From: Wenzhouxiangella sp. 15190
GTDB taxonomy: Bacteria; Pseudomonadota; Gammaproteobacteria; Xanthomonadales; Wenzhouxiangellaceae
Length of the DNA: 64,000 nt
Assembly (NCBI RefSeq): GCF_003417465.1
Contig: NZ_QVMV01000027.1
Span: 1 to 64,000, forward strand
Direction: 5' to 3'
Below, in pieces: positions 1-64,000 of the stretch (its first letter is position 1; each line of letters begins with the position of its first letter). The translations under genes and the position numbers were made by a program. The notes under the pieces were generated by a model. The model saw only the letters and a program-made list of their open reading frames with translations, was not told the origin of the DNA and ran no database searches.

Positions 1-282
1 ATTCTCCAGTTCGATGTGTGCTGAGCCGCGAATCTGCAGGACGTTTGCGCGATCGAAATCCTTCAGATCTTCGCCGCGCTCGTTCATGAGTTCGTTGAGC
101 TCGTCCAGAGCGCCCGCCGGGTCGTCTTCCTCCATTAACTCGTAAGCGCCGAGCAGGTCTTCAGCAACGCGCGGATCGAGCATATCGGATTGCCCAAACG
201 CTGGTGCCGCGCACAGAAGGAAGGCTGTGCCCGAAAACAGCAGTACGGCAACGAACGTCAGGCGATTGCAAACGAGGCTCAC
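1..282 (-). CDS. TPR-like exported protein, C-terminus beyond window
   Basis: Only the first 94 residues are in the window; the rest lies beyond base 1. The frame opens with GTG at 282, one base after the tonB stop, so it is translationally linked to tonB. The N-terminus is a signal peptide (hydrophobic run of about residues 8-28, then a likely cut near APAFGQ). After it comes an acidic helical stretch with helix-turn-helix pairs rich in Leu, Ala and Glu (ALDELNELMNERGED), as in TPR proteins. In the conserved DUF3450-ExbB-ExbB-ExbD-TonB cluster of gammaproteobacteria the last gene is a periplasmic TPR protein, and the position here fits. It probably assists TonB-dependent energy transfer in the periplasm. 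The repeat count cannot be judged from this fragment. Confidence 0.72.
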   Translation of the reverse strand, partial: MSLVCNRLTFVAVLLFSGTAFLLCAAPAFGQSDMLDPRVAEDLLGAYELMEEDDPAGALDELNELMNERGEDLKDFDRANVLQIRGSAHIELEN

Positions 283-283
283 A

Positions 284-886
284 CTATTCCTCCAGAGTGA
301 AATCGATGGCCGTGCGCACGCCGTATCGCGGCTGTGCCACATCGTCAACGATCTTGGGGTTATACCGCCAGCGCTGAACCGCCCTCAACGCTGCACGATT
401 CAAGCACGAGTTGGTGGATTCAATAACTTCCGGGTTGACGACACTGCCTTCGGGTGTGACATCGAATTGGAGCACCACGGTTTCAACAGGTTCCGCCCGG
501 CCCATACACCGCTGGGGATATTGCGGCGGGATGCGCACCAGCGGCTGGGCGTCCCGGTCCGGGTTGAAACCGGTACCGATATCGACATCCACGCCAGACA
601 GGTCCGGCATGGCGGCCATCTGCACATTCGACGACGGCCGGAAATCGGGATCGCTGACCGTAGGCGGCGGGGGCGGCGGCTGGTCCAGGACCGGACGCTG
701 CATATCCTGCCTGCGCCGGTCGCTCGTGTCCTCGATCTGTCGAGTCACGTTGATTTCGACCGACACGTCGTCGTCGAGCTGAACGTCCTGTTGCTGTGTG
801 ATGACCGTAGCCAGCAGCAGGAACAACCCAATGGTAACGATCGCGGCCGTCGGGATGCCGCCAAGAAGTCGAAGAACAGTACTCAC
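284..886 (-). CDS. tonB: TonB family energy transducer (TonB2-like)
   Basis: 200-residue inner-membrane-anchored protein that passes proton-motive force from an ExbB/ExbD complex to outer-membrane receptors. One N-terminal membrane segment lies at about residues 12-29. An acidic then proline-rich linker follows, with a run of six Pro near 70-75. The TonB C-terminal domain covers about 118-200, with YPQRC, the VxPEG turn and the A-x-xAVxxWRYxP motif. Such short TonB proteins are typical of the TonB2 type that works with a TtpC partner. The start is GTG at 886, overlapping the exbD stop as GTGA, and the stop touches the following TPR gene, so this is a tight operon. The domain carries two cysteines (near 127 and 161) that could pair in the periplasm; that is inference. 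Confidence 0.93.
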   Translation of the reverse strand: MSTVLRLLGGIPTAAIVTIGLFLLLATVITQQQDVQLDDDVSVEINVTRQIEDTSDRRRQDMQRPVLDQPPPPPPTVSDPDFRPSSNVQMAAMPDLSGVDVDIGTGFNPDRDAQPLVRIPPQYPQRCMGRAEPVETVVLQFDVTPEGSVVNPEVIESTNSCLNRAALRAVQRWRYNPKIVDDVAQPRYGVRTAIDFTLEE

Positions 887-1293
887 GTTTGCTTAACCGA
901 AACTGCAACCACATCATCAACGCCCGCAGCGCGAATCTGGTCGAGCACATCAACCAGATATTCGCTGTGAGCACCACCATCTGCCTGAATCACTGCGCTG
1001 CCGCGCGGGTTCTCACGCCGCAGCCGCTCGACGGCGGAGCGCACTCCTTCCATCGGCACCTGTTCCTGGTTGATCCAGATGGTATTGTCCGAATCAATCG
1101 CCACCAGAATGGACACCAGACGCTGAGCCTCCGCGGTGTCGGCATCGGGTCGATCGACCTCTACGCCAGGCTCCTTGATAAAGGTAGCAGTGACAATGAA
1201 AAAGATCAGCATGATGAATACGATATCAAGCAACGGTGTAACGTTGACATCGCTATCCTCACCGGAAGATCTTCTTTTGCTTCGTCTCGGCAT
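883..1293 (-). CDS. exbD: ExbD/TolR family biopolymer transporter
   Basis: 136-residue ExbD with the usual layout: a short basic cytoplasmic N-terminus (MPRRSKRRSS), one membrane helix at about residues 19-39, and a periplasmic domain. The helix carries the proton-carrying Asp in the motif DVNVTPLLDIVFIMLIFFIV. It works with ExbB-type proteins to energise TonB. This is the second ExbD of the operon; the other is fused to ExbB just upstream. The start has an AGAGGT-like ribosome site, and the gene overlaps tonB by four bases. Having two different ExbD copies is normal for this TtpC-type cluster only when both are separate genes, so pairing a free ExbD with a fused one is unusual. Confidence 0.94.
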   Translation of the reverse strand: MPRRSKRRSSGEDSDVNVTPLLDIVFIMLIFFIVTATFIKEPGVEVDRPDADTAEAQRLVSILVAIDSDNTIWINQEQVPMEGVRSAVERLRRENPRGSAVIQADGGAHSEYLVDVLDQIRAAGVDDVVAVSVKQT

Positions 1294-1308
1294 AGTTCAA
1301 TCAGACCT

Positions 1309-2292
1309 CTAACCGTCGTCGCGTTGTTGAATGGCGATCGCAGGATCGACACCCGCCTGTCTGGCCTGGTCTAGCACCAATACGCTTGTTTCGACCTCTG
1401 CATCCGGGGCCGCGTTCAACAGGACCACGCCTCTGGGATTTTCGGCTTTGAACGCCTCGAGCACCGGCTTGACCGAACGGGGGTCGATCATTCTTCCACG
1501 GTCAACCGTTACGAAGCCGTCATTGCGAACGCTGAGCACCATGCTTGGCGGCGGCCGGGTTTCCTCCTCGGGAGGATCGTCCTGCGGCGTCTTCATACCA
1601 ATGCCGATCTCGTCGAGGAAAGTCGCCGTGACAATGAAAAAGATCAGCAAAATGAAAACGATATCGAGCAGCGGTGTGATATTGACTTCCGCCTCGTCGG
1701 TATCTCTGTCGGTCAAGCGGCCGGTGCCGCCATAGCCGTAAGCCATGGCGGTCTCGACTTCGAGCTCTTCGGAAGCTCGCTGCGCAACGATCTCGTTCTT
1801 GCGGTCGAGATAGCTCATCGAAAACACGCCGGTGAGGGATACGGCCAACCCCGTCATGGTTGGAATCGTGGCTTTCGATATCCCGTCGGCCATGGCGCGC
1901 GCATTCGACGCTCCCGTGTCCACGATTACCTGGAAGACCTCGATCATCCCGGTCACCGTGCCCAGCAGCCCGAGCAGGGGCGTGATCACGATCAGCGCCC
2001 TGATCGCACCCATGTACCGCTCGTTTTCAACCTGCACCTCGGAGATCAGGCGCTCGCGGAAAGCGTATTGCTGCCAGCTGCTGTCGTATTCCCGCCCCTC
2101 CCAGCGCTGACGCTGGCTCTTGCACAGCCGGGGGCCGCTAAACCAGAAATACAAAAGACGCTCTCCGATCAGCAGCCACATCAGCGCGGTGCTGCACAAC
2201 AGCACCAGCACCACGGGGCCACCGGCATCGAGATAGCCGCCAATCGTATCAGCGATATGCGCTGGATTAAGCAGTTCCGCAAACACGGTCAT
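1309..2292 (-). CDS. ExbB-ExbD fusion protein
   Basis: 327 residues in one uninterrupted frame. Residues 1-185 form a MotA/TolQ/ExbB proton-channel protein with membrane segments near 27-47, 100-122 (ITPLLGLLGTVTGMIEVF) and 140-162. Residues 195-327 form a complete ExbD: AEVNITPLLDIVFILLIFFI with the conserved Asp at 210, then a periplasmic domain with the usual ExbD ending (VLDQARQAGV). The linker of about 10-15 residues (GYGGTGRLTDRDTD) is cytoplasmic. Both joined ends are normally cytoplasmic, so the fusion is topologically sound. In related clusters these are two genes of about 175 and 135 residues. A GAGG ribosome site precedes the ATG at 2292, 22 bases after the upstream gene. A sequencing error could make a false fusion, but both halves read cleanly. 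Confidence 0.88.
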   Translation of the reverse strand: MTVFAELLNPAHIADTIGGYLDAGGPVVLVLLCSTALMWLLIGERLLYFWFSGPRLCKSQRQRWEGREYDSSWQQYAFRERLISEVQVENERYMGAIRALIVITPLLGLLGTVTGMIEVFQVIVDTGASNARAMADGISKATIPTMTGLAVSLTGVFSMSYLDRKNEIVAQRASEELEVETAMAYGYGGTGRLTDRDTDEAEVNITPLLDIVFILLIFFIVTATFLDEIGIGMKTPQDDPPEEETRPPPSMVLSVRNDGFVTVDRGRMIDPRSVKPVLEAFKAENPRGVVLLNAAPDAEVETSVLVLDQARQAGVDPAIAIQQRDDG

Positions 2293-2314
2293 TCAGCCTC
2301 GTATGCAGCCTGAG

Positions 2315-3715
2315 TTATTTATGGGCAGCGTCGGCAACGAAGCTGACCGACTGCTCTTCGAGAATCTGCGACAGTCGCCGCGAGGCGCCGGCCGCAAAGG
2401 CATGGAGCAGCAGAAGCGGCACTGCCGCGATCAGACCGAGTACCGTCGTAATCAGGGCTTGCGAAATACCGCCAGCCATGAGCTTGGGATCGCCGGTGCC
2501 GAACAGGGTAATCGCCTGGAAGGTCACGATCATGCCGATCACGGTACCCAACAGACCCATCAGCGGCGCGACGGCGGCCAGTACCTTGACGATATTGAGG
2601 CCACGCTCGAGCTTCGGAAGTTCCTCCAGCACTGCATCATCCAGATGCAGTTGCAGCGTCTCAAGATCCTCTGTCTTGTGTTCGTCGTAAGCCAACATGA
2701 TGCGGCCCAGCGGGTTGGACTTGGACGGCGTCGAGGACTTGACCTGTGCCTTGACCTGCATCGAGGTGATCATCAACATCACCCAGCGATAGAGGGCCAG
2801 CAGGATACCGAAGATGGCCACAACGATAATCGTGTAGCCGATCCAGCCACCCTGGTCGATACGCTCGCGCAAAGTGGGCGTTTCCTTGACCAGGTCGAGC
2901 AGCGAGCCGAGTGACGGATCAATCATCCCGCGCACCACGCCGGAGCCGGAATGATTGTAGACGCGCTGTGCGGCTCGGACGGCGCCTCCGCCAGGCTGGC
3001 GGACAAGATATCGGAGCTGTCCGCCCTGATTGACCAAATAACCTTCTTCAGTAAAGGCTGAAAAGGGGCCAACCCGAACGACGGTTTGGCTTTCCGAGCG
3101 GTTGTCACCGAGGATGACCGGTGCGTCATAACGCACTATTTGGCCCTGCGCGCCGGCTTCCTGAAGCATGGTGTACCACAGGTTCTCGAGCTGATCGACA
3201 GTCGGCAGCGAGCTGGCCTGCGCCATTTCCGTAAGTTCTTCGCTACGCCCCTGGAACTGCGTCGAAATCAGCGAATCCTCGAGCTGTTCGGCCAGGTCTG
3301 TCGCGGCGGCCCGCGCCACACCGAACAGCTCGCCGAATTCACCCTGTCGCTCGGACAACTGCTGGCGCATCTCTTCAAGCTCGCGGTCGAGCTCGTTACG
3401 CAGGTTCTCCAGGCGACTGGCCTCTTCCTCGGCCGCAGCAACTTCGTTGCGTACCCGGTTCAGCTCTTGCTCCTGGTTCTCTTGCTGGCGAAGGAAACGT
3501 TCCTCGCGCTCCTGATTCTCCTGAGACACCTCCTGGCGCTCATTCTGCATAGCACGCAGCACCTGCTGGAGCGTCTGCGGCCCCTGCTGATTATCTTCCT
3601 GCGCAAGCAGGCTCGATGACAGCGTCGTCAATGCCAGTGCCAGGATGGCGACAAGCATCACGGCACGCGTGGCACTCCGGCTAAAGGTGGTGCGCTTGGA
3701 TTTGTTGGAAGCCAT
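2315..3715 (-). CDS. TtpC-like ExbB-family protein with periplasmic coiled coil
   Basis: MotA/TolQ/ExbB proton-channel protein of the long TtpC type, about 466 residues. It has a signal peptide (1-39, ending SSSLLAQ), then a long Glu/Gln/Arg coiled coil (about 45-130) and a periplasmic domain. The C-terminal ExbB domain has membrane segments near 289-312, 378-402 (VAPLMGLLGTVIGMIVTF) and 420-441. In Vibrio, TtpC is required by the TonB2 system, and this gene keeps that position between DUF3450 and the short ExbB. I chose ATG 3715 because GGAAGGG lies just upstream and the signal peptide then begins normally. In-frame starts at 3769 (GTG) and 3766 lack a ribosome site. The gene lies 69 bases downstream of DUF3450. 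Confidence 0.9.
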   Translation of the reverse strand: MASNKSKRTTFSRSATRAVMLVAILALALTTLSSSLLAQEDNQQGPQTLQQVLRAMQNERQEVSQENQEREERFLRQQENQEQELNRVRNEVAAAEEEASRLENLRNELDRELEEMRQQLSERQGEFGELFGVARAAATDLAEQLEDSLISTQFQGRSEELTEMAQASSLPTVDQLENLWYTMLQEAGAQGQIVRYDAPVILGDNRSESQTVVRVGPFSAFTEEGYLVNQGGQLRYLVRQPGGGAVRAAQRVYNHSGSGVVRGMIDPSLGSLLDLVKETPTLRERIDQGGWIGYTIIVVAIFGILLALYRWVMLMITSMQVKAQVKSSTPSKSNPLGRIMLAYDEHKTEDLETLQLHLDDAVLEELPKLERGLNIVKVLAAVAPLMGLLGTVIGMIVTFQAITLFGTGDPKLMAGGISQALITTVLGLIAAVPLLLLHAFAAGASRRLSQILEEQSVSFVADAAHK

Positions 3716-3784
3716 AGTCACCCTTCCTTGGGGCATTTGATTCGCATTCATTTCAAAGTGGTTCATCACTGGTCCATGCCTCCC

Positions 3785-4576
3785 TTATTCCGCGTCTTTC
3801 GGAGCGCGCACGGGAACGTACATCAGCTCAGGCGGAATCTGTTCGCGCGCGATACGCGAAGCGGTCCTGATGTCCTGCAGGTAAGACGGGTCCAGATCGA
3901 CCCAGCTGTCTTCTTCCGGCACGTAGCGCTTGAGCACTTCGTCGTTATCGGTGCGGAAGATCAGCGCCACCCGCCCGATGCGAAGGAATTCGACGTTTTC
4001 GTAGACCCGCCCGCCGGTTTCAATATCGCCGCGATAGGTCTCGATGGTACGGCCGTACTCGTTTTCGATCTGGTAGGCCTCGATCACCAACCGGAAGCGC
4101 TGGGCCGGCGACAATTCGGGGTCTTCGATGGCAGCCTGAAGCCGCTCGATGCGCGAACTGCGCTCATCCATCAGGAAGGGCAGATCGGCCTCGACCAGCC
4201 TATCCAGCGCACCAACCATATCGTCCATGAGCGGCTGCATAGCGCGCTGCAGGCTGGCGATATTGTTGATGTCTTCCTCGAGAGAGGCCAGTTCCTCACG
4301 CTGCGATTCAATCTGACGCTCCTGAGAAGCGTTATAGCGCTCGAGCTGCTCGAGCTGCTTGAGATTGGCCCGATAGTCGTTGAGCATCCGCTGGGTTTCA
4401 GAATCGATTTCGTCAATACGCTCCTGCGATCCAGCCGTATCCTCGGCCGCCTGGCGGCTCGTCTCAAGAATTGGATCGATTTCCTGCGTGTGAACGCTGA
4501 ACGTGGCCAGCATTAGCGCGCTTCCGATGGCCGCTAAGCCGAGGCCGAGATTTCGTCGTTTGGTCAGTATCTTCAT
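3785..4576 (-). CDS. DUF3450 periplasmic coiled-coil protein
   Basis: 263-residue exported protein: signal peptide 1-31 (LMLATFSVHTQ), then a coiled coil to about residue 110, then a compact domain ending with PPELMYVPVR. The pattern and length match DUF3450. Members of this family are encoded beside MotA/TolQ/ExbB genes in marine and soil gammaproteobacteria and are thought to belong to a TonB energising complex; the biochemical role is not settled. It is the first gene of the operon running to the left edge, with a probable sigma-70 promoter about 70 bases upstream. The ATG at 4576 gives the signal peptide in full. Confidence 0.88.
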   Translation of the reverse strand: MKILTKRRNLGLGLAAIGSALMLATFSVHTQEIDPILETSRQAAEDTAGSQERIDEIDSETQRMLNDYRANLKQLEQLERYNASQERQIESQREELASLEEDINNIASLQRAMQPLMDDMVGALDRLVEADLPFLMDERSSRIERLQAAIEDPELSPAQRFRLVIEAYQIENEYGRTIETYRGDIETGGRVYENVEFLRIGRVALIFRTDNDEVLKRYVPEEDSWVDLDPSYLQDIRTASRIAREQIPPELMYVPVRAPKDAE

Positions 4577-4916
4577 GCCCAGTCCGTCGTGTGGTTTGGG
4601 TGGTTGAGTTCTTGCGTGCCAGGGGCGCGCGTGGAAAGCTCGACATTCTACGCAGGTATCAATGGCTGACGCAAGTGAACCTGAAATATTAACGTCCGGC
4701 TTACAAATCGGACCCTCACTGAGTTGTGCGGGTAGCCGTCAGGATGCCCTTGCAATGCTTCTTGACCATTCGGGCCATTTTCTTCAAGGGCCTAGCCTGA
4801 ACGTCCGGATTGTACCAGCACTTTCAGGCGCCGCGAACCCGAATTATCGCCCAGGCCCGGCCGGTCCACAAGCAGGCCGGTTCAACGGCTGAATGGCGCT
4901 GCGCGGGCGAGAAGGA
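4577..4916. other. Intergenic region upstream of the TonB operon
   Basis: 340 bases between the TonB-type operon (starting at 4576 on minus) and the end of the methyltransferase gene at 4917. It holds the promoter at 4645-4674. I see no second promoter, tRNA or convincing small gene. The short frames on plus here have no ribosome site and no family-like sequence. The part next to 4860 (CCCGGCCGGTCCACAAGCAG, continuing to GGCCGG) is GC-rich with short inverted repeats and may help end transcription of the upstream methyltransferase gene, but it has no T-run. Confidence 0.5.
4645..4674 (-). promoter_or_regulatory. Probable sigma-70 promoter of the DUF3450-TonB operon
   Basis: On the minus strand there is TTGCGT (4674-4669), an 18-base spacer, then TAGAAT (4650-4645). 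Transcription would begin about 60 bases before the DUF3450 ATG. I found no obvious Fur-box or other palindrome over it. Confidence 0.5.
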
Positions 4917-5912
4917 TCAGTCGTCTCCGGGGCCGTGCGGTGGGCGATGAAAAATATGGTATCTGCCAACCCGGTGACGCGCCTTGTAGAGCAATTCCCC
5001 CTCATCCACCAGCGTCAACCCCGCGTCCAGCCACGGTTGGTACCAGTTTTTGTCGGCCATCAACTGGTTGACCCGCAGCATGTCGTCAAGTCGGCCACGG
5101 CCGCTGACGAGCTGCTGCCAGGCGTCTTCCAGGGCGCCACGATTGTGCCGGAGGTCCCGTTCGCTCATCGCATTGACCCGGCGGGCAACATCCAGCACAA
5201 AACCCAACAACGGCGAGCCGCTGGCACGCGCCCGGGGCACAATCTCGCTCGCAGCCCGGTGGAGCCTTCGCCGAAAACCACCGGAATCAAGCTGCCCGGC
5301 GAGCCAGGACTGAATCAACCTGGGCACGCGCGACTGCTCCAGCAAGGCGTAATCATCGGCCTCGCGGCTCATCGTCGAGAGCATGTCCGATGAGAGCGCA
5401 TGGCACAGCATGGCCAACCTGCCGCCGGGCTTGAGCATGGCGGTCAGGCGTGGTGCAACCCTTGACTGCTCGCAGTACTCAAGACCGTACTGACTGACGA
5501 TCAAGTCGAGGCTGTTTTGCGGGCAATCCCACTCTTCCAGGGGGGTATGGTCGATAAAGGTCACCCGTGGAACCAGGGGCGCCAGCGAAGGATACGATTC
5601 GAGCAAGCGGTCCGGCGAAATCCGGGCGGCATCCACCGCGAAAATGGACCAATCGCGGTCATGCTGTAAGGCAAACTCGGCAGCCAGGAGGGCCAGAGCG
5701 CCATTGCCGGCACAGGCGTCTACGACGGCAGCACCGTCTTCCAGGTCGCGGAACAGGCTGTTCCAGAAAGCGGCTATCTCACCATCATAATTGCTGCGGA
5801 AATCTTCCGGCAGCGATGTCAGGACACCACTCGCCCAATAGCGAGACCAGTGTTCATGACAGCGGGATGCATTTCGGGAGTGCGGCTTGGCGCCGGGCGG
5901 GGACTGAGGCAT
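4917..5912 (-). CDS. Class I SAM-dependent methyltransferase
   Basis: 331 residues. The Rossmann methyltransferase core lies at about 60-190. Motif I is VVDACAGNGALALLAAE, followed by an acidic strand end (FAVDAARI), a DLIVSQYGLEY motif IV and the post-core MLKPGGRLAMLCHA. The N-terminus (HWSRYWASGVLTSLP..F..NYDGEI..FW) resembles uncharacterised bacterial methyltransferases, and the C-terminal 130 residues are helical without a motif I know. The substrate is unknown. The gene stands alone between the TonB operon and a TonB receptor on the same strand and has no weak-start alternative that fits better. No strong ribosome site is visible before 5912, so the start could be slightly further in. 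Confidence 0.8.
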   Translation of the reverse strand: MPQSPPGAKPHSRNASRCHEHWSRYWASGVLTSLPEDFRSNYDGEIAAFWNSLFRDLEDGAAVVDACAGNGALALLAAEFALQHDRDWSIFAVDAARISPDRLLESYPSLAPLVPRVTFIDHTPLEEWDCPQNSLDLIVSQYGLEYCEQSRVAPRLTAMLKPGGRLAMLCHALSSDMLSTMSREADDYALLEQSRVPRLIQSWLAGQLDSGGFRRRLHRAASEIVPRARASGSPLLGFVLDVARRVNAMSERDLRHNRGALEDAWQQLVSGRGRLDDMLRVNQLMADKNWYQPWLDAGLTLVDEGELLYKARHRVGRYHIFHRPPHGPGDD

Positions 5913-5985
5913 GGGTAGTAATTATCCCACCGCTTATCGGCAACGTGCAAGACGAAGGCAGCAGCCGCCTGCATGAACGAGGCAC

Positions 5986-6017
5986 AAAAAAAACCCGCCC
6001 TCTCAGTGGAGGGCGGG
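5986..6017 (-). terminator. Intrinsic terminator of the TonB-dependent receptor gene
   Basis: A 9-bp perfect GC-rich stem (CCCGCCCTC/GAGGGCGGG, 5994-6002 with 6009-6017) has a 6-base loop. On the minus strand it is followed directly by a run of eight T (5993-5986). It lies about 43 bases after the receptor stop codon, in the right orientation. Transcription of the receptor should end here, separating it from the methyltransferase gene. Confidence 0.9.
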
Positions 6018-6059
6018 CAAAGGTTTTACCTTGGTTTGTCTTGCTATACAGCAATCAGC

Positions 6060-8861
6060 TTAGAAGCGCTGGTTGTACTCCACCATGTACTGGCGGCCGA
6101 CAATCGGATAGAGCGACGTATCGACCGTCATGCTTTGGTCGATGATGGGATCCTTGTCGTTGACGTTGTTGATCCCCAGCGTCACCGTGCTGTTAAACGG
6201 CGTGTTATAGCTGTAAGACAGGTTGTGATGGGCCCAGCTGGCACGTTCGACCTTTTCGCCACCCGAGGTAGAGCATTTGGCCTGCAGGGTATCGATCTGG
6301 TCGATATCCAGCACGGCCGTCTCACAGTGCCCCGGAATGAACTGCGTGTGCCAGTTCAACTTGTGGTCACCCAGGCTCCAGGTCAGCGTCAGGTTGCTGC
6401 GGTATTCCGGCACCGTAAGCTCGGTGTAGTCCTGCAGTTCAGACGCCGGCGTAAAGCGCTGGTTGTACTCCAGAACATAGCTGGTCTGGAAGTTGACATC
6501 CAGATAGCCGGCACCCGCCATGTCGAGGCCATAGTTGAGCTTGACATCGAAGCCCGACGTATCGAACGAGCGGAAGTTGGTGGGCTGAGCCTGGTGTTCA
6601 CTACCCGGCACAGCCGGCGTGGTGCTGTAGCAGGCACCGCCGTCGTAGGAGCCGTCGGAACACAGGGGAATGCCACCGCTGAAGTACATCCACATGACGT
6701 CCTGAGCACTCACAGGCGTAATCGCATCGTCGATCTCGGTGTAGTAGTAGTCAAGCGCCAGCGTGAGATCCTGGTTCATGACTTGACTGAAATCGAAGAC
6801 CGTGCCCACCGAGTACTGCGTGGAGTCTTCGGCATCCAGATCCGGATTGGCACCGAAAACGGTTGCATTCTGAGTTTCCCAGGCAGCACCTGAACACTCT
6901 GCAAGATTTTCGTTAAACCCGGGCAGACCCTGCACATCCGCGAGCTGCGCGCGCTGATCCAGGCCGTAGAGCTCCTGCATGCACAGCGGGATGTTGTTGG
7001 CGAATGCCGCCGACCAGGAACCGGCCTGGAAGAGCTGATCCAGACTGGGGGCGCGGAAACCCTGGCCCGCGGAAGCACGGACGACCGCCCAGTCGGCAGC
7101 CTGCCAGCGCAGCGAAAACTTCGACGAAAGGTTGTCACCGAAGTCGCTGTAGTCGTCGTAACGCACCGCCACGCCGGCTTCAAGGCCGTCGACCAGCGTC
7201 ACCAGCGACTCGCCGAACAGCGCCCAGCGGCTGCGATCACCGCCGGAACTGCCGCCGGAGCTACCAAGTACGTTGCCAGCCTCAAGCTGGTGCATGGCAA
7301 GGTCCATGTACTCTTCGTCGCGCGCTTCACCGCCGAAGAAGAACGAGATCGGCGCAGCACCCACATCCGGGCCGTCGAAGCCGACACCGAAGTCGACCTG
7401 GTGGACTTCCATTTCCGTCAGACGATCGGAGTTGGAGGCCGCACCGCCGAGTTGCTCGCCAAACTGATCAATCTGCATGGGGGTCGGCAGGCGCGGATCC
7501 CAGCCCGCGTTGGCCAGCTGGTTGACGCCCAACTGACTGAGGTATCCACGGCCCCATTCGTGCATGTTGTACTTCTGGTACTGGTAAGCAACCTCCCAGT
7601 CGAATCCACCGTGCATACCGTCGAAGCCGACCGTGAAGTCGCCAACATAGTCGTACTGGTTGGTGTCGCGGCTGGGCCCGATCATGTCGGCACGCAACAA
7701 GAGATTGTCACCCGGCAGCAGCTCGGTCAGAGTAATCTCCTGACCCTCGTAGGTAATGGTCTCTTCCGGGAGAGCCGGTCCATTCCAGCCCGGGGCAGCC
7801 GCCGCCGGGGCATAACGGCCGAAGCTCTCGGTCCGGGCGTACAGCCCGCGCGCGAAGAACCTCACGTTGTCGTTGATGTCGTAATTGGCATTGGCAAACA
7901 GCGACGTATTTTCGAGAGACGCGGTCAATGCCGAGATTCTCGTGTGGTCATAGGCGCAGAGGCCTTCCGGCGATGCCAGGCCGAACCAGGGGTCGGTGTC
8001 ATTGGTGTAGTAATGATGTCCGGCACCAAAAGCCGACTCACAGGCGTCGTTGAACGGCAACGTCTGCCCGCGCTGGCCGGAAAGGATATTCTTCGAGTAG
8101 AGGCTCTGCCCCGGGGTCTGTGACCCGAACTCGGGGTTGTTGAAGCCGGAAGCGGCCGCCCACCAGCGATCACGCGTGAAGATAATATCCTTGGTCGAAT
8201 GCTCCAGGCTGTAGGTGATATTGCCCTTGTCGCCGGCAATGCCGCCGGTAACCGAGAACAGCCGCTCGTCACCGCCCTTGCGATCGCTTCGGGTTTCGCG
8301 GATATTTACGTCAACGCCGCTGTAGTCTTCACGCAGGATGATGTTGATAACACCGCCAATGGCGTCGGAACCATAAACGGCCGAAGCGCCATCACTGAGG
8401 ATTTCGATGCGCTCGACGGCGGCAAACGGCACGTTGTTCAGGTTCTGGGATTGGCCGTCCATCACCGGCGAGCCGGGAATGCGGCGACCGTCAAGCAGAA
8501 TCAGCGTGCGGTTGGAGCCAAGCCCCCGCAGGTTGACCGTGGCCTGCCCCTGCGCGGTGTTGCCCGACTCTTCGCGAATCGAGCCGAACACGTTGAAGGA
8601 ATTGTTTCGCAGAACATCGGAAACGGACTGATAGCCGGTCGCTTCGATGTCTTCGCGGTCGAGGGTGACGACCGGGGTGGCCTGCTCCGCTTCGAGGCGG
8701 GAAATTCGCGAGCCGGTGACCTGAACGCGGTCGAGGTCACTCGCCTCTTCGTCTTCGTCCTGGGCCGAGACCGGGGCAGCGGTCATCGCCAGGCTGGCGA
8801 TCATACCCGCCCCGAGGGCGTAGTTGATTGCCTTGGCAAGTTGGTTACGGTTGTGCTTCAT
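6060..8861 (-). CDS. TonB-dependent outer-membrane receptor
   Basis: 933-residue receptor. Signal peptide 1-34 ends AAPVSAQ. Next come an acidic stretch and a TonB-box-like LDRVQVTGSRI, then the plug domain (VVTLDREDIEATGYQSVSDVL, later LRGLGSNRTLILLDGRRIPG, then ILSDGASAVYGSDAIGGVIN). A beta-barrel follows and ends in the outer-membrane signature with final Phe (YMVEYNQRF). The plug motifs are of the oligopeptide/carbohydrate-type receptors common in Xanthomonad relatives; the substrate is unknown. ATG 8861 is chosen because GGAGAG lies just before it and the signal peptide then starts normally (MKHNRNQL). Upstream frame extension to 8948 has no ribosome site. It has its own promoter, palindromes and terminator, so it is a single-gene unit likely under a dedicated regulator. 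The TonB operon nearby could energise it. Confidence 0.95.
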   Translation of the reverse strand: MKHNRNQLAKAINYALGAGMIASLAMTAAPVSAQDEDEEASDLDRVQVTGSRISRLEAEQATPVVTLDREDIEATGYQSVSDVLRNNSFNVFGSIREESGNTAQGQATVNLRGLGSNRTLILLDGRRIPGSPVMDGQSQNLNNVPFAAVERIEILSDGASAVYGSDAIGGVINIILREDYSGVDVNIRETRSDRKGGDERLFSVTGGIAGDKGNITYSLEHSTKDIIFTRDRWWAAASGFNNPEFGSQTPGQSLYSKNILSGQRGQTLPFNDACESAFGAGHHYYTNDTDPWFGLASPEGLCAYDHTRISALTASLENTSLFANANYDINDNVRFFARGLYARTESFGRYAPAAAAPGWNGPALPEETITYEGQEITLTELLPGDNLLLRADMIGPSRDTNQYDYVGDFTVGFDGMHGGFDWEVAYQYQKYNMHEWGRGYLSQLGVNQLANAGWDPRLPTPMQIDQFGEQLGGAASNSDRLTEMEVHQVDFGVGFDGPDVGAAPISFFFGGEARDEEYMDLAMHQLEAGNVLGSSGGSSGGDRSRWALFGESLVTLVDGLEAGVAVRYDDYSDFGDNLSSKFSLRWQAADWAVVRASAGQGFRAPSLDQLFQAGSWSAAFANNIPLCMQELYGLDQRAQLADVQGLPGFNENLAECSGAAWETQNATVFGANPDLDAEDSTQYSVGTVFDFSQVMNQDLTLALDYYYTEIDDAITPVSAQDVMWMYFSGGIPLCSDGSYDGGACYSTTPAVPGSEHQAQPTNFRSFDTSGFDVKLNYGLDMAGAGYLDVNFQTSYVLEYNQRFTPASELQDYTELTVPEYRSNLTLTWSLGDHKLNWHTQFIPGHCETAVLDIDQIDTLQAKCSTSGGEKVERASWAHHNLSYSYNTPFNSTVTLGINNVNDKDPIIDQSMTVDTSLYPIVGRQYMVEYNQRF

Positions 8862-8901
8862 CAGACTCTCCATGTTGTCTTTTGATTTCTGGTTAAAGCA
8901 T

Positions 8902-8917
8902 TCGATACTAGTATCGA
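8902..8917. promoter_or_regulatory. 16-bp perfect palindrome in receptor leader
   Basis: TCGATACTAGTATCGA is a perfect 16-bp palindrome about 45 bases upstream of the receptor start, inside its probable 5' leader. Nine bases of it (CGATACTAG) recur at 9001-9009 over the -10 box. The pair looks like operators for one repressor, perhaps of LacI or TetR type, but no regulator gene lies beside it. Confidence 0.5.
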
Positions 8918-9002
8918 CAGCAATGTGTCGGAGCGGAAAACCCGCCACATCAGGCGTGCTGAAGCACGGCCCAAGCGTGACCCGGCCTCCGACTCAGCGC
9001 CG

Positions 9003-9031
9003 ATACTAGCACTATCGTTTGGTAATGAAAA
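9003..9031 (-). promoter_or_regulatory. Probable promoter of the TonB receptor, overlapped by an inverted repeat
   Basis: On minus: TTTTCA (9031-9026), 17-base spacer, TAGTAT (9008-9003). An imperfect inverted repeat, CGATA-N7-TATCG (9001-9017), covers the -10 box and shares CGATACTAG with the palindrome at 8902-8917. A repressor bound here would block initiation. The leader would be about 135 bases. Confidence 0.5.
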
Positions 9032-9147
9032 GGGTTATGTTAAGCGCGCGTAAACCTCCGAAATTTCGAGCCAAACCGCTCGAACAGCGGGGTTCCGGGC
9101 AGCCGGGAGGGCGCCCGGAGGGCCAACCGGCCCCGGTTGACACGGCA

Positions 9148-10899
9148 TCAGCCTAACGCTTCTCTAATCCGCCCCAGGGTTTCATGCAGCGTCGACGGCA
9201 CGCGCGAGCCGAAGGATTCGAGATGCTTGCCGATGGCCTCGATCTCCTCGCGCCATTCGGCCGGATCGATCCTGAGCAACTCTTCCATATCGGGCCGCTC
9301 GTCGAGTCCGTCGAGGTTGATCGACCCGGCTTCGGGAAGCGCCCCGACCGGCGTGTCGACCGCGTCGACCTGGTCACGGCATCGGGCCATGATCCACTCG
9401 AGTACGCGCATGTTGTCGCCGAAGCCCGGCCAGATGAAGCCACCGTCGGCGTCGCGTCGGAACCAGTTGACCTGGAAGATCTTCGGCGGTCGTGTCAGCT
9501 TGCCACCCACATCCAGCCAGTGAGCCCAGTAGTCGGCAAAGTGATAGCCACAGAAAGGCTTCATGGCCATTGGGTCGCGCCGCACGATGCCCACCTGGCC
9601 GGTGGCCGCGGCGGTGGTCTCGGATGCCATGCCGGCGCCGACGAGCACACCGTGGGTCCAGTCGCGGGCCTCGAGCACCAGCGGCGCCAGGCTCGCGCGC
9701 CGGCCGCCGAAAATGATGGCGTCGATCGGCACGCCGTCGGGGTTGTCAGCCTGGTCGGAATAACTCGGGCAGCGATCGATCGACACGGTAAAGCGTGAAT
9801 TGGGATGCGCCGCCGGACCATGCTTGGGGTCGAAGGGCCGGCCGCGCCAGTCCTTCGCCGGCTTGCCCTCGCCCAGGCCCTCCCACCAGGGCTGATTGTC
9901 TTCGGTGACCGCAACGTTGGTAAAAATGGTGTCGCGATCGAGCATGGCCAGGGCGTTGGGATTGGTTTTCGCGCTCGTACCCGGCGCGACGCCGAAGAAC
10001 CCGGCCTCCGGGTTGATCGCCCATAGCCGCCCATCCTCGCCCGGATGCAGCCAACAGATGTCGTCGCCGACCGTCCATACCTTCCAGCCGGCCTCGCGGT
10101 AGGCCTCGGGCGGGATCAGCATGGCCAGGTTGGTCTTGCCGCAGGCCGAGGGGAAGGCGCCGGCCACGTAACGAACCTCGCCTTCGGGGTTTTCGATGCC
10201 GACGATCAGCATGTGCTCGGCCAGCCAGCCCTCGGTGCGCGCCTGGTAACTGGCGATGCGAAGCGCGTGGCACTTCTTGCCCAGCAGCGCGTTGCCGCCG
10301 TAGCCCGAACCGAAGCTCTGGATACTCAGGTCTTCGGGAAAGTGCATGATGTAGCGGCGATCAGGGTCGAGTTCGCCGGTCGAGTGCAGGCCCTTGACGA
10401 ATCGGCCGTCACGCTCGATGCGCGCCAGGGCATCACGACCCATGCGCGTCATCAGGCGCATGTTGGCCACCACGTAGGGGCTGTCAGTAATTTCCACGCC
10501 GCAGCGCGAAAACGGCGACTCGATAGGCCCCATGCAATAAGGCACGACATACAGGGTGCGGCCTTCCATGCAACCGGCGAACAGGCCGTTCATCAGGGCG
10601 CGCGCCTCGGCCGGGGCCATCCAGTTGTTGTTGGGCCCGGCGTCGTCCTCGCGCTCGGTGCAGACATAGGTGAGGTGCTCGACCCGGGCCACGTCGGCCG
10701 GGTCGGAGCGATGCAGGTAGCAGTCCGGATGGGTTTCGGGGTTGAGACGCTCGAGATCGCCCGACTCGACCATCTCGGCGATGAGCTTCGTGTTCTCGGC
10801 CCCGGAGCCGTCACACCAGTGAACCCGGCTCGGCCGGGTGTGGGCCGCGACCTGGTCGACCCAGTCGTTGAGCGCTTGCAGTTTGGAAGGCATCGTCAC
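9148..10899 (-). CDS. pckG: Phosphoenolpyruvate carboxykinase (GTP)
   Basis: 583 residues, the length of the GTP-dependent family rather than the ATP family. It converts oxaloacetate and GTP to PEP, CO2 and GDP, the first committed step of gluconeogenesis. Visible signatures are the kinase-1 loop FPSACGKTN (249-257) with the reactive Cys 253, the kinase-2 VGDD (277-280), SFGSGYGGNALLGKKC and the substrate-binding WxRxD region near the C-terminus. It is followed on the same strand by pfp's opposite end, so the two glycolytic/gluconeogenic genes sit side by side on minus with 133 bases between. Starts GTG 10899 and ATG 10893 are both possible. Neither has a strong ribosome site, and the difference is two residues. 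Confidence 0.97.
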   Translation of the reverse strand: MTMPSKLQALNDWVDQVAAHTRPSRVHWCDGSGAENTKLIAEMVESGDLERLNPETHPDCYLHRSDPADVARVEHLTYVCTEREDDAGPNNNWMAPAEARALMNGLFAGCMEGRTLYVVPYCMGPIESPFSRCGVEITDSPYVVANMRLMTRMGRDALARIERDGRFVKGLHSTGELDPDRRYIMHFPEDLSIQSFGSGYGGNALLGKKCHALRIASYQARTEGWLAEHMLIVGIENPEGEVRYVAGAFPSACGKTNLAMLIPPEAYREAGWKVWTVGDDICWLHPGEDGRLWAINPEAGFFGVAPGTSAKTNPNALAMLDRDTIFTNVAVTEDNQPWWEGLGEGKPAKDWRGRPFDPKHGPAAHPNSRFTVSIDRCPSYSDQADNPDGVPIDAIIFGGRRASLAPLVLEARDWTHGVLVGAGMASETTAAATGQVGIVRRDPMAMKPFCGYHFADYWAHWLDVGGKLTRPPKIFQVNWFRRDADGGFIWPGFGDNMRVLEWIMARCRDQVDAVDTPVGALPEAGSINLDGLDERPDMEELLRIDPAEWREEIEAIGKHLESFGSRVPSTLHETLGRIREALG

Positions 10900-11032
10900 G
10901 CCGCTGTCGGAGATGAATCAAGGTCCGGCAGGTTAGCGGCTTGCCGGCCCGGAATCAATCACTCGCGATCGGAATTTCCAATACCTTCGGAGCCGGCCGG
11001 CGAGATATTCCAATACTCGCTTGCCTGGCTCC

Positions 11033-12295
11033 TCAAAACTCGAAATCGTCCAGCGTTCGATCGACGTAAACGAAATCCGGGCGCACGTACTCTGGCAGAC
11101 CATCCTTGCCGTAAGACGGATAGGCTTCGCCCCGGATCAGCGGCTCGAGATAAGCGCGGCAGCTCGGCGTGATGCCGAAGCCGTCGGCCGATATGAATTT
11201 CTTCGGCATTTTCTTCTCGCGGTTGGCGATACGTGACAGTGGCGCCGACTCGATCTTCCAGCGATAGGGCTTGTTGCCGGTGCGCTTGATGACCGGCATC
11301 ACGCCGGACTCGCCGGCCAGCGCGAGGTCGACGGCGCCCTTGCCGACGGCGCGGGCATGTTCGAGGTCAGTCGCCGAGGCGATATGGCGCGCCGAGCGCT
11401 GCAGGTAGTCGCTGACCGCCCAGTGACACTTGTAGCCGAGACTTTCCTTGACGACATCGGCCACCACGGGCGCGACGCCGCCGAGCTGCTTGTGGCCGAA
11501 GGCATCGGTCGTACCCGCATCGGCCAGGAACGTCCCGTCGGGCGTGCGCGCGCCCTCGGAAACGACGATCGAGCAATAGCCGTTGACCTCCACCGACTGC
11601 CGCACCCGGTCGAGAAACTTCTCTTTATCGAAAGGCACTTCGGGAAACAGGATGATCTGCGGCGGATCGCCCTTTTCCCGGCACGCCAGCCCGCCGGCGG
11701 CCGCGATCCAGCCGGCGTGGCGGCCCATCACTTCCATGATGAACACCTTGGTCGAGCTCGACGCCATGGCCATCACGTCCAGGCTCGCTTCCAGGATGGA
11801 CACGGCCACGTACTTGGCCACCGATCCGAAGCCCGGGCAGTTGTCGGTTACCGGCAGATCGTTGTCGATGGTTTTCGGGACACCGATGCACTGCACATGA
11901 AAGCCGAGCTTGTCGCCGATCTGCGAGACCTTCCAGGCGGTGTCGGCCGAATCGTTGCCGCCGTTGTAGAAGAAATAGCCGATATTGTGCGCCTTGAACA
12001 CCTCGATCAGGCGCTCGTACTCGCGCCGGTTCTCTTCAATCGACTTGAGCTTGTAACGGCAGGAGCCGAATACGCCGCCGGGCGTGTGGTTGAGCGCGGC
12101 CACTTCCGACTTCTTCAGCCTGGACGTATCGATCAGGCGCTCTTCGAGCGCACCCATGATGCCGTCGCGCGCGGCCAGCACCTTGCCGATGCGATCCCGG
12201 TTGTCCCGGGCCTCCTCGATCACGGCCGCAGCGGTGGCGTTGATCACCGGCGTGACACCGCCGGACTGCGCATAAAGGATGTTCTTCTTTGGCAT
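11033..12295 (-). CDS. pfp: Pyrophosphate-type 6-phosphofructokinase
   Basis: 420 residues of the phosphofructokinase fold. It phosphorylates fructose 6-phosphate, and with PPi as donor the reaction is reversible, serving both glycolysis and gluconeogenesis. The donor-site loop reads GGND (112-115) where ATP enzymes have GGDG and classic PPi enzymes GGDD. The Asp in the last position is the mark of PPi use, while the Asn in the third is unusual. The catalytic PKTIDND is at 140-146 and MGRHAGW follows. The lack of an ATP-type Gly argues for PPi, but this is inference from the motif. It lies upstream of pckG on the same strand, which fits a reversible enzyme. The start is ATG 12295 (MPKKNILYAQSGG). 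Confidence 0.9.
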   Translation of the reverse strand: MPKKNILYAQSGGVTPVINATAAAVIEEARDNRDRIGKVLAARDGIMGALEERLIDTSRLKKSEVAALNHTPGGVFGSCRYKLKSIEENRREYERLIEVFKAHNIGYFFYNGGNDSADTAWKVSQIGDKLGFHVQCIGVPKTIDNDLPVTDNCPGFGSVAKYVAVSILEASLDVMAMASSSTKVFIMEVMGRHAGWIAAAGGLACREKGDPPQIILFPEVPFDKEKFLDRVRQSVEVNGYCSIVVSEGARTPDGTFLADAGTTDAFGHKQLGGVAPVVADVVKESLGYKCHWAVSDYLQRSARHIASATDLEHARAVGKGAVDLALAGESGVMPVIKRTGNKPYRWKIESAPLSRIANREKKMPKKFISADGFGITPSCRAYLEPLIRGEAYPSYGKDGLPEYVRPDFVYVDRTLDDFEF

Positions 12296-12345
12296 GACGC
12301 GTTCTCGTGATCGAAGCCTGTCAGGAAGGATAGCGAATCATCGGC

Positions 12346-12533
12346 TTGTTCGCTGGTTGGCTGGTTGGCTGGTTCGGCAACTGCCGGCACTGCGGGGCGG
12401 CCCAGCCGCGATGGCCCAATGCCACCTGCAAGCGAGATCCTATCAGGGCTCACCCGCTTTCGCGGCGAAGCCGCCCACCAAGCCTTTCCGGCGCCGAACC
12501 AGCCAACAAGCTAACAAGCCAACCAGCGAACAA
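12346..12533. repeat. Inverted repeat of CTGGTTGG-type short tandem units
   Basis: Left arm 12346-12375 (TTGTTCGCTGGTTGG then two more GGCTGGTT units) and right arm 12496-12533 are near reverse complements, differing by one extra unit (AACAAGCT). They enclose about 120 bases with no gene. The arms are built from 8-base units resembling CCAACCAG/CCAACAAG. The 374-base gap from 12296 to 12669 otherwise holds the adk promoter. Such repeats may fold into a long hairpin in RNA from either side. Confidence 0.6.
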
Positions 12534-12589
12534 TTCCTATTGTCGACTTTCTGGAAGCAGGCACTCCCCGACATTTCCTTCCCCCGCGT

Positions 12590-12618
12590 TTGACAGTCCC
12601 CACCCTTCCGGTTAGCTT
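12590..12618 (+). promoter_or_regulatory. Probable promoter of adk
   Basis: TTGACA (12590-12595), a 17-base spacer and TAGCTT (12613-12618) precede adk by about 50 bases. The -35 is perfect and the -10 is weak. Confidence 0.5.
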
Positions 12619-12669
12619 TGACGGCTTGATCTTACATTAACTACGCGCGCAAGCGCGAGCGTCGAAATC

Positions 12670-13230
12670 ATGCGAATCGTACTGCTCGGCCCACCCGGCT
12701 CCGGCAAGGGCACCCAGGCTGCTCTGCTGAAGGAACGAATAGGTGTTCCGCATATCTCCACCGGCGATCTGCTTCGCTCCGCCGTGGCTGAAGGAACCGA
12801 ACTCGGCAAGAAGGCCAAGGCGGCCATGGACGCCGGCGAACTGGTCTCCGATGAACTGATGCTGGGCCTGATCGAGGAGAAGCTGGGCCAGCCGGAAGTC
12901 GAACCGGGTTTCATTCTCGACGGCTACCCGCGCAACCAGGCGCAGGCCGAAGCGCTGGACCAATTGCTCGAGCGCCTGGGACAACCGCTCGATCGGGCAC
13001 TGGAGCTCGTCGTCGACGAAGAACAGATCGTCCAGAGGCTGGCGAAACGGGCCGAGGAAGAAGGTCGTTCCGACGATACCGAGGAAGTGGTGCGAAATCG
13101 CCTGGCCATCTATCGCGAACAGACCGCGCCGATCTCCGAACACTATGCCAAAAAGGGACTCCTGGTGCGGGTCGACGGTATCGGCGAAATCGAGACCGTC
13201 AACCAGCGCCTGGCCGCTGCGCTGGACTGA
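12670..13230 (+). CDS. adk: Adenylate kinase
   Basis: 186 residues. It catalyses ATP + AMP to 2 ADP in the cytoplasm. The P-loop GPPGSGKGT is at 7-15, AMP-binding residues in HISTGDLLR and FILDGYPRN, and a short LID with no zinc cysteines (KRAEEEGRSDDTEEVVRNRL). This makes it a short-type bacterial Adk, shorter than the 214-residue E. coli form with its longer LID. Its last 32 bases overlap, in antisense, the 3' end of the TusA-family gene. A sigma-70-like promoter is seen at 12590-12618. Confidence 0.97.
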   Translation: MRIVLLGPPGSGKGTQAALLKERIGVPHISTGDLLRSAVAEGTELGKKAKAAMDAGELVSDELMLGLIEEKLGQPEVEPGFILDGYPRNQAQAEALDQLLERLGQPLDRALELVVDEEQIVQRLAKRAEEEGRSDDTEEVVRNRLAIYREQTAPISEHYAKKGLLVRVDGIGEIETVNQRLAAALD

Positions 13231-13462
13231 CGCGGATTCGCGCCCGCAACAGTCCGTCGCGCGTGTCCGCCCGCACCAGTTCGTGACCGGTTCGCTGGCA
13301 AAAGACCGCCAGATCGAGTTCGGCCATCGGATCGGTTGCCAGCACCTCCAGTTCGGCACCGGGCGGGAGATCTTCCAGTGCCCGACGCGTTTGCCACACG
13401 GGTTCGGGGCAGGCCATGCCGCGGCAGTCGACGACTCGAACGTTGGAATCTCGCTCGCTCAT
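13199..13462 (-). CDS. TusA/SirA-family sulfur carrier protein
   Basis: 87 residues. The family motif CPxP is present in VVDCRGMACPEPV, in which the first Cys after Met-Ala is the sulfur carrier. The following helix and strand (LEVLATDPMAELDL..FCQRTGHEL) match the TusA fold. Members pass persulfide sulfur in tRNA thiolation or other sulfur transfer; which pathway is served here is unknown. I chose ATG 13462. Its CAT shares two bases with the ATG of the divergent gene at 13461, so each gene's start lies within the other's leader. An in-frame start at 13522 would add 20 residues with no family likeness. The 3' end overlaps adk. Confidence 0.82.
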   Translation of the reverse strand: MSERDSNVRVVDCRGMACPEPVWQTRRALEDLPPGAELEVLATDPMAELDLAVFCQRTGHELVRADTRDGLLRARIRVSPAQRPGAG

Positions 13463-13955
13463 GTCTGAATTCTTCTCGCGCCTGGTCGGCATTCTGCTGC
13501 TCAAGAACGGCCCGCAGGACATGCCGGCCGGTGTCGTGGCCCCAATGCTGGCTACGGGGTTTTATGTGGCCGCCACCGCACTGTCGCTGTCGGTCGGCGA
13601 GGGCCCGGAGAATGCGGTGGGCGTTCTGGTCCTGGCAGTCGCCCTGCCCGTGATCCTCGTTCGCATTGTACTCGGCCTTCGCGGCCACCCCTCGCGCTGG
13701 GGACAGACCCTGACCGCCCTGTTCGGCACGAGCGCTCTGTTGTCGCTGTTGTCGTTACCACTGGCCACCGCCGGTGGCAGCGAGCCGAACGCCATCGTGA
13801 CGGTCGTCAGCCTCGTGCTGTTTTTCTGGTCCTTCACCGTGGACGGCCATATCTGGCGCCATGCACTGGACACATCCTTTGCCGTCGGACTGGCGGTGGC
13901 AGTGGTACTGTTCGCGGTATCGATGTACATAATTACTTCAGTAGCGGGTCTCTAG
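13461..13955 (+). CDS. Integral membrane protein, function unknown
   Basis: 164 residues with four to five hydrophobic helices (about 29-46, 52-70, 85-105, 110-128, 138-160) and a short cytoplasmic N-terminus (MSEFFSRLVGILLLKNGPQDM). The arrangement resembles Yip1-like inner-membrane proteins, but I see no diagnostic motif and give no function. Its ATG overlaps the divergent TusA-family ATG by two bases. Its stop TAG shares two bases with the left end of the inverted-repeat element at 13954-14350, which separates it from mpl. No other start gives better upstream spacing. Confidence 0.72.
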   Translation: MSEFFSRLVGILLLKNGPQDMPAGVVAPMLATGFYVAATALSLSVGEGPENAVGVLVLAVALPVILVRIVLGLRGHPSRWGQTLTALFGTSALLSLLSLPLATAGGSEPNAIVTVVSLVLFFWSFTVDGHIWRHALDTSFAVGLAVAVVLFAVSMYIITSVAGL

Positions 13956-14350
13956 TGGTCCTCCAACCTGATCATTGCGAATTCAGTGGGTCTGTCAGCA
14001 TTCAGGGCAAGGCGCGGCTCGCAGCGCAGGCGACGAAAGCTTGCCGGTTTTCCGCAGGCAAGAAGGCAAGCTGGAGTGCCGTCGCGCGTGAATGGCCGTA
14101 GCCCTTTACAAGAGCCGGAACGCCGCCATGAACGCTGACAGACCCACCCTTCGGGCGCTCCTGTGGCGCTCCGTTGCAGGGCAGGCGAAGCTGCATGGCG
14201 GCTTTCGCGCAGCGAAAGAAGCCTTGCGAGAGCAGCCGTTGGCCGTGTTGCGTCGCTTGCCAAGGGCTACGGCCATTACCTGCGCGCCGCGCCTTGCAGC
14301 GAAGCGCCACAGAAGCGCTGAATCCGTAATGATTAGATTGGAGGACCACT
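13954..14350. mobile_element. MITE-like element with terminal inverted repeats
   Basis: A 397-base segment is bounded by 23-base terminal inverted repeats (13954-13976 and 14328-14350; AGTGGTCCTCCAA against TTGGAGGACCACT, 21 of 23 matching). Similarity continues inward: a GCAAGGCGCGGC block at about 54-71 bases from each end, and AATGGCCGTAGCCCTT in both arms. Inside is a further inverted pair, GGGTCTGTCAGCATTCA with TGAACGCTGACAGACCC. No transposase frame is credible, and the long frames through it look like translated repeat. I see no target-site duplication. It begins within the upstream stop codon and ends one base before the mpl GTG. The GGAGG of its right end acts as the mpl ribosome site. 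Confidence 0.72.
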
Positions 14351-14351
14351 G

Positions 14352-15710
14352 GTGAAAATCCATATTCTCGGCATATGCGGCACGTTCATGGGCGGGCTTG
14401 CGGCCCTGGCCCGATCCGACGGTCACCAGGTCAGCGGCTCGGACGAAAACGTCTACCCGCCCATGAGCACCCAGCTCGAAGCGCTCGGCATCGAGTTGCG
14501 TGAAGGCTACGACCCGGATCACATCCCCGACGATGTCGATCTGGTCATCATCGGCAACGCGCTGAGTCGCGGCAACCCGGCCATCGAATTCGTGCTCGAC
14601 AACGACATCCCGTTTGCCTCCGGCCCGCGCTGGCTCGGCGAGACCTACCTGCGCCGCCGCTCGGTGCTGGCGGTCGCCGGCACCCACGGCAAGACCACTA
14701 CCGCGAGCATGCTCGCCTGGATCCTCGAGTACGCCGGCAAGAACCCCGGGTTTCTGATCGGCGGCGTTCCGGTCAACTTCGATGTATCGGCCCGCACCGG
14801 CGAGGATCTGTTCGTGGTCGAGGCCGACGAGTACGACACGGCCTTTTTCGACAAGCGCGCCAAGTTCGTTCACTACCGGCCGCGCATCGCCGTGCTCAAC
14901 AATCTGGAATTCGACCACGCCGACATCTATCCGGACCTGGCCGCCATCCAGACCCAGTTCCACCACCTGGTGCGCACCATTCCCGGCAACGGCCGGCTGG
15001 TCGTCAATGCCGCCGACGCCAATCTGCGCGCCGTGCTCGAAAAGGGATGCTGGACGCCGGTTTCCGGATTCGGCCTGAGCGAAACCGGTGTCGGCGACTG
15101 GCAGGTCACACTGGAAGAGCCGGCGGGCCGCAAGCTGGCGATTCATCATGCCGGCCAGCCGGTCGGCAGGTTCGAATGGACGATGACCGGCCGGCACAGC
15201 GCGCTGAATGCGCTGGCCGCCATTGCCGCTGCCGAAGCTGCCGGCATCGAGCCGTCGACTGCCATCGAGGCCCTGTCCGAGTTTCGCGGCGTCAAGCGCC
15301 GTCAGGAACTGCTCGGTGAGCGCAGCGGCATCCACGTCTACGACGACTTCGCCCATCACCCCACGGCCATCCGCCTGACCCTGGAAGGCCTGCGTCGCGC
15401 GGTCGGCAACGCCCGCATCCTCGTCGCACTCGAACCGGCCAGCAACACGATGCGCGCCGGCTTTCACGTCGCCGACCTGCCGTCGGCGCTGACGGCCGCC
15501 GATTTCGTCTGGCTGCGCAGCTCCGAAGGTATGGACTGGGACCCCCACGAGGTGATCGAGAAAACCGGCGGGCAGGGCCGCCCGCGCAGCCGGGTGGAGA
15601 ACATGCTCGAGGACATGCTCGCCGAGGCCCGGCCCGGCGACCATGTCATCTTCATGAGCAACCGCGGCTTCGAGAATGCCCCGCGACGATTCTTCGAGGC
15701 CCTGGCGTGA
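14352..15710 (+). CDS. mpl: Murein tripeptide ligase Mpl
   Basis: 452 residues of the Mur ligase family. It joins UDP-N-acetylmuramate to the recycled tripeptide L-Ala-gamma-D-Glu-meso-DAP, a step in peptidoglycan recycling. The N-terminal motif HILGICGTFMGGLA is that of Mpl (against GIGG in MurC). The ATP loop AGTHGKTTT is at 109-117, with VVEADEYD, the LNNLEFDHADIY motif and the C-terminal YDDFAHHPTAI. It starts with GTG at 14352, preceded by TTGGAGG at the right end of the inverted-repeat element. The next gene overlaps its stop as GTGA, so the two are co-translated. Confidence 0.96.
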   Translation: MKIHILGICGTFMGGLAALARSDGHQVSGSDENVYPPMSTQLEALGIELREGYDPDHIPDDVDLVIIGNALSRGNPAIEFVLDNDIPFASGPRWLGETYLRRRSVLAVAGTHGKTTTASMLAWILEYAGKNPGFLIGGVPVNFDVSARTGEDLFVVEADEYDTAFFDKRAKFVHYRPRIAVLNNLEFDHADIYPDLAAIQTQFHHLVRTIPGNGRLVVNAADANLRAVLEKGCWTPVSGFGLSETGVGDWQVTLEEPAGRKLAIHHAGQPVGRFEWTMTGRHSALNALAAIAAAEAAGIEPSTAIEALSEFRGVKRRQELLGERSGIHVYDDFAHHPTAIRLTLEGLRRAVGNARILVALEPASNTMRAGFHVADLPSALTAADFVWLRSSEGMDWDPHEVIEKTGGQGRPRSRVENMLEDMLAEARPGDHVIFMSNRGFENAPRRFFEALA

Positions 15711-16294
15711 GCCGCGAAACGCTGCCGCTGTTTCCGTTGAAGACCGTGCTCTTCCCCGGTGCGCCGCTGAGCCTGCGCATCTTCGAACAACGCTATCTCG
15801 ACATGGTGCGCGACTGCGCCCGTACCGCCACCGGCTTCGGGGTGGTCTGCGCCTGGCCGGCGGAACAGGAAGGCCGGGCCAAGCACGCCCGCATCGGTAC
15901 CGAGGCAATGATGGTCGATTTCGACCAGCTCGACGACGGACTGCTGGGCGTGACCTGCCGTGGACAGCGGCGCTTCCTGATCCGCGAGACACACGCTCGC
16001 GACGACGGCCTGCTCATCGGCGAAGTCGATTGGCTGCCGCCCGAACCCGCCGTACCCGTACCGCCGCACTGTGCCGCCCTGCAGACCCTCATCCAGGAAC
16101 TGATGCGCCACCGTGACCTGGCCGACCACTTCGAGGTCGACGTCGAGGACGCCAGCAGCCTGGGGAGAACCCTGGCGGCCAGCCTCGCCCTGCCCGAGGA
16201 ACACGCCCAGGCCCTGCTGGAAATGACCGACCCGGTCGCCCGCCTGGAAGGCCTGATCAGTCTGCTTCAGGAAGAGGATTCCGAAGACGACTGA
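15707..16294 (+). CDS. Lon-protease substrate-binding-domain protein
   Basis: 195 residues made of a LON substrate-binding domain only, without ATPase or protease domain. The opening LPLFPLKTVLFPGAPLSLRIFEQRY is the classic LON N-terminal motif, followed by the conserved RGxRRFxI strand. Stand-alone members are found in many proteobacteria, and their function is unknown, perhaps in protein quality control. GTG 15707 overlaps the mpl TGA. The last 38 bases overlap in antisense with the end of the DedA-fusion gene on minus. Confidence 0.86.
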   Translation: MSRETLPLFPLKTVLFPGAPLSLRIFEQRYLDMVRDCARTATGFGVVCAWPAEQEGRAKHARIGTEAMMVDFDQLDDGLLGVTCRGQRRFLIRETHARDDGLLIGEVDWLPPEPAVPVPPHCAALQTLIQELMRHRDLADHFEVDVEDASSLGRTLAASLALPEEHAQALLEMTDPVARLEGLISLLQEEDSEDD

Positions 16295-18263
16295 TCAGGC
16301 GGAGTCCGCGCTCTCCGACGGCGCGGGGTTCGACCTCGCCCAGCGACCGCTCGAGCGCCGCCATGGCCGCTTCTCCGTCACCGCTATCGCGCCAGCGGTT
16401 GAACAGCCCGAACATATCGTCCATCGCCTCGATACGCACCTGGCCGAGCCACACGGGTACATCGCCCGGCTGGAGCCTGGCGCCCGAAGCCCACAGGCGA
16501 AGCACGTCGCGGCGACCGTCTTCCCGGTCGCGCACCATGATCAGCGCTTCCGGCCGGCCGGCGAAATCCCTCGGCAGGTGGGGCAGCCGTTCCGGCCGCG
16601 GGCGGGCGCTCAGCAGTGCCGACCAGCGCATGGAACGCTCCCCGGGCTGGCGCCAGCCGGCTTCGCTCAAACGTTCGACGAGCCAGGTCCGCGGACCCGC
16701 GTACTGGAAGTCGAAGCGCTGGTCTTCTTCCGCGCCCAGACGGGAACGCTCGGCCGGCAACGCACGCCAGCCACTGGCCTGCCAATCGCTGATCGACAAT
16801 ATCTGTCGGGGCAGTTCCAGGCGTGTGGCCTCGGCCAGTCTCTGATAGCCACCGTCGACCTGGAAGGCCGTGACCGAAACAAGCAGACCATAGAACAACA
16901 GGCCCAGCATTCCCGGATGCCGTCGCGACAGGGCGCGTTGCCGATAACCGATGCCGACCAGGGCCAACCAGCCGCCGCCCAGAGCCAGCGCGGCCACCAG
17001 CCCGAGCGGCGTGACCAGCCCGAGATAGAAACAGGCGAACGACACCAGCGCCAGCAATACCGAGTTGACCAGGTAGGCCCACTTGCGGTGCGCGGCGCGC
17101 ATGTCCTTGGCTACCATCACGGCGAAGAAACCGAGCACGACCGTGGTGAGGGTCAAGCCGATGTGCGGCACCTCGCCATAGCCGGGCGCAGCCCCGGGGG
17201 CGGGAAACAGAAAGCCGAGCCAGCCGTTGAGCAGCTCGGCCAGCAGCCAGCCGCCAGCGGTCGCCGCCAGCCAGTGGGCGGCCGCGTTGCCCCTGCCCAG
17301 AGCGAGCATCAGCAGCGCCATCGACCCGGCCACGAGGATCAGTACGCGCAGATCCGCCGCGAGCGCAATGACGATCATCACCGGATCGGCCACGTGGTTG
17401 CGCAGGCTGGCCGCCACCGAGGCGAGTTGACGTTCGGCATCCAGCGTGCCGGCGGCAAACGGCGCGGCAATCACAACCCCCAGCAACACCGCCAGGCAGA
17501 CCATCAGGAACAAGCCCAGCAGCGTGACCGAGATCAGCTCGCGCCGGCCGGGGCCGGTGCCGAACAGCGGCTCGACCCAGCGGCCGATCAGGGGATGCTC
17601 ACTCAACCAGCGAATCAGGCTGCGCAGCCACCAGCCGCTGCGGCGCGCCGTGTAGGCATAAACGACGCGGGTAAGCCAGGTCACGGCCCACAGCACCAAC
17701 AGCAGGGTGACGAGCACCAGCACCAGTCGTCCGGCAAACTCGGCAGCCAGTTCCAGCGAAGCGCCGAAAAGCAGCCCCGGCAACATGTAAATCGGCACCC
17801 ATACGGCGCAGGCCGGAATGGTGGCCAGCAGCATGGTACGCGCTGGCAGGCTCATGGCACCGGCAATCAGCGCGCTGACCGGCCTCGTCGGACCGAGCAG
17901 GCGCCCCAGAAACACGCCCTTGCCGCCGTAGCGGACCACGGCCCGGCGCGCCCGGGCCATCAACTCGGGATGCCGGCGCAACAGCGGCCAGTCGTCGATC
18001 CGGTCGCGATAGCGCCGCCCGACCCAGTAGCTGGTCCAGTCGCCCCCGAGCGCCCCCATGAAAGCCGACAGCCAGCACCACATGAAAAGCACGGGGTCGC
18101 CGCTGACCACCGCGCCGATGATGAACAACAGGATCACGCCCGGCAGCAGCAGGCCGAGGACGGCGAGCGATTCGAAATATGCGAACACGGCCGACATGGC
18201 GATGAGCCAGCCCGGATGTGACTGGGCCAACTCGAAGATTCGATCGATCAGTGTCGATTCCAT
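16257..18263 (-). CDS. DedA / degenerate PAP2 / LssY-C fusion membrane protein
   Basis: 668 residues. Residues 1-210 are a DedA (VTT) domain with the GDWTSYWVGRR and FLGRLLGPTRP..ALIAGAM motifs of this lipid-scramblase-like family. Residues about 235-460 form six helices where PAP2 phosphatase would sit. The catalytic motifs (K-x6-RP, PSGH, SR-x5-H-x3-D) are not seen; only remnants such as FLFPAPG and VPHIGLT stand in their place. Residues about 465-668 match the soluble C-terminal domain of LssY-type proteins. The closest known architecture is DedA-PAP2-LssY, which acts on envelope lipids. Here the phosphatase looks dead, so a transport or structural role is more likely. It ends convergently with, and overlaps, the Lon-domain gene. 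Confidence 0.85.
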   Translation of the reverse strand: MESTLIDRIFELAQSHPGWLIAMSAVFAYFESLAVLGLLLPGVILLFIIGAVVSGDPVLFMWCWLSAFMGALGGDWTSYWVGRRYRDRIDDWPLLRRHPELMARARRAVVRYGGKGVFLGRLLGPTRPVSALIAGAMSLPARTMLLATIPACAVWVPIYMLPGLLFGASLELAAEFAGRLVLVLVTLLLVLWAVTWLTRVVYAYTARRSGWWLRSLIRWLSEHPLIGRWVEPLFGTGPGRRELISVTLLGLFLMVCLAVLLGVVIAAPFAAGTLDAERQLASVAASLRNHVADPVMIVIALAADLRVLILVAGSMALLMLALGRGNAAAHWLAATAGGWLLAELLNGWLGFLFPAPGAAPGYGEVPHIGLTLTTVVLGFFAVMVAKDMRAAHRKWAYLVNSVLLALVSFACFYLGLVTPLGLVAALALGGGWLALVGIGYRQRALSRRHPGMLGLLFYGLLVSVTAFQVDGGYQRLAEATRLELPRQILSISDWQASGWRALPAERSRLGAEEDQRFDFQYAGPRTWLVERLSEAGWRQPGERSMRWSALLSARPRPERLPHLPRDFAGRPEALIMVRDREDGRRDVLRLWASGARLQPGDVPVWLGQVRIEAMDDMFGLFNRWRDSGDGEAAMAALERSLGEVEPRAVGERGLRLISRLRNPLPEAD

Positions 18264-18350
18264 GGCCGGTGGCTCAGCGCGTGCCCGTGCGAAAGAGGCT
18301 CATGCCTCTTAGGATATGCTTTCAGTCTCGCATTGAGGAAACATCAAGCC

Positions 18351-19172
18351 ATGACCGCATCACTCGAGGGCAAGACCCTGTTCATTTCCGGCGCCTCGCG
18401 CGGCATCGGCCTGGCCATCGCGCTCAAGGCCGCCACCGACGGCGCCAACGTGGCCGTCGCGGCCAAGACCGACCGGCCCCACCCCAAGCTGCCCGGCACC
18501 ATCCACAGCGCTGCCGAGGAAATCGAGGCCGCCGGCGGCCGGGCACTGCCGCTGAAGGTCGATATCCGGGACGAGGATGCGGTTCGTGAGGCCATGGCGA
18601 AGACGGCCGATACCTTCGGCGGCATCGATGTACTGGTCAATAACGCCTCGGCGATCTACCTGGCGCCGACTCCGGAAGTGCCGATGAAGCGCTACGACCT
18701 GATGCACGGCGTCAACACGCGCGGCACCTTCGTGTGTTCCCAGGCCGCATTACCCTACCTGAAAAAGGCCGGCAACCCGCATATTCTCAACCTCTCGCCG
18801 CCGCTGAACATGGACCCGAAATGGTTCGCGCCGCACGTGGCCTACACCATGGCCAAGTACGGCATGAGCATGTGCGTGCTGGGCATGTCGGAGGAGTTCA
18901 GAGAGGACGCCATCGCGGTCAACGCGCTGTGGCCGAAGACCGTCATCGCCACCGCCGCGCTGGCGATGCTCGGCGATGCCGTCAAACCGGAGAACTGCCG
19001 CAAGCCGGAAATCCTGGCCGACACCGCCCACTGGATCCTGACGCAACCCTCGGGCGAGGTCACCGGCAACTTCTTCATCGACGAGGACGTGCTCGAGAAG
19101 ATGGGCGTGACTGAACTTGACCAGTATGCGGTTCAGCCCGGGAAGGAGCTCTTACCGGATCTGTTTCTGTAA
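18351..19172 (+). CDS. Short-chain dehydrogenase/reductase (HSDL2-like)
   Basis: 273 residues. NAD(P)-binding SGASRGIGLA is at the N-terminus, NNAS in the middle, and the catalytic Tyr-x3-Lys in VAYTMAKYGM. The insert after the first strand (KTDRPHPKLPGTIHSAAEEI) is typical of HSDL2-type dehydrogenases, thought to act in fatty-acid or lipid metabolism. The substrate is unknown. ATG 18351 follows a GAGGAA ribosome site; an in-frame TTG at 18333 lies too close to that site to be used. The gene stands alone between divergent and convergent neighbours, with a reduced repeat element right after it. Confidence 0.88.
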   Translation: MTASLEGKTLFISGASRGIGLAIALKAATDGANVAVAAKTDRPHPKLPGTIHSAAEEIEAAGGRALPLKVDIRDEDAVREAMAKTADTFGGIDVLVNNASAIYLAPTPEVPMKRYDLMHGVNTRGTFVCSQAALPYLKKAGNPHILNLSPPLNMDPKWFAPHVAYTMAKYGMSMCVLGMSEEFREDAIAVNALWPKTVIATAALAMLGDAVKPENCRKPEILADTAHWILTQPSGEVTGNFFIDEDVLEKMGVTELDQYAVQPGKELLPDLFL

Positions 19173-19202
19173 ACGTGAATTCCGGGCAATAAGCAGGTCA
19201 GG

Positions 19203-19352
19203 AAATTCGAAATCCGAAGCACCAAATCCGAAACAAGCACGAAATTCGAATGACAGAAACAAACCCTCATGCGTCCCTTCGGGACCATGAGGACAAAACC
19301 GTTTCGAGCTTCGTGCTTCGAATTTGTTTCGGATTTCGGATTTCGAATTTCA
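19203..19352 (+). repeat. Reduced copy of the inverted-repeat element (four-helix family)
   Basis: 5' arm 19203-19260 (AATTCGAAATCCGAAGCACC then AAATCCGAAACAAG, ending CGAATGACAGAAAC) and 3' arm 19301-19352 (GTTTCGAGCTTCGTGCTTCG, then AATTTGTTTCGGATTTCGG) are inverted repeats. Both match, base for base over most of their length, the arms around the gene at 25494-25859. The centre (19266-19292) is only a short hairpin, CCTCATG..GTCCC-TTC-GGGAC..CATGAGG. The ATG and first codons (ATGACAGAAAC) of the long copy's gene are kept. It lies between the SDR stop and the convergent end of gltA and may also stop transcription there. Confidence 0.75.
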
Positions 19353-19392
19353 GATTTTTAGGGTTCGAGGCCACCACACCTCGAACCAGCCA

Positions 19393-20682
19393 TTAACGCT
19401 TGTCGATATCCACGTACTCGCGCTCACCGGCCCCCGTATACACCTGTCGGGGCCGCCCAATGCGGTGCGGGGTGGCGGACTGTTCGAGCCACTGGCTGAC
19501 CCAGCCCACCGTGCGACCGATGGCGAACATGGCGGTGAACATGCTCTGGGGAATGCCCAGTGCCTTGTAGATGATGCCTGAGTAGAAGTCGACGTTCGGG
19601 TAGAGCTTGCGCTCGACGAAGAAATCGTCCTCCAGCGCGATCTGCTCGAGTTCCATGGCCAGGTCCAGCAACGGATCGGCCTGGCCCAGTTCGTCGAGTA
19701 CTTCGTGACAGGCCTTGCGGATGATGGTCGCGCGCGGGTCGAAGTTCTTGTAGACACGGTGACCGAAGCCCATCAGACGGAACGGATCGTTCTTGTCCTT
19801 GGCCTTCTCGACGTACTTGCCGACCTGGTCGACGCTGCCGATCTCGTTGAGCATGTTGAGCACGGCCTCGTTCGCGCCGCCATGGGCCGGACCCCAAAGC
19901 GCGGCGATACCTGCGGCCGTACAGGCATACGGGTTGGCCCCGGTTGAGCCCACCAGACGCACGGTGGACGTCGAGGCGTTCTGTTCGTGGTCGGCATGCA
20001 GGATGAACAGCAGGTCGAGCGCCTTGGCGGCAACCGGGTTGACTTCGTAGTCCTCGGCCGGTACCGAGAACATCATGTCCAGGAAACGCTCGGAATAGTT
20101 GAGCGAGTTGCGCGGATAGGCGCTCGGCCATCCCCTGTAGTGGCGATAGGCGGCCGCGGCGATCGTCGGCATCTTGGCGATCAGGCGCTTGGCTGCCAGA
20201 TCGCGCTGTTCGGGATCGTTGACGTCGAGCTTGTCATGGTAGAAGGCCGCCATCGAGCCGACCACGCCCGAGAGGATGGCCATCGGATGCGCGTTGTAGT
20301 GAAAGCCCGAGATGAAGTTATTGAGCTTCTCGTGGACCATCGTGTGATAGGTGATGTCGCGCTCGAAGGCCGAAAACTCCTCGTTGGACGGCAATTCCCC
20401 GTAGAGGAGCAGGTAGGCGACCTCCAGAAAACTGGAATGCTCGGCGAGCTGATCGATGGGATAGCCGCGGTAGCGCAGAATGCCGGCGTTGCCGTCGATG
20501 TAGGTGATGTCGCTCTTGCAACTGGCCGTGGCACCATAGCCCGGATCGTAGGTGAAGTAACCCAGCTCGGAATGCAGCTTGCTGATATCGAGGGTGGGAT
20601 CGCCTTCGGTGCCGGCAACAACCGGCAGGTCGAGGGTCTTTCCGGATTCGTGGTCCGTCAGAGTGAGTTTGCGTTCGGTCAC
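19393..20682 (-). CDS. gltA: Citrate synthase
   Basis: 429 residues, the proteobacterial hexameric type. It condenses acetyl-CoA with oxaloacetate to open the TCA cycle. Signatures are the oxaloacetate-binding [15 protein letters not shown] with its catalytic His, and [16 protein letters not shown]. The N-terminal small beta domain ([20 protein letters not shown]) is the NADH-responsive type-II form. The start ATG 20682 follows GGAGAG. It is convergent with the SDR gene and divergent from an envelope protein at 20865. Confidence 0.97.
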
Positions 20683-20864
20683 CGGGGCTCTCCTTCGGAA
20701 TTTTGATGGTGCGCACGGCGTCAGTACCGCACCGTACGGGCCACTTAGTATCGCATATCGTTCAAGCGCGCTTTAGAAGAATTTCTGCGCAGGCGCGATG
20801 GCTCTTTCATACCGCCTTTCCGCCGTGGATAATGACGGCCCGGTTTCGCGCTACGGAGGCAGGC

Positions 20865-21605
20865 TTGCTGTCGCGACGACGACTCGTTTCATGGCTGTTT
20901 TTTGGCAGCCTGATCCTGCTGGCGGTGTCCTGGAGTAATCGCGACGACTTCGATCCCGACATGTGGATCCATCCCGCAGTGGCCGACGAGCCGCTGCAGA
21001 ACCCGGTCGACGAGCCGGAGTTCACGACGCGGGCCAACGAAGTCGATTACATCGTCCGGCCGAAATACCGCTACGAGCTGACCGGCCTGGTCGTCTCCTT
21101 CAAGCGCTTTTCGCACGACTACGGCCTGCACAAGCGCTGGAACGATTTCATCAACGTCGCCGACGTGTGCGTGGTCTGGGGCGACAACGCCACCGAGGTG
21201 GATCTCAATGCCTTCGATTTCTGGAACGGCGAATTCACCTGTACGTTCGCAACCCGCGATGAGTCGGCCTGGCGCAGCTTCAACAAGGACAAGCTGTCCA
21301 ACAACCACCTCATCACCGACGACCCGCGGGTGCGCGAAGTCGTCGACGAACTCGATGTGGGCGACCAGATCCGCGTCAGCGGCTGGCTGGCCGAATACGG
21401 CGAGCCCGGCGGCCCGTTCCGCAAGACATCCACCACGCGTACGGACACCGGGGATGGCGCCTGCGAGACCATTTACGTTGCCGACATGGAAATCCTCGGC
21501 TCGATGAGCACGATCTGGCGCAAGCTGTTCTGGCTGGCGCTCGCCGTGCTGGTGGTCAGCATCGTGCTTTGGTTCACCACCCCTCACCATAAACTCAGGC
21601 GTTGA
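20865..21605 (+). CDS. Membrane-anchored protein with two terminal helices, unknown function
   Basis: 246 residues from the TTG at 20865. It has an N-terminal membrane helix (about 7-24), a soluble middle (about 30-210) and a C-terminal helix (about 218-240, LFWLALAVLVVSIVLWF) followed by a short basic tail. The middle has no motif I recognise; it contains strand-rich sequence with conserved-looking YxLTGLVVSFKRFSHDY and several Cys (DVCVVWG, EFTCTF). The topology suggests a periplasmic domain held by two helices. I chose TTG 20865 because GGAGG is 5 bases upstream. ATG 20832 in the same frame has only a weak site and would add 11 residues. Confidence 0.7.
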   Translation: MLSRRRLVSWLFFGSLILLAVSWSNRDDFDPDMWIHPAVADEPLQNPVDEPEFTTRANEVDYIVRPKYRYELTGLVVSFKRFSHDYGLHKRWNDFINVADVCVVWGDNATEVDLNAFDFWNGEFTCTFATRDESAWRSFNKDKLSNNHLITDDPRVREVVDELDVGDQIRVSGWLAEYGEPGGPFRKTSTTRTDTGDGACETIYVADMEILGSMSTIWRKLFWLALAVLVVSIVLWFTTPHHKLRR

Positions 21606-21698
21606 GACCGAAACCCAGCCGGCAAGCATTGATAAAGGCCGGTTCCGCCATTACGCTGCCGGGCAGCAGCATTGGTTGAAACACGAGCGGAGGTTGAG

Positions 21699-22799
21699 AT
21701 GACACGCAAGACTTTCGTATTGCTGGCAATCATGCTCCTGTGGCTACCGCTTTCGCTTTCGGCCAACGTGATCGACGCCGACGCCAGCGGCAACTGGTAC
21801 AACCCGGACCAGGCCGGTCACGGCCTGCAGATCGAGGTACTCGACCTCAGCGAGGCCGTGGTTGCCTGGTACACCTTCGACAACGAGGGCACCCCGCTGT
21901 GGCTGTTCGGCACCGGCGAAATCCAGGGCGACACCCTGCGCGCCGAGCTCGTCGAGTATGCCGGCACCCGTTTCCCGCCCGATTTCGATCCGGATGAAAT
22001 CGAGGGGGCTGCCTGGGGCGAGATCATCTTCCAACGTACCGGCTGCAACGCGGCAATGCTGGAATGGACACCGGCGACCGACGCTTATGCCGGCGGCGAG
22101 ATGGCCCTCCAGCGAGTGACGCGGATCGACGGGCAACGCTGCAACACGCCTTACTGGGATCGTGAACTGAGCTTCACACCGGCGAGAAATTCCAGCGGCT
22201 TCCAGGCCCAGTTCTTCGACTATCCCGACGGCGAGAGCAACTCCTATGAACTCGAGGCCGGTTTTCGCACGCTGCCCGAACCCTGGGACGAACGCGGCGG
22301 CGTGATGATCCGCGGCAACAATCATTCCGACGACTTGATGATGGTGCTCTACCGCCGTCTCGACGGTCTCGAGCCCGACACCGAATACAACGTCGAGCTG
22401 GCCATGCAGTTCGCCACCAACGTGCCCGCGGGCTGCGTCGGCGTCGGCGGCCCGCCCGGCGAGTCGGTTTTCGTGCGACTGGGCGCAGCAAGCGAAGCGC
22501 CCGATTACGAGGTCGTCGACGGCTACCGCCGCGCCACGCTGGATCTCGGCCAGCAGTCCAGTGCCGGTGCCGATGCACTCAGTGTCGGCGACATGACCAG
22601 CGGAGCCGGCGACGAATTCTGCAGCGGTGCGCAGCCCCCGTGGCATCTCAAGCGCGTATCGACCGCCGGGCAGGATTTCACCGTCACCAGCAACGAGAAC
22701 GGCCGCATCTGGGTCTACGGCCTGAGCGACTCGGGCTTCGAGGCCACCACGGTCTGGTACCTGACCGAGTTCACGGTGCGGCTGGCCCAGGCGGAGTAG
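21699..22799 (+). CDS. Secreted protein with WYNP-type domain
   Basis: 366 residues. Signal peptide 1-22 (LPLSLSA). The mature N-terminus has the motif SGNWYNPDQAGHGLQIE and VVAWYTFDNEGTPLWLFGTG, a repeat domain seen in many secreted proteins of Xanthomonad relatives, function unknown. The C-terminal half (about 165-366) looks like a jelly-roll or carbohydrate-binding-like beta domain, with paired Cys, but I cannot place it. ATG 21699 follows GGAGG at good spacing. The 3' end is convergent with recG, separated by an inverted repeat. Confidence 0.75.
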   Translation: MTRKTFVLLAIMLLWLPLSLSANVIDADASGNWYNPDQAGHGLQIEVLDLSEAVVAWYTFDNEGTPLWLFGTGEIQGDTLRAELVEYAGTRFPPDFDPDEIEGAAWGEIIFQRTGCNAAMLEWTPATDAYAGGEMALQRVTRIDGQRCNTPYWDRELSFTPARNSSGFQAQFFDYPDGESNSYELEAGFRTLPEPWDERGGVMIRGNNHSDDLMMVLYRRLDGLEPDTEYNVELAMQFATNVPAGCVGVGGPPGESVFVRLGAASEAPDYEVVDGYRRATLDLGQQSSAGADALSVGDMTSGAGDEFCSGAQPPWHLKRVSTAGQDFTVTSNENGRIWVYGLSDSGFEATTVWYLTEFTVRLAQAE

Positions 22800-22825
22800 A
22801 CGCTTGACCCAATGCACAAAACCAA

Positions 22826-22906
22826 GGAACCACGGAAGACACTGAAAGCACGGAATGTAATGAATTCATTTTTTCTTTCCGTGTCTTCCGTGAATTCCGT
22901 GGTTCC
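22826..22906. repeat. CCACGGAA-type inverted repeat between convergent genes
   Basis: GGAACCACGGAA (22826-22837) pairs with TTCCGTGGTTCC (22895-22906), a 12-base perfect inverted pair. Between them ACGGAA units recur, and a T-rich run lies at 22869-22876. This family of CACGGAA units is dispersed in many bacterial intergenic spaces. It sits between a secreted-protein gene and the recG stop and may act as a two-way terminator. Confidence 0.6.
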
Positions 22907-22913
22907 GCTTCAG

Positions 22914-24971
22914 TCAGACATCGACAAATTGCTCGGCGTCGCCGAGCCAGCGTTCGATAATCGTGTCCGCGCCGGGCTTTTCGAGTGACCCGGCCAGGGC
23001 CTTGACCGGCTCGAGCAGGTCGGCGTCGCGGGCCAGGTCGGCGACCCGGAAGCGCAGCATCCCGGTCTGGCGCGTGCCCAGCACCTCGCCCGGGCCGCGC
23101 AGTTCCAGGTCCTTTTCGGCGATGACGAAGCCGTCGGTGGTCTCGCGCATGACCTCGAGCCGTTTCTGCGCGGTCTCGCCCAGCGGCGGCTTGTAGATCA
23201 GCACGCAGGCGGCCTGCTCGCTGCCGCGCCCGACGCGCCCCCGTAGCTGGTGGAGTTGCGACAGGCCCAGGCGCTCGGCGTTTTCGATCATCATCAGGCT
23301 GGCGTTGGGCACGTCGACACCGACCTCGATCACCGTGGTGGCCACCAGCAAGGCGACCCGGCCGGCGGAAAAATCGTCCATGACCGCCTGCTTTTCGGCC
23401 GGCTTCATGCGCCCGTGAACCAGGCCGACGCTGAATTCCGGCAACGCGCCCGACAATTCTTCGGCCGTGGACTCCGCCGCCTGGGCCTCGAGCAGTTCGG
23501 ACTCCTCGATCAGCGGACACACCCAGTAAGCCTGCCTTCCTTCGCCCAGTGCGCGCCGGAGTCGCTCGACGATTTCCTCGCGCCGACCCTGGCTGAGCAC
23601 CACGGTGGTCACCGGCTTGCGGCCCGGCGGCAGTTCGTCGATGACCGAGATGTCGAGACCGGCATAGGCGGTCATTGCCAGGGTGCGGGGAATGGGGGTA
23701 GCGGTCATGACCAGCTGGTGCGGGGAACGCGCGCCCTCGCTGCCCTTGGCCGCCAGCGCCAGGCGCTGGTGCACGCCGAAGCGATGCTGTTCGTCGACGA
23801 CGATCAGGGCCAGGTCCCGGAACTCGACGCCTTCCTGGAACAGGGCGTGCGTACCGATGGCGATGCTGGCCTCGCCGGCCAGACGATCGAGCGCCTCGCG
23901 GCGCGCCCGGCCCTTGACCTTGCCGGCGAGCCAGACCGGCTCGATGCCCAGCGGCTCCAGCCATTGCGACAGGGTGCGATAGTGCTGCTCGGCCAGGATC
24001 TCGGTCGGCGCCACGATGGCCGCCTGCCGACCGCTGGCCGAGGCGGCCAGCAGCGCAATGGCGGCGACCAGGGTCTTGCCCGAACCCACATCACCCTGAA
24101 GCAGCCGGCGCATGGGTCGCTTGCCGGCAAGGTCGGCCATGATCTCGCCGGCCACCCGCGTCTGGGCGCCGGTCGGCTCGAAACCGACGACCTCGAGCAG
24201 GCGTTGCTGCAGGGTGTCGTCCGGCTCGAGTGAATGCGCCCGCTGACGCTCGCGAGCCCGGTTCAGCCGGGTCAGGGCCAGATGATGCGCCAGCAACTCT
24301 TCGCTGGCCAGGCGCTGCACCGCCGGATGGTGGCCGTCGACGAGCGCCGCGAGATCCTCGTCGGGACCCGGCCGATGGATGATGCCGAGTGCCTCGACCA
24401 GCGGCATCCGTTTCCCGTCGGCCAGCGGGTCGTGCAATTCGATCTGTCCGGAGAGCAGGCGTTCGACCGCGCCGTCGATCGCCTTCGCCAGCGTGGCCTG
24501 CGCCAGGCCCTGGGTGACCGGATAGATGGCCGTGAGATGTTTCGGCAGCGGCGGCGACTTGCCCGCCGCCAGCACCTGGCACTGCGGGTGCGCCATCTCG
24601 AAGCCCTGCGGCCCGAAACGCACATCGCCAAAGCAGCGCACCCGGTTGCCTTCGCGAAACATGCGCCGCTGCGAGGGATAGAAACGGAAGAAGCGCAGCG
24701 TGATCTGCCCGCTATCGTCGGCCAGGGTCACCAGCAGCATGCGGCGCCGGCGCTGCACGACTTCCTGATGCATCACCCGCCCCTCCACCTGGGCGCGGGT
24801 TTCGGGTCGCACGCGGTTCATCGGAACGATGCGCGTGCGGTCTTCGTAGCGCAGCGGGCGATGGAACAGCAGGTCCAGCTCGCGGGTGATGCCCAGCGCC
24901 TTGAGGCGCGAGGCCACCTGCGGCCCGACGCCGGCCAGCTCGCCGACCGGCCGCAAACCCTGATCCGTCAC
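22914..24971 (-). CDS. recG: ATP-dependent DNA helicase RecG
   Basis: 685 residues, normal for RecG. It remodels stalled replication forks and Holliday junctions. The N-terminal wedge domain (HRPLRYEDRT) is followed by helicase motifs: Walker A GDVGSGKTLVAA, DEQHRFGVHQR (motif II), TATPIPRTLA and the motif VI QLRGRVGRG. The start is GTG 24971, which gives MTDQGLRPVGELAGVGP as family members begin; the frame extends upstream to 25100 but that part overlaps ridA and is not RecG-like. The gene follows ridA by 28 bases at the end of the yicC-gmk-rpoZ-spoT-ridA run. Confidence 0.95.
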   Translation of the reverse strand: MTDQGLRPVGELAGVGPQVASRLKALGITRELDLLFHRPLRYEDRTRIVPMNRVRPETRAQVEGRVMHQEVVQRRRRMLLVTLADDSGQITLRFFRFYPSQRRMFREGNRVRCFGDVRFGPQGFEMAHPQCQVLAAGKSPPLPKHLTAIYPVTQGLAQATLAKAIDGAVERLLSGQIELHDPLADGKRMPLVEALGIIHRPGPDEDLAALVDGHHPAVQRLASEELLAHHLALTRLNRARERQRAHSLEPDDTLQQRLLEVVGFEPTGAQTRVAGEIMADLAGKRPMRRLLQGDVGSGKTLVAAIALLAASASGRQAAIVAPTEILAEQHYRTLSQWLEPLGIEPVWLAGKVKGRARREALDRLAGEASIAIGTHALFQEGVEFRDLALIVVDEQHRFGVHQRLALAAKGSEGARSPHQLVMTATPIPRTLAMTAYAGLDISVIDELPPGRKPVTTVVLSQGRREEIVERLRRALGEGRQAYWVCPLIEESELLEAQAAESTAEELSGALPEFSVGLVHGRMKPAEKQAVMDDFSAGRVALLVATTVIEVGVDVPNASLMMIENAERLGLSQLHQLRGRVGRGSEQAACVLIYKPPLGETAQKRLEVMRETTDGFVIAEKDLELRGPGEVLGTRQTGMLRFRVADLARDADLLEPVKALAGSLEKPGADTIIERWLGDAEQFVDV

Positions 24972-24999
24972 GATGCCAGGCCGAGTTCGTCGCGAACGA

Positions 25000-25389
25000 T
25001 CAGTGCTCGCCGAGCACCATGATCGCGTCCATCTCCACCGGCACGCCCTTCGGAAGCGCGGCGACCTGGACGGCGGCCCGGGCGGGATAGGGCTCCGCAA
25101 AACGCTCGGCCATCAGTTCGTTGACCGTGGCGAAATGCGACAGGTCGGTCAGGAAGACGTTGAGCTTGGCGATATCGTCCATCGTCCCGCCGGCGGCCTC
25201 GACCACGGCCGCGAGGTTGTCGAAAACCCGGTTGGTCAGCGCCGTGAAATCCCCCTCGATCACCTCACCCGTGGCGGGATCGAGCGGAATCTGGCCGGAA
25301 AGATAAACCGTATTACCGGCGCGAACGGCCTGGGAGTAGGGGCCGATGGCGGCGGGTGCGGCGGACGTTTCTATTGGCTGTTTTGACAT
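25000..25389 (-). CDS. ridA: RidA-family enamine/imine deaminase
   Basis: 129 residues. It removes reactive enamine/imine intermediates produced by PLP enzymes such as threonine dehydratase. Signatures are [20 protein letters not shown] near the N-terminus, the conserved Arg in [20 protein letters not shown], and the C-terminal EMDAIMVLG. It trims like a normal-length member. It lies 28 bases upstream of recG. The four-helix-bundle element lies between it and spoT, although spoT-ridA-recG would otherwise be a continuous run. Confidence 0.95.
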
Positions 25390-25418
25390 GTCGAAGATCT
25401 CCGGGCTTTAGCTGATAC

Positions 25419-25915
25419 AAAAATTCGAAATACGAAGCACCAAATACGAAACAAATTCGAAGCACGAATTTTCGAAACAACGAACATCGATGCTCAGGAT
25501 GAATTTCTGAGAATTGCACCCAGTATAAGCATGAGCTGCCGGCCTTCTTCCACCAACGCAGATCTTTGCTCAAGCAGGCTTTGATCATCCCGACAATCCA
25601 GGAGCCTGAGCCAGTATTGCGCCTCCTTGGATTCCTTACGGGCAATCCGGATTCGGTGGCGGAAATCCCGCTTGCTCAGGGCCTCGTTGGCTTCGATGTA
25701 ATTGGCTCCTACGGAACCCGACGCCCTGATGAGCTGTTTGGCGTCCTCGATATTGCCGATGGTCCTCGGGAGTCCTTTGCAGAATTGCCTGACCGATCGG
25801 GCAAACTCGAAGGTCCGATCTTCGAGATCGTAGCTAGAGTTATCGGTCGTTTCGGTCATTCGAATTTCGATTTTCGAATTTGTTTCGGATTTGGTGCTTC
25901 GGATTTCGAAAATTC
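25419..25915 (-). mobile_element. Candidate mobile stem-loop element carrying a four-helix-bundle gene
   Basis: 497 bases. Arms of about 55-60 bases are inverted repeats: one at 25419-25478 (ATTCGAAATACGAAGCACCA, then AATACGAAAC), the other at 25858-25915 (its reverse complement reads TTTTCGAAATCCGAAGCACC, then AAATCCGAAACAAATTCG). The single gene 25494-25859 lies between. Its ATG is inside the inner end of one arm (AATTCGAATGACCGAAAC). It interrupts the spoT-ridA-recG run. A reduced copy with matching arms is at 19203-19352 and a solo arm at 32199-32245. RNA from it would fold into a long stem with the gene as loop, recalling intervening sequences of 23S rRNA. No transposase is visible, and no target duplication is seen. 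Confidence 0.65.
25494..25859 (-). CDS. Four-helix-bundle protein, S23/IVP-Avd family
   Basis: 121 residues, all helical, starting MTETTDNSSYDLEDRTFEF. The motif pattern (LEDRTFEFARSVRQFCK, then LIRASGSVGANYIEANEALSKRDF, then KESKEAQYWLRLL) is that of the four-helix-bundle family known from 23S rRNA intervening sequences of Leptospira and Coxiella and from the Avd accessory protein of diversity-generating retroelements. Members form pentamers that bind nucleic acid. No reverse transcriptase or variable repeat lies in this window, so it is not part of a DGR here. Its start codon falls within the inner end of one inverted-repeat arm and the stop just before the other. Function unknown. Probably expressed with the spoT run. 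Confidence 0.9.
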   Translation of the reverse strand: MTETTDNSSYDLEDRTFEFARSVRQFCKGLPRTIGNIEDAKQLIRASGSVGANYIEANEALSKRDFRHRIRIARKESKEAQYWLRLLDCRDDQSLLEQRSALVEEGRQLMLILGAILRNSS

Positions 25916-25934
25916 GGGCACCCCGCGCCCGTAA

Positions 25935-28043
25935 TCATTCTCTCCCTACCCGTAATACGTGTTGATTCCGCCGCAGGCGCCGCATCACGCGGGCGAGTTG
26001 GTCGCGGCCGGTGACGGCGAGGGTGAACTGGAGGATGGCGGTCTCGCGCGTGGTGGTGGGTTGTTCGACGCGTTCGATGTTGGCGCCGACTTCGCTGAGG
26101 GTGGCCGAGACCGAAGCGAGCACACCGGGACCGTTGATGGTGACGATCTTCAGCCGCACCGAGAAGTAACCGTGCATCACCGGCGCCCAGTCGACTTCCA
26201 GGCAGCGTTCGGCGTGATCCTTTCTCAGCTCCGGCACGTTGGGACAGCGCTGGCGGTGGATGACCAGGCCCTTGCCGGGGGAGAGATAACCCATGATCGG
26301 ATCGCCCGGCACCGGGTGGCAGCAGTTGGCGAATTCGATCGCGCTGCCCTCGGTGCCGCCGATAGTCAGCGCTTCGGATTCCGGTTCTTCGCTCGTCCTG
26401 CGCTGCGTCAGCGGCAACAGCTTGTGGGCGACGATCCGGGCGAGCATGTCGCCACGAGCGATGCGGATGAGCAGGTCCTCGAGGCGCTCGAGCTTGAGCT
26501 TCTTGAGGTAGCGGTCCAGCCGGCGCTCGGAAATCTTTTCCAGCGAGAAGCCGCGGCGCGCCAGGGCCTGGTCGAGCAGGCGGTGGCCGATGGCCACGGA
26601 GTCGGCCTGCTCGAGGTTCTTCAGGTGTGCGCGGATGCTCGAACGCGCCTTGGAGGTGGCCACGAACTCCAGCCACTCCGGCTGCGGCGTGGCGCCCTTC
26701 TGGGTGATGATCTCCACGGTCTGGCCCGATTCCAGGCGGGTGTTGAGCGGCACCGGCTCGCGATCGATGCGCGCACCCACGGCCTGGTTGCCCACGTCGG
26801 TGTGGATGGCGTAGGCAAAATCGAGCGCGGTGGCGTCGGCCTTGAGGTCGATGATCTTGCCCCGGGGCGTGAACACGAACACCTCGTCGGGAAACAATTC
26901 CGACTTGGCCGCATCCAGGAATTCCACCGAGTCGGTCGCGCGCGACTGCGTCTCGACCAGCTTGAGCAGCCATTCGCGTGCGCGCACGGCCGTCTGGCCG
27001 TCGGGCGTGGCCTTGTAGAGCCAGTGCGCCGCCGCGCCCTTCTCGGCGACGAGGTCCATCTCCTCGGTGCGGATCTGGATCTCGATCGGCACGTCGAAGC
27101 TGGTGTTGACCACCGTGTGCAGCGACTGGTAGCCGTTGGGCTTGGGCAGGGCGATGTAGTCCTTGAAACTGCCCGGCTTGGGCTTGTAGAGCGCGTGCAC
27201 CACGCCCAGGGCCTGGTAACAATGCGGCTCCGAGTGCGTCACGATGCGAAATGCATACAGGTCCATGACCTGGTCGAAGCTCAGCGACTTGTCGCGCATC
27301 TTGCAGTAGATGCTGTAGAGCGTTTTGGTCCGCCCTTCGACCCGCGCCGGGATACCGGCCTCGCTGAGTTTCTTCTTGAGCGCGGCGGTCACCGAGTCGA
27401 TGAGTTCGGCGCGATTGCCCGCGCCCTGCTTGACGCGGCCGCTCAATACCCGGTAGCGGTTGGGATGCCGATGCTGGAAACCGAGGTCTTCGAGTTCTTC
27501 GCGCAGTTCGTTCATGCCCAGGCGCGCGGCGATGGGTGCGTAGATTTCGAGGGTTTCGGTCGAGATGCGCCGCCGCGAGGGTGCCGTCATGTGGCCGATG
27601 GTGCGCATGTTGTGCAGGCGGTCGGCCAGCTTGATGAAGATCACGCGCAGGTCGCGGCTCATCGCCAGCAGGAGCTTGCGGAAACTTTCGGCATCCGCCT
27701 CCTGGCGGGTGCGGAACTTCATCTTGTCGAGCTTGGTGACCCCGTCGACCAGCTTGGCGATCTGCTCATCGAACTGATCGGCGAGATCGTCGTGCTCGAT
27801 CTCGGTGTCCTCGATGGTGTCGTGCAGGATGGCCGCGGCGATGGTCTGGTGATCCATGCGCATGGCGGCGAGGATGTGCGCCACCGCCACCGGGTGCATG
27901 ATGTAGTCCTCGCCGGACTTGCGTTTCTGACCCTCGTGGGCCGCGGCACCGATTTCATAGGCACGCAGCACGACGGCCACGTGCTCGGGTTCGAGGTAGG
28001 TATTGAGCAGGTCCCTGAGCTCACGGACCGGGGCAGGCAGCAT
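25935..28043 (-). CDS. spoT: Bifunctional (p)ppGpp synthetase/hydrolase SpoT
   Basis: 702 residues. It makes and degrades the stringent-response alarmones. Domains in order are the HD hydrolase with HDTIEDT and intact active-site residues, the nucleotidyl-transferase synthetase with KPNGYQSLHT, a TGS domain (ATALDFAYAIHTDVGNQ), a helical linker and a C-terminal ACT domain. An intact HD domain identifies it as the SpoT/Rel bifunctional type. ATG 28043 follows GGAG. It stands in the run gmk-rpoZ-spoT, 54 bases after rpoZ, as in E. coli. The gene ends 20 bases from one arm of the inverted-repeat element. Confidence 0.97.
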   Translation of the reverse strand: MLPAPVRELRDLLNTYLEPEHVAVVLRAYEIGAAAHEGQKRKSGEDYIMHPVAVAHILAAMRMDHQTIAAAILHDTIEDTEIEHDDLADQFDEQIAKLVDGVTKLDKMKFRTRQEADAESFRKLLLAMSRDLRVIFIKLADRLHNMRTIGHMTAPSRRRISTETLEIYAPIAARLGMNELREELEDLGFQHRHPNRYRVLSGRVKQGAGNRAELIDSVTAALKKKLSEAGIPARVEGRTKTLYSIYCKMRDKSLSFDQVMDLYAFRIVTHSEPHCYQALGVVHALYKPKPGSFKDYIALPKPNGYQSLHTVVNTSFDVPIEIQIRTEEMDLVAEKGAAAHWLYKATPDGQTAVRAREWLLKLVETQSRATDSVEFLDAAKSELFPDEVFVFTPRGKIIDLKADATALDFAYAIHTDVGNQAVGARIDREPVPLNTRLESGQTVEIITQKGATPQPEWLEFVATSKARSSIRAHLKNLEQADSVAIGHRLLDQALARRGFSLEKISERRLDRYLKKLKLERLEDLLIRIARGDMLARIVAHKLLPLTQRRTSEEPESEALTIGGTEGSAIEFANCCHPVPGDPIMGYLSPGKGLVIHRQRCPNVPELRKDHAERCLEVDWAPVMHGYFSVRLKIVTINGPGVLASVSATLSEVGANIERVEQPTTTRETAILQFTLAVTGRDQLARVMRRLRRNQHVLRVGRE

Positions 28044-28097
28044 GGCGGCACTCCGGTCGGCTACAGGGACCTCATGAACATGCGACGACGCGCCCGA

Positions 28098-28370
28098 TCA
28101 ATCCAGGTCGTCTTCGGGCGGCGCCGGAACTTCGGTCTGCATCGCCGCCAGGCGGGCGTCCAGTTCGGCCTGGAGCTGGGCGATGTTCTCGTCGGTGACT
28201 TCGCCCTCGGCGATCTCGCGCAGGGCGATGACCGTGGGCTTGTCGGACTCCTCTTCGACCAGCGGGTCGGCGCCGTTGGCGATCATGCGGGCGCGCTGGG
28301 CGGCGGACATGACCAGTTCGAAACGGTTCGGTACCGCCTCGATACAGTCTTCTACGGTTACTCGTGCCAT
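28098..28370 (-). CDS. rpoZ: RNA polymerase omega subunit
   Basis: 90 residues. Omega binds the beta-prime subunit and helps RNA polymerase assembly and its response to ppGpp. It opens with the usual [21 protein letters not shown], then [11 protein letters not shown], and the conserved [13 protein letters not shown]. It lies between gmk and spoT, the classical neighbourhood. A GC-rich hairpin precedes it at 28396-28434. The tail is acidic, as is common. Confidence 0.97.
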
Positions 28371-28395
28371 GGCTTCTTGCTACTCCGGAAGTTGA

Positions 28396-28434
28396 TCGGG
28401 GCTGTCCGGACGGTGTCCGGCCTGATCGCCCCGA
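28396..28434. terminator. GC hairpin between gmk and rpoZ
   Basis: TCGGGGC (28396-28402) pairs with GCCCCGA (28428-28434). A second stem inside (GTCCGGACGGTGTCCGG) sits in the loop. It has no T-run, so it is more likely an attenuator or RNA-stabilising hairpin between gmk and rpoZ than a strong terminator. Confidence 0.45.
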
Positions 28435-28441
28435 CGGAAAA

Positions 28442-29089
28442 TCAATCGGTTATTGTACCGTCGGCGGCGGATTCGTCCAATAGGCGATCGACGAGATCCT
28501 GCTTTCGCTGGCGCCGTAGCGGCCAGCTGCGCACGATCGCCTGCAGGTCGGCCAGGGCCTGCTCGAATTCGTCGTTGACCACCATCCAGCGGAAGTCACC
28601 GCAGGCGGCGATCTCGCGCCGGGCCTCGCCCAGGCGGCGTTCGATCACCTCGGGCGTATCGGAGCCGCGCTGGCGCAGGCGCTCGGCCAGTTCGGCCATC
28701 GACGGCGGGAGGATAAAAATCGTGCATACGTCGGGATGGGAGCGCAGGATCTGCGCGGCACCCTGTACGTCGATCTCCAGCAGCACGTCGCGCCCCGCAT
28801 CGCGAAGCCCTTCGACCCGATCACGCCGCGTACCGTAGTAGTTACCGAAGACCTCGGCGTGCTCCAGGTAATCGCCGGCTTCGATGCCGCGCCCGAATTC
28901 CTCGACCGAAACGAAATGATACTGCTCGCCGTCGACTTCGCCGCTGCGTGCCGGGCGGGTGGTATCGGATACCGACAGCGCCAGGTTCGGGCACTGTTCA
29001 AGCAATGCCCGGATCAGGCTGGTCTTGCCGGCGCCGCTGGGCGCGGCGATCAGGAACAGTTCACCGGCGACGTGAGGATCACTCGACAT
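28442..29089 (-). CDS. gmk: Guanylate kinase
   Basis: 215 residues. It phosphorylates GMP to GDP. The P-loop is APSGAGKTSLI near the N-terminus; GMP-binding residues follow in VSDTTRPARSGEVDGEQYHFV, then LLEIDVQGA. The start ATG 29089 overlaps the end of yicC by 11 bases. It starts the gmk-rpoZ-spoT set, which links guanine nucleotide supply to ppGpp control. Confidence 0.97.
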   Translation of the reverse strand: MSSDPHVAGELFLIAAPSGAGKTSLIRALLEQCPNLALSVSDTTRPARSGEVDGEQYHFVSVEEFGRGIEAGDYLEHAEVFGNYYGTRRDRVEGLRDAGRDVLLEIDVQGAAQILRSHPDVCTIFILPPSMAELAERLRQRGSDTPEVIERRLGEARREIAACGDFRWMVVNDEFEQALADLQAIVRSWPLRRQRKQDLVDRLLDESAADGTITD

Positions 29090-29948
29090 TCTGCACCTGC
29101 TCGCGCATCTGCTCGACCAGCACCTTGAGTTCGACGGCGGCCTGGCCGACCTCGGCCAGGGTGGCCTTCGAGCCCAGGGTGTTGGCCTCGCGGTTGAGTT
29201 CCTGCATCAGAAAGTCCAGGCGGCGCCCGACCGGCTCGTCGAGCGCCATCACCCGCCGCACCTCGGCGATATGCGCATCCAGCCGGTCCAGCTCCTCGTC
29301 GACATCGAGCTTTTGCAGCTGCATCACGACCTCCTGCTCGATACGCCCGGGATCGACGGAAACATCCAGCGACTCGAGCCTTTCACGCATGCGCTGATCC
29401 AGCGCTTCGCGGATGGACGGCAGTCGTTCGCGCACCGCCGAGGCCTGCGCCTCGATGCCGGCCAGGCGTTGTTCCAGCATGTCGGCAATGGCCCGGCCTT
29501 CCTGTTCACGGGCAGCGACCAGAGCGTCGATGGCCTCGTCGAGGAGATCGAGGGCCGGATCGAAGGCCGATTCGAGGTCGCTGTCGGCCTGTTCGACCAG
29601 CCCCGGCCAGGACAGCAGGTGCACCAGGTCGGGTTCGGCGCTGCCGCCGGCCAGGTCGGCGATGTCGTCGTGGGCGCGCAGCAGGTTGCGGGCAATGTCG
29701 ATATTGATGCGCATGTCCGCGGCCGCCACGGCCGGGTCGGGCTGGAACTTGAGCGAGACTTCCACCTTGCCGCGGCCCAGGCGTTCCTTGAGCCGGCCCC
29801 TCACTCCGGGTTCCAAGGGGCGGAAGTCCTCGGGCAGCCGCAGGCTCAGGTCGAGAAAACGCTGGTTGACCGAGCGCAGCTCCCAGGTCACCTGCCCCAC
29901 TTCAAGGCTCCCGGAGCGCCGGGCATAGGCGGTCATGCTTCTGATCAT
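29079..29948 (-). CDS. yicC: YicC family endoribonuclease
   Basis: 289 residues. It opens MIRSMTAYARRSGSLEVGQV, as does YicC, and ends with the C-terminal motif LMQELNREANTLGSKATLAEV. The middle is a coiled-coil. YicC-type proteins are ribonucleases, reported to take part in small-RNA turnover. It is the first gene of the run yicC-gmk-rpoZ-spoT and is transcribed away from rph, as in many gammaproteobacteria; the shared 120-base gap probably holds divergent promoters. ATG 29948 is chosen from the family start. Confidence 0.95.
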   Translation of the reverse strand: MIRSMTAYARRSGSLEVGQVTWELRSVNQRFLDLSLRLPEDFRPLEPGVRGRLKERLGRGKVEVSLKFQPDPAVAAADMRINIDIARNLLRAHDDIADLAGGSAEPDLVHLLSWPGLVEQADSDLESAFDPALDLLDEAIDALVAAREQEGRAIADMLEQRLAGIEAQASAVRERLPSIREALDQRMRERLESLDVSVDPGRIEQEVVMQLQKLDVDEELDRLDAHIAEVRRVMALDEPVGRRLDFLMQELNREANTLGSKATLAEVGQAAVELKVLVEQMREQVQNVE

Positions 29949-30070
29949 GGCATTGCAGTCATGTATGAATTCACCAAGGAACCTTTGAAGGCGCAGCAGT
30001 TTTCAGGGGTTTGGAAAGGAATGCAACATGGTACCCTTCCGGCACCTCCCAGAGAAAGGATTTCCCTGTT

Positions 30071-30793
30071 TTGACCCGACCTTCCGGACGCCAGAACGAC
30101 GAACTTCGTCCCGTCTCGATCGAGCGCCATTTTACGCTGCACGCCGAGGGCTCGGTGCTGATCGCCTGCGGCGACACCAAGGTGCTGTGCAATGCCAGTG
30201 TCGAAGATCGCGTGCCGCCGTGGCTCAGAGGCAAGGGCCAGGGCTGGGTCACCGCCGAATACGGCATGCTGCCGCGGGCGACCGGCACGCGCAACATGCG
30301 CGAGGCCACGCGCGGCAAGCAGGGTGGGCGCACGCTCGAAATCCAGCGCCTGATCGGCCGCAGCCTGCGCGCGGTCATCGATCTCGAGGCCCTGGGCGAA
30401 CGCACCGTCACGCTCGACTGCGACGTACTCCAGGCCGACGGCGGCACACGCACCGCCTCCATCACCGGCGCCTACGTCGCGCTGGTCGACGCCATGGATG
30501 CCCTGTTCGACAGCGGCAAGGTCAAGCGCAACCCGATCCACGGCCGGGTCGCGGCGGTGTCGGTGGGCATGCTCGGATCCGACGCCGTACTCGACCTCGA
30601 TTACAAGGAAGACTCCACCGCCGACACCGACCTCAACGTGGTCATGAACGACGGCGGCGGCTTCATCGAAATCCAGGGAACGGCCGAGGGGCACGCGTTC
30701 CGACGCGACGAACTCGACGCCATGCTGGCCCTGGCCGACAAGGGCGTCGGCGAACTGATCGCCGCACAGGAAGCCGCACTCGATGACGCTTGA
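30071..30793 (+). CDS. rph: RNase PH
   Basis: About 240 residues from a TTG start at 30071 ([17 protein letters not shown]), which matches the family beginning. Upstream frames to 30011 have no likeness. It is the phosphate-dependent exonuclease that trims tRNA 3' ends. Signatures are [30 protein letters not shown], the [17 protein letters not shown] loop and [28 protein letters not shown] lies about 11 bases before the TTG. The stop overlaps rdgB by 11 bases. It is divergent from yicC. Confidence 0.94.
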
Positions 30794-31382
30794 AGGGGGC
30801 AAGCTGGTTCTGGCCAGCGGCAACAAGGGCAAGCTCAAGGAGCTGGCCCATATGCTCGAGCCGCTGAAGATCTCGGTCGTCTCCCAGGCCGAGTTCGACG
30901 TCGAGCCGGTCGAAGAGACCGGCCTGACGTTCATCGAGAATGCGATCCTGAAGGCGCGCGAAGCCGCCCGCGTGTCCGGCCTGCCGGCGCTGGGCGACGA
31001 CTCCGGCCTGGTGGTCGACGCGCTCGATGGCCATCCCGGCATCTACTCGGCCCGTTTTGCCGGCGAGAATGCCGATGACGCCGACAACAACGACAAGCTG
31101 CTGCGCGAGCTCGCCGACCTGCCGATGGAGCGCCGCACCGCCCATTTCCACTGTTGCCTGGTCTTGCTGCGCCACGAAGCCGACCCGGTGCCGATCATTG
31201 CCGAGGGCAGCTGGCACGGTCATATCCTGGAAGCGCCCCGCGGTGACAAGGGCTTCGGTTACGACCCGCTCTTCCACGACCGCGAACTCGGCGCCACCGC
31301 CGCCGAACTGCCGATGGAAGAAAAAGCCCGCGTCAGCCATCGCGGCAAGGCGCTGGCCGCTTTGATCGAACGATTATCGTAG
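30783..31382 (+). CDS. rdgB: XTP/dITP diphosphatase (RdgB/Ham1)
   Basis: 199 residues. It hydrolyses non-canonical purine triphosphates such as ITP and XTP. Signatures are [12 protein letters not shown] at the start, [26 protein letters not shown] and GFGYDPLFH. Its start is within the end of rph, so the pair is co-translated. The stop codon TAG at 31380-31382 lies just before a REP-like palindrome (31383-31402), whose family consensus in this window includes those three bases. Confidence 0.96.
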
Positions 31383-31402
31383 GTCGGGGCAACGTCCCCG
31401 AC
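31383..31402. repeat. REP-like palindrome (GTCGGGG-N6-CCCCGAC)
   Basis: A perfect 7-bp stem (31383-31389 with 31396-31402) has a 6-base loop CAACGT. The extended consensus CGTAGGTCGGGG...CCCCGACG is shared with the copy inside hemW at 33387-33406. It immediately follows the rdgB stop and may act as a transcript end or mRNA-protecting hairpin. Confidence 0.65.
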
Positions 31403-31405
31403 GGC

Positions 31406-31822
31406 CTATGTTTTCCAGGGGTTGATCACGGGCACGCCAGCGGCTTCGAACGGCGAAGTATCCCGGGTGGCTACCGACATACCTCTCGAGTCGGCAATCG
31501 CGGCAATGTAACCATCCGGCGTCGACAGGCCGCGGCCCGCGACTCGCGCCCGGACCGCAATATCGGCATATCGATCGGCCGCTTCAACATCAAATGCCAG
31601 GACTCTTTCATCGAACAGGTCGAGCAATCCACTCAGCACCGTCTTCAACTGGTTCTTGCGCCGACCTCCGGGCAGAACACCAATCCCGAAGCGCAGTTCG
31701 GCCAGCGTGACGCTCGACAGGAAGACGGAATCGGCCACCTGGTCGTTCAGCCATTGCATCACACCCGGATTGGGCCGAGGCCGCATCGCCTCCGAAACAA
31801 CGTTCGTGTCGAGCAGAATCAC
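31406..31822 (-). CDS. PIN-domain toxin (VapC/FitB-like)
   Basis: 138 residues of the PIN ribonuclease fold. The acidic active-site residues are visible: LLDTN at the start, LAELRFG in the middle, STPDGYIAAIA and ATRDTSPF near the end. PIN toxins cleave tRNA or rRNA. The start GTG 31822 overlaps the antitoxin stop as GTGA. The pair is a type II toxin-antitoxin unit placed between rdgB and hemW. Confidence 0.92.
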   Translation of the reverse strand: MILLDTNVVSEAMRPRPNPGVMQWLNDQVADSVFLSSVTLAELRFGIGVLPGGRRKNQLKTVLSGLLDLFDERVLAFDVEAADRYADIAVRARVAGRGLSTPDGYIAAIADSRGMSVATRDTSPFEAAGVPVINPWKT

Positions 31823-32073
31823 GCCAACTTCGCGGGCTCAGCCGGCGTCTTGTCGTGCGCTTGTTCAAGGCGATCGACCTCTTCATCGGACAAACCGACG
31901 TCACGCCCAAGTGATGCGAGCGCATCACCCAGACGAACCCGATCGACCGGCTTGACGGCGGCAGCCAGGATTTCACGCACCTCGGCTTCGGTGCTGCGCC
32001 CGTGACTGGCAGCCCGCAAGCGAAGCGCCCGGTGCACGTCCTCGGACAGTTTTCGAATGGTCAGGACAGCCAT
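31819..32073 (-). CDS. FitA-like ribbon-helix-helix antitoxin
   Basis: 84 residues. The N-terminal ribbon-helix-helix (VLTIRKLSEDVHRALRLRAA, then HGRSTEAEVREIL) is characteristic of FitA/VapB antitoxins. The C-terminal helix would bind the PIN toxin. It normally represses its own promoter with the toxin. The start ATG 32073 follows AGGAGAG. It overlaps the toxin gene by four bases. Confidence 0.9.
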   Translation of the reverse strand: MAVLTIRKLSEDVHRALRLRAASHGRSTEAEVREILAAAVKPVDRVRLGDALASLGRDVGLSDEEVDRLEQAHDKTPAEPAKLA

Positions 32074-32105
32074 CAGCCTCTCCTCATATTGAAGGCAATG
32101 CTGTC

Positions 32106-32135
32106 ATTATGAAATTTTTGCTGTCGCTTTTGCAA
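32106..32135 (-). promoter_or_regulatory. Probable promoter of the toxin-antitoxin pair
   Basis: On minus: TTGCAA (32135-32130), an 18-base spacer, CATAAT (32111-32106), 33 bases before the antitoxin ATG. GACAGC occurs at both edges of the region, on minus at 32125-32120 and 32105-32100, 20 bases (two helical turns) apart, and could be the binding half-sites of the RHH antitoxin. Confidence 0.5.
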
Positions 32136-32198
32136 GCGGCAATCCTCAGCGAAATGCCTGGACAAGGGCGCCAGATCACCTGTTATGGCCATTTGAAC

Positions 32199-32245
32199 AT
32201 TCGAATTTCGAATTTGCTTGGAATTTGGTGCTTGGAATTTGGTGC
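32199..32245 (-). repeat. Solo arm of the four-helix-element family
   Basis: ATTCGAATTTCGAATTTGCT then TGGAATTTGGTGCTTGG matches, in the same orientation, the right-hand arm at 25858-25915 around the four-helix gene, with several changes. No matching second arm is seen nearby. Read on minus the arm again ends AATTCGAATG, keeping the start codon of the family. It sits between the toxin-antitoxin pair and hemW, in a 226-base gap otherwise without features. Confidence 0.6.
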
Positions 32246-32299
32246 TTTTTCTCCAGATATCTTGTCCTACGTGACTATTAGCCCGGTGATTCGCTACTG

Positions 32300-33490
32300 A
32301 TGCTTTCTCTTCCCCCCCTCTCCCTTTACATCCACCTTCCCTGGTGCGTGGCGAAGTGTCCGTATTGCGACTTCAATTCGCATGCGCTCGACGGCGAATT
32401 GCCGGAGGATCGATACATCGATGCGCTGCTGGCCGACCTGGAAGTCGACCTGCCGCGGGTGTGGGGGCGGCCGGTGGTCAGCGTGTTTCTCGGCGGCGGC
32501 ACGCCCAGCCTGTTTTCGGCCGCGGCCATCGACCGGCTGCTTTCAGGCGTGCGGGCCCGGCTGCAACTGGCGCCCGGTGCCGAGATCACGATGGAAGCCA
32601 ACCCCGGCACGGTCGAACACGACCGTTTCGAGGCCTACCGCGCCGCCGGCATCAACCGCATCAGTTTAGGCATCCAGAGCTTCGACGACGCCCAGCTGAA
32701 AACCCTGGGGCGGATCCATTCCAGCGCGGAGGCCGAACATGCGATCGAAGCGGTCAAGTCCGCCGGCTTCGATCGCTTCAACCTCGACCTGATGTGGGCG
32801 CTGCCGGGGCAAAGCGTTGAAGAGGCCGTGAACGATGTCGAGCGGGCCCTGGCGTTCGGCCCGCGACACCTGTCGCATTACCAGCTCACGCTGGAACCCA
32901 ACACGGTCTTTGCCAAGCACCCGCCCGCGTTGCCGGACGAAGACTCGGTGATCGCGATCCAGGAGGCCTGCGGCGAAAGACTGCACAATGCCGGACTTCA
33001 TGCCTACGAAATCTCGGCCTGGGCCGAACCGGGCCAGGAAAGCAGCCACAACCTCAACTACTGGCGCTTCGGCGACTACCTGGGCATCGGCGCCGGCGCC
33101 CACGGCAAGATTTCCCTGCCCGGCGAAGACCGCATCCTGCGTACACGCCGCAAGTCGCACCCGCGGCCCTACCTCAAGGCGCTGGACGACGGCAGCTTCG
33201 TGGCCGAGGAGAAGGCCATTCCCGATTGCGAACTGGCTTTTGAGTATTTCCTCAACCGTTTCCGCCTGGACGAGGCCATTCCGATGGCCGAGTTCGAGGA
33301 GCGCACCGGACTGCAGGCCGATGCGGCTGCCGATGGCATGAAGCGCGCCGTTGAACTCGGCCTGGTCGAAATCGCCAGCACAGGACGTCGGGGATGTGAC
33401 CCCGACCTACGTTTCGAACGCTCGACGATCATTCGGCGTACAGATCGTGGTCACCGGTTCCTGAACGACCTGCAGGCCTGTTTCCTCTAG
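32300..33490 (+). CDS. hemW: Radical SAM heme chaperone HemW
   Basis: 396 residues. It has the radical-SAM cluster CxxxCxxC at Cys 16, 20 and 23 (WCVAKCPYCDF), then the SAM-binding GGGTPS, ANPGT, ISLGIQSF and DLMWALPGQ motifs. HemW delivers heme to respiratory enzymes. The C-terminal domain is of HemN-like type. Odd: residues about 362-371 (GRRGCDPDLR), near the C-terminus, are encoded by a REP-like palindrome in reverse orientation (33383-33411), so the frame has absorbed a repeat. ATG 32300 is chosen by homology to the LYIHLPWC start; no strong ribosome site is clear. Confidence 0.94.
   Translation: MLSLPPLSLYIHLPWCVAKCPYCDFNSHALDGELPEDRYIDALLADLEVDLPRVWGRPVVSVFLGGGTPSLFSAAAIDRLLSGVRARLQLAPGAEITMEANPGTVEHDRFEAYRAAGINRISLGIQSFDDAQLKTLGRIHSSAEAEHAIEAVKSAGFDRFNLDLMWALPGQSVEEAVNDVERALAFGPRHLSHYQLTLEPNTVFAKHPPALPDEDSVIAIQEACGERLHNAGLHAYEISAWAEPGQESSHNLNYWRFGDYLGIGAGAHGKISLPGEDRILRTRRKSHPRPYLKALDDGSFVAEEKAIPDCELAFEYFLNRFRLDEAIPMAEFEERTGLQADAAADGMKRAVELGLVEIASTGRRGCDPDLRFERSTIIRRTDRGHRFLNDLQACFL
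33387..33406. repeat. REP-like palindrome inside hemW
   Basis: GTCGGGG (33387-33393) pairs with CCCCGAC (33400-33406), loop ATGTGA. Read on minus, its context (CGTAGGTCGGGG...CCCCGACG) matches the copy at 31383-31402. It lies in frame within hemW, adding about ten residues. Confidence 0.65.
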
Positions 33491-33582
33491 GCACTAGGAA
33501 ACCGCTAAGAACGACTGCGCGGGCACGTGTCAGTGCATGCGCTGTCTGACATAATCAGCGACGAAAACCCGGGACCTTCGTC

Positions 33583-34875
33583 ATGCGCAGCATCATCGCC
33601 ATCTTCACTCTGCTGTTCGGCATCGGGCTGATGCTGACCGGCAATGGCCTGATCGGCACCCTGCTGGGCGTGCGCGGCGGTATCGAGGGGTTTTCCAGTT
33701 CCGTGCTCGGGATGATCATGGCCGGCTACTTCACCGGCTTCGTCACCGGAACCTTCATCGTTCCCCGCCTGATTCGCGTTGCCGGCTACGTGCGCACCTT
33801 CGCCGCCCTGGCATCGATCTGCTCGGTCACCGTTCTGCTGCACGGCCTGTACCCGGACCCGCTGGTCTGGTTCGTGGCCCGGGCCGCGGCCGGCATTTGC
33901 ATCGTCGGCATCTACATCATCATCGAGAGCTGGCTCAACGAACAAACGACCAACGAGCAGCGCGGACACATCTTTTCGGCCTACATGACCACGACGTTTG
34001 TCGGCCTGGGCATCGGCCAGTTGCTGCTGCAGGCCGGCGACGTCAACACCCTGCAACTCTTCGCCCTGGGCTCGGTTCTGATGTCGATTGGCCTGGTGCC
34101 GGTTGCGTTCACCCGGGTCCAGGAACCGCCGCTTGTCGAGGCCCACCGTCTCGGCCTGCGTAAGCTTTACGAAGGGTCGCCGCTGGGCGTGGTCGGCGCC
34201 CTGTTCTCCGGCGTCGGCACCGGCGCTTTCTGGGGCCTGGCGCCGGTCATGGCCGCCGGCATCGGCCTGAATCCTGCCGGCATTTCCGGCTTCATGGCCC
34301 TGAGCATCCTCGGCGGAGCGCTCGTGATGTGGCCCATCGGCCATTTATCCGACCGCCTCGATCGGCGCAAAGTCCTGGCCTGGGTCTGCTTGATGACCGG
34401 CATCGCCGCATTGGGCGCGCTGTGGCTGATCACCTGGGACCCGCGGCTGATCCTGGTCGCTGGTTTCCTGTACGGGGCGACGGCTTTCAGCATTTATTCA
34501 CTGTCGGCCGCGCATACCAACGACCACATCGGAACTGAACACATGCTCGAGGCCACCTCCAGCCTGCAGCTGCTCTACGGCTCGGGTGCGATCGCCGGGC
34601 CGCTGACCGCGGGGTTTTTGATGCAGTGGATCGGGCCGACGATTCTGCTCGGCTTCATGGGCGGCGCTGCGCTGGTGCCGGCCGGTTTCGCGTTCTGGCG
34701 CATGTGGGTGCGCCCGCCGGTGTCCCGGGATAATCAGGGCGAATGGGTACCGCAGTTCGCCACCTCGCCGGCGGCGCTGGAGATGCTTCCTGATCAGGAG
34801 GACGAAACCAAAACGACCGGGGAGGATATCGAAGCAGGGCCCCGGGAAGATGCCAAGCCCCAAGCAAAATCCTGA
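33583..34875 (+). CDS. MFS transporter (YcaD-like)
   Basis: 430 residues with 12 predicted helices. The sequence pattern follows the major facilitator superfamily, close to YcaD-type transporters (FGIGLMLTGNGLIGTLL, IVGIYIIIESWLNEQTT, LSDRLDRRKVLAWVCL in the loop between helices 8 and 9). The substrate is unknown. The C-terminal 60 residues are a hydrophilic acidic tail. The gene ends in a long palindrome (34868-34910) that includes its stop codon and precedes the DUF4143 gene. Confidence 0.88.
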   Translation: MRSIIAIFTLLFGIGLMLTGNGLIGTLLGVRGGIEGFSSSVLGMIMAGYFTGFVTGTFIVPRLIRVAGYVRTFAALASICSVTVLLHGLYPDPLVWFVARAAAGICIVGIYIIIESWLNEQTTNEQRGHIFSAYMTTTFVGLGIGQLLLQAGDVNTLQLFALGSVLMSIGLVPVAFTRVQEPPLVEAHRLGLRKLYEGSPLGVVGALFSGVGTGAFWGLAPVMAAGIGLNPAGISGFMALSILGGALVMWPIGHLSDRLDRRKVLAWVCLMTGIAALGALWLITWDPRLILVAGFLYGATAFSIYSLSAAHTNDHIGTEHMLEATSSLQLLYGSGAIAGPLTAGFLMQWIGPTILLGFMGGAALVPAGFAFWRMWVRPPVSRDNQGEWVPQFATSPAALEMLPDQEDETKTTGEDIEAGPREDAKPQAKS

Positions 34876-34910
34876 CAAATTCAAAGTGTCATTTTGAATT
34901 TGTCAGGATT
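34868..34910. promoter_or_regulatory. 18-bp perfect inverted repeat before the DUF4143 gene
   Basis: AATCCTGACAAATTCAAA (34868-34885) and its exact reverse complement (34893-34910) are separated by GTGTCAT. It covers the stop TGA of the MFS gene and ends 17 bases before the DUF4143 start. There is no T-run, so an operator is more likely than a terminator. A weak TTGAAT..CAGAAT promoter-like pair overlaps its right half, which would put the start of RNA very near the ATG. Confidence 0.65.
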
Positions 34911-34927
34911 CATGGCAGAATAGCGTC

Positions 34928-36118
34928 ATGATCGAGCGCGACCTCGCCCCACACATCCTGAAGGCCGCAGACAACTTCGGCGCTGTCACTCTCACCGGTC
35001 CACGACAGAGCGGCAAGTCCACATTGTGCCGAAGCCTGTTTCCAGACTTTCACTACGCTAACCTGGAAGCACCCGATACTCGCCTGTATGCACAGGAAGA
35101 TCCGAAAAGCTTCCTTCAGAGCCTCTCGGGCGGCGCAATCATCGACGAGATCCAGAATGTACCCGAGCTGGCTTCCTGGTTGCAGGTCGAAATCGATCGA
35201 AATACCGGACCCGGCCAGTGGATCCTGACCGGCTCGCAGAACTTCGCTATTTCCGAATCGGTTAGCCAATCACTGGCCGGCCGAACAGCCATGCTGAACC
35301 TGATGCCCCTGACACTCAATGAGGCTCAGCGCTTCAAGTCTGACGTGACGAATTCACTCGAGCAGGTCCTACTGCATGGCGGCTACCCCAGGATCTACGA
35401 CCAAGGCATGGATGCGGCGGAGTGGTTGGCTTCCTACGTGGCGACCTACGTAGAGCGCGACGTCCGCTCGATTGCCTCAGTTTCCGACCTGACCGCATTT
35501 CAGCGATTTCTGGGCTTGTGCGCAGGCCGTAGCGGACAGGTGCTCAACTACTCGGCACTGGCCAATGACTGCGGGATTTCCCAACCTACCGCCAAGGCCT
35601 GGCTTTCAATTCTTGAAGCCAGCTTTCTGGTATTTCTAGTCCCTGCATGGTCCGGGAACATTCGCAAGCGTCTGACGCGAAGCCCCCGCATGGTTTTTGC
35701 CGACTGCGGACTGCTGTGCTGGCTGCTCGACATTCGCAACTCGAATCAGCTTCGCACGCACCCACTTCGCGGCGCTGTGTTTGAAAGCTGGGCCCTGGCC
35801 GAGGTCTTCAAGCGTCGTCTGCATGCCAACGAACGCAGGGGAATGTATTTCTACCGGGATCAAGCCGGATTGGAAGTCGACCTCGTCCTCGAAACTGGTG
35901 GCAAGGCCGACCTGATTGAGTTCAAATCCGGTCAGACGATCTCCAGAAACATGACCCGACCACTCAGTCGGCTCGTCGATCTGCTCGGCGAAGACTACGT
36001 GCGAAGCGCCTCGGTGCTATATGGCGGCGAGGAGACTCAAAGGCGCTCAGACGTTCGAATCCTGCCCTGGCATGCCACAGCGGAATTGGCCATCGAGGCA
36101 CTGAACGAAATCGACTGA
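34928..36118 (+). CDS. AAA family ATPase with DUF4143 domain
   Basis: 396 residues. Walker A TGPRQSGKSTL is at about 23-33, Walker B-like GGAIIDEIQNVP, a sensor motif ILTGSQNF, and the C-terminal DUF4143 domain with the pattern VFESWALAEVFKRR then YFYRDQAGLEVDLVLE, KADLIEFKSG, of a nuclease-like fold. Function unknown; such proteins are scattered and often subject to transfer. It follows a perfect palindrome that may be its operator. Base use is less GC-rich than its neighbours, in keeping with an acquired gene. Confidence 0.88.
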   Translation: MIERDLAPHILKAADNFGAVTLTGPRQSGKSTLCRSLFPDFHYANLEAPDTRLYAQEDPKSFLQSLSGGAIIDEIQNVPELASWLQVEIDRNTGPGQWILTGSQNFAISESVSQSLAGRTAMLNLMPLTLNEAQRFKSDVTNSLEQVLLHGGYPRIYDQGMDAAEWLASYVATYVERDVRSIASVSDLTAFQRFLGLCAGRSGQVLNYSALANDCGISQPTAKAWLSILEASFLVFLVPAWSGNIRKRLTRSPRMVFADCGLLCWLLDIRNSNQLRTHPLRGAVFESWALAEVFKRRLHANERRGMYFYRDQAGLEVDLVLETGGKADLIEFKSGQTISRNMTRPLSRLVDLLGEDYVRSASVLYGGEETQRRSDVRILPWHATAELAIEALNEID

Positions 36119-36175
36119 GCCGCCTCGCCTGAGCCATCGAGCAAGTGGCCATCCTGCAAAAACGACCGGACTGTC

Positions 36176-36207
36176 GTCCCGGAAACGCCGAAGGCGTTAT
36201 CCGGGAC
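36176..36207. terminator. Two-way hairpin between convergent genes
   Basis: GTCCCGGAAACGCC (36176-36189) pairs with GGCGTTATCCGGGAC (36193-36207) around a GAA loop, with one unpaired base. It lies between the DUF4143 gene (ending 36118) and the kinase gene on minus (ending 36229). It is a family of CCCGGATAACGCC hairpins seen in intergenic space; no T-run. Confidence 0.55.
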
Positions 36208-36228
36208 CCCCAAGAAACAACTCCCCAC

Positions 36229-37287
36229 CTACTCCAACGGCAACAAGAGTTCGACGCGGAATGTATTGCCGTCCCGACGCGTCCGCAGGTGGGCGCCTTC
36301 TTCCCAGGCCAGTTCAAGGCGCTGGCGGATGTTTTCCAGGGCCGTTCGATTGCCCGGGACGGGTTTGGAATCCTTCGCGGGTACCGGGTTCTCGATAACG
36401 AATCGCAATCGCTTCCTTTTCGACAACCCGCCGCGGATCGAAAGCGTGCCCCCATCGGGCAGACGCGATATGCCGTGCACCACGGCATTCTCGATCAACG
36501 GCTGGATCAGCAACGCCGGCAGTTCATGCTCGAGCGGCAAGTCGTCGGCCAGTTCCCAGTCCACGTTCAGACGCTCACCCAGGCGCAAGGCTTCCAGGCG
36601 AAGGTAGCCGCGCACCAAATCCAGTTCGTCGGCCAGCGAATGCGTCGCACCCGAACGCAGGCCGGTTCTCAGCAGATCCGACAGATCAAGCGTGGCCTGC
36701 TCGGCCTGGTCGGGCTTGTCGTGGACCAGGCTGGCGATTGTGTTGAGGGCGTTGAACAGGAAATGCGGCCGAATGCTGGCCTGCAGTGCGTCCAGTCGGG
36801 CGCGTGACTCTGCCACAACCTGTTTCTGCCAGCGGCTCTGAAGGGCCAGGTAACGCGATACGGCGAAGCCGCCGACCAGCGCGAACAGCATGTTGCGCAA
36901 CAGGAAAAAGAGGGGATTCTCATGCGCCACGAGCGCGAGGGTCGACAGCCAGGGGTCGGCCCCGATAACGATCAAGGAAGTAATCCCAACAACCAACTGG
37001 ACGACCAGGAAGAAGACCGTCGCTTCCGCCAGCGCAATGCGCGCGGGCAGGTAGCGAACCAGGGAGCAATGCAGCGCGACCACGACGACGCACACCCACA
37101 CAATGAATACGGCCTTCAGACCGAAAACCGGCCAGAAATCCGAGAAGGCGTGAATCTCGATCAGGCTCAGGCAAAGCGCCAGAAGAATGCCCGCGAGCAG
37201 GAAAACCAGTAGGCTGGAAGAGGAATCGCAGAACCGGCTGCGCCCGGGGCGCAGCCGGTTACGGTTAGATGATGGCACGGCAATCAA
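36229..37287 (-). CDS. LytS/AlgZ-type sensor histidine kinase
   Basis: 352 residues. Four or more membrane segments occupy residues about 27-145. The HisKA-like box IRPHFLFNALN has the phospho-accepting His at 175, and the ATP-binding IENAVVHGISR is near 265. The glycine box (ALENIRQRLE) is that of the AlgZ/FimS group, whose members lack a normal HisKA. FimS with AlgR controls the minor-pilin operon in Pseudomonas. Here no response-regulator gene lies next to it. It starts 20 bases after pilX, so it is read with the pilin genes. A hairpin at 36176-36207 follows its end. Confidence 0.86.
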   Translation of the reverse strand: MIAVPSSNRNRLRPGRSRFCDSSSSLLVFLLAGILLALCLSLIEIHAFSDFWPVFGLKAVFIVWVCVVVVALHCSLVRYLPARIALAEATVFFLVVQLVVGITSLIVIGADPWLSTLALVAHENPLFFLLRNMLFALVGGFAVSRYLALQSRWQKQVVAESRARLDALQASIRPHFLFNALNTIASLVHDKPDQAEQATLDLSDLLRTGLRSGATHSLADELDLVRGYLRLEALRLGERLNVDWELADDLPLEHELPALLIQPLIENAVVHGISRLPDGGTLSIRGGLSKRKRLRFVIENPVPAKDSKPVPGNRTALENIRQRLELAWEEGAHLRTRRDGNTFRVELLLPLE

Positions 37288-37307
37288 GCACTGCCACGGT
37301 CACCGAA

Positions 37308-39311
37308 TCAGGAGTCGGGCGACGGCAGGGCAGAACAACCCTCAAAGTCTGAGCTGGTATCACGCCAGCCCAGGTTTTCACGCCAACCACCAATGATCAT
37401 ATCCGTCTCACTGTTGATCCCCATGCAGTCGCACTTGGGGATCCACTTATGCCAGGCGAACTGATTCCAGATATCGCCGTCCAGATCCTCGATATCCGCG
37501 TTGTATTCGGTATTCTTGTCTGGATGGTTGCAATAATCGTCATCGAAGTGACTTGGGTTTTCGTAATAGTCATCGTTGGAATCTGCCGGCAGACTGCTTT
37601 CCTTCTTGCTTGCGCACAGCAACTCGTGCCTCATCTTCAACAGCCTGCGGCAGTCATAGACAAAGGATTGGTTGCCACCACCATTCCAGCTCAGGTCTGT
37701 AGCCTCGAGATTGAAAGGAAAGTCCGAGTCCGGATCCCAAAGCCATTTATTGGGATCAAAGCCATAAGAATCCGGGGGCCAGTTATCGGTCAACACGAAA
37801 TCCGGAATCAGTCGCCCGAAACGATCCCGAGGCCGCGTGCTCGCGTCCTGGTGCTCAAGCATTGGTGCTGTTGAATCGCCGCAAGTACCAAAAACAATAT
37901 CAAGCCCGCACCAATTATATGACGCGGGATTTCCGTCAGTATCGCTAAACTTGGGATCACCGGAACCATCATATCCGTCGAACTGAACCTCTCTATCACC
38001 CCAAGGCAAGACACTGCTCGCTAGTAGCACCGGTCGATCATTGTGCATCTTTACCTCGTAGGAACCTGAAGAAACTTCCTCTTTTACGACAGGATAGGCA
38101 AGCGCATCGCGTTCAAGCAAATCAGCCGCAACAGCCTCGCTCGAGGCCGGGTCCGGCGTCAGGTTGGTCGCCACGACGCTGCCCTCAGGCGCACCACCAC
38201 TACCACCGCCGCCAACATCGAAACCACCACCAAGAGACACGAGCAATCCCTTAAAATCCGGAGTTCCCTTCCATGTCAACGTGCCACGCACAATCAAGAT
38301 ACCGTGACTGCCCTTCTTGGTATTACCCTTGACAGTCAGATCGCCATCGACATAGGTGATCGCAGGATTCCCTTCTGAGCCAAATTGCGGCTTTCCGGGA
38401 AGATCCTTAACGTCACTTTCGGACCAATAGCCACTATCGTCCGAAGTTTCCGAGTGGTCCGGCAAACCAAGCTTCAGCCAAAATATAAACTGTGCCAAAT
38501 TTAGAGGCTTGTCCCACGGTTCAGGCATATCGCCGTGGGTAATTCCACCTTCCAGGTTATCCAGCACCTGCTTCTTCAATGGGTCCCTGAGCTTTGCAGC
38601 ATCTGTAGGAGTCTGCGTCACAACAGCAGGGCCGCACATTCCATCCATTGATAGAGAGCCAGAGGTAGGCTCGTTGAAATCACCCACGGGACCCGGCAGA
38701 CAAAATGCGCATGTTGGATCGGCGGGGGCTGCTTCAGCGACCTGCACTTCGATCTCTCGCGTTGATATGACGGCTCCGTCGCCGCTTAAGGCTTCACCTT
38801 GGTTAAGGATAAAAAGCTTGGACGGGTTTTCGATCCAACTGTCAACCAGATTGCCATCCTCATCGTACACTTCCGATTCCGCCCAGTTCTGGCAACAATA
38901 CATCCGTTGTTTCAGTTGCGTCCCGTCATCTGTTGTCCCAATCGTGGCAAAATCACCATTTGCCGGATATTGCCACACGAGATTGTCGGTCAGGGCATCG
39001 TCAGTGTCCACGCTGTGAGCGTAGCCACAAAGGATATCGTAGTCATCATGCTGCGCGTCCGTATCGGGCCAAAAACTGTCGTCATTAAGAATGTCATCCG
39101 CATTGTCATAAAACAGATCGAGCGAGCGGCCAACACCTTCCGATGCAGCCTCAAAGGATTCAGCTTGCGTGCGCGCATTGCCCGACATCCTTTCCTGCAT
39201 GATAGTGCCATTCATGGCGGCAACGCCAATTACGGTCAGCACAAGCAGAATCAGCAAACTGAGAACCAGCGCAACACCTGATTGACTTTTGCAAGCGACG
39301 CCTATATTCAT
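37308..39311 (-). CDS. Very long PilX-type pilus assembly protein
   Basis: 667 residues, against about 170-200 in PilX. Only the first 100 or so are PilX-like: the hydrophobic helix SQSGVALVLSLLILLVLTVIG, then AMNGTIMQERMSGNARTQAES, the standard PilX N-terminus. Residues about 220-550 hold a domain with repeated short strands (VDGDLTVKGNTKKGSHGIL, then GGGFDVGGGGSGGAPEGS), as in polymer-forming beta-helix proteins, plus Cys-rich loops. The sequence is unusually rich in Asp, Asn and Ser and GC is lower than flanking genes. ATG 39311 follows GGAG. It is read with pilW (32 bases upstream) and the kinase gene. No pilY1 gene is present. Confidence 0.82.
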   Translation of the reverse strand: MNIGVACKSQSGVALVLSLLILLVLTVIGVAAMNGTIMQERMSGNARTQAESFEAASEGVGRSLDLFYDNADDILNDDSFWPDTDAQHDDYDILCGYAHSVDTDDALTDNLVWQYPANGDFATIGTTDDGTQLKQRMYCCQNWAESEVYDEDGNLVDSWIENPSKLFILNQGEALSGDGAVISTREIEVQVAEAAPADPTCAFCLPGPVGDFNEPTSGSLSMDGMCGPAVVTQTPTDAAKLRDPLKKQVLDNLEGGITHGDMPEPWDKPLNLAQFIFWLKLGLPDHSETSDDSGYWSESDVKDLPGKPQFGSEGNPAITYVDGDLTVKGNTKKGSHGILIVRGTLTWKGTPDFKGLLVSLGGGFDVGGGGSGGAPEGSVVATNLTPDPASSEAVAADLLERDALAYPVVKEEVSSGSYEVKMHNDRPVLLASSVLPWGDREVQFDGYDGSGDPKFSDTDGNPASYNWCGLDIVFGTCGDSTAPMLEHQDASTRPRDRFGRLIPDFVLTDNWPPDSYGFDPNKWLWDPDSDFPFNLEATDLSWNGGGNQSFVYDCRRLLKMRHELLCASKKESSLPADSNDDYYENPSHFDDDYCNHPDKNTEYNADIEDLDGDIWNQFAWHKWIPKCDCMGINSETDMIIGGWRENLGWRDTSSDFEGCSALPSPDS

Positions 39312-39343
39312 TTCGTCATTCTCCTTAAAGGGAACTCGCCCAG

Positions 39344-40078
39344 CTAGCTTCCGCTAGTCGCGAAAATCCTGTCCATGGCCGAATTCCTGAATGTTGCAAC
39401 AAGCTCGACGAAGCGTTCCTCCAGATCACCGGATGAACCGCGAAGACCTTCGAATGTCATTCCGATAATGACGCCGATGCAACGATCATCGGGAGCCACT
39501 GTATCGACCTCTTGACAGACGTGATCAGTGACTCGATCGTTATCGCCTTGTATCAGACGAAAATTCAATCCGGTAACGCCCGCGATAAGCGCCTGGCTAT
39601 CGACATCGGTCCGTTTACCGTCTTCATCAACATATGCACCTTCGCACATCAACTCATCAGTGTCTGCGTTGACGTAATATCGATTCTCCACCGCGTAATA
39701 CTTTCTGGTGTCGTCAGTTTCGGAGAAGGGATCCGAGCAATGCCCTCTACCGGCATATCGTATTACGAGCTCGGTGCCATCATCGGATACTACGGCCATA
39801 CGGTCGCTGATCTCGTCGGCATTGCCGATGGTCAGGGTCATTTCATCACGAAAACCGGCGTTTCTGACGTCACGAACAAGGTAGTCGCTGGCAAATCTCA
39901 CGTTTTCCTGTAGCCGAGACAACCGGTCGACATCTTCGTATGTCGACTTAGTCGACACGTACATCAGGATAACGCCGCCCAGCAGGAACAACGACAAGAC
40001 CATAGCAACCATCAATTCGATGAGGGTAAAGCCCATGCGAAGTGGTGGTAGCATCGATCGCTTAGGAATCGTTATCAT
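39344..40078 (-). CDS. Minor pilin PilW
   Basis: 244 residues. The type IV prepilin motif is GFTLIELMVAMVLSLFLLGG, cut after Gly, with a hydrophobic assembly helix. The following YVSTKSTYEDVDRLSRLQENVRFA and DYLVRDVRNAGFR are typical of PilW. Minor pilins prime pilus assembly and cap its tip. ATG 40078 is chosen because AGGA precedes it; the upstream TTG at 40081 is one codon away. The gene lies between pilV and pilX. Confidence 0.86.
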   Translation of the reverse strand: MITIPKRSMLPPLRMGFTLIELMVAMVLSLFLLGGVILMYVSTKSTYEDVDRLSRLQENVRFASDYLVRDVRNAGFRDEMTLTIGNADEISDRMAVVSDDGTELVIRYAGRGHCSDPFSETDDTRKYYAVENRYYVNADTDELMCEGAYVDEDGKRTDVDSQALIAGVTGLNFRLIQGDNDRVTDHVCQEVDTVAPDDRCIGVIIGMTFEGLRGSSGDLEERFVELVATFRNSAMDRIFATSGS

Positions 40079-40088
40079 CAACTTCGTC

Positions 40089-40628
40089 CTACAGATAAGT
40101 CGGCCGACAAACCATCACGATCCTTCCCCCAAAGGTTTCCTTATCGGAGTCCAGTTCGAATCGCGCTTCGGTCCACGTAAAAGAAAAATTGATCTCCTGG
40201 TAGTCAAGCGGCTTTTCAGCAGTCCCGGCAGGCGTACTACTTACACTGAAGTCATCCTCCCGCACCGCCAGGCTCGGTGGCGCAAATCGAGTGGCGTCAG
40301 TCCATCCGCCGTCGCCAAGACTGGACTTGTTCCAATCCGTTACCAACCCTTTTGCAACTTCCTTAACTACATCGCTTGTCAGACACCCATCGGAATCCAG
40401 GGCAGTTGTGTCTGGATCGCTGACTTCCAACGTGATGCGCTGCCATAATCGCTCCTCCAAATCAAGGGTAAGCGCCGATGCGGCCGAGTAGTAGGACGCG
40501 GAATGCACGTTCTTCAGTGAAGTTATCATCAGCGCACCAAGACCTACAAGACCGATGGACAAAACCAGCAACGCGATTAGCGCTTCGATCAATGTCAAAC
40601 CACTTTGACGATGGAATTTCTTGATCAT
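40089..40628 (-). CDS. Minor pilin PilV
   Basis: 179 residues. It has the prepilin motif SGLTLIEALIALLVLSIGLVGL, then MITSLKNVHSASYYSAAS as PilV. The rest is fast-evolving. ATG 40628 follows AAGGAA at good spacing; an earlier in-frame start at 40655 has no ribosome site. It is separated from fimT by 11 bases and from pilW by 10. Confidence 0.84.
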   Translation of the reverse strand: MIKKFHRQSGLTLIEALIALLVLSIGLVGLGALMITSLKNVHSASYYSAASALTLDLEERLWQRITLEVSDPDTTALDSDGCLTSDVVKEVAKGLVTDWNKSSLGDGGWTDATRFAPPSLAVREDDFSVSSTPAGTAEKPLDYQEINFSFTWTEARFELDSDKETFGGRIVMVCRPTYL

Positions 40629-40639
40629 TGTTGGGTTCC

Positions 40640-41143
40640 TTATTTTCCCGAGCACGATGCCGCGCTGGACGAGAGCTGGCCGGTTGGCATAATGTCGATT
40701 TCCCTACGCTGGCGGTCACCGGAGCAGTTAGTATGCTTGAGCACAAGGCTTATCGGCCCGAATGGCTCCAGGTAGCCGCGGCTGTTGAACGTCAGTGACG
40801 ATGCCCCGCTAAGCAGAACATCGTTGTAGCTTGCGCAACGCAGCACGCCAACGGTGCATTCTTCAGAGTCTTCGGTACTGTCGGGGCTTCTTACTTCAGC
40901 ACTCCATCCATCCGTTCCGGAAATCAAGTCAACGTCAATACTCTTGTTTCTTCGAATGGCCTCGCTGCGTGCAAAATTGATCAATGCAACGAGTTCGTTC
41001 GTCTGCCCGGTTACCTCGTTGTTACGGATTAGGTTGGACAATGAAGGAACCGCGATGGTCAACAGAATTGCCGCTACGGCGATCGCGACGATCAACTCGA
41101 TCAGCGTAAAACCAGCTGTTCTCTTGAATTTCTCGTGGCCCAT
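40640..41143 (-). CDS. Pseudopilin FimT/GspH-like
   Basis: 167 residues. The prepilin motif AGFTLIELIVAIAVAAILLT is followed by VPSLSNLIRNNEVTGQTNEL, the FimT/FimU/GspH pattern, with the NFARSEAIRRN segment. It is the usual first minor-pilin gene in pilus clusters. ATG 41143 follows GGGGAA and is two bases after the pilE stop. Confidence 0.87.
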   Translation of the reverse strand: MGHEKFKRTAGFTLIELIVAIAVAAILLTIAVPSLSNLIRNNEVTGQTNELVALINFARSEAIRRNKSIDVDLISGTDGWSAEVRSPDSTEDSEECTVGVLRCASYNDVLLSGASSLTFNSRGYLEPFGPISLVLKHTNCSGDRQRREIDIMPTGQLSSSAASCSGK

Positions 41144-41145
41144 AA

Positions 41146-41535
41146 TCAGTTTCCCCAGCACCGGTCGGTATCAGAACCACCGTGGCCTTTATTGCCCTCG
41201 TCATCCAGAGTGAAGGGACTGCAGTCATCTCCGCTTTGCGGACCGTCCGATTTAGCGGTGGCTGTCACCGTGTAGGAGGTCGCTTCATCAGCAACCGTTA
41301 TTGTGTAATAGCCGTCCTGAGAATCTTCAGGGCTGGAAACGCAGTTCTCATAGGTGCTTGTTCGGGTAAAACACCGCTCCAGTTGCTGCGCCGTTTCCAT
41401 CAACGACGTAACAGCATCAGCCCTTCGACCTTTCTCAACCTGCGCCTGATAAGACGGCAGCGCGATGGCCACGATGATTGCCAGAATGGCGATCGTGATC
41501 ATCAGCTCGATCAATGTAAATCCGCGCTCTCTCAT
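41146..41535 (-). CDS. Type IV pilin PilE-like
   Basis: 129 residues. It has a perfect prepilin motif MRERGFTLIELMITIAILAI with short leader, then the SYQAQVEKGRRADA segment typical of PilE. C-terminal cysteines could form the disulfide loop (near residues 106 and 127). It is the first gene of the operon, but in known clusters pilE comes last, after pilY1; here pilY1 is missing. A promoter-like pair lies 100 bases upstream. Confidence 0.87.
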   Translation of the reverse strand: MRERGFTLIELMITIAILAIIVAIALPSYQAQVEKGRRADAVTSLMETAQQLERCFTRTSTYENCVSSPEDSQDGYYTITVADEATSYTVTATAKSDGPQSGDDCSPFTLDDEGNKGHGGSDTDRCWGN

Positions 41536-41631
41536 TGCATGACTGCCTTTTCGTGTTCTCCCGGCCCGGATTATGGCGGATCGGGGGCGGGGACGCCAAT
41601 CAGCCGCAAATCCGTTTTGCGGGAATTTAAC

Positions 41632-41659
41632 AGTCTAGGAGTTGCGCGCGGCGGCGCAA
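41632..41659 (-). promoter_or_regulatory. Possible promoter of the pilin operon
   Basis: On minus: TTGCGC (41659-41654), 16-base spacer, TAGACT (41637-41632). It would give a leader of about 90 bases. The match is moderate. Confidence 0.4.
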
Positions 41660-41770
41660 GGACTTGCCGATGGGCGGCAGTCTGCGGGAGATGAGCGGTG
41701 GATTTGCGGCAGCAAAGTCGCCTTCAGAACACAAGAATCCAGCGGAAACCCGCGGGAAAGCGAAATGCCA

Positions 41771-41836
41771 CCATGAAAATCGGAAGGTCGGTTGCAGATT
41801 TTCATGGCACCTGGCCGCTTCTTGATTCGCGGCCAG
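41771..41836. repeat. Two adjacent inverted repeats after rpmE2
   Basis: CCATGAAAATC (41771-41781) with GATTTTCATGG (41797-41807), 11 bp; and CTGGCCGC (41811-41818) with GCGGCCAG (41829-41836), 8 bp. Both lie after the rpmE2 stop. The second could be a weak terminator, but no T-run follows. Confidence 0.45.
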
Positions 41837-41861
41837 GCGAAAGGGCCCGCATAGCGCGGAC

Positions 41862-42113
41862 TTACTTCTTGCCCTTGCCGTAGCGCTGCTTGAAGCGATC
41901 GACGCGGCCACCGGAGTCCATGATCTTGTGCTTGCCGGTGTAGAAGGGGTGCGACTTGCTCGAGACTTCCACCTTGACCAGCGGGTACTCGTTGCCGTCT
42001 TCCCACTTGATGGTTTCCTGGGTCTTGACGGTCGAGCGGGTCTTGAACATCAGGTCGCTGGAGAGGTCCTGGAACACCACTTCGCGGTATTCGGGATGAA
42101 TTTCGGGTTTCAT
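41862..42113 (-). CDS. rpmE2: Ribosomal protein L31, type B (zinc-free)
   Basis: 83 residues: [16 protein letters not shown].., then [12 protein letters not shown].., [30 protein letters not shown]. It lacks the CxxC zinc pairs of the main form, so it is the type-B L31 that replaces the zinc protein. In organisms with both, the type-B form is switched on in zinc shortage through Zur. No Zur-like palindrome was obvious. ATG 42113 is chosen by family length; the frame runs further upstream but has no likeness. Confidence 0.95.
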
Positions 42114-42206
42114 GGCACTCGATTCCTGGGTCGGTCTTTCAGAAAATAGCCGGGTATTTTCATTCATCAGGGTGCTTTTTGCAAGCGAGAGGCTCCAGCC
42201 CTGATC

Positions 42207-44366
42207 CTACAGGTCAAGCGGATCGACATCCACGTGCCAGCGAACGCGGCGCGCGCCCGGTAGTTCGTGCAACGCGGCCAGTTGCGCGCTCAGTCGATTG
42301 GCGAGCCTCGCCCGGCCGGACGCCTGAATCCACAGCTGGAATCGCCAGTAGCCGCCGCGGCGCGCCAGGATGGCCGGCAGCGGCCCGATTACCTCGACAT
42401 CACCGCCCGAAAGCAACCTGGACGCTTCGATCAGAAAGCGCCTTGCCGGTTCGGCCTGGTGCGCCTCGGCCCGCAGCATGGCCAGGGCACTGGCCGGCGG
42501 CAGTTGCGCCTGCACGCGCTCTTCCAGGAGCGGTCGCGCGTAGGCCAGGTAGTCGCCCCGCCCCAGTGATTCCAGCAAGGGGTGCTCCGGGTGACGCGTC
42601 AACAGCATGAACTCACCATCCCGGTCGCCCCGGCCGGCTCTTCCGGCCACCTGGGCGACAGCCTGCCCGAGCCGCTCGGGTGAACGGAAATCCGCGCTGA
42701 ACAGCGACTGGTCGACATCCAGTACCGCCGCCAGCGTGACGCCGGGCAGGTGGTGTCCCTTGGCCAGCATCTGGGTGCCCACCAGAACACAGGGCTCGCC
42801 CTTGCGGACCTGCTCGAGCAGATCGTGAAACTCGTGCTTGCCGCTCATCGCGTCGCGATCGACCCGGTGAACCGGCACCTCCGGAAACAACCCCGCCACC
42901 TGCGATTCCAGGCGTTCGGTGCCCGCACCCAGCGCCACCAGCTCGGGTGATTCACAATCCGGGCAGCGCCGCGGTTCGGGCCGCTGGCTGCCGCAGTGGT
43001 GGCACTGCAAACTGCCGCGACCCTGGTGATAGGTCAGGTGCGCGCTGCAGCGTTCGCAGTCGGCCTGCCAGCCGCACTCGGTGCACATCAGCACCGGCGC
43101 ATAACCACGGCGGTTGCGATACAGCAGCACCTGGCCGCCCTCGCCCAGGTGGCGGCGCATGGCTTCGACCAGCTCCGGCGCCAGGCTGGCGCGCGAACCG
43201 CGCTGGTCGACGATCCGCCAGCGCGGCTGGCGAGCGGTACCGGCCCGACGCGCCAGGCGCAGCATCCGGTAGCGGCCCTGATCGACGTTATGGAGGCTCT
43301 CCAGGGAAGGTGTCGCCGTGCCGAGCACCACCGGAATGTCGGCCAAGCGGGCGCGCAGCACCGCCACGTCGCGTGCATGGTAGCGGGCGCCTTCTCCCTG
43401 CTTGAAGGAGGCATCGTGTTCTTCGTCGACCACGATCAGACCGGGCCGGGCCAGGGGCAGAAACACCGCCGAGCGCGTGCCCACGATCACGCGCGCGGCA
43501 CCCGAGCGGGCCGCGCGCCAGCACGCCAGGCGCTCGCCCTCGCTCAGCCCGGAGTGATAGAGGTGGGCGGTCTCACCCAGGCGCGATTCGATGCGCCGCA
43601 CGAGTTGCGGCGTCAGGCCGATCTCCGGGGCCAGGATCAGCACCTGCCGGCCGCTCTCGAGGATGTGGCGCGCCGCCTGCAAATAGACCTCCGTCTTGCC
43701 CGACCCGGTCACGCCGGCGAGCAGGAAGGCGCTGAAGCGCCGGCGATGGTGCAACACGGCCGCCAGGGCGGCGCGCTGTTCGTCGTTGAGCGCCGGACCT
43801 TCGACGGGCGTCGGCGGCGGGGGCCGATCGAGCGCGCCCAGGTAACCGTCCCGGGCCATGCGTTGAATGATGTCGCTGGCCGCACCGCTGCGCGCCATCA
43901 ACTCGGCGCGCTCGAGCGGACCCTCGAGCAGGCAGCGCTGCACTTTCTCCTGCCGGGGCGCCCTCGAAAGATCGGCCCGGCGGCCCTCCTCGGTGAGTTC
44001 CCAGGCCGCGGGCGGCGGCGGGCGAAAGCCCTTGCTGCGCCTGAGCGCGCCGGGCAACAACAGGTTGACGGCCTCGCCGGGTGGAAAGACATAGTAGCGG
44101 GCGCACCAGTCGATCAGCTCGAGCAGGTCGTGCCCGATCAGCGCCTCGTCGAGCACCGCCTCCACCGCTCGCAACGCACCGCGCGATTGCGCGTCGGGCG
44201 CACCGTGCTCGAACACGAGCCCGACCAGGCGGCGGCGCCCGAAGGGCACCAGCACGCGGCTGCCCGGCGGCGGCAGGGGATGGTCGGGAACGGGAAGGTA
44301 GTCGAACAGGCGCGGCAGCGGCACGGGGACCGCCACGCGCGCCACCGTCGCGGGTGACGCGCTCAT
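42207..44366 (-). CDS. priA: Primosomal replication restart helicase PriA
   Basis: 719 residues. It restarts stalled forks by loading DnaB. An N-terminal 3'-DNA-binding domain (VARVAVPVPLPRLFDYLP) is followed by Walker A GVTGSGKTEVYLQAA, DEEHDASFKQ, zinc-binding cysteine pairs (CTECGWQADCERC, then CHHCGSQ and CPDCES) and the motif VI QVAGRAGRG. Length and order are as in PriA. It is transcribed with prc's neighbours on minus but has its own 47-base gap. Confidence 0.96.
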   Translation of the reverse strand: MSASPATVARVAVPVPLPRLFDYLPVPDHPLPPPGSRVLVPFGRRRLVGLVFEHGAPDAQSRGALRAVEAVLDEALIGHDLLELIDWCARYYVFPPGEAVNLLLPGALRRSKGFRPPPPAAWELTEEGRRADLSRAPRQEKVQRCLLEGPLERAELMARSGAASDIIQRMARDGYLGALDRPPPPTPVEGPALNDEQRAALAAVLHHRRRFSAFLLAGVTGSGKTEVYLQAARHILESGRQVLILAPEIGLTPQLVRRIESRLGETAHLYHSGLSEGERLACWRAARSGAARVIVGTRSAVFLPLARPGLIVVDEEHDASFKQGEGARYHARDVAVLRARLADIPVVLGTATPSLESLHNVDQGRYRMLRLARRAGTARQPRWRIVDQRGSRASLAPELVEAMRRHLGEGGQVLLYRNRRGYAPVLMCTECGWQADCERCSAHLTYHQGRGSLQCHHCGSQRPEPRRCPDCESPELVALGAGTERLESQVAGLFPEVPVHRVDRDAMSGKHEFHDLLEQVRKGEPCVLVGTQMLAKGHHLPGVTLAAVLDVDQSLFSADFRSPERLGQAVAQVAGRAGRGDRDGEFMLLTRHPEHPLLESLGRGDYLAYARPLLEERVQAQLPPASALAMLRAEAHQAEPARRFLIEASRLLSGGDVEVIGPLPAILARRGGYWRFQLWIQASGRARLANRLSAQLAALHELPGARRVRWHVDVDPLDL

Positions 44367-44413
44367 TCAGGCCGGAGGTCGGACGCGGAGGAAGCGCCGG
44401 GAGCCACGACCGC

Positions 44414-46579
44414 CTACTGCGTCTGGCGATGCGCCAGCAGACGCTCCTGGTCCAGGTCGATCAGGTCGCTGAGAATGCGGACCGTCTCTTCGAGGTAGAG
44501 ATCCTCGTCTTCCTCTTCCTCTTCGCCTTCGTCTTGTGCCTCGGCGCCGTCTTCCTCGCCTTCAGCGGCGGCATCTTGTGACGCTCCATCGGACTCTTCG
44601 GCGTCATCGGCCATGGCAACGCCGTCGTGGGCGCCGAAGCGGTCGGCACGCCGTTCCTCGGCCTCTTCCATTTCCTCACGACGCTCGGATTCGAGCAGCG
44701 AGATGGTCTTGCGCTCGCTGTCAGCTTCCCATTCGGCCATGTCCTCGGCCAGTTCGACCAGTTCCTCGTCGGACTCCAGCCGCATCTCGTGGCGATGCCG
44801 GGCCAGTTCGATCAGCGGATCGAGATCGGCCACCGGCTCGAAGTCGGCCGGCTCGATCTGCGCCCAGGGCATGGCGAAGTCCAGGGCGCTTTCACCGTAT
44901 TCATCGGGGTCGCCGGGGGTGGGCAAGCGAATGTCGGGAATCACGCCCTTGTTCTGGGTCGAACCGCCGACGACGCGGTAGAACTGCGCCATGGTCAGCT
45001 TGAGCTGGCCCAGCTTGGTGTCTTCGTCGCGGGCCATGTTGTCGAGATCGATCAGGTTCTGGACCGTGCCCTTGCCGAAGGTGGGCTCGCCGATGACCAC
45101 GCCGCGGCCGTAATCCTGGATGGCGGCGGCGAAGATCTCGGAAGCCGAGGCGCTGCGCCGGTCGACCAGCACGCCCAGCGGGCCTTCCCAGGCCATGCCC
45201 GGCTCGTTGTCGCTCTTGAGTTCGAGCTTGCCGCGCGAGTCGCGCACTTGCACGACCGGCCCGGTGTCGATGAACAGGCCGGTCATGGTGGTGGCCTCGA
45301 TCAGCGCACCGCCGCCGTTGCCCCGCAGGTCCACGACCAGCCCGTCGACGTCCTTTTGCTTGAGTTCGTTGATCAGCTTGCGCACGTCGCGCGTGCTCGA
45401 GCGGTAGTTGGGTTCGTTGCGCGAGCGGCCCTCGAAGTCGACGTAGAACACGGGCACGCGAATGACGCCGATGCGGCGGGTGCCGTCGCCGTCGGGCAGC
45501 TCGATGACTTCGCTGCTGGCGGCCTGCTCCTCGAGCTTGACCTCGTTGCGCACGATCCGGATGACGTCCGGGGGGCCGCTCATGCCGGTCTCGGCCGGCA
45601 GCACTTCCAGGCGAACCACGGTGTCGCGCTCACCCCGGATCTTGTCGACGACGTCGTCCAGGCGCCAGCCGACCACGTCGGTTATCTCGCCGTCTTCGCC
45701 CTGTCCGACACCGACGATGCGATCACCGGGCTGGAGACGACCATCGAGGTCCGCGGGGCCGCCGGGAACGATTTCCACCACCGTGGTGTATTCGGTCTCG
45801 CGCTGCAGCATGGCGCCGATACCCTCGAGCGACAGGCGCATCGAAATCTCGAAATTCTCCGAGGTGCGCGGCGACATGTAGGACGAGTGCGGCTCGATCG
45901 AGCGCGTGAAGGCGTTCATGAAGAACGAGAACACTTCCTCGCTGTTGAACTCGTTGATGCGACGGCGGAGATTCTCGTAGCGCTCGCTCAGCGTCTCGAC
46001 GATTTCCTCTTCATCCTGATCGGCCAGCTTGAGACGCAGCCAGTCGTTCTTGACGCGCTTGCGCCAGAGTTCGTCGAGCTCCTCGTCGCTTTCCGCCCAG
46101 GGGGCCTCGGAACGATCGAAGCGATAGTCCTCGTCGACGTCGAAATCGAAGTCCTGCTCGAGCAGGCTCAGCGCGTGGCTAATGCGCTCTTCGGATCGCT
46201 CGACATAGCGGTTGAAGATGTCGTAGGCCGGCTCGAGATCCGCCGTTCGCACGGTATCGGCCATGTGATCGCGGTACTCCGAGAGCGCCTCTACGTCGGA
46301 GGCGGTGAAGTACATGCGGTTGGGATCGAGTGCCGACAGGTACTGATCGAACACGCGCTGCGAAAACGCTTCGTCGAGTTCCGGGCTGCGGTAGTGATAG
46401 CTGGTCATGAAGCGCGACGCCAGCCGGCTGGCGAAGCGGTGCTTGGTCTCCGGACTCAGGGAGACGGCGGACTCAGCGGCGGCGTTCGCCGGCGTTGCGG
46501 GCTGCTGCAACAGCAGCGCCCCGACCACGAGCGCGGCCAGTACGGAAACGAGAGAGATTCTGATCGAGTTGATATTCAT
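44414..46579 (-). CDS. prc: Tail-specific protease Prc
   Basis: 721 residues. It is the periplasmic PDZ-protease that degrades proteins from their C-terminus and trims cell-wall enzymes. Signal sequence at 1-33 (VGALLLQQPATPANA). A helical N-terminal domain is followed by a PDZ domain (about 225-330), the catalytic Ser in RRSASASEIF and the Lys in FGKGTVQ, forming a Ser-Lys dyad. Unlike E. coli Prc it ends in a long acidic tail of about 50 residues (ending DEDLYLEETVRILSDLI). ATG 46579 fits the signal peptide; a frame extension to 46639 overlaps lipB. It lies 16 bases after the lipB stop, at the end of the shape-gene run. Confidence 0.93.
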   Translation of the reverse strand: MNINSIRISLVSVLAALVVGALLLQQPATPANAAAESAVSLSPETKHRFASRLASRFMTSYHYRSPELDEAFSQRVFDQYLSALDPNRMYFTASDVEALSEYRDHMADTVRTADLEPAYDIFNRYVERSEERISHALSLLEQDFDFDVDEDYRFDRSEAPWAESDEELDELWRKRVKNDWLRLKLADQDEEEIVETLSERYENLRRRINEFNSEEVFSFFMNAFTRSIEPHSSYMSPRTSENFEISMRLSLEGIGAMLQRETEYTTVVEIVPGGPADLDGRLQPGDRIVGVGQGEDGEITDVVGWRLDDVVDKIRGERDTVVRLEVLPAETGMSGPPDVIRIVRNEVKLEEQAASSEVIELPDGDGTRRIGVIRVPVFYVDFEGRSRNEPNYRSSTRDVRKLINELKQKDVDGLVVDLRGNGGGALIEATTMTGLFIDTGPVVQVRDSRGKLELKSDNEPGMAWEGPLGVLVDRRSASASEIFAAAIQDYGRGVVIGEPTFGKGTVQNLIDLDNMARDEDTKLGQLKLTMAQFYRVVGGSTQNKGVIPDIRLPTPGDPDEYGESALDFAMPWAQIEPADFEPVADLDPLIELARHRHEMRLESDEELVELAEDMAEWEADSERKTISLLESERREEMEEAEERRADRFGAHDGVAMADDAEESDGASQDAAAEGEEDGAEAQDEGEEEEEDEDLYLEETVRILSDLIDLDQERLLAHRQTQ

Positions 46580-46595
46580 ATCGGATATGACCGGA

Positions 46596-47273
46596 TCAAG
46601 CGGTGGAAGTTTGGCCTGCGTCGATAACGGGCCTGTCACCTGTCACCGGATGGTAACCCATCAGTGAGCAAAACGCCGTCACCAGGCGGCCGGCCATGTC
46701 CTGCCAGTCGGTCGTACCCACCTGGTCGACGACCTGGGTCATGGACAGGCCGCTGAAGCCGCAGGGATTGATCAACGAAAACGGCGCCAGGTCCATGTCG
46801 ATGTTGAATGCCAGGCCATGGTAGGTGCGGCCACGGCGAACCTTCAGGCCGATCGAGGCGATCTTGGCGGCGTCCACGAACACGCCCGGCGCGCCCGCCT
46901 GCCGGCCGCCTTCGACACCCATTTCCGCGAGCACGTCGATGACCGCCTGCTCCAGGCGGTCGACCAGGCAGCGCACGCTCTCGCCCTTGCGCTCGATATC
47001 GAGCAGCGGATAGGCCACGACCTGGCCGGGCCCGTGGTAGGTCACCTGCCCGCCGCGGTCGGTCTGGACGACGGGAATATTGCCGGGATTGAGCAGGTGT
47101 TCCGGCTTGCCGGCCAGGCCCTGGGTAAATACCGGGTCGTGCTCGACCAGCCACAACTCGTCGGGCGTATCGGCATCGCGAGAATCGGTAAATGCCTTCA
47201 TTGCCTCCCAAACGGGCTCGTAAGGCTGGCGACCGAGCCAGCGCACAGTCAATTCATCCATGCCGTGATTCAT
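46596..47273 (-). CDS. lipB: Octanoyltransferase LipB
   Basis: 225 residues. It moves octanoyl from acyl carrier protein to apo-lipoate domains. Signatures are [20 protein letters not shown] and the catalytic Cys in [13 protein letters not shown]. It follows dacA and ybeD, as in E. coli (mrdAB-rlpA-dacA-ybeD-lipB). Its partner lipA is not in the window. Start ATG 47273. Confidence 0.96.
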
Positions 47274-47289
47274 CCTGACCCCTGACCCC

Positions 47290-47371
47290 TGTCATCCCGG
47301 CCACTGAGCCGGGATCTCGCACGCTGGCGCAGCCGATGAGTGCGAGGTCCCGGATCGAGCCCGGGACGACA
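47290..47371. repeat. Palindromic intergenic repeat before lipB
   Basis: Left arm 47290-47322 (TGTCATCCCGG..GGGATCTCGCAC) and right arm 47340-47371 (GTGCGAGGTCCCGG..GGGACGACA) are close inverted repeats around a 17-base centre. Each arm also holds its own CCCGG/CCGGG hairpin. The short TGACCCC and CACTT tandem repeats lie at either side. It separates ybeD and lipB, normally close neighbours. Confidence 0.6.
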
Positions 47372-47416
47372 GACGCATCCTTTTCTTCACACTTCACACT
47401 GAACACTTAACACTTC

Positions 47417-47686
47417 CTACAGCGTCATCTTCACCACATCGAGCGCGCGCATCTCGGTGTAGATGATTTCCAGGTGCCGCCGCGACTGCGCCTCGACGAC
47501 CACGGTAATGCTTTCATAGCGCCCGTGCCGGCTGGGCCGGATCCTGACGTCCCGGTCCTCGGGCAGCTCGGCATGGCGCGCGATCACGCCCAATACCTCG
47601 CGCAGCGAATCCTCGCCGGCGGTCACCATGGCCTTGACGGGCCAGCGGCAGGGAAATTCCAGGGGGCTGTGCTGTTCTTCGGCCAT
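47417..47686 (-). CDS. ybeD: YbeD/DUF493 family protein
   Basis: 89 residues, a small ACT-like protein of unknown function conserved between dacA and lipB. It opens MAEEQHSPLEFPCRWPVKAM and carries the DUF493 features VIARHAELPEDRDVRIRPSR and YESITVVVEAQS. The start at 47686 shares a base with the dacA stop (TGATG), so it is translated with dacA. The frame extends far upstream inside dacA but has no meaning there. Confidence 0.92.
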   Translation of the reverse strand: MAEEQHSPLEFPCRWPVKAMVTAGEDSLREVLGVIARHAELPEDRDVRIRPSRHGRYESITVVVEAQSRRHLEIIYTEMRALDVVKMTL

Positions 47687-48855
47687 CAATCGCCGCCGAA
47701 CAGCCCGCCGACCCACATCCGGAAGCCGTCGATACTGCGCCCGAAAAAGCCGGCCTGCTCCACGCCGTCGAGCGCCACCAGCGGGCGGTCGGCCAGGTCG
47801 TTGTCGTCGAGCGAAACCACCACGCGCCCGGCCTGTTCGCCCTCGGCCAGCGGTGCGGTCAGGGTGCCCTCGACTTCCAGCCGCGCTTCGAGCGCGTCGT
47901 AACGGCCGCGCGGAATGGTCACGAACAGGTCGCGGTCGACGCCGAGCGAGACCTCGTCGGCCTCGCCCTTCCAGATCGGCTCGACGCTGATCTCGTCGTC
48001 GGCCGCGTAGAGCTGGTAGGTCTCGAAAAAGCGAAAGCCGTAGTTGAGCAGGGCCTGGCTGGCAGTCGCACGGGCATCCTCGCTGTCGGTGCCCATGACC
48101 ACGCTGATCAGGCGCATGCCGTCGCGCATGGCCGAAGTCACCAGGCAATAGCCGGCCGACTCGGTATGGCCGGTTTTCAATCCATCGACGGAGGGATCAC
48201 GCCACAGCAGGCGGTTGCGGTTGTGCTGACGGATGCCGCTGTAGGTGTACTCGCGCTCAGAATACCAGGCGTAGAAGTCCGGAAACCGGCTGATCAGGGC
48301 ATCGGCCAGCCGCGCCACATCGCGGGCGGTGGTGTATTGCTCCTCGTGCGGCAGGCCGGTGGCGTTGACGTAGTGCGTGCCGGACATGTCGAGATTGCGG
48401 GCGGCCTCGTTCATCATTTCGGCGAATACTTCTTCCGAGCCGCCGACATGCTCGGCCAGGGCCACCGAGGCATCGTTGCCCGACTGGATGATGACGCCCT
48501 TGAGCAGTTCCTCGACGGTCACCCGTGTGCCGACCTCGATGAACATGCGCGATCCTTCGGTGCGCCAGGCCTTCTCCGAAATGAGCACTTCATCCGAGAG
48601 CGAGAGATTGCCCTCGGCGATTTCGGAGAACACCACGTAGGAGGTCATGATCTTGGTGATCGAAGCCGGCTCGACGCGGGCGTCGGGCTCGCGTTCGGCG
48701 ATCACGGTATCGCTGTGGAAGTCGACCAGCACGTAACTGGTCGCGCCCACCGACGGCGCCGCTGGCACGGGCGACTGGGCGTTCGCAAGCGGGCCACCGG
48801 CCAACAGCAGGCCGGCAAGCAGAATGGATTGGGCGATTCTTGGAACAGGATTCAT
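47686..48855 (-). CDS. dacA: D-alanyl-D-alanine carboxypeptidase (PBP5/6 type)
   Basis: 389 residues, exported (signal peptide to about 27, ending PLANAQ). It trims the terminal D-Ala of peptidoglycan pentapeptides. Active-site motifs are S-x-x-K in EPASITKIM, S-x-N in IQSGNDASVAL and K-T-G in GLKTGHTESAGY. The C-terminal domain (about 285-370) fits PBP5. ATG 48855 follows TTGAGA; the in-frame TTG two codons earlier is less likely. It lies 9 bases after rlpA and overlaps ybeD. Confidence 0.95.
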   Translation of the reverse strand: MNPVPRIAQSILLAGLLLAGGPLANAQSPVPAAPSVGATSYVLVDFHSDTVIAEREPDARVEPASITKIMTSYVVFSEIAEGNLSLSDEVLISEKAWRTEGSRMFIEVGTRVTVEELLKGVIIQSGNDASVALAEHVGGSEEVFAEMMNEAARNLDMSGTHYVNATGLPHEEQYTTARDVARLADALISRFPDFYAWYSEREYTYSGIRQHNRNRLLWRDPSVDGLKTGHTESAGYCLVTSAMRDGMRLISVVMGTDSEDARATASQALLNYGFRFFETYQLYAADDEISVEPIWKGEADEVSLGVDRDLFVTIPRGRYDALEARLEVEGTLTAPLAEGEQAGRVVVSLDDNDLADRPLVALDGVEQAGFFGRSIDGFRMWVGGLFGGD

Positions 48856-48864
48856 GAGCAAATC

Positions 48865-49650
48865 TCAAGGATAAACGTAACGGGCCCGGCCCAGGCCGAG
48901 CTCGGCGACACGGTCGACCAGGGCGATGGCACGCTCGACCTCGTCGATCGGTCCGAGTCGAACGCGCCAGAGGCGGCCGGCGTCGGTGCGCGTGCGTTCG
49001 GAGTCAATGGGTCCGATTCCGGCGCGTTCAAGGTCATTCACGACCCGGTGGGCGCGTTCGCGCTCGGAAAAGGCGCCCACCTGGACGTAGACCGGCACGC
49101 GCGCCGGCCGGGGTGTATGGCCGGGACCGTTGTCGAACGTGATCGCCCGGACTTCGACCGGGGCGGTACCCCGTTCGGTCATGCCCAGCTCGCTGGCGGC
49201 CGCCCAGGACAGGTCGATGATGCGATCCGGGTGAAAGGGCCCGCGGTCGTTGACGCGCACGACGATGCTATCGCCGGTATCGAGGCGGGTCACCTCCACC
49301 CAGGTCGGCAAGGGCAGCGTGCGGTGTGCCGCGGTGAGCTGATAGAGATCGTAGGGCTCGCCCGAGGAGGTCGGGCGGCCTTGGAACTTGGTGCCGTACC
49401 ACGAAGCCGTACCGCGCTCGCGATAGCCTGCCGCGCTGTCCATGACGCGATAGCGGCGGCCCAGGACTTCGTACGGGCTGTGATTGCCATAGGCGCTACG
49501 CGGTTCCGGCTGCGGATCGGGTCGCTCGATCAGGTCCGGATCGAGCCGCTCCGACGGCGGGCCGTCGGGCGCCTCGCGCACCGCTTCGCGGCCGCAGGCA
49601 ACCAGCACGAGGGCGAAGGCGAACAGGACCGGCGCGCGAAGGCCCTTCAT
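48865..49650 (-). CDS. rlpA: RlpA septal-ring lipoprotein
   Basis: 261 residues. The lipobox LVAC (Cys 19) marks it as a lipoprotein. Next come a DPBB domain (GTASWYGTKFQGRPTSSGE, then VRVNDRGPFHPDRIIDLSWAAA) and a C-terminal SPOR domain (VPVYVQVGAFSERERAHRV) that binds denuded glycan at the septum. RlpA cuts denuded glycan in some bacteria. Its start overlaps the mltB stop. Confidence 0.95.
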   Translation of the reverse strand: MKGLRAPVLFAFALVLVACGREAVREAPDGPPSERLDPDLIERPDPQPEPRSAYGNHSPYEVLGRRYRVMDSAAGYRERGTASWYGTKFQGRPTSSGEPYDLYQLTAAHRTLPLPTWVEVTRLDTGDSIVVRVNDRGPFHPDRIIDLSWAAASELGMTERGTAPVEVRAITFDNGPGHTPRPARVPVYVQVGAFSERERAHRVVNDLERAGIGPIDSERTRTDAGRLWRVRLGPIDEVERAIALVDRVAELGLGRARYVYP

Positions 49651-50618
49651 TGGCGTTGCTCCCGGATTTCGCCGGCGAGCTGCGTGACGGCCATGGCATA
49701 CAGCGGCGAGCGATTGTAGCGGGTGATGACGTAGAAGTTGTTCAGACCCACCCAGTACTCGTGCCCTTCGGCCTGCTCGAGCTCGACCAGCGTCGCCTCG
49801 GTGTCGCCGGGCAGGTCGCCGGCATCGAACTGCACCCCCATGTCGGCCAGCTCGTCGAGCGTATGCGCCGGCTTGAGCGAAAAATCCTTCTGCGGGGGCT
49901 CACCGGACAGTTCGGCCGGCAGCGCGATCGGCTCATCGGCCCGCCAGCCGTGCGTGGCCAGGTAGTTGGCCACCGAGCCCATCGCATCGGGCAGGGAGCG
50001 CCACAGATCACGCTTGCCGGTCTCGTCCATATCCACGGCATACGCGCGATAGCTGGAAGGAATGAACTGCCCCACGCCCATGGCGCCGGCATAGGAACCC
50101 CGTACCTCGCTTACCGGCAGGGCTTCTTCCTCGGCCAGGCGCAGAAAGTGCCCGAGCTCGTCGGCGAAAAACTCGCCCCGCTTGGGATAGTAGAAACCCA
50201 GGGTCGCCAGGGCATCGATGACGCGATAGCTGCCGGTGTTGAGCCCATAGCTGGTCTCGACACCGACGATGGCGACCATCACCTCGGTCGGCACACCGAA
50301 GCGGTCGGTGATCTCGGCCAGCAGATCGGCGTTGGCACGCCAGAACTCCACGCCGGAACTGATGCGCGTGGGCGTGATGAAGATCTTGCGGTACTCGTGC
50401 CAGGGCTTGCTCTCGGCCGGCCGCGTGATGGCGTCGATGATCGACTGCTGGTAGGTCGCATCACCCAGTACGTCCTGTACCTTTTCCGGGTCCAGTCCGT
50501 ATTCGGCAACGACACGATCAACGAATGCCGCCGCGCCCGGATGCGGCTCTTCACTCTCGCTCGCAGCGGCTGCCGCAGTCATCGTCAGGGCCATGGCAAG
50601 CAAGGCAAATCGCAGCAT
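49647..50618 (-). CDS. mltB: Membrane-bound lytic murein transglycosylase B family protein
   Basis: 323 residues. It cuts peptidoglycan glycan to anhydro-muropeptides. The catalytic Glu lies in AIVGVETSYGLNTGSYRV, followed by AMGVGQFIPSSYRAYAVD and the SLPDAMGSVANYLATHGW signature. The N-terminal signal (LLAMALTMTAAAAASE) has no lipobox Cys, so unlike E. coli MltB it is probably soluble in the periplasm. It lies between rodA and rlpA. Confidence 0.92.
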   Translation of the reverse strand: MLRFALLAMALTMTAAAAASESEEPHPGAAAFVDRVVAEYGLDPEKVQDVLGDATYQQSIIDAITRPAESKPWHEYRKIFITPTRISSGVEFWRANADLLAEITDRFGVPTEVMVAIVGVETSYGLNTGSYRVIDALATLGFYYPKRGEFFADELGHFLRLAEEEALPVSEVRGSYAGAMGVGQFIPSSYRAYAVDMDETGKRDLWRSLPDAMGSVANYLATHGWRADEPIALPAELSGEPPQKDFSLKPAHTLDELADMGVQFDAGDLPGDTEATLVELEQAEGHEYWVGLNNFYVITRYNRSPLYAMAVTQLAGEIREQRQ

Positions 50619-50710
50619 CGTCGTCTATCACTCTTTTATTAAAGGGAATTCACTCGAGAATATAGAGGGCGGAGTAAAGAAAAAGTTTGGCCCCGCTACC
50701 AGGGGGAATT

Positions 50711-51814
50711 CTATCCCATGAACCTTCTTCGGCTGTACAGCCCCATCACCAACCCGAAGCCGACCAGCATGGTCACCGCCGAGGTGCCGCCGTAACTGAC
50801 CAGGGGCAGCGGCACGCCAACCACGGGCAAAATGCCGGAGACCATGCCGACATTGACCGCAAGGTAGACAAAGAACATGAAGATCATCGCCCCGGCGAGC
50901 AGGCGCCCGAAAGCGTCCCGGCACTGGCTGGCCAGGTGCATGCCGCGAAGAATGATCGCACCGTAGAGGATCAGCAACGCTACGACGCCGATGAAACCGA
51001 ACTCCTCGGCCAGCACCGCAAAGATGAAGTCGGTATGCGGTTCGGGCAGGAATTCCAGATGCGACTGGCTGCCTTCCAGCCAGCCCTTGCCCGACAGGCC
51101 GCCGGAACCGACGGCGATTTCCGACTGAATGATGTTCCAGCCCTCACCCAGCGGATCGGTTTCCGGATCGAGGAACGTTCGAATGCGATTGCGCTGGTAC
51201 TCGTGCAGGTTGAGCCAGATTAGCGGTGCAGCCGCTGCCAGCAGCGTACCCAGCCCGAGGATCAGCCGCCAGCGCAGTCCGGCCAGGAACAGCACGCAGG
51301 CACCACTCATACCCACCAGCACGGCCGTGCCCAGGTCGGGCTGGATGACGATCAGCCCGACGGGCACGCCGATGAGCATCGCGGCGATCAGCACGGTTCG
51401 CCAGTCCGGCGGCAGCGGCTTGCGATGCATCAACGCGGCCAACGCCAGCGGCAGCGCCAGCTTCATGGCTTCCGAAGGCTGGAATTGCATCAGGCCCAGA
51501 TCCAGCCAGCGCTGTGCGCCGCGCCCGACGCCGAAAAAGGCGACCGCCACCAGCAGCAGGATCACGGCCACGAACAACGCCGGTGCCCAGGCCTTGAGCA
51601 GGCGCGGCGGCAGTTGCGCGACGAACAGCATCACACCCAGCCCGGCGGCCATTCGAACCCATTGCCGCCAGACCAGCGCCATGCTCTGTTCGGTCGCCGA
51701 ATACAACACGAGACTGCCGAACGCCATCAACAGCAGGAGCAGGCCCAGCAGCCAGGGATCGAGCCGCAGCCGGGTCAGACCGCCGATCAGAAAGGAATTC
51801 GACATCGAAGTCAC
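50711..51814 (-). CDS. rodA: Rod-shape glycan polymerase RodA
   Basis: 367 residues, ten or so membrane helices. It is the SEDS-family peptidoglycan polymerase for cell elongation, partner of PBP2. Signatures are WLDLGLMQFQPSEAMKLALP, IQPDLGTA, SGGLSGKGWLEGSQS and VGMVSGILPVVGVPLPLVSYGG. GTG 51814 overlaps the mrdA TGA; an ATG at 51805 is another option. It follows mrdA, the expected order. Confidence 0.97.
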   Translation of the reverse strand: MTSMSNSFLIGGLTRLRLDPWLLGLLLLLMAFGSLVLYSATEQSMALVWRQWVRMAAGLGVMLFVAQLPPRLLKAWAPALFVAVILLLVAVAFFGVGRGAQRWLDLGLMQFQPSEAMKLALPLALAALMHRKPLPPDWRTVLIAAMLIGVPVGLIVIQPDLGTAVLVGMSGACVLFLAGLRWRLILGLGTLLAAAAPLIWLNLHEYQRNRIRTFLDPETDPLGEGWNIIQSEIAVGSGGLSGKGWLEGSQSHLEFLPEPHTDFIFAVLAEEFGFIGVVALLILYGAIILRGMHLASQCRDAFGRLLAGAMIFMFFVYLAVNVGMVSGILPVVGVPLPLVSYGGTSAVTMLVGFGLVMGLYSRRRFMG

Positions 51815-53637
51815 AGCCCGGCCTCGAGGGCAGCATTCAGGACCGTTGCGGCAATCGGTGCGGCCACACTGGCACCGCCGCCGCCGTGCTCGGCGACCAC
51901 GGTGACGACCAGGCGCGGCTCATCGATTGGGGCGAAACCGGTGAAGAGCGCGTGGTTGCGCAGGAACTCGGGCAGTTCGTCCTGTTCGCGATCGTCGACT
52001 TCCTCGGCATCGAACGGTCGTCCGAAGACCTGCGACGTTCCGGTTTTTCCGCCCATGCGCACATCGAGCCCGGATTCAACGGCCCGCGCCGTACCCCTGG
52101 GGCCGTGGATCACCGCTTCCATGCCTTCGTGGACCGCCTGCCACTGACTCTCGTCGTGACGCACCATCTGCACCGGTTCGCGCTGACCGATCAGAGTCGG
52201 CGTGGCCGTTTCCCCCTTGCCGGCCAGGGCGGCCGTGGCGTGGGCCAGCTGGATCGGGGTGACCACGGTAAAACCCTGGCCAATCCCGGTAATCACCGTC
52301 TCTCCCGGAAACCAGGGCTGGTTGAAGGTGGCCCGCTTCCAGGACCGCGTGGGCAGGATGCCGCTGTTTTCCCCGGGCAGATCCAGCCCGGTGCGACGAC
52401 CGAAACCGAACAATGCCAGTTCGCGCGAAATCCGGTCGATACCCAGTTCGACGGCCAGCTTGTAGAAATAGACGTTCACCGACTCGGCCAGCGCCAGCTC
52501 CAGGTCGACGAGTCCGTGGCCGCCCTCCTTCCAGTCGCCGTAAGTGCGACTGTGTCCGGGCAGCCGGTACTGGCCACTGGAAAAGATTTCCGTCTCGGGA
52601 CTGATCACGCCGGCCTGCAGGCCGGCCATGGCAATGAAGGGCTTGACCGTGGAGCCCGGCTCATAACCCCCGGAAAGTACCCGGTTGAACAGCGGGCGCA
52701 TGTAATGCCCCAGCAACCGGTCGTAATCGGTGTGGCTGATGCCGTGGACAAACAGGTTGGGATCAAAACCGGGCTTGCTGACCAGTGCACGCACCTTGCC
52801 GGTCTCGGCTTCCATGAGCACGACCGCCCCGGCAAAATCGCCGAGCGCCTCGTAGGCGGCGCGCTGGACGTCGAGGTCGACATTGAGCCGGAGATCCTCG
52901 CCCGGCCGCGGATCGGAGCGTTCGAGCACGCGCAGCACCCGGCCCTGTGCGTTGGTTTCGACGCGCTCGAAGCCGGCACGCCCGTGCAGGCGCCCTTCAT
53001 ACTGATGCTCGATCCCCGTCTTCCCCACATGGGTGGTGGCGCGATAGCGGTCGGCGTCGAGCCGTTCGCGATCATTCTCGTCGATGCGCCCGACATAGCC
53101 GACGAGATGGGAAAACAGCTCGCCGTGCGGATAATGGCGCGTCAGATAGGGCTCGATGTCGACACCGGGCATCCGGTGGCGATGGATCGCCAACCGGGCG
53201 ACCTCTTCGGCGTCGAGGTTGCTCTTGAGCGTGATGGACTCGAACGGTCGTGAGCGGATTCTTTGCCGGTCGAAGCGCCGGCGCTCGTCGTCGCTGACCG
53301 GCACCAGGTCGGCCACCCGGGCCAGCGTGTCCTCGAGGTTGTCGGCGCGTTCTGGGACGATCACCAGCCGGTAGGCGGGGCGGTTCTCGGCCAGGACCCG
53401 GCCCTGACGATCGACGATCAGGCCGCGATTGGGCGGCAGCGCGCGCAGGCTGATGCGGTTTTCGTCGGCGCGTGCCGCGAACTGCTCATGGTCTCCCAGT
53501 TGCAGCAGCCCAAGGCGCAGGACCAGCAGGCCGAGTACGGCCAGCATTAGCACGAGCAGGACCTGAAAGCGGCGATTCACCAGCGCCAGCGCGCTTCGGG
53601 AATCGCCCATGCCGCCTGTCCGGGAATCGCTGATCAT
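51811..53637 (-). CDS. mrdA: Penicillin-binding protein 2 (elongation transpeptidase)
   Basis: 608 residues. It cross-links peptidoglycan with RodA during elongation. One N-terminal membrane helix (about 25-44) and the pedestal region (PNRGLIVDRQG) precede the transpeptidase domain with S-x-x-K in EPGSTVKPF, S-x-N in LAESVNVYF and K-T-G in GGKTGTSQ. The C-terminus ends near AALEAGL. Start ATG 53637 overlaps the mreD stop. All motifs are intact. Confidence 0.96.
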   Translation of the reverse strand: MISDSRTGGMGDSRSALALVNRRFQVLLVLMLAVLGLLVLRLGLLQLGDHEQFAARADENRISLRALPPNRGLIVDRQGRVLAENRPAYRLVIVPERADNLEDTLARVADLVPVSDDERRRFDRQRIRSRPFESITLKSNLDAEEVARLAIHRHRMPGVDIEPYLTRHYPHGELFSHLVGYVGRIDENDRERLDADRYRATTHVGKTGIEHQYEGRLHGRAGFERVETNAQGRVLRVLERSDPRPGEDLRLNVDLDVQRAAYEALGDFAGAVVLMEAETGKVRALVSKPGFDPNLFVHGISHTDYDRLLGHYMRPLFNRVLSGGYEPGSTVKPFIAMAGLQAGVISPETEIFSSGQYRLPGHSRTYGDWKEGGHGLVDLELALAESVNVYFYKLAVELGIDRISRELALFGFGRRTGLDLPGENSGILPTRSWKRATFNQPWFPGETVITGIGQGFTVVTPIQLAHATAALAGKGETATPTLIGQREPVQMVRHDESQWQAVHEGMEAVIHGPRGTARAVESGLDVRMGGKTGTSQVFGRPFDAEEVDDREQDELPEFLRNHALFTGFAPIDEPRLVVTVVAEHGGGGASVAAPIAATVLNAALEAGL

Positions 53638-54125
53638 GGCCCGCGGCGGCGCTCACGCTGTCGCAGTGCATCGAGCAACAGGAACAGCCACGGCCACAGC
53701 AGCATGCCGACCACGGGCGCCATCCACCACTGCCAGGCCGGCCACTGATCACCGACCAGGCCGATGGTCCACAGCTGCACGATTCGGTCGTTGAACAACA
53801 ACAACATGACCACGGCCGCCTGCTGCCAGGGCGGGAAGAAACGAATGCGGTAGCGGAAGCGTTCGGTCAGATAACTGATGATGACCAGGCTCAGGGCATG
53901 CTGACCCAGCAGGGAGCCGGTCAGCAGGTCGAGCACGAGGCCGCCGATGAAGGCCTGGCCGAGATACCGAAGCCGGCCGGCTTCGAGATTCCAGTAAATC
54001 AGCACCAGCGCCGCCCAGTAAGGCCTTGCGTCGGCAATGGCTTCGGGCAGGGGCATCAGGGTCAAGGGCAACACGGCCACCAGCGAGGCACCCAGAGTCC
54101 AGTTGGCGAATCTTTTCCTGTTCAC
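53634..54125 (-). CDS. mreD: Rod-shape protein MreD
   Basis: 163 residues, five or six membrane helices with little soluble sequence, as in MreD. Conserved-looking features are RPYWAALVLIYWNLE and GQAFIGGLVLDLLTGSLLGQHAL. It forms the elongasome with MreB and MreC. GTG 54125 overlaps the mreC stop as GTGA, and its own stop overlaps mrdA. Confidence 0.93.
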   Translation of the reverse strand: MNRKRFANWTLGASLVAVLPLTLMPLPEAIADARPYWAALVLIYWNLEAGRLRYLGQAFIGGLVLDLLTGSLLGQHALSLVIISYLTERFRYRIRFFPPWQQAAVVMLLLFNDRIVQLWTIGLVGDQWPAWQWWMAPVVGMLLWPWLFLLLDALRQRERRRGP

Positions 54126-55087
54126 GGCGTCGCTTCCGCCGCCGGCTCTTCGACGGACCCGTTGGGCTCATCGCCGGCCTCATCCGAATTCTCCTCGGCA
54201 TTGCCCGAATCCGCCGCATCCGAAGATGCGGGCGAGGAATCGGGTTCGGGAGAATCGACCACCAGCACGTGTCGTGCCCGGTCGAGCCGGGCCAGGGGCT
54301 GTACTTCGGCCCGGGCAAAGGCCTCGCCGACCGGGCGCGACAGCGACTCCACCTCGGCGACCGGCAACCCGGGAGGGAAAGCACCGCCGAGTCCGGAGGT
54401 CACCAGGACGTCACCGGGCTGCAGGTCGACGTTCATCGGCAGGTCGGTCAAGCGCAATTGATTGATGCGGCCGGAGCCGTAGGCCACCGTGCGCAGGCCC
54501 GTGCGCTGGACGCGCACCGGCAGGGCGTGGTCGGGATCGGAGATGAGGATGACCTGCGCGGTACTGAACGCCACTTCGTCAACCTGGCCCATGACCCCGT
54601 GCGAATCCATCACGGGCTGACCGGCGGTCAATCCGTCGCGGCGGCCTCGGTTGATGAGTACCCGATGCGACCAGGGATTGAGATCGATGTTCATCAGCTC
54701 GGCGGTCTCGAACCGGGGAGCGACGCGCTGCGAGGCTTCCAGTAGCGCGCGCAACTCCCGATTGTCGTCGCGCAGCTCTTCGAGCAGCGCGACTTCGGCC
54801 TGCGTCTCTCGCAGATGCCGCTCGAGCCCGGCAATGCGATCCATCAATTCGTGACGGGCGCGCATTTCCTCGCCGAGACGCTGGCCCAGGCCGAACGGTG
54901 CCTCGACGGCCAGGACGACCGGCTCCAGGGCACGCCAGGCGAGACCGCGGAGTGAATCAACATAGCCGCCCCGGTAGTCCAGGGTCATGAGCACGATGGA
55001 CAGCAGGCCGTAGAACATCAGCCGGGCAATGCGGGCGGCCGCCTCGCCGTCGATCGTCGCAGGCCATGAACCGCCGCCTGGAGTCAC
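54122..55087 (-). CDS. mreC: Rod-shape protein MreC
   Basis: 321 residues. One membrane helix near 20-40, a coiled coil (about 75-115), then the beta-domain with LINRGRRDGLTAGQPVMDSHGVMGQV, and VLVTSGLGGAFPPGLPVAEV. It scaffolds the elongasome and activates PBP2. It carries a C-terminal acidic, Ser/Pro-rich tail of about 50 residues (SPEPDSSPASSDAADSGNAE) beyond the usual end. GTG 55087 follows AGGGA. Confidence 0.94.
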   Translation of the reverse strand: MTPGGGSWPATIDGEAAARIARLMFYGLLSIVLMTLDYRGGYVDSLRGLAWRALEPVVLAVEAPFGLGQRLGEEMRARHELMDRIAGLERHLRETQAEVALLEELRDDNRELRALLEASQRVAPRFETAELMNIDLNPWSHRVLINRGRRDGLTAGQPVMDSHGVMGQVDEVAFSTAQVILISDPDHALPVRVQRTGLRTVAYGSGRINQLRLTDLPMNVDLQPGDVLVTSGLGGAFPPGLPVAEVESLSRPVGEAFARAEVQPLARLDRARHVLVVDSPEPDSSPASSDAADSGNAEENSDEAGDEPNGSVEEPAAEATP

Positions 55088-55120
55088 AATTCCCTCGGGT
55101 CTCCCCAGTCAGGGAGCCGG

Positions 55121-56170
<1,050 letters not shown>

Positions 56171-56209
56171 TTAGGGGGAGTCGCCTGTCAGCGTTGCAAA
56201 AGACCGACT

Positions 56210-56238
56210 AATGTAGCAATGCCGGGCATTTCCGGCAA
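56210..56238 (-). promoter_or_regulatory. Probable promoter of the mre operon
   Basis: On minus: TTGCCG (56238-56233), 17-base spacer, TACATT (56215-56210), about 42 bases before the mreB start. It probably drives the cell-shape genes that follow. A TACAAT box for the divergent PfkB gene lies on plus at 56292-56297. Confidence 0.55.
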
Positions 56239-56333
56239 CCGTAAAAATTCGTGAAAGCCCGAATTCTCGGGGCTTCGCGCCGACGATTGGTTACAATGCG
56301 CCGCTCACTCACCGACTATCCGAGGGCAATCTC

Positions 56334-57275
56334 ATGTCCGTGCTCATCTGCGGCTCGCTGGCCTACGACAACATCATGGTCTTTCCGGAACGCTTCAAGG
56401 ACCACATCCTTCCCGACAAGACCCACATGATCAACGTCGCATTCCTGGTGCCCGAGCTGCATCGCAACTTCGGCGGAACGGCCGGCAACATCGCCTACAA
56501 CCTGCGCAAACTCGGCGGCGATCCGCTGCCCATGGCCACCGTCGGCCCGGACTTCGACGACTATGCCCGCCACCTCGAGCGGCTCGACATCAACCAGGAC
56601 TACGTGCGCTGCCTCGGCGACCACTGGACCGCGCAGGCCTATATCACCACCGACCTGGACGACAACCAGATCACCGCCTTCCACCCGGGCGCCATGGGCG
56701 AGGCCCACTGCCAGCCCGTGCCCGAGGACGACGACATCGACTTCGGCATCGTTTCGCCCGACGGCAAGCAGGCCATGCTGGATCATTCCGAGCAGTTCCG
56801 TACCGCCGGCATTCCGCACATTTTTGACCCCGGCCAGGGCCTGCCGCTTTTCAGCGGCGAGGAGCTGCAGCGCATGATTACCAATGCCGACTGGCTGGCG
56901 GTCAACTCCTACGAATGGGAAATGCTCAAGAAGAAAACCGGCTGGGAACATGCCGACATCACCTCGCGGCTCGACGGCGGCCTGGTCATCACCCTCGGTG
57001 GCGACGGTTCGGAATTGTGGACGGGCGAAGGCAAAACGCACATTCCAGCGGTCAAGCCGGAGCAGATCACCGACCCCACCGGCTGCGGCGACGCCTACCG
57101 CGCCGGCCTGCTCTACGGCCTGGAGCGCGGATGGGATCCGGCCGATGCCTGCCGGCTCGGCGCCGTTCTCGGCTCACTGAAGATCGCCGAATCCGGGCCG
57201 CAGAATCACGACTTCCACCCGGCGCAGATCGCCAGGCGCTTCGAGGCCGAGTTCGGTCAGGCCATGCCGGAATAA
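56334..57275 (+). CDS. PfkB-family sugar/nucleoside kinase (adenosine kinase-like)
   Basis: 313 residues. It has the glycine-rich RNFGGTAGNIAYNLRKLGG and the ATP-site/catalytic motif DPTGCGDAYRAGLL (signature 2 with the Asp base). The N-terminal MSVLICGSLAYDNIMVF and the pattern around the substrate site resemble adenosine-kinase-like members, but the substrate cannot be fixed by sequence alone. It is divergent from mreB. The tRNA-Met gene lies downstream. Confidence 0.9.
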   Translation: MSVLICGSLAYDNIMVFPERFKDHILPDKTHMINVAFLVPELHRNFGGTAGNIAYNLRKLGGDPLPMATVGPDFDDYARHLERLDINQDYVRCLGDHWTAQAYITTDLDDNQITAFHPGAMGEAHCQPVPEDDDIDFGIVSPDGKQAMLDHSEQFRTAGIPHIFDPGQGLPLFSGEELQRMITNADWLAVNSYEWEMLKKKTGWEHADITSRLDGGLVITLGGDGSELWTGEGKTHIPAVKPEQITDPTGCGDAYRAGLLYGLERGWDPADACRLGAVLGSLKIAESGPQNHDFHPAQIARRFEAEFGQAMPE

Positions 57276-57299
57276 ACCGGCGTCAAGCAACTCCGGCGC

Positions 57300-57328
57300 T
57301 TGACTTTATCCGAGGAAACGGAAAAAAT
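57300..57328 (+). promoter_or_regulatory. Probable promoter of tRNA-Met
   Basis: TTGACT (57300-57305), 17-base spacer, AAAAAT (57323-57328), placing initiation a few bases before the tRNA 5' end at 57344. Confidence 0.45.
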
Positions 57329-57343
57329 ACGCGGCTCGCTTGT

Positions 57344-57420
57344 GGCTACGTAGCTCAGTTGGTTAGAGCACAGCATTCATAATGCTGGTGTCGGTGGTTC
57401 AAGTCCACCCGTAGCCACCA
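57344..57420 (+). tRNA. tRNA-Met (CAT), elongator
   Basis: 77 bases with encoded CCA. The acceptor stem GGCTACG pairs with CGTAGCC, the D-arm AGCTCAGTTGGTTAGAGC is standard, anticodon stem CAGCA/TGCTG encloses TTCATAA with anticodon CAT, and the T-loop GTTCAAG is present. The 5' end pairs fully with the 3' side, so this is the elongator and not the initiator. A minus-strand frame through it, ending in GLEPPTPAL, is a known artefact and not a gene. Confidence 0.97.
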
Positions 57421-57556
57421 TTCGTTTCCGGTTATTTTTCAAGCAATTACGCAACTCCCAGCGCTGCAAGCCCAGGTGGCATTTGGGCACCCGTGCCCAT
57501 TCTGGGCCCAAATTGTGCCCACCCTGGACGCCCGGCTCTAAACCCAACCTTGAGAG

Positions 57557-57575
57557 TGACCCCAGCACGGGGTCA
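57557..57575 (-). terminator. Hairpin at the end of the ParE gene
   Basis: TGACCCC (57557-57563) pairs with GGGGTCA (57569-57575), loop AGCAC. The ParE stop codon (57573-57575, read on minus) is part of the stem. No T-run follows, so it is a weak terminator or an mRNA end-protecting hairpin. Confidence 0.45.
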
Positions 57576-57872
57576 TGCACCGCGCCCCTTCCAACGCTCG
57601 GGGTTTCGACTGACATGCATCACCGCAAACACCAGAATGCGATCTTGTATGATCCGGTAATGAACGCCGAACGGGAACCGGCGAACCAGCGAACGTCGGG
57701 TTCCACGATATACCGCGGAGAATGCTTCGGGATTGCTCTGAATGAGATCCAGAGTTCGCTCGACCTCCGAAAGAAACTCACCACCCAGCCCTGATCGCTG
57801 CCGTTCATACCAGCCTGCAGCGTCCTCGAGGTCGGCTTCGGCCTCAGCACGAAGGTAAACAGGCAGCCTCAC
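57573..57872 (-). CDS. RelE/ParE-family toxin
   Basis: 99 residues of the RelE/ParE fold. The pattern RAEAEADLEDAAGWYERQRSGLG then GTRRSLVRRFPFGVHYRIIQDRILVFAVMHVSRNPE is typical of ParE-type toxins that block gyrase or cleave mRNA. ATG 57872 overlaps the antitoxin stop as ATGA, so they are co-translated. Confidence 0.93.
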   Translation of the reverse strand: MRLPVYLRAEAEADLEDAAGWYERQRSGLGGEFLSEVERTLDLIQSNPEAFSAVYRGTRRSLVRRFPFGVHYRIIQDRILVFAVMHVSRNPERWKGRGA

Positions 57873-58078
57873 AGGCGCTTGCGTATATCAGAAATGCCTT
57901 CAGCAACGGGTCGACCAACATCACCATCGAGCTCAAACTGGTCCAGGCGACGATCCAGCAGTGCCTTGTGATTCGGGCTGAGCTCAAGCTTTGCCTGATC
58001 TTCCGAAATGCTATCCCAGAGATCCTCGACCAGTTGGATCTTGTCCTCCACGCTCAATTCCGAGAGTCTCACATTCAT
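57869..58078 (-). CDS. Addiction-module antitoxin (short helical)
   Basis: 69 residues, MNVRLSELSVEDKIQLVEDLWDSI then SEDQAKLELSPNHKALLDRRL. It is of the small helical addiction-module component family found with RelE/ParE toxins. The gene overlaps the toxin by four bases. ATG 58078 is chosen because GGTGGAG lies before it; an in-frame GTG at 58093 is too close to the AGAAGG. It probably controls its own promoter. Confidence 0.88.
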   Translation of the reverse strand: MNVRLSELSVEDKIQLVEDLWDSISEDQAKLELSPNHKALLDRRLDQFELDGDVGRPVAEGISDIRKRL

Positions 58079-58196
58079 GGTTTGCCGCTCCACCTTCTAA
58101 TCACGACGATTTCCAGAATAAACGAACCGTCTCTGACTCAACAAGCCAGTAATCAATCGGTTTCTACCCCGATTCATACAAACGGTTTCGCCTTGC

Positions 58197-58224
58197 ATTG
58201 GATTTTGGTCGTAAAATCCTACAA
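58197..58224 (+). promoter_or_regulatory. Probable promoter of the QueD-like gene
   Basis: TTGGAT (58197-58202), 16-base spacer, TACAAT (58219-58224), about 80 bases before the ATG at 58307. Confidence 0.5.
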
Positions 58225-58306
58225 TGCTCTCGCTCGATAGCTGCCCTCGTTTCCAGTCTGAACCAGAGCGTCGGCGCCCAGAATCTCTCGCCGCCAAAAG
58301 CCTGCC

Positions 58307-59395
58307 ATGAATCCCCACTCGCTCTTCATTACGGCCCTACGGCCCTTCGAGGCGGCGCGGTATCTGCCCAGCACAGGCCCCGAGAAATCGCTTCACGGCC
58401 ATGGATTCCGGGCACGCATCGTCGTGCCGCGCTCGGCCTGTCGGCCCCGATTCCCGGGAATCGAAACACAATGGCTGAATGACTGCCTCGGGAAAACCAC
58501 GACCGTACTCGACTACAGTCTGCTCAACGACCGGATCCCGGAGCCCTGTGACGCAAGCGTTGCCGAGTGGCTGCTGGATCGATCCGGGCTGTCGGGCACG
58601 GCCGGACTGGCATTACAAAGCGCGCCGGATCGCGGCGCGATCGTACGGCCTGAAGGGTCGCGCCTTGCCTGGCAGCGCTTCCGGCTGGAAGCCGCCCACC
58701 GATTGCCCAACGTGCCCGCCGGCCACAAGTGCGGCCGCATGCACGGGCACGGTTTCGAGGTCGTCCTGTTCTCCGCCCTGGATCCAGAAGCCGACAGCCG
58801 GACTGCGCAGCGGGACATTGCAGATGCCTGGGATCCGCTGCACCGCCAACTGCACCTCACATGCCTCAACGACCTGCCCGGCCTGGAAAATCCGACCAGT
58901 GAAGTGCTGGCCCAATGGATCTGGCAAAGCATAACGGATGTGCTGCCCGGCCTTGCCGGCGTGACCGTCATGGAAACGGACTTGGCTGGCTGCCACTTCG
59001 ACGGCCAGGGCTGGCGTATCTGGAAGTCGATGTCCTTTGACAGCGCGGTCCGGCTCACCCGGGCGCCGGAAGGCGATCCGCGGCGGATGATTCACGGCCA
59101 CACGTTCACCACGCGCCTGCATCTTTCGGGCGGCCTCGACGAGGTCATGGGCTGGGTCTACGACTACGGCGACGTCAAACGCCGCTTCGACCCGGTCTTT
59201 CGCGCGCTCGACCACCGGCCGCTTTACGAAAATCCCCAACTGACCGATAACGATGCGGCATCGATTGCCGCCTATATCGATGCGGAGATGTCCGCTGACC
59301 TGCCGGGCCTGAGTCGGATCGACGTACTGTCCACGCCCGGCTGCGGTGCGCTACTGTGTCGCCAACCGGACGACCGCGGACTGCTCGTGCCATGA
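58307..59395 (+). CDS. Three-module PTPS/QueD-like protein (6-carboxytetrahydropterin synthase fold)
   Basis: 362 residues made of three consecutive T-fold modules, each about 110-120 residues. E. coli QueD has one. Module 2 (about 123-233) is the best match: FRLEAAHRLPNVPAGHKC holds zinc His 131 and Cys 142, HGHGF holds His 146/148, LNDLPGLENPTSEVLAQWIW and Glu 223 in METDLAGC follow. But the Asp-His pair that follows in QueD (LDHH) is LHLT here. Module 3 (about 242-355) keeps GWVYDYGDVK and LDHR (Asp 302, His 303) and HGH, but lacks the first His and the Cys. Module 1 (about 7-115) keeps HGH (30-32) but not the zinc His or Cys. It overlaps queE, so the pathway is queuosine/7-deazaguanine synthesis. 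Confidence 0.87.
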   Translation: MNPHSLFITALRPFEAARYLPSTGPEKSLHGHGFRARIVVPRSACRPRFPGIETQWLNDCLGKTTTVLDYSLLNDRIPEPCDASVAEWLLDRSGLSGTAGLALQSAPDRGAIVRPEGSRLAWQRFRLEAAHRLPNVPAGHKCGRMHGHGFEVVLFSALDPEADSRTAQRDIADAWDPLHRQLHLTCLNDLPGLENPTSEVLAQWIWQSITDVLPGLAGVTVMETDLAGCHFDGQGWRIWKSMSFDSAVRLTRAPEGDPRRMIHGHTFTTRLHLSGGLDEVMGWVYDYGDVKRRFDPVFRALDHRPLYENPQLTDNDAASIAAYIDAEMSADLPGLSRIDVLSTPGCGALLCRQPDDRGLLVP

Positions 59396-60027
59396 CCTAC
59401 ACCGTGCGCGAAATCTTTCATACGCTACAGGGCGAGGGGCTCAACGCCGGCCACCCGGCGGTGTTCCTGCGCTTTGCCGGCTGCAACCTGTGGTCGGGCC
59501 GGGAGGCGCATCGTGCCTCGGCCATCTGCCAGTTCTGCGATACCGAGTTCGTCGGCACGGGCGGACCGGGCGGCGGCAAGTTCGCGGATGGCCAGTCGCT
59601 GGCGACGGCTGTCGCCCGAAGGTGGCCCCGTGAAGCGCAGGGGCCGAAGCTGGTGGTCTGCACCGGCGGTGAGCCGTTGCTTCAGCTCGACGAAGCTGCA
59701 ATCGACGCCTTGCATGGTCAGGGCTTCGAAGTGGCGGTCGAAACCAACGGCACCCTGGCGGCACCGGCCGGAATCGACTGGCTTTGCGTCAGCCCCAAGG
59801 CGGGTGCCGATCTGGTGCTCAGGCAAGGGGATGAACTCAAGCTGGTCTTCCCGCAAGCCGGCATCGAACCCGCGAATCTGGAGGGACTCGGGTTCCGGCA
59901 TTTCCTGCTACAGCCCATGGACGGCCCGGAGTTGAAAGAGAATACGCGCCGGGCCATCGACTACTGCATGCAACACCCGCGCTGGCGACTGAGCGTGCAG
60001 ACCCACAAGCTCCTCGGGCTCCCCTGA
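59392..60027 (+). CDS. queE: 7-carboxy-7-deazaguanine synthase QueE
   Basis: 211 residues. It makes 7-carboxy-7-deazaguanine from 6-carboxytetrahydropterin by radical-SAM chemistry. The start MTYTVREIFHTLQGEG is standard. The cluster cysteines are spaced C-x14-C-x2-C (CNLWSG.. to ICQFC), the variant known for the Burkholderia multivorans enzyme rather than the CxxxCxxC of most radical-SAM proteins. TGGEPLLQ and the C-terminal LLQPMDG are present. ATG 59392 overlaps the QueD stop, so the two are co-translated. Confidence 0.95.
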   Translation: MTYTVREIFHTLQGEGLNAGHPAVFLRFAGCNLWSGREAHRASAICQFCDTEFVGTGGPGGGKFADGQSLATAVARRWPREAQGPKLVVCTGGEPLLQLDEAAIDALHGQGFEVAVETNGTLAAPAGIDWLCVSPKAGADLVLRQGDELKLVFPQAGIEPANLEGLGFRHFLLQPMDGPELKENTRRAIDYCMQHPRWRLSVQTHKLLGLP

Positions 60028-60117
60028 GACGCAAGCGGTCCGACAGGCCTTTCACCCAGTCCACCTTGGCAGTACCGGAACAGCATTGAGCTCTGTCTAA
60101 TTTAGCTGTATAGTAAG

Positions 60118-60135
60118 CAAGTAGTTACTCACTTA
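60118..60135. promoter_or_regulatory. Operator upstream of the TetR regulator
   Basis: CAAGTAGTTACTCACTTA matches the perfect palindrome at 60754-60771 at 14 of 18 positions and lies 11-28 bases before the TetR start. It is likely the autoregulation site. Confidence 0.65.
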
Positions 60136-60145
60136 TGACAGGTCC

Positions 60146-60736
60146 ATGCGCAAAACCGGCGAACAGCGACGCGAGGAAATCGTACAGGCCGTGATCCACC
60201 TGGCCGCGGAGAACGACGGCGGCCAGATCACGGCCCAGGCCATTGCCGAACGTGTCGGCATTGCCCAGCCGACGGTCTTTCGACACTTCAAGACCCGCGA
60301 TCGCATTCTCCAGGCGGTGATCGAATGGATCGCGCGCCACCTGCTGGGCGTGGTCGGTTCGGTTGCCGCCGGTTCGGGACCGGCCGACGAGCGCCTGCGC
60401 CAGTTGCTCGAGCAGCAGCTTCGCTTCATCTCCAAGCACCGGGGGCTGCCGCGGCTGCTGTTCTCCGAACGCCTGCATCAGGAAAACACCCAACTCAAGG
60501 GAGCCGTAAGCAGGATCATGGATGCCTACACCAACACCGTTGCCGGACTGCTTCGCGAAGGGATCGATGATGGCGTGTTTCGTGCCGATCTCGACGCCGA
60601 CGATACCGCGCGCCTGATCCTGGCCATGATCCAGGGTTTGGTGATGCGCTGGTCCATCCACGAATTCCACTTCGAGCTCCCGAACGAGGCCGAGACCATG
60701 TGGCGGCTGCTGGAACCAGCACTGCTCAACCGGTAA
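60146..60736 (+). CDS. TetR-family transcriptional regulator
   Basis: 196 residues. N-terminal helix-turn-helix of the TetR family (ITAQAIAERVGIAQPTVFRHFKTRDRIL). The C-terminal helical ligand domain is diverse. It stands in front of an RND adaptor/pump pair on the same strand. Matching operator-like palindromes lie before it (60118-60135) and between it and the adaptor (60754-60771), so it very probably represses itself and the pump. Confidence 0.94.
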   Translation: MRKTGEQRREEIVQAVIHLAAENDGGQITAQAIAERVGIAQPTVFRHFKTRDRILQAVIEWIARHLLGVVGSVAAGSGPADERLRQLLEQQLRFISKHRGLPRLLFSERLHQENTQLKGAVSRIMDAYTNTVAGLLREGIDDGVFRADLDADDTARLILAMIQGLVMRWSIHEFHFELPNEAETMWRLLEPALLNR

Positions 60737-60753
60737 AAATTTTTACGATCAAG

Positions 60754-60771
60754 CAAGTAAGTACTTACTTG
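60754..60771. promoter_or_regulatory. 18-bp perfect palindrome before the RND operon
   Basis: CAAGTAAGTACTTACTTG is a perfect 18-bp palindrome 17-35 bases after the TetR stop and about 75 bases before the adaptor start. It resembles the site before tetR (14 of 18). A short AAAAATTTTT palindrome lies just upstream, at 60735-60744. Confidence 0.75.
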
Positions 60772-60844
60772 TGGATATGAATACGATGCAACTGCATTCG
60801 CAATCGGCGCACAGCCCGCCCCAGTGCGAGGCCCGGAGACAGAC

Positions 60845-61972
60845 ATGAAACTTTCCGCCAGACCTTCGCCCAAAACGCTGATCGGCCTCACCGTGGGGCT
60901 CGCCCTTGTGGTCTGGATCGGCTGGGTCACCGTGGTCAAATATCGCGAGACGGTGGATCCGGAGCCGGCCCGAGCTGCCCCGCCGATTCCGGTGCAGGTA
61001 GCAAGCGTGACGCCACAATCGTTTTCCGTGCACCGAAGCTGGCGTGGCAGCATCGACGTGGACGAACGCGCCACGCTCTCGGCCCAGCTCACGGCCACGG
61101 TGCTGGCATTGCCTTACCGGGAAGGCCGGCGCGTCGCCGCCGGAGACACGGTCTTTCGTCTGGACGATGCCGAGCTGCAGGCCGAACGCGCACGCCTCGA
61201 GGCGGTGATCGAACGCGCAGGCGGCGAGCTCGAGAACGCACGCCGCAATCTCGAACGCCAGCGCGACCTGTTCGCCCGCGAACTCACCCCCGAGAAACTG
61301 CTCGACGACGCCGCCCAGCGCGTCGACTCCCTGGCCGCGCAAAAGCGCGAGGCCGAGGCCAATCTGACGCTGGTCGAGACCCGGCTGGAATACGCCACCG
61401 GCCGCGCGCCATTTGCAGGCACCGTGCAACGCCTGCACGTCCAGCGCGGAGAACTGGCGCGCGCGGGCAGCCCGGTGCTCGAGCTGGTCGCCGACGATAC
61501 GCTCAAGGCAGTGGTGCGCGTGGCCCAGACCGATATCGGTCATGTCCGCGAGGGACTGCCGGTGACGGTGGCGATACCCGCACTCGAGCGGGAACTGCAG
61601 GGGCACGTCGACCGCATCTACCCTGCGCTGGACGATGCCACGCGCAATGCCACCATCGCCGTCATGCTGCCCGAACAAGCCGCCGGCATGAATGTGGGCA
61701 TGGCCGCCGTGGTTCATGCCCGCCTCGGAGCCTGGGAAAACGCCCTGACGTTGCCGGCCCAGGCCATTCACAGCGAACACGGGGCCAACTGGGTCTATGT
61801 TCCCGACGGCGAAAAGGCGCGGCGACGCACGGTGCGGACCGGGCCCGGCGAAGACGGCCGCATTCTCATCGAAGAAGGGCTTGAAGCCGGTGAGCCTGTC
61901 ATTCTGACCGCCGATCCGCGCCTGACCGACGGGGCGCGCATCCGCGTTGAAAACGGCGAGCGCAAATCATGA
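60845..61972 (+). CDS. RND efflux periplasmic adaptor (membrane fusion protein)
   Basis: 375 residues. One N-terminal anchor (about 17-38), then a lipoyl/hairpin/beta-barrel arrangement: SWRGSIDVDERATLSAQLTATVLAL then a long coiled-coil hairpin (ARLEAVIERAGGELENARRNLERQ), RAPFAGTVQRLHVQRGELARAGSP (lipoyl return) and the barrel. It joins the inner-membrane pump to an outer-membrane channel. ATG 60845 follows GGAGACAG. It overlaps the pump gene (ATGA). Confidence 0.93.
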   Translation: MKLSARPSPKTLIGLTVGLALVVWIGWVTVVKYRETVDPEPARAAPPIPVQVASVTPQSFSVHRSWRGSIDVDERATLSAQLTATVLALPYREGRRVAAGDTVFRLDDAELQAERARLEAVIERAGGELENARRNLERQRDLFARELTPEKLLDDAAQRVDSLAAQKREAEANLTLVETRLEYATGRAPFAGTVQRLHVQRGELARAGSPVLELVADDTLKAVVRVAQTDIGHVREGLPVTVAIPALERELQGHVDRIYPALDDATRNATIAVMLPEQAAGMNVGMAAVVHARLGAWENALTLPAQAIHSEHGANWVYVPDGEKARRRTVRTGPGEDGRILIEEGLEAGEPVILTADPRLTDGARIRVENGERKS

Positions 61973-64000
61973 ACCGCTGGCCGCAATGGGTGCTTGATCA
62001 CCGTCACACGGTGATCGCACTGATCATTGCCGCCCTGGTGCTGGGGCTGCAGGCACGCTACGAACTGCCGGTGCGCCTGTTTCCCGACACCGATCCGCCG
62101 ACGGTCACCGTCATCACGCAGTTTCCCGGCATGGCCGCGGCCGACGTGGACAATGACCTGACCCGGCTGCTGGAAGAAGAGTTCGCCAGCCTCGACGGAA
62201 TCACCAGCATCAGTTCCAGCAGCCAGATCGGCCTGTCGGTAGTGCGTGCGGAGTTCGACTTCGAAACCACCTCGGCCCTGGCCGCCGTCGATGTACAAAA
62301 CGCCATCGGACGCGTTCGCCAGGCGTTGCCAGGCGGCATCGAAGAACCGCAGGTGCTGGAATTCTCCACCGCCGACAAACCGATCGTGACCCTGGCGCTG
62401 GTCTCCGGGGCACTGCCCGTCGAGCAGGTACGCGAGCTGGCCGACAACGCGGTGCGCGATCGGCTCGAGCGCGTGGCGGGCGTGGCCGCGGTCGACATCT
62501 TCGGGGGGCACAAGCTCGAACTGCACGTGGCCATCGACCGCGATCGGCTCGATGCCGCCGGCCTCGACACCGACCGGGTGATGGCCGCCCTCGATGACTG
62601 GAACCTGAGCGCGCCCGGCGGGCGCATCAACGAGGGCCGGCGCGAGGCGGTGGTGCGCTTTGACGCGCCCCTGGCTTCGGCCGAGGACGCCGAGAACATC
62701 GTGCTCAAGGCCACCGACAGCCGTTTCGTGCGCCTGGGCGATGTTGCCGAAGTGGAACTCACGCCCGGCGAGCAACGCTCGGCGTATCGTCACAACGGAC
62801 GCCAGGCCATCGCCGTGCAGATCCTCAGACGCGACGATGCCAATACCGTCGAGGTAGCCGCCGGCGTGCGCGAGGCGGTCGACGAACTCGCCAGGGAGCT
62901 GCCCGAGATCGAGCTCGTGATTGCCGACGACGATTCGGTCTTCACCGAAAAGGTCATCGACGACATGACCAGCACGGTGATGGTGGCCGTCGCCCTGACC
63001 ATGATCGTCGTACTGTTGTTTCTGACCAATTGGCGCCAGGCGCTGATCATCGCGCTGTCGATACCCGCCGCTTTCCTGAGCACCTTCATGCTGATGCAGA
63101 TGGCGGGCCTGGATCTCAACATGGTCAGCATGTCGGCACTGATCCTGGCCATCGGCCTGCTGGTCGACGACGGCATCGTCATCCTCGAGAACATTCACCG
63201 TCACTTGAGCGAGCGCGATGTCGGCAGCACCCGCGCGGCCATGGACGGCACCGGCGAGATTCTCGGCGCCAAGCTCGGCGGCTCGCTCACGACCCTGGGC
63301 GTACTCGTGCCGTTGATCTTCATGGGCGGGTTCATCGGTGAGCTGTTCCGGCCACTGGCGATGACGCTGGCCTTCGCCCTGGCTTCGTCGTTCGTCATGG
63401 CCGTCACCCTCATTCCGCTGCTGGCGGTGTGGTGGCTCAAGCCCGCCGACCCCGAGGCATCGCCGGGACGCATCGCCGGCGCCCTGGACCGGGCCATGCG
63501 GGCCACCCGTCATGGCTATCTGTCGGCCCTGTGGACCGCGCTGCGCCACCCCGTCATCACGCTGAGCCTGGCCGCCGTACTGCTGGTGGCGAGTTTCGGC
63601 ATGCTGCGCCTGATCGGCAGCGAGATGCTGCCGCGCTTCGACTCGGGCAGCTTCCAGGTTCTTGTCGACACGGTGCCGGGCACCCCGGTCGAGGAGACGA
63701 TGGCGACCCTCGGCGTGGTCGAGGACACGCTGGTCGGCCGCGAAGAGGTGCTCGACGTCGGCATCCGTGTCGGCCACGAACCGGGTGCCCGTTCGATGGG
63801 CCAGCGCGGGGCGATGAACCCCAACCAGGCCGAGGTGACCGTGAGCCTGGTGCCGCGCACCGAGCGCGAGCCCAGCCAGTGGGAAATCATGGACGAGGTC
63901 CGCCGTGTCCTCGAACAGACCCCGGGCGTGATGCTGGGCGTGCCCCAGGAAATGGGCGGCACGGCGCGCAGCAGCACCGCCGCGCCCGTGGTGGTGCGCA
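61969..64000 (+). CDS. RND-family efflux pump, C-terminus beyond window
   Basis: The first 677 residues of about 1,030 are in the window. The N-terminal helix is followed by the first porter domain (VRLFPDTDPPTVTVITQFPGM), then helices with the proton-relay motif LAIGLLVDDGIVILENI (two adjacent Asp) and the GGFIGELFRPLAMTLAFAL region of later helices, then the second porter domain begins (SEMLPRFDSGSFQVLVDT). Substrates cannot be told. It is co-translated with the adaptor and probably controlled by the TetR protein. Confidence 0.94.
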   Translation, partial: MNRWPQWVLDHRHTVIALIIAALVLGLQARYELPVRLFPDTDPPTVTVITQFPGMAAADVDNDLTRLLEEEFASLDGITSISSSSQIGLSVVRAEFDFETTSALAAVDVQNAIGRVRQALPGGIEEPQVLEFSTADKPIVTLALVSGALPVEQVRELADNAVRDRLERVAGVAAVDIFGGHKLELHVAIDRDRLDAAGLDTDRVMAALDDWNLSAPGGRINEGRREAVVRFDAPLASAEDAENIVLKATDSRFVRLGDVAEVELTPGEQRSAYRHNGRQAIAVQILRRDDANTVEVAAGVREAVDELARELPEIELVIADDDSVFTEKVIDDMTSTVMVAVALTMIVVLLFLTNWRQALIIALSIPAAFLSTFMLMQMAGLDLNMVSMSALILAIGLLVDDGIVILENIHRHLSERDVGSTRAAMDGTGEILGAKLGGSLTTLGVLVPLIFMGGFIGELFRPLAMTLAFALASSFVMAVTLIPLLAVWWLKPADPEASPGRIAGALDRAMRATRHGYLSALWTALRHPVITLSLAAVLLVASFGMLRLIGSEMLPRFDSGSFQVLVDTVPGTPVEETMATLGVVEDTLVGREEVLDVGIRVGHEPGARSMGQRGAMNPNQAEVTVSLVPRTEREPSQWEIMDEVRRVLEQTPGVMLGVPQEMGGTARSSTAAPVVVR

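Follow-up and report, generated by a model that had tools for sequence, protein, structure and literature searches.

A four-helix-bundle gene enclosed by inverted arms of seven-nucleotide words: a widespread stem-loop unit found outside rRNA

The window, a stretch of 64,000 nucleotides of Wenzhouxiangella sp. 15190 (contig NZ_QVMV01000027.1), carries on its minus strand spoT, a stem-loop element, ridA and recG, all in one direction. The features considered here are the following.

25494..25859, minus strand: four-helix bundle / 23S rRNA IVP-family gene (PF05635, E=1.3e-13; TIGR02436, E=3e-18)
25848..25919, minus strand: 5' arm, upstream of the gene (inverted repeat; nhmmer against the dispersed arm family, E=1e-17; period-7 test of the family)
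25419..25480, minus strand: 3' arm, downstream of the gene, an inverted copy of the 5' arm (inverted repeat; nhmmer E=2e-12)
25935..28043, minus strand: spoT (RelA/SpoT-type), upstream neighbour (ORF of 702 aa; in most relatives adjoining ridA, with the gene absent)
25000..25389, minus strand: ridA, downstream neighbour (ORF of 129 aa; adjoins spoT in relatives)
19203..19359, no strand assigned: gene-free paired hairpin of the window arm family (blastn/nhmmer; RNA fold z=-8.2)
32189..32242, minus strand: single arm of the window arm family (nhmmer E=2.5e-10; no partner arm within 250 nt)

The four-helix gene starts with an ATG at 25859, its stop codon ends at 25494, and the encoded protein of 121 aa begins MTETTDNSSYDLEDRTF. 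Its scores lie above the curated cut-offs of both models (PF05635, 51.5 bits against 33.8; TIGR02436, 66 against 24). The original prediction described an S23/IVP-type gene enclosed by inverted arms and placed between spoT and ridA, with recG next. The family matches, the inverted repeats and the order of the open reading frames agree with this, and no transposase is visible in the element, as had also been stated. The two further family members announced for the window were not recovered: this gene is the sole PF05635 match on the contig, the next best hit having an E-value of 1.6.

At its core, each arm (25424-25471 and 25863-25910) measures 48 nt, and the two are 88% complementary, with weaker pairing continuing outwards. 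The repeat is inverted, as predicted, but imperfect instead of near-perfect. As foreseen, the 5' arm takes in the start codon at its inner end (..TTCGAATGACCGAAACG..). This arm is an array of degenerate 7-nt words that closes, around the start codon, with ..GAATGACCGAAACG; the words of the window arms are AAATCCG, AAGCACC and AAATTCG, and the arm autocorrelation peaks at lags 7, 14 and 21. Folding of the RNA from 25415-25920 (minus strand) gave z=-6.45, with no shuffled sequence folding equally well, which bears out the predicted fold, a long stem whose loop contains the gene. The element thus has the complementary ends, long stem and enclosed gene of a 23S rRNA intervening sequence (IVS), and lies not inside an rRNA gene but in the protein operon spoT-ridA; a likeness of this kind outside rRNA had been proposed from the start. 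An Rfam scan of the element and 40 family loci returned no RNA family and no rRNA; matches to Ysr141 and MIR1509 were below the gathering score and were rejected, the MIR1509 one sitting on a CACGGAA hairpin. A hairpin of CACGGAA words, another short-word family, lies behind recG at 22805-22920 of the window (..GGAACCACGGAATTCACGGAAGACACGGAAAG..CTTTCAGTGTCTTCCGTGGTTCC..).

The arms are not confined to the gene. The 497-nt element gave 119 matches (HSPs) in the 3.13-Mb genome, nearly all to the arms. An nhmmer profile of the arms identified 24 paired gene-free hairpins, with at most 250 nt between the arms. It also gave up to 25 single-arm sites, among them a few extra arms beside a hairpin; these genome-wide counts rest on searches and retrieved stretches. 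Recurrence at about 45-50 places is far above chance. The whole-genome search called for by the original prediction therefore located arms away from the gene, and the outcome that would have spoken against it, arms solely beside the gene, was not observed. The sequence that holds the start codon of the gene, GAATGACCGAAACG, or a close variant of it, also forms the end of many single arms. As the dispersed arms are multicopy and often 85-95% alike, the gene could be a cassette shuffled by homologous recombination of the host between pre-existing arms. Each genome, however, holds one gene copy with the window vocabulary against dozens of arm sites, and shuffling leaves the multiplication and phylum crossing of the gene-free hairpins unexplained; we regard it as very improbable.

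The spoT-ridA site was compared in 24 congeners, some with incomplete genomes. Two of them (G010 and G016) carry orthologues at the same site, with 67-69% protein identity, whereas in most relatives, G024, G003, G008 and G009 among them, spoT adjoins ridA without the gene. Even G024, with a ridA 92-93% identical to that of the window, has no gene at this site. In the three gene-bearing genomes, the two arms of each element pair with scores of 37, 24 and 33, while five of the six cross pairings between genomes lie at 15-20 and that of G010 with G016 reaches 38. Since own arms pair and cross pairings are mostly weaker, the words have changed on both sides together.

Such a paired change, as well as the long stable stem and the position of the start codon in the innermost part of the arm, would also suit a cis-regulatory stem of a resident gene, with a four-helix protein that binds RNA and regulates itself. 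The gene would then be inherited vertically with occasional transfer, the hairpins would be decayed remnants or sponge sites, and no mobile element would be involved. Presence and absence at one site among congeners argue against this explanation, as do the dozens of gene-free copies per genome, and we consider it improbable.

The boundaries of the element are less sharp. When 16 spoT-ridA gaps were aligned, no exact junction emerged, the gap DNA being diverged and often holding another hairpin family; other short-word hairpins occupy the gap in G024, G008, G009, G013 and others. No transposition event and no exact empty site were seen among the congeners compared at spoT-ridA. The comparison of occupied and empty sites, suggested by the original prediction, hence yielded presence and absence without the clean boundary. 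Measured against insertion sequences and MITEs, the element has no transposase, and with diverged gaps there is no exact spoT-ridA boundary at which a target-site duplication could be read. In G018, the gap (L077) is ~690 nt long and contains an unrelated open frame; the site accepts other genes too. Dispersed arms are found in 3/3 genomes with the gene and in 5/22 without it (one-sided p=0.024, some genomes being incomplete). The five are G024, G003, G008, G021 and G013 (G008, G013 and G021 incomplete). None of them has the window-type gene, so the arms can be kept in its absence.

The window genome contains five PF05635 genes, and all five carry inverted short-word arms in five different vocabularies: AAATCCG, AAATAGT, GTGGTCT, AAGTGTG and GTTGGCTG, the last with a period of 4/8. 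The four vocabularies other than that of the window are dispersed in the genome as well, AAATAGT at very few places. Further vocabularies occur in other Pseudomonadota and in other congeners. A hairpin elsewhere in the window genome (L036, 2179-2237, with its inner flank) is built of words that resemble the G016 element (..AATGATCGAATAATCAATCATC..) and may be a bridge from one vocabulary to another. In the dnaE2-like polymerase gene and at its 3' end (L014, 3072-7358, in the window genome; L196-L200), hairpins stand at fixed sites; at these positions congeners have different word families, some read through in frame, and a few of the sites are empty.

From the short-word arms at all five genes and the further vocabularies, it was predicted that the Xanthomonas gene XCC0516, whose protein structure is 2gsc, would be flanked by GGGAATC heptamers. 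In genus g115, probably Xanthomonas, and in others of the order, orthologues 88-90% identical to XCC0516 are surrounded by words of the GGGAATC/GGGATTC type and lie between accB and accC, as named from the flank sequence. These words match the GGGAATC repeat family of PMC4692102, which describes heptameric simple repeats in Xanthomonas (GGGAATC) and Nostoc (GGGGAYT); TAACTGA repeats have been reported in Beggiatoaceae (PMC4679880). Neither of the two papers mentions S23 or four helix, nor does PMC4692102 mention 23S or xcc0516, and no paper tying PF05635 to heptamer repeats was found in the open-licence PMC literature.

The most telling feature of the element, absent from the original prediction, is this 7-nt word structure, which recurs around the whole PF05635 family. 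Lag 7 is the strongest period of the flanks at 131/161 PF05635 loci, compared with 52/644 random positions. In a stricter test with one locus per site, it is the strongest at 56/69 PF05635 sites and at 44/198 control genes, these being other genes of the same loci (p=4e-18). The inverted-repeat score exceeds the 95th percentile of the controls in 59% of the loci and the 99th in just 19%, because such hairpins abound in these genomes and the arms are often degenerate. Five plasmid PF05635 genes of Cyanobacteria and Chloroflexota, which had played no part in forming the idea and are therefore out-of-sample, have period-7 flanks in 5/5 cases. Two cyanobacterial plasmids were also seen to have a four-helix gene between cas2 and cas1, running opposite to both (L285, 1492-1839; L286, 1492-1848).

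A pattern scan with the three orthologous proteins gave at least 570 relatives, of which the best 80 were used. These best 80 of at least 570 come from about 20 phyla (names include Wenzhouxiangella, Planctomycetota, Nitrospirae, Patescibacteria and Desulfobacterales) and combine the same gene with the same arm vocabulary at unrelated sites. Among them, the upstream and downstream flanks pair with a median score of 25.5, compared with 11 at random positions, and own arms outpair mixed arms (p=1e-6). The typical left arm of the subfamily is AAATCCGAAGCACGAAATCCGAAACAAATTCGAATGACCGAAA, with its inverted copy behind the gene, and the start codon keeps a near-fixed place at the inner end of the arm in the window subfamily. 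Close copies of the gene were found at unrelated sites, with DNA identities of 87% (L141/L163), 85% (L155/L168) and 80% (L113/L163). For pairs with unrelated flanks in this subfamily, protein similarity follows arm-word similarity with rho 0.75, the permutation maximum being 0.07. Outside the subfamily, protein relatedness predicts the words weakly (rho 0.13), and a general protein-to-word specificity was rejected on this ground. Phylum labels are partly clustered on the protein tree (29 changes, with a minimum of 18 and 38.9 after shuffling); the tree is poorly resolved and has too few columns for firm phylum-level forks. Phage carriage, with two weak matches, was rejected. Where both neighbours are co-directional, sense genes outnumber antisense ones by 97 to 2 (52 to 0 in the window subfamily), counts that include some orthologous sites. 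The sense orientation in operons is what a cis-regulatory stem would also show; near copies at unrelated sites are not.

The 7-nt hairpins might belong to the host, arising through replication slippage or the work of an unrelated system; PF05635 genes might settle in them as safe sites, like some insertion sequences in REPs. Relatives do have hairpins of several vocabularies at shared hot spots, whether or not a PF05635 gene is present, heptamers are over-represented in many genomes (PMC4692102, PMC4679880), and the link between protein and words is weak outside one subfamily. On the other hand, the same words accompany the subfamily gene in many phyla at unrelated sites, which local host repeats would not give, and the start codon occupies its near-fixed place at the inner arm end. 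Settling of the gene into host hairpins is hence unlikely, though less so than cis-regulation.

Taken as a whole, the observations are probably best explained by a widespread IVS-like stem-loop element located outside rRNA, with the gene-free hairpins as its non-coding relatives. For this stem-loop element, the following course can be proposed. Lying in sense direction inside the host operon spoT-ridA, the element would be carried by the host transcript. Its RNA would fold into the stem and probably be cut by RNase III, by analogy with the rRNA intervening sequences, which this enzyme cuts out (PMC4990558); that comparison agrees with both the sense bias and a stem that carries the gene in its loop. 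The protein of the element, a four-helix pentamer, probably binds stems of its own kind; this is plausible as PF05635 proteins form pentamers (2gsc, as cited in PMC4990558 and PMC10053308) and resemble Avd. Gene and arms would spread between genomes as one unit, in which the protein may take part, and gene-free hairpins and single arms would be to the gene what REPs are to RAYT genes. As for the driver, the genome contains three Y1_Tnp genes (L201, L202 and L203), none at the window locus or at the other PF05635 genes, and an HUH transposase was rejected. A reverse transcriptase was likewise rejected, no match to RVT_1 (PF00078) being present in the window genome, which is 99.8% complete; spread at the RNA level is possible.

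The association of the gene family with 7-nt hairpins, together with the gene-free hairpins, suggests that a class of mobile or mobilised element has been overlooked, and there is a fair chance that the gene-plus-arms unit represents just the visible part of a new class. A more far-reaching proposal, which we advance tentatively, is that PF05635 proteins are the coding half of bacteria-wide elements whose arms and derivatives are the 7-nt palindromes. The protein would act in trans, in an RNA- or hairpin-based mobility with a non-transposase protein, and the intervening sequences of 23S rRNA would be members that landed in rRNA. This would tie up two loose ends, namely the role of the PF05635/S23p pentamer, which has no known function, and the question why heptameric repeats and palindromes are so plentiful in bacteria. 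Should the protein prove to act on the word-arms, about 20 phyla or more would harbour a novel type of mobile or mobilised element, which could be tested in easy hosts such as Nostoc.

Several known systems share traits with the element. The PF05635 protein resembles Avd, the four-helix pentamer of diversity-generating retroelements (PMC10053308); unlike in those retroelements, an RVT_1 match is lacking in the window genome. The published heptameric repeats (PMC4692102, PMC4679880) are degenerate 7-nt units as well, intergenic and dispersed, and often form close inverted pairs (Xanthomonas). In contrast to the repeats as described there, words of the same kind flank a PF05635 gene here. The rRNA intervening sequences with an S23p/IVP gene, known from Leptospira and Coxiella (PMC4990558), have inverted terminal arms, a long stem and a PF05635 gene in the loop, are sporadically distributed and have been proposed to be selfish. 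The window element differs from them by its place in a protein operon, its arms of 7-nt word arrays and its many dispersed gene-free copies. In REP/REPIN systems with RAYT (TnpA-REP), a gene is flanked by an inverted palindromic repeat that is also dispersed without it, and a genome holds several such genes, each with its own repeat vocabulary. The window element likewise has a palindromic repeat in single and paired copies, which also flanks its gene; but this gene encodes a four-helix protein instead of an HUH/Y1 nuclease, and the arms are period-7 arrays instead of short REPs. The gene-plus-arms unit is real and widespread. It would work in the manner of an rRNA intervening sequence, from which its location sets it apart, and has a REP-RAYT-like organisation without a transposase.
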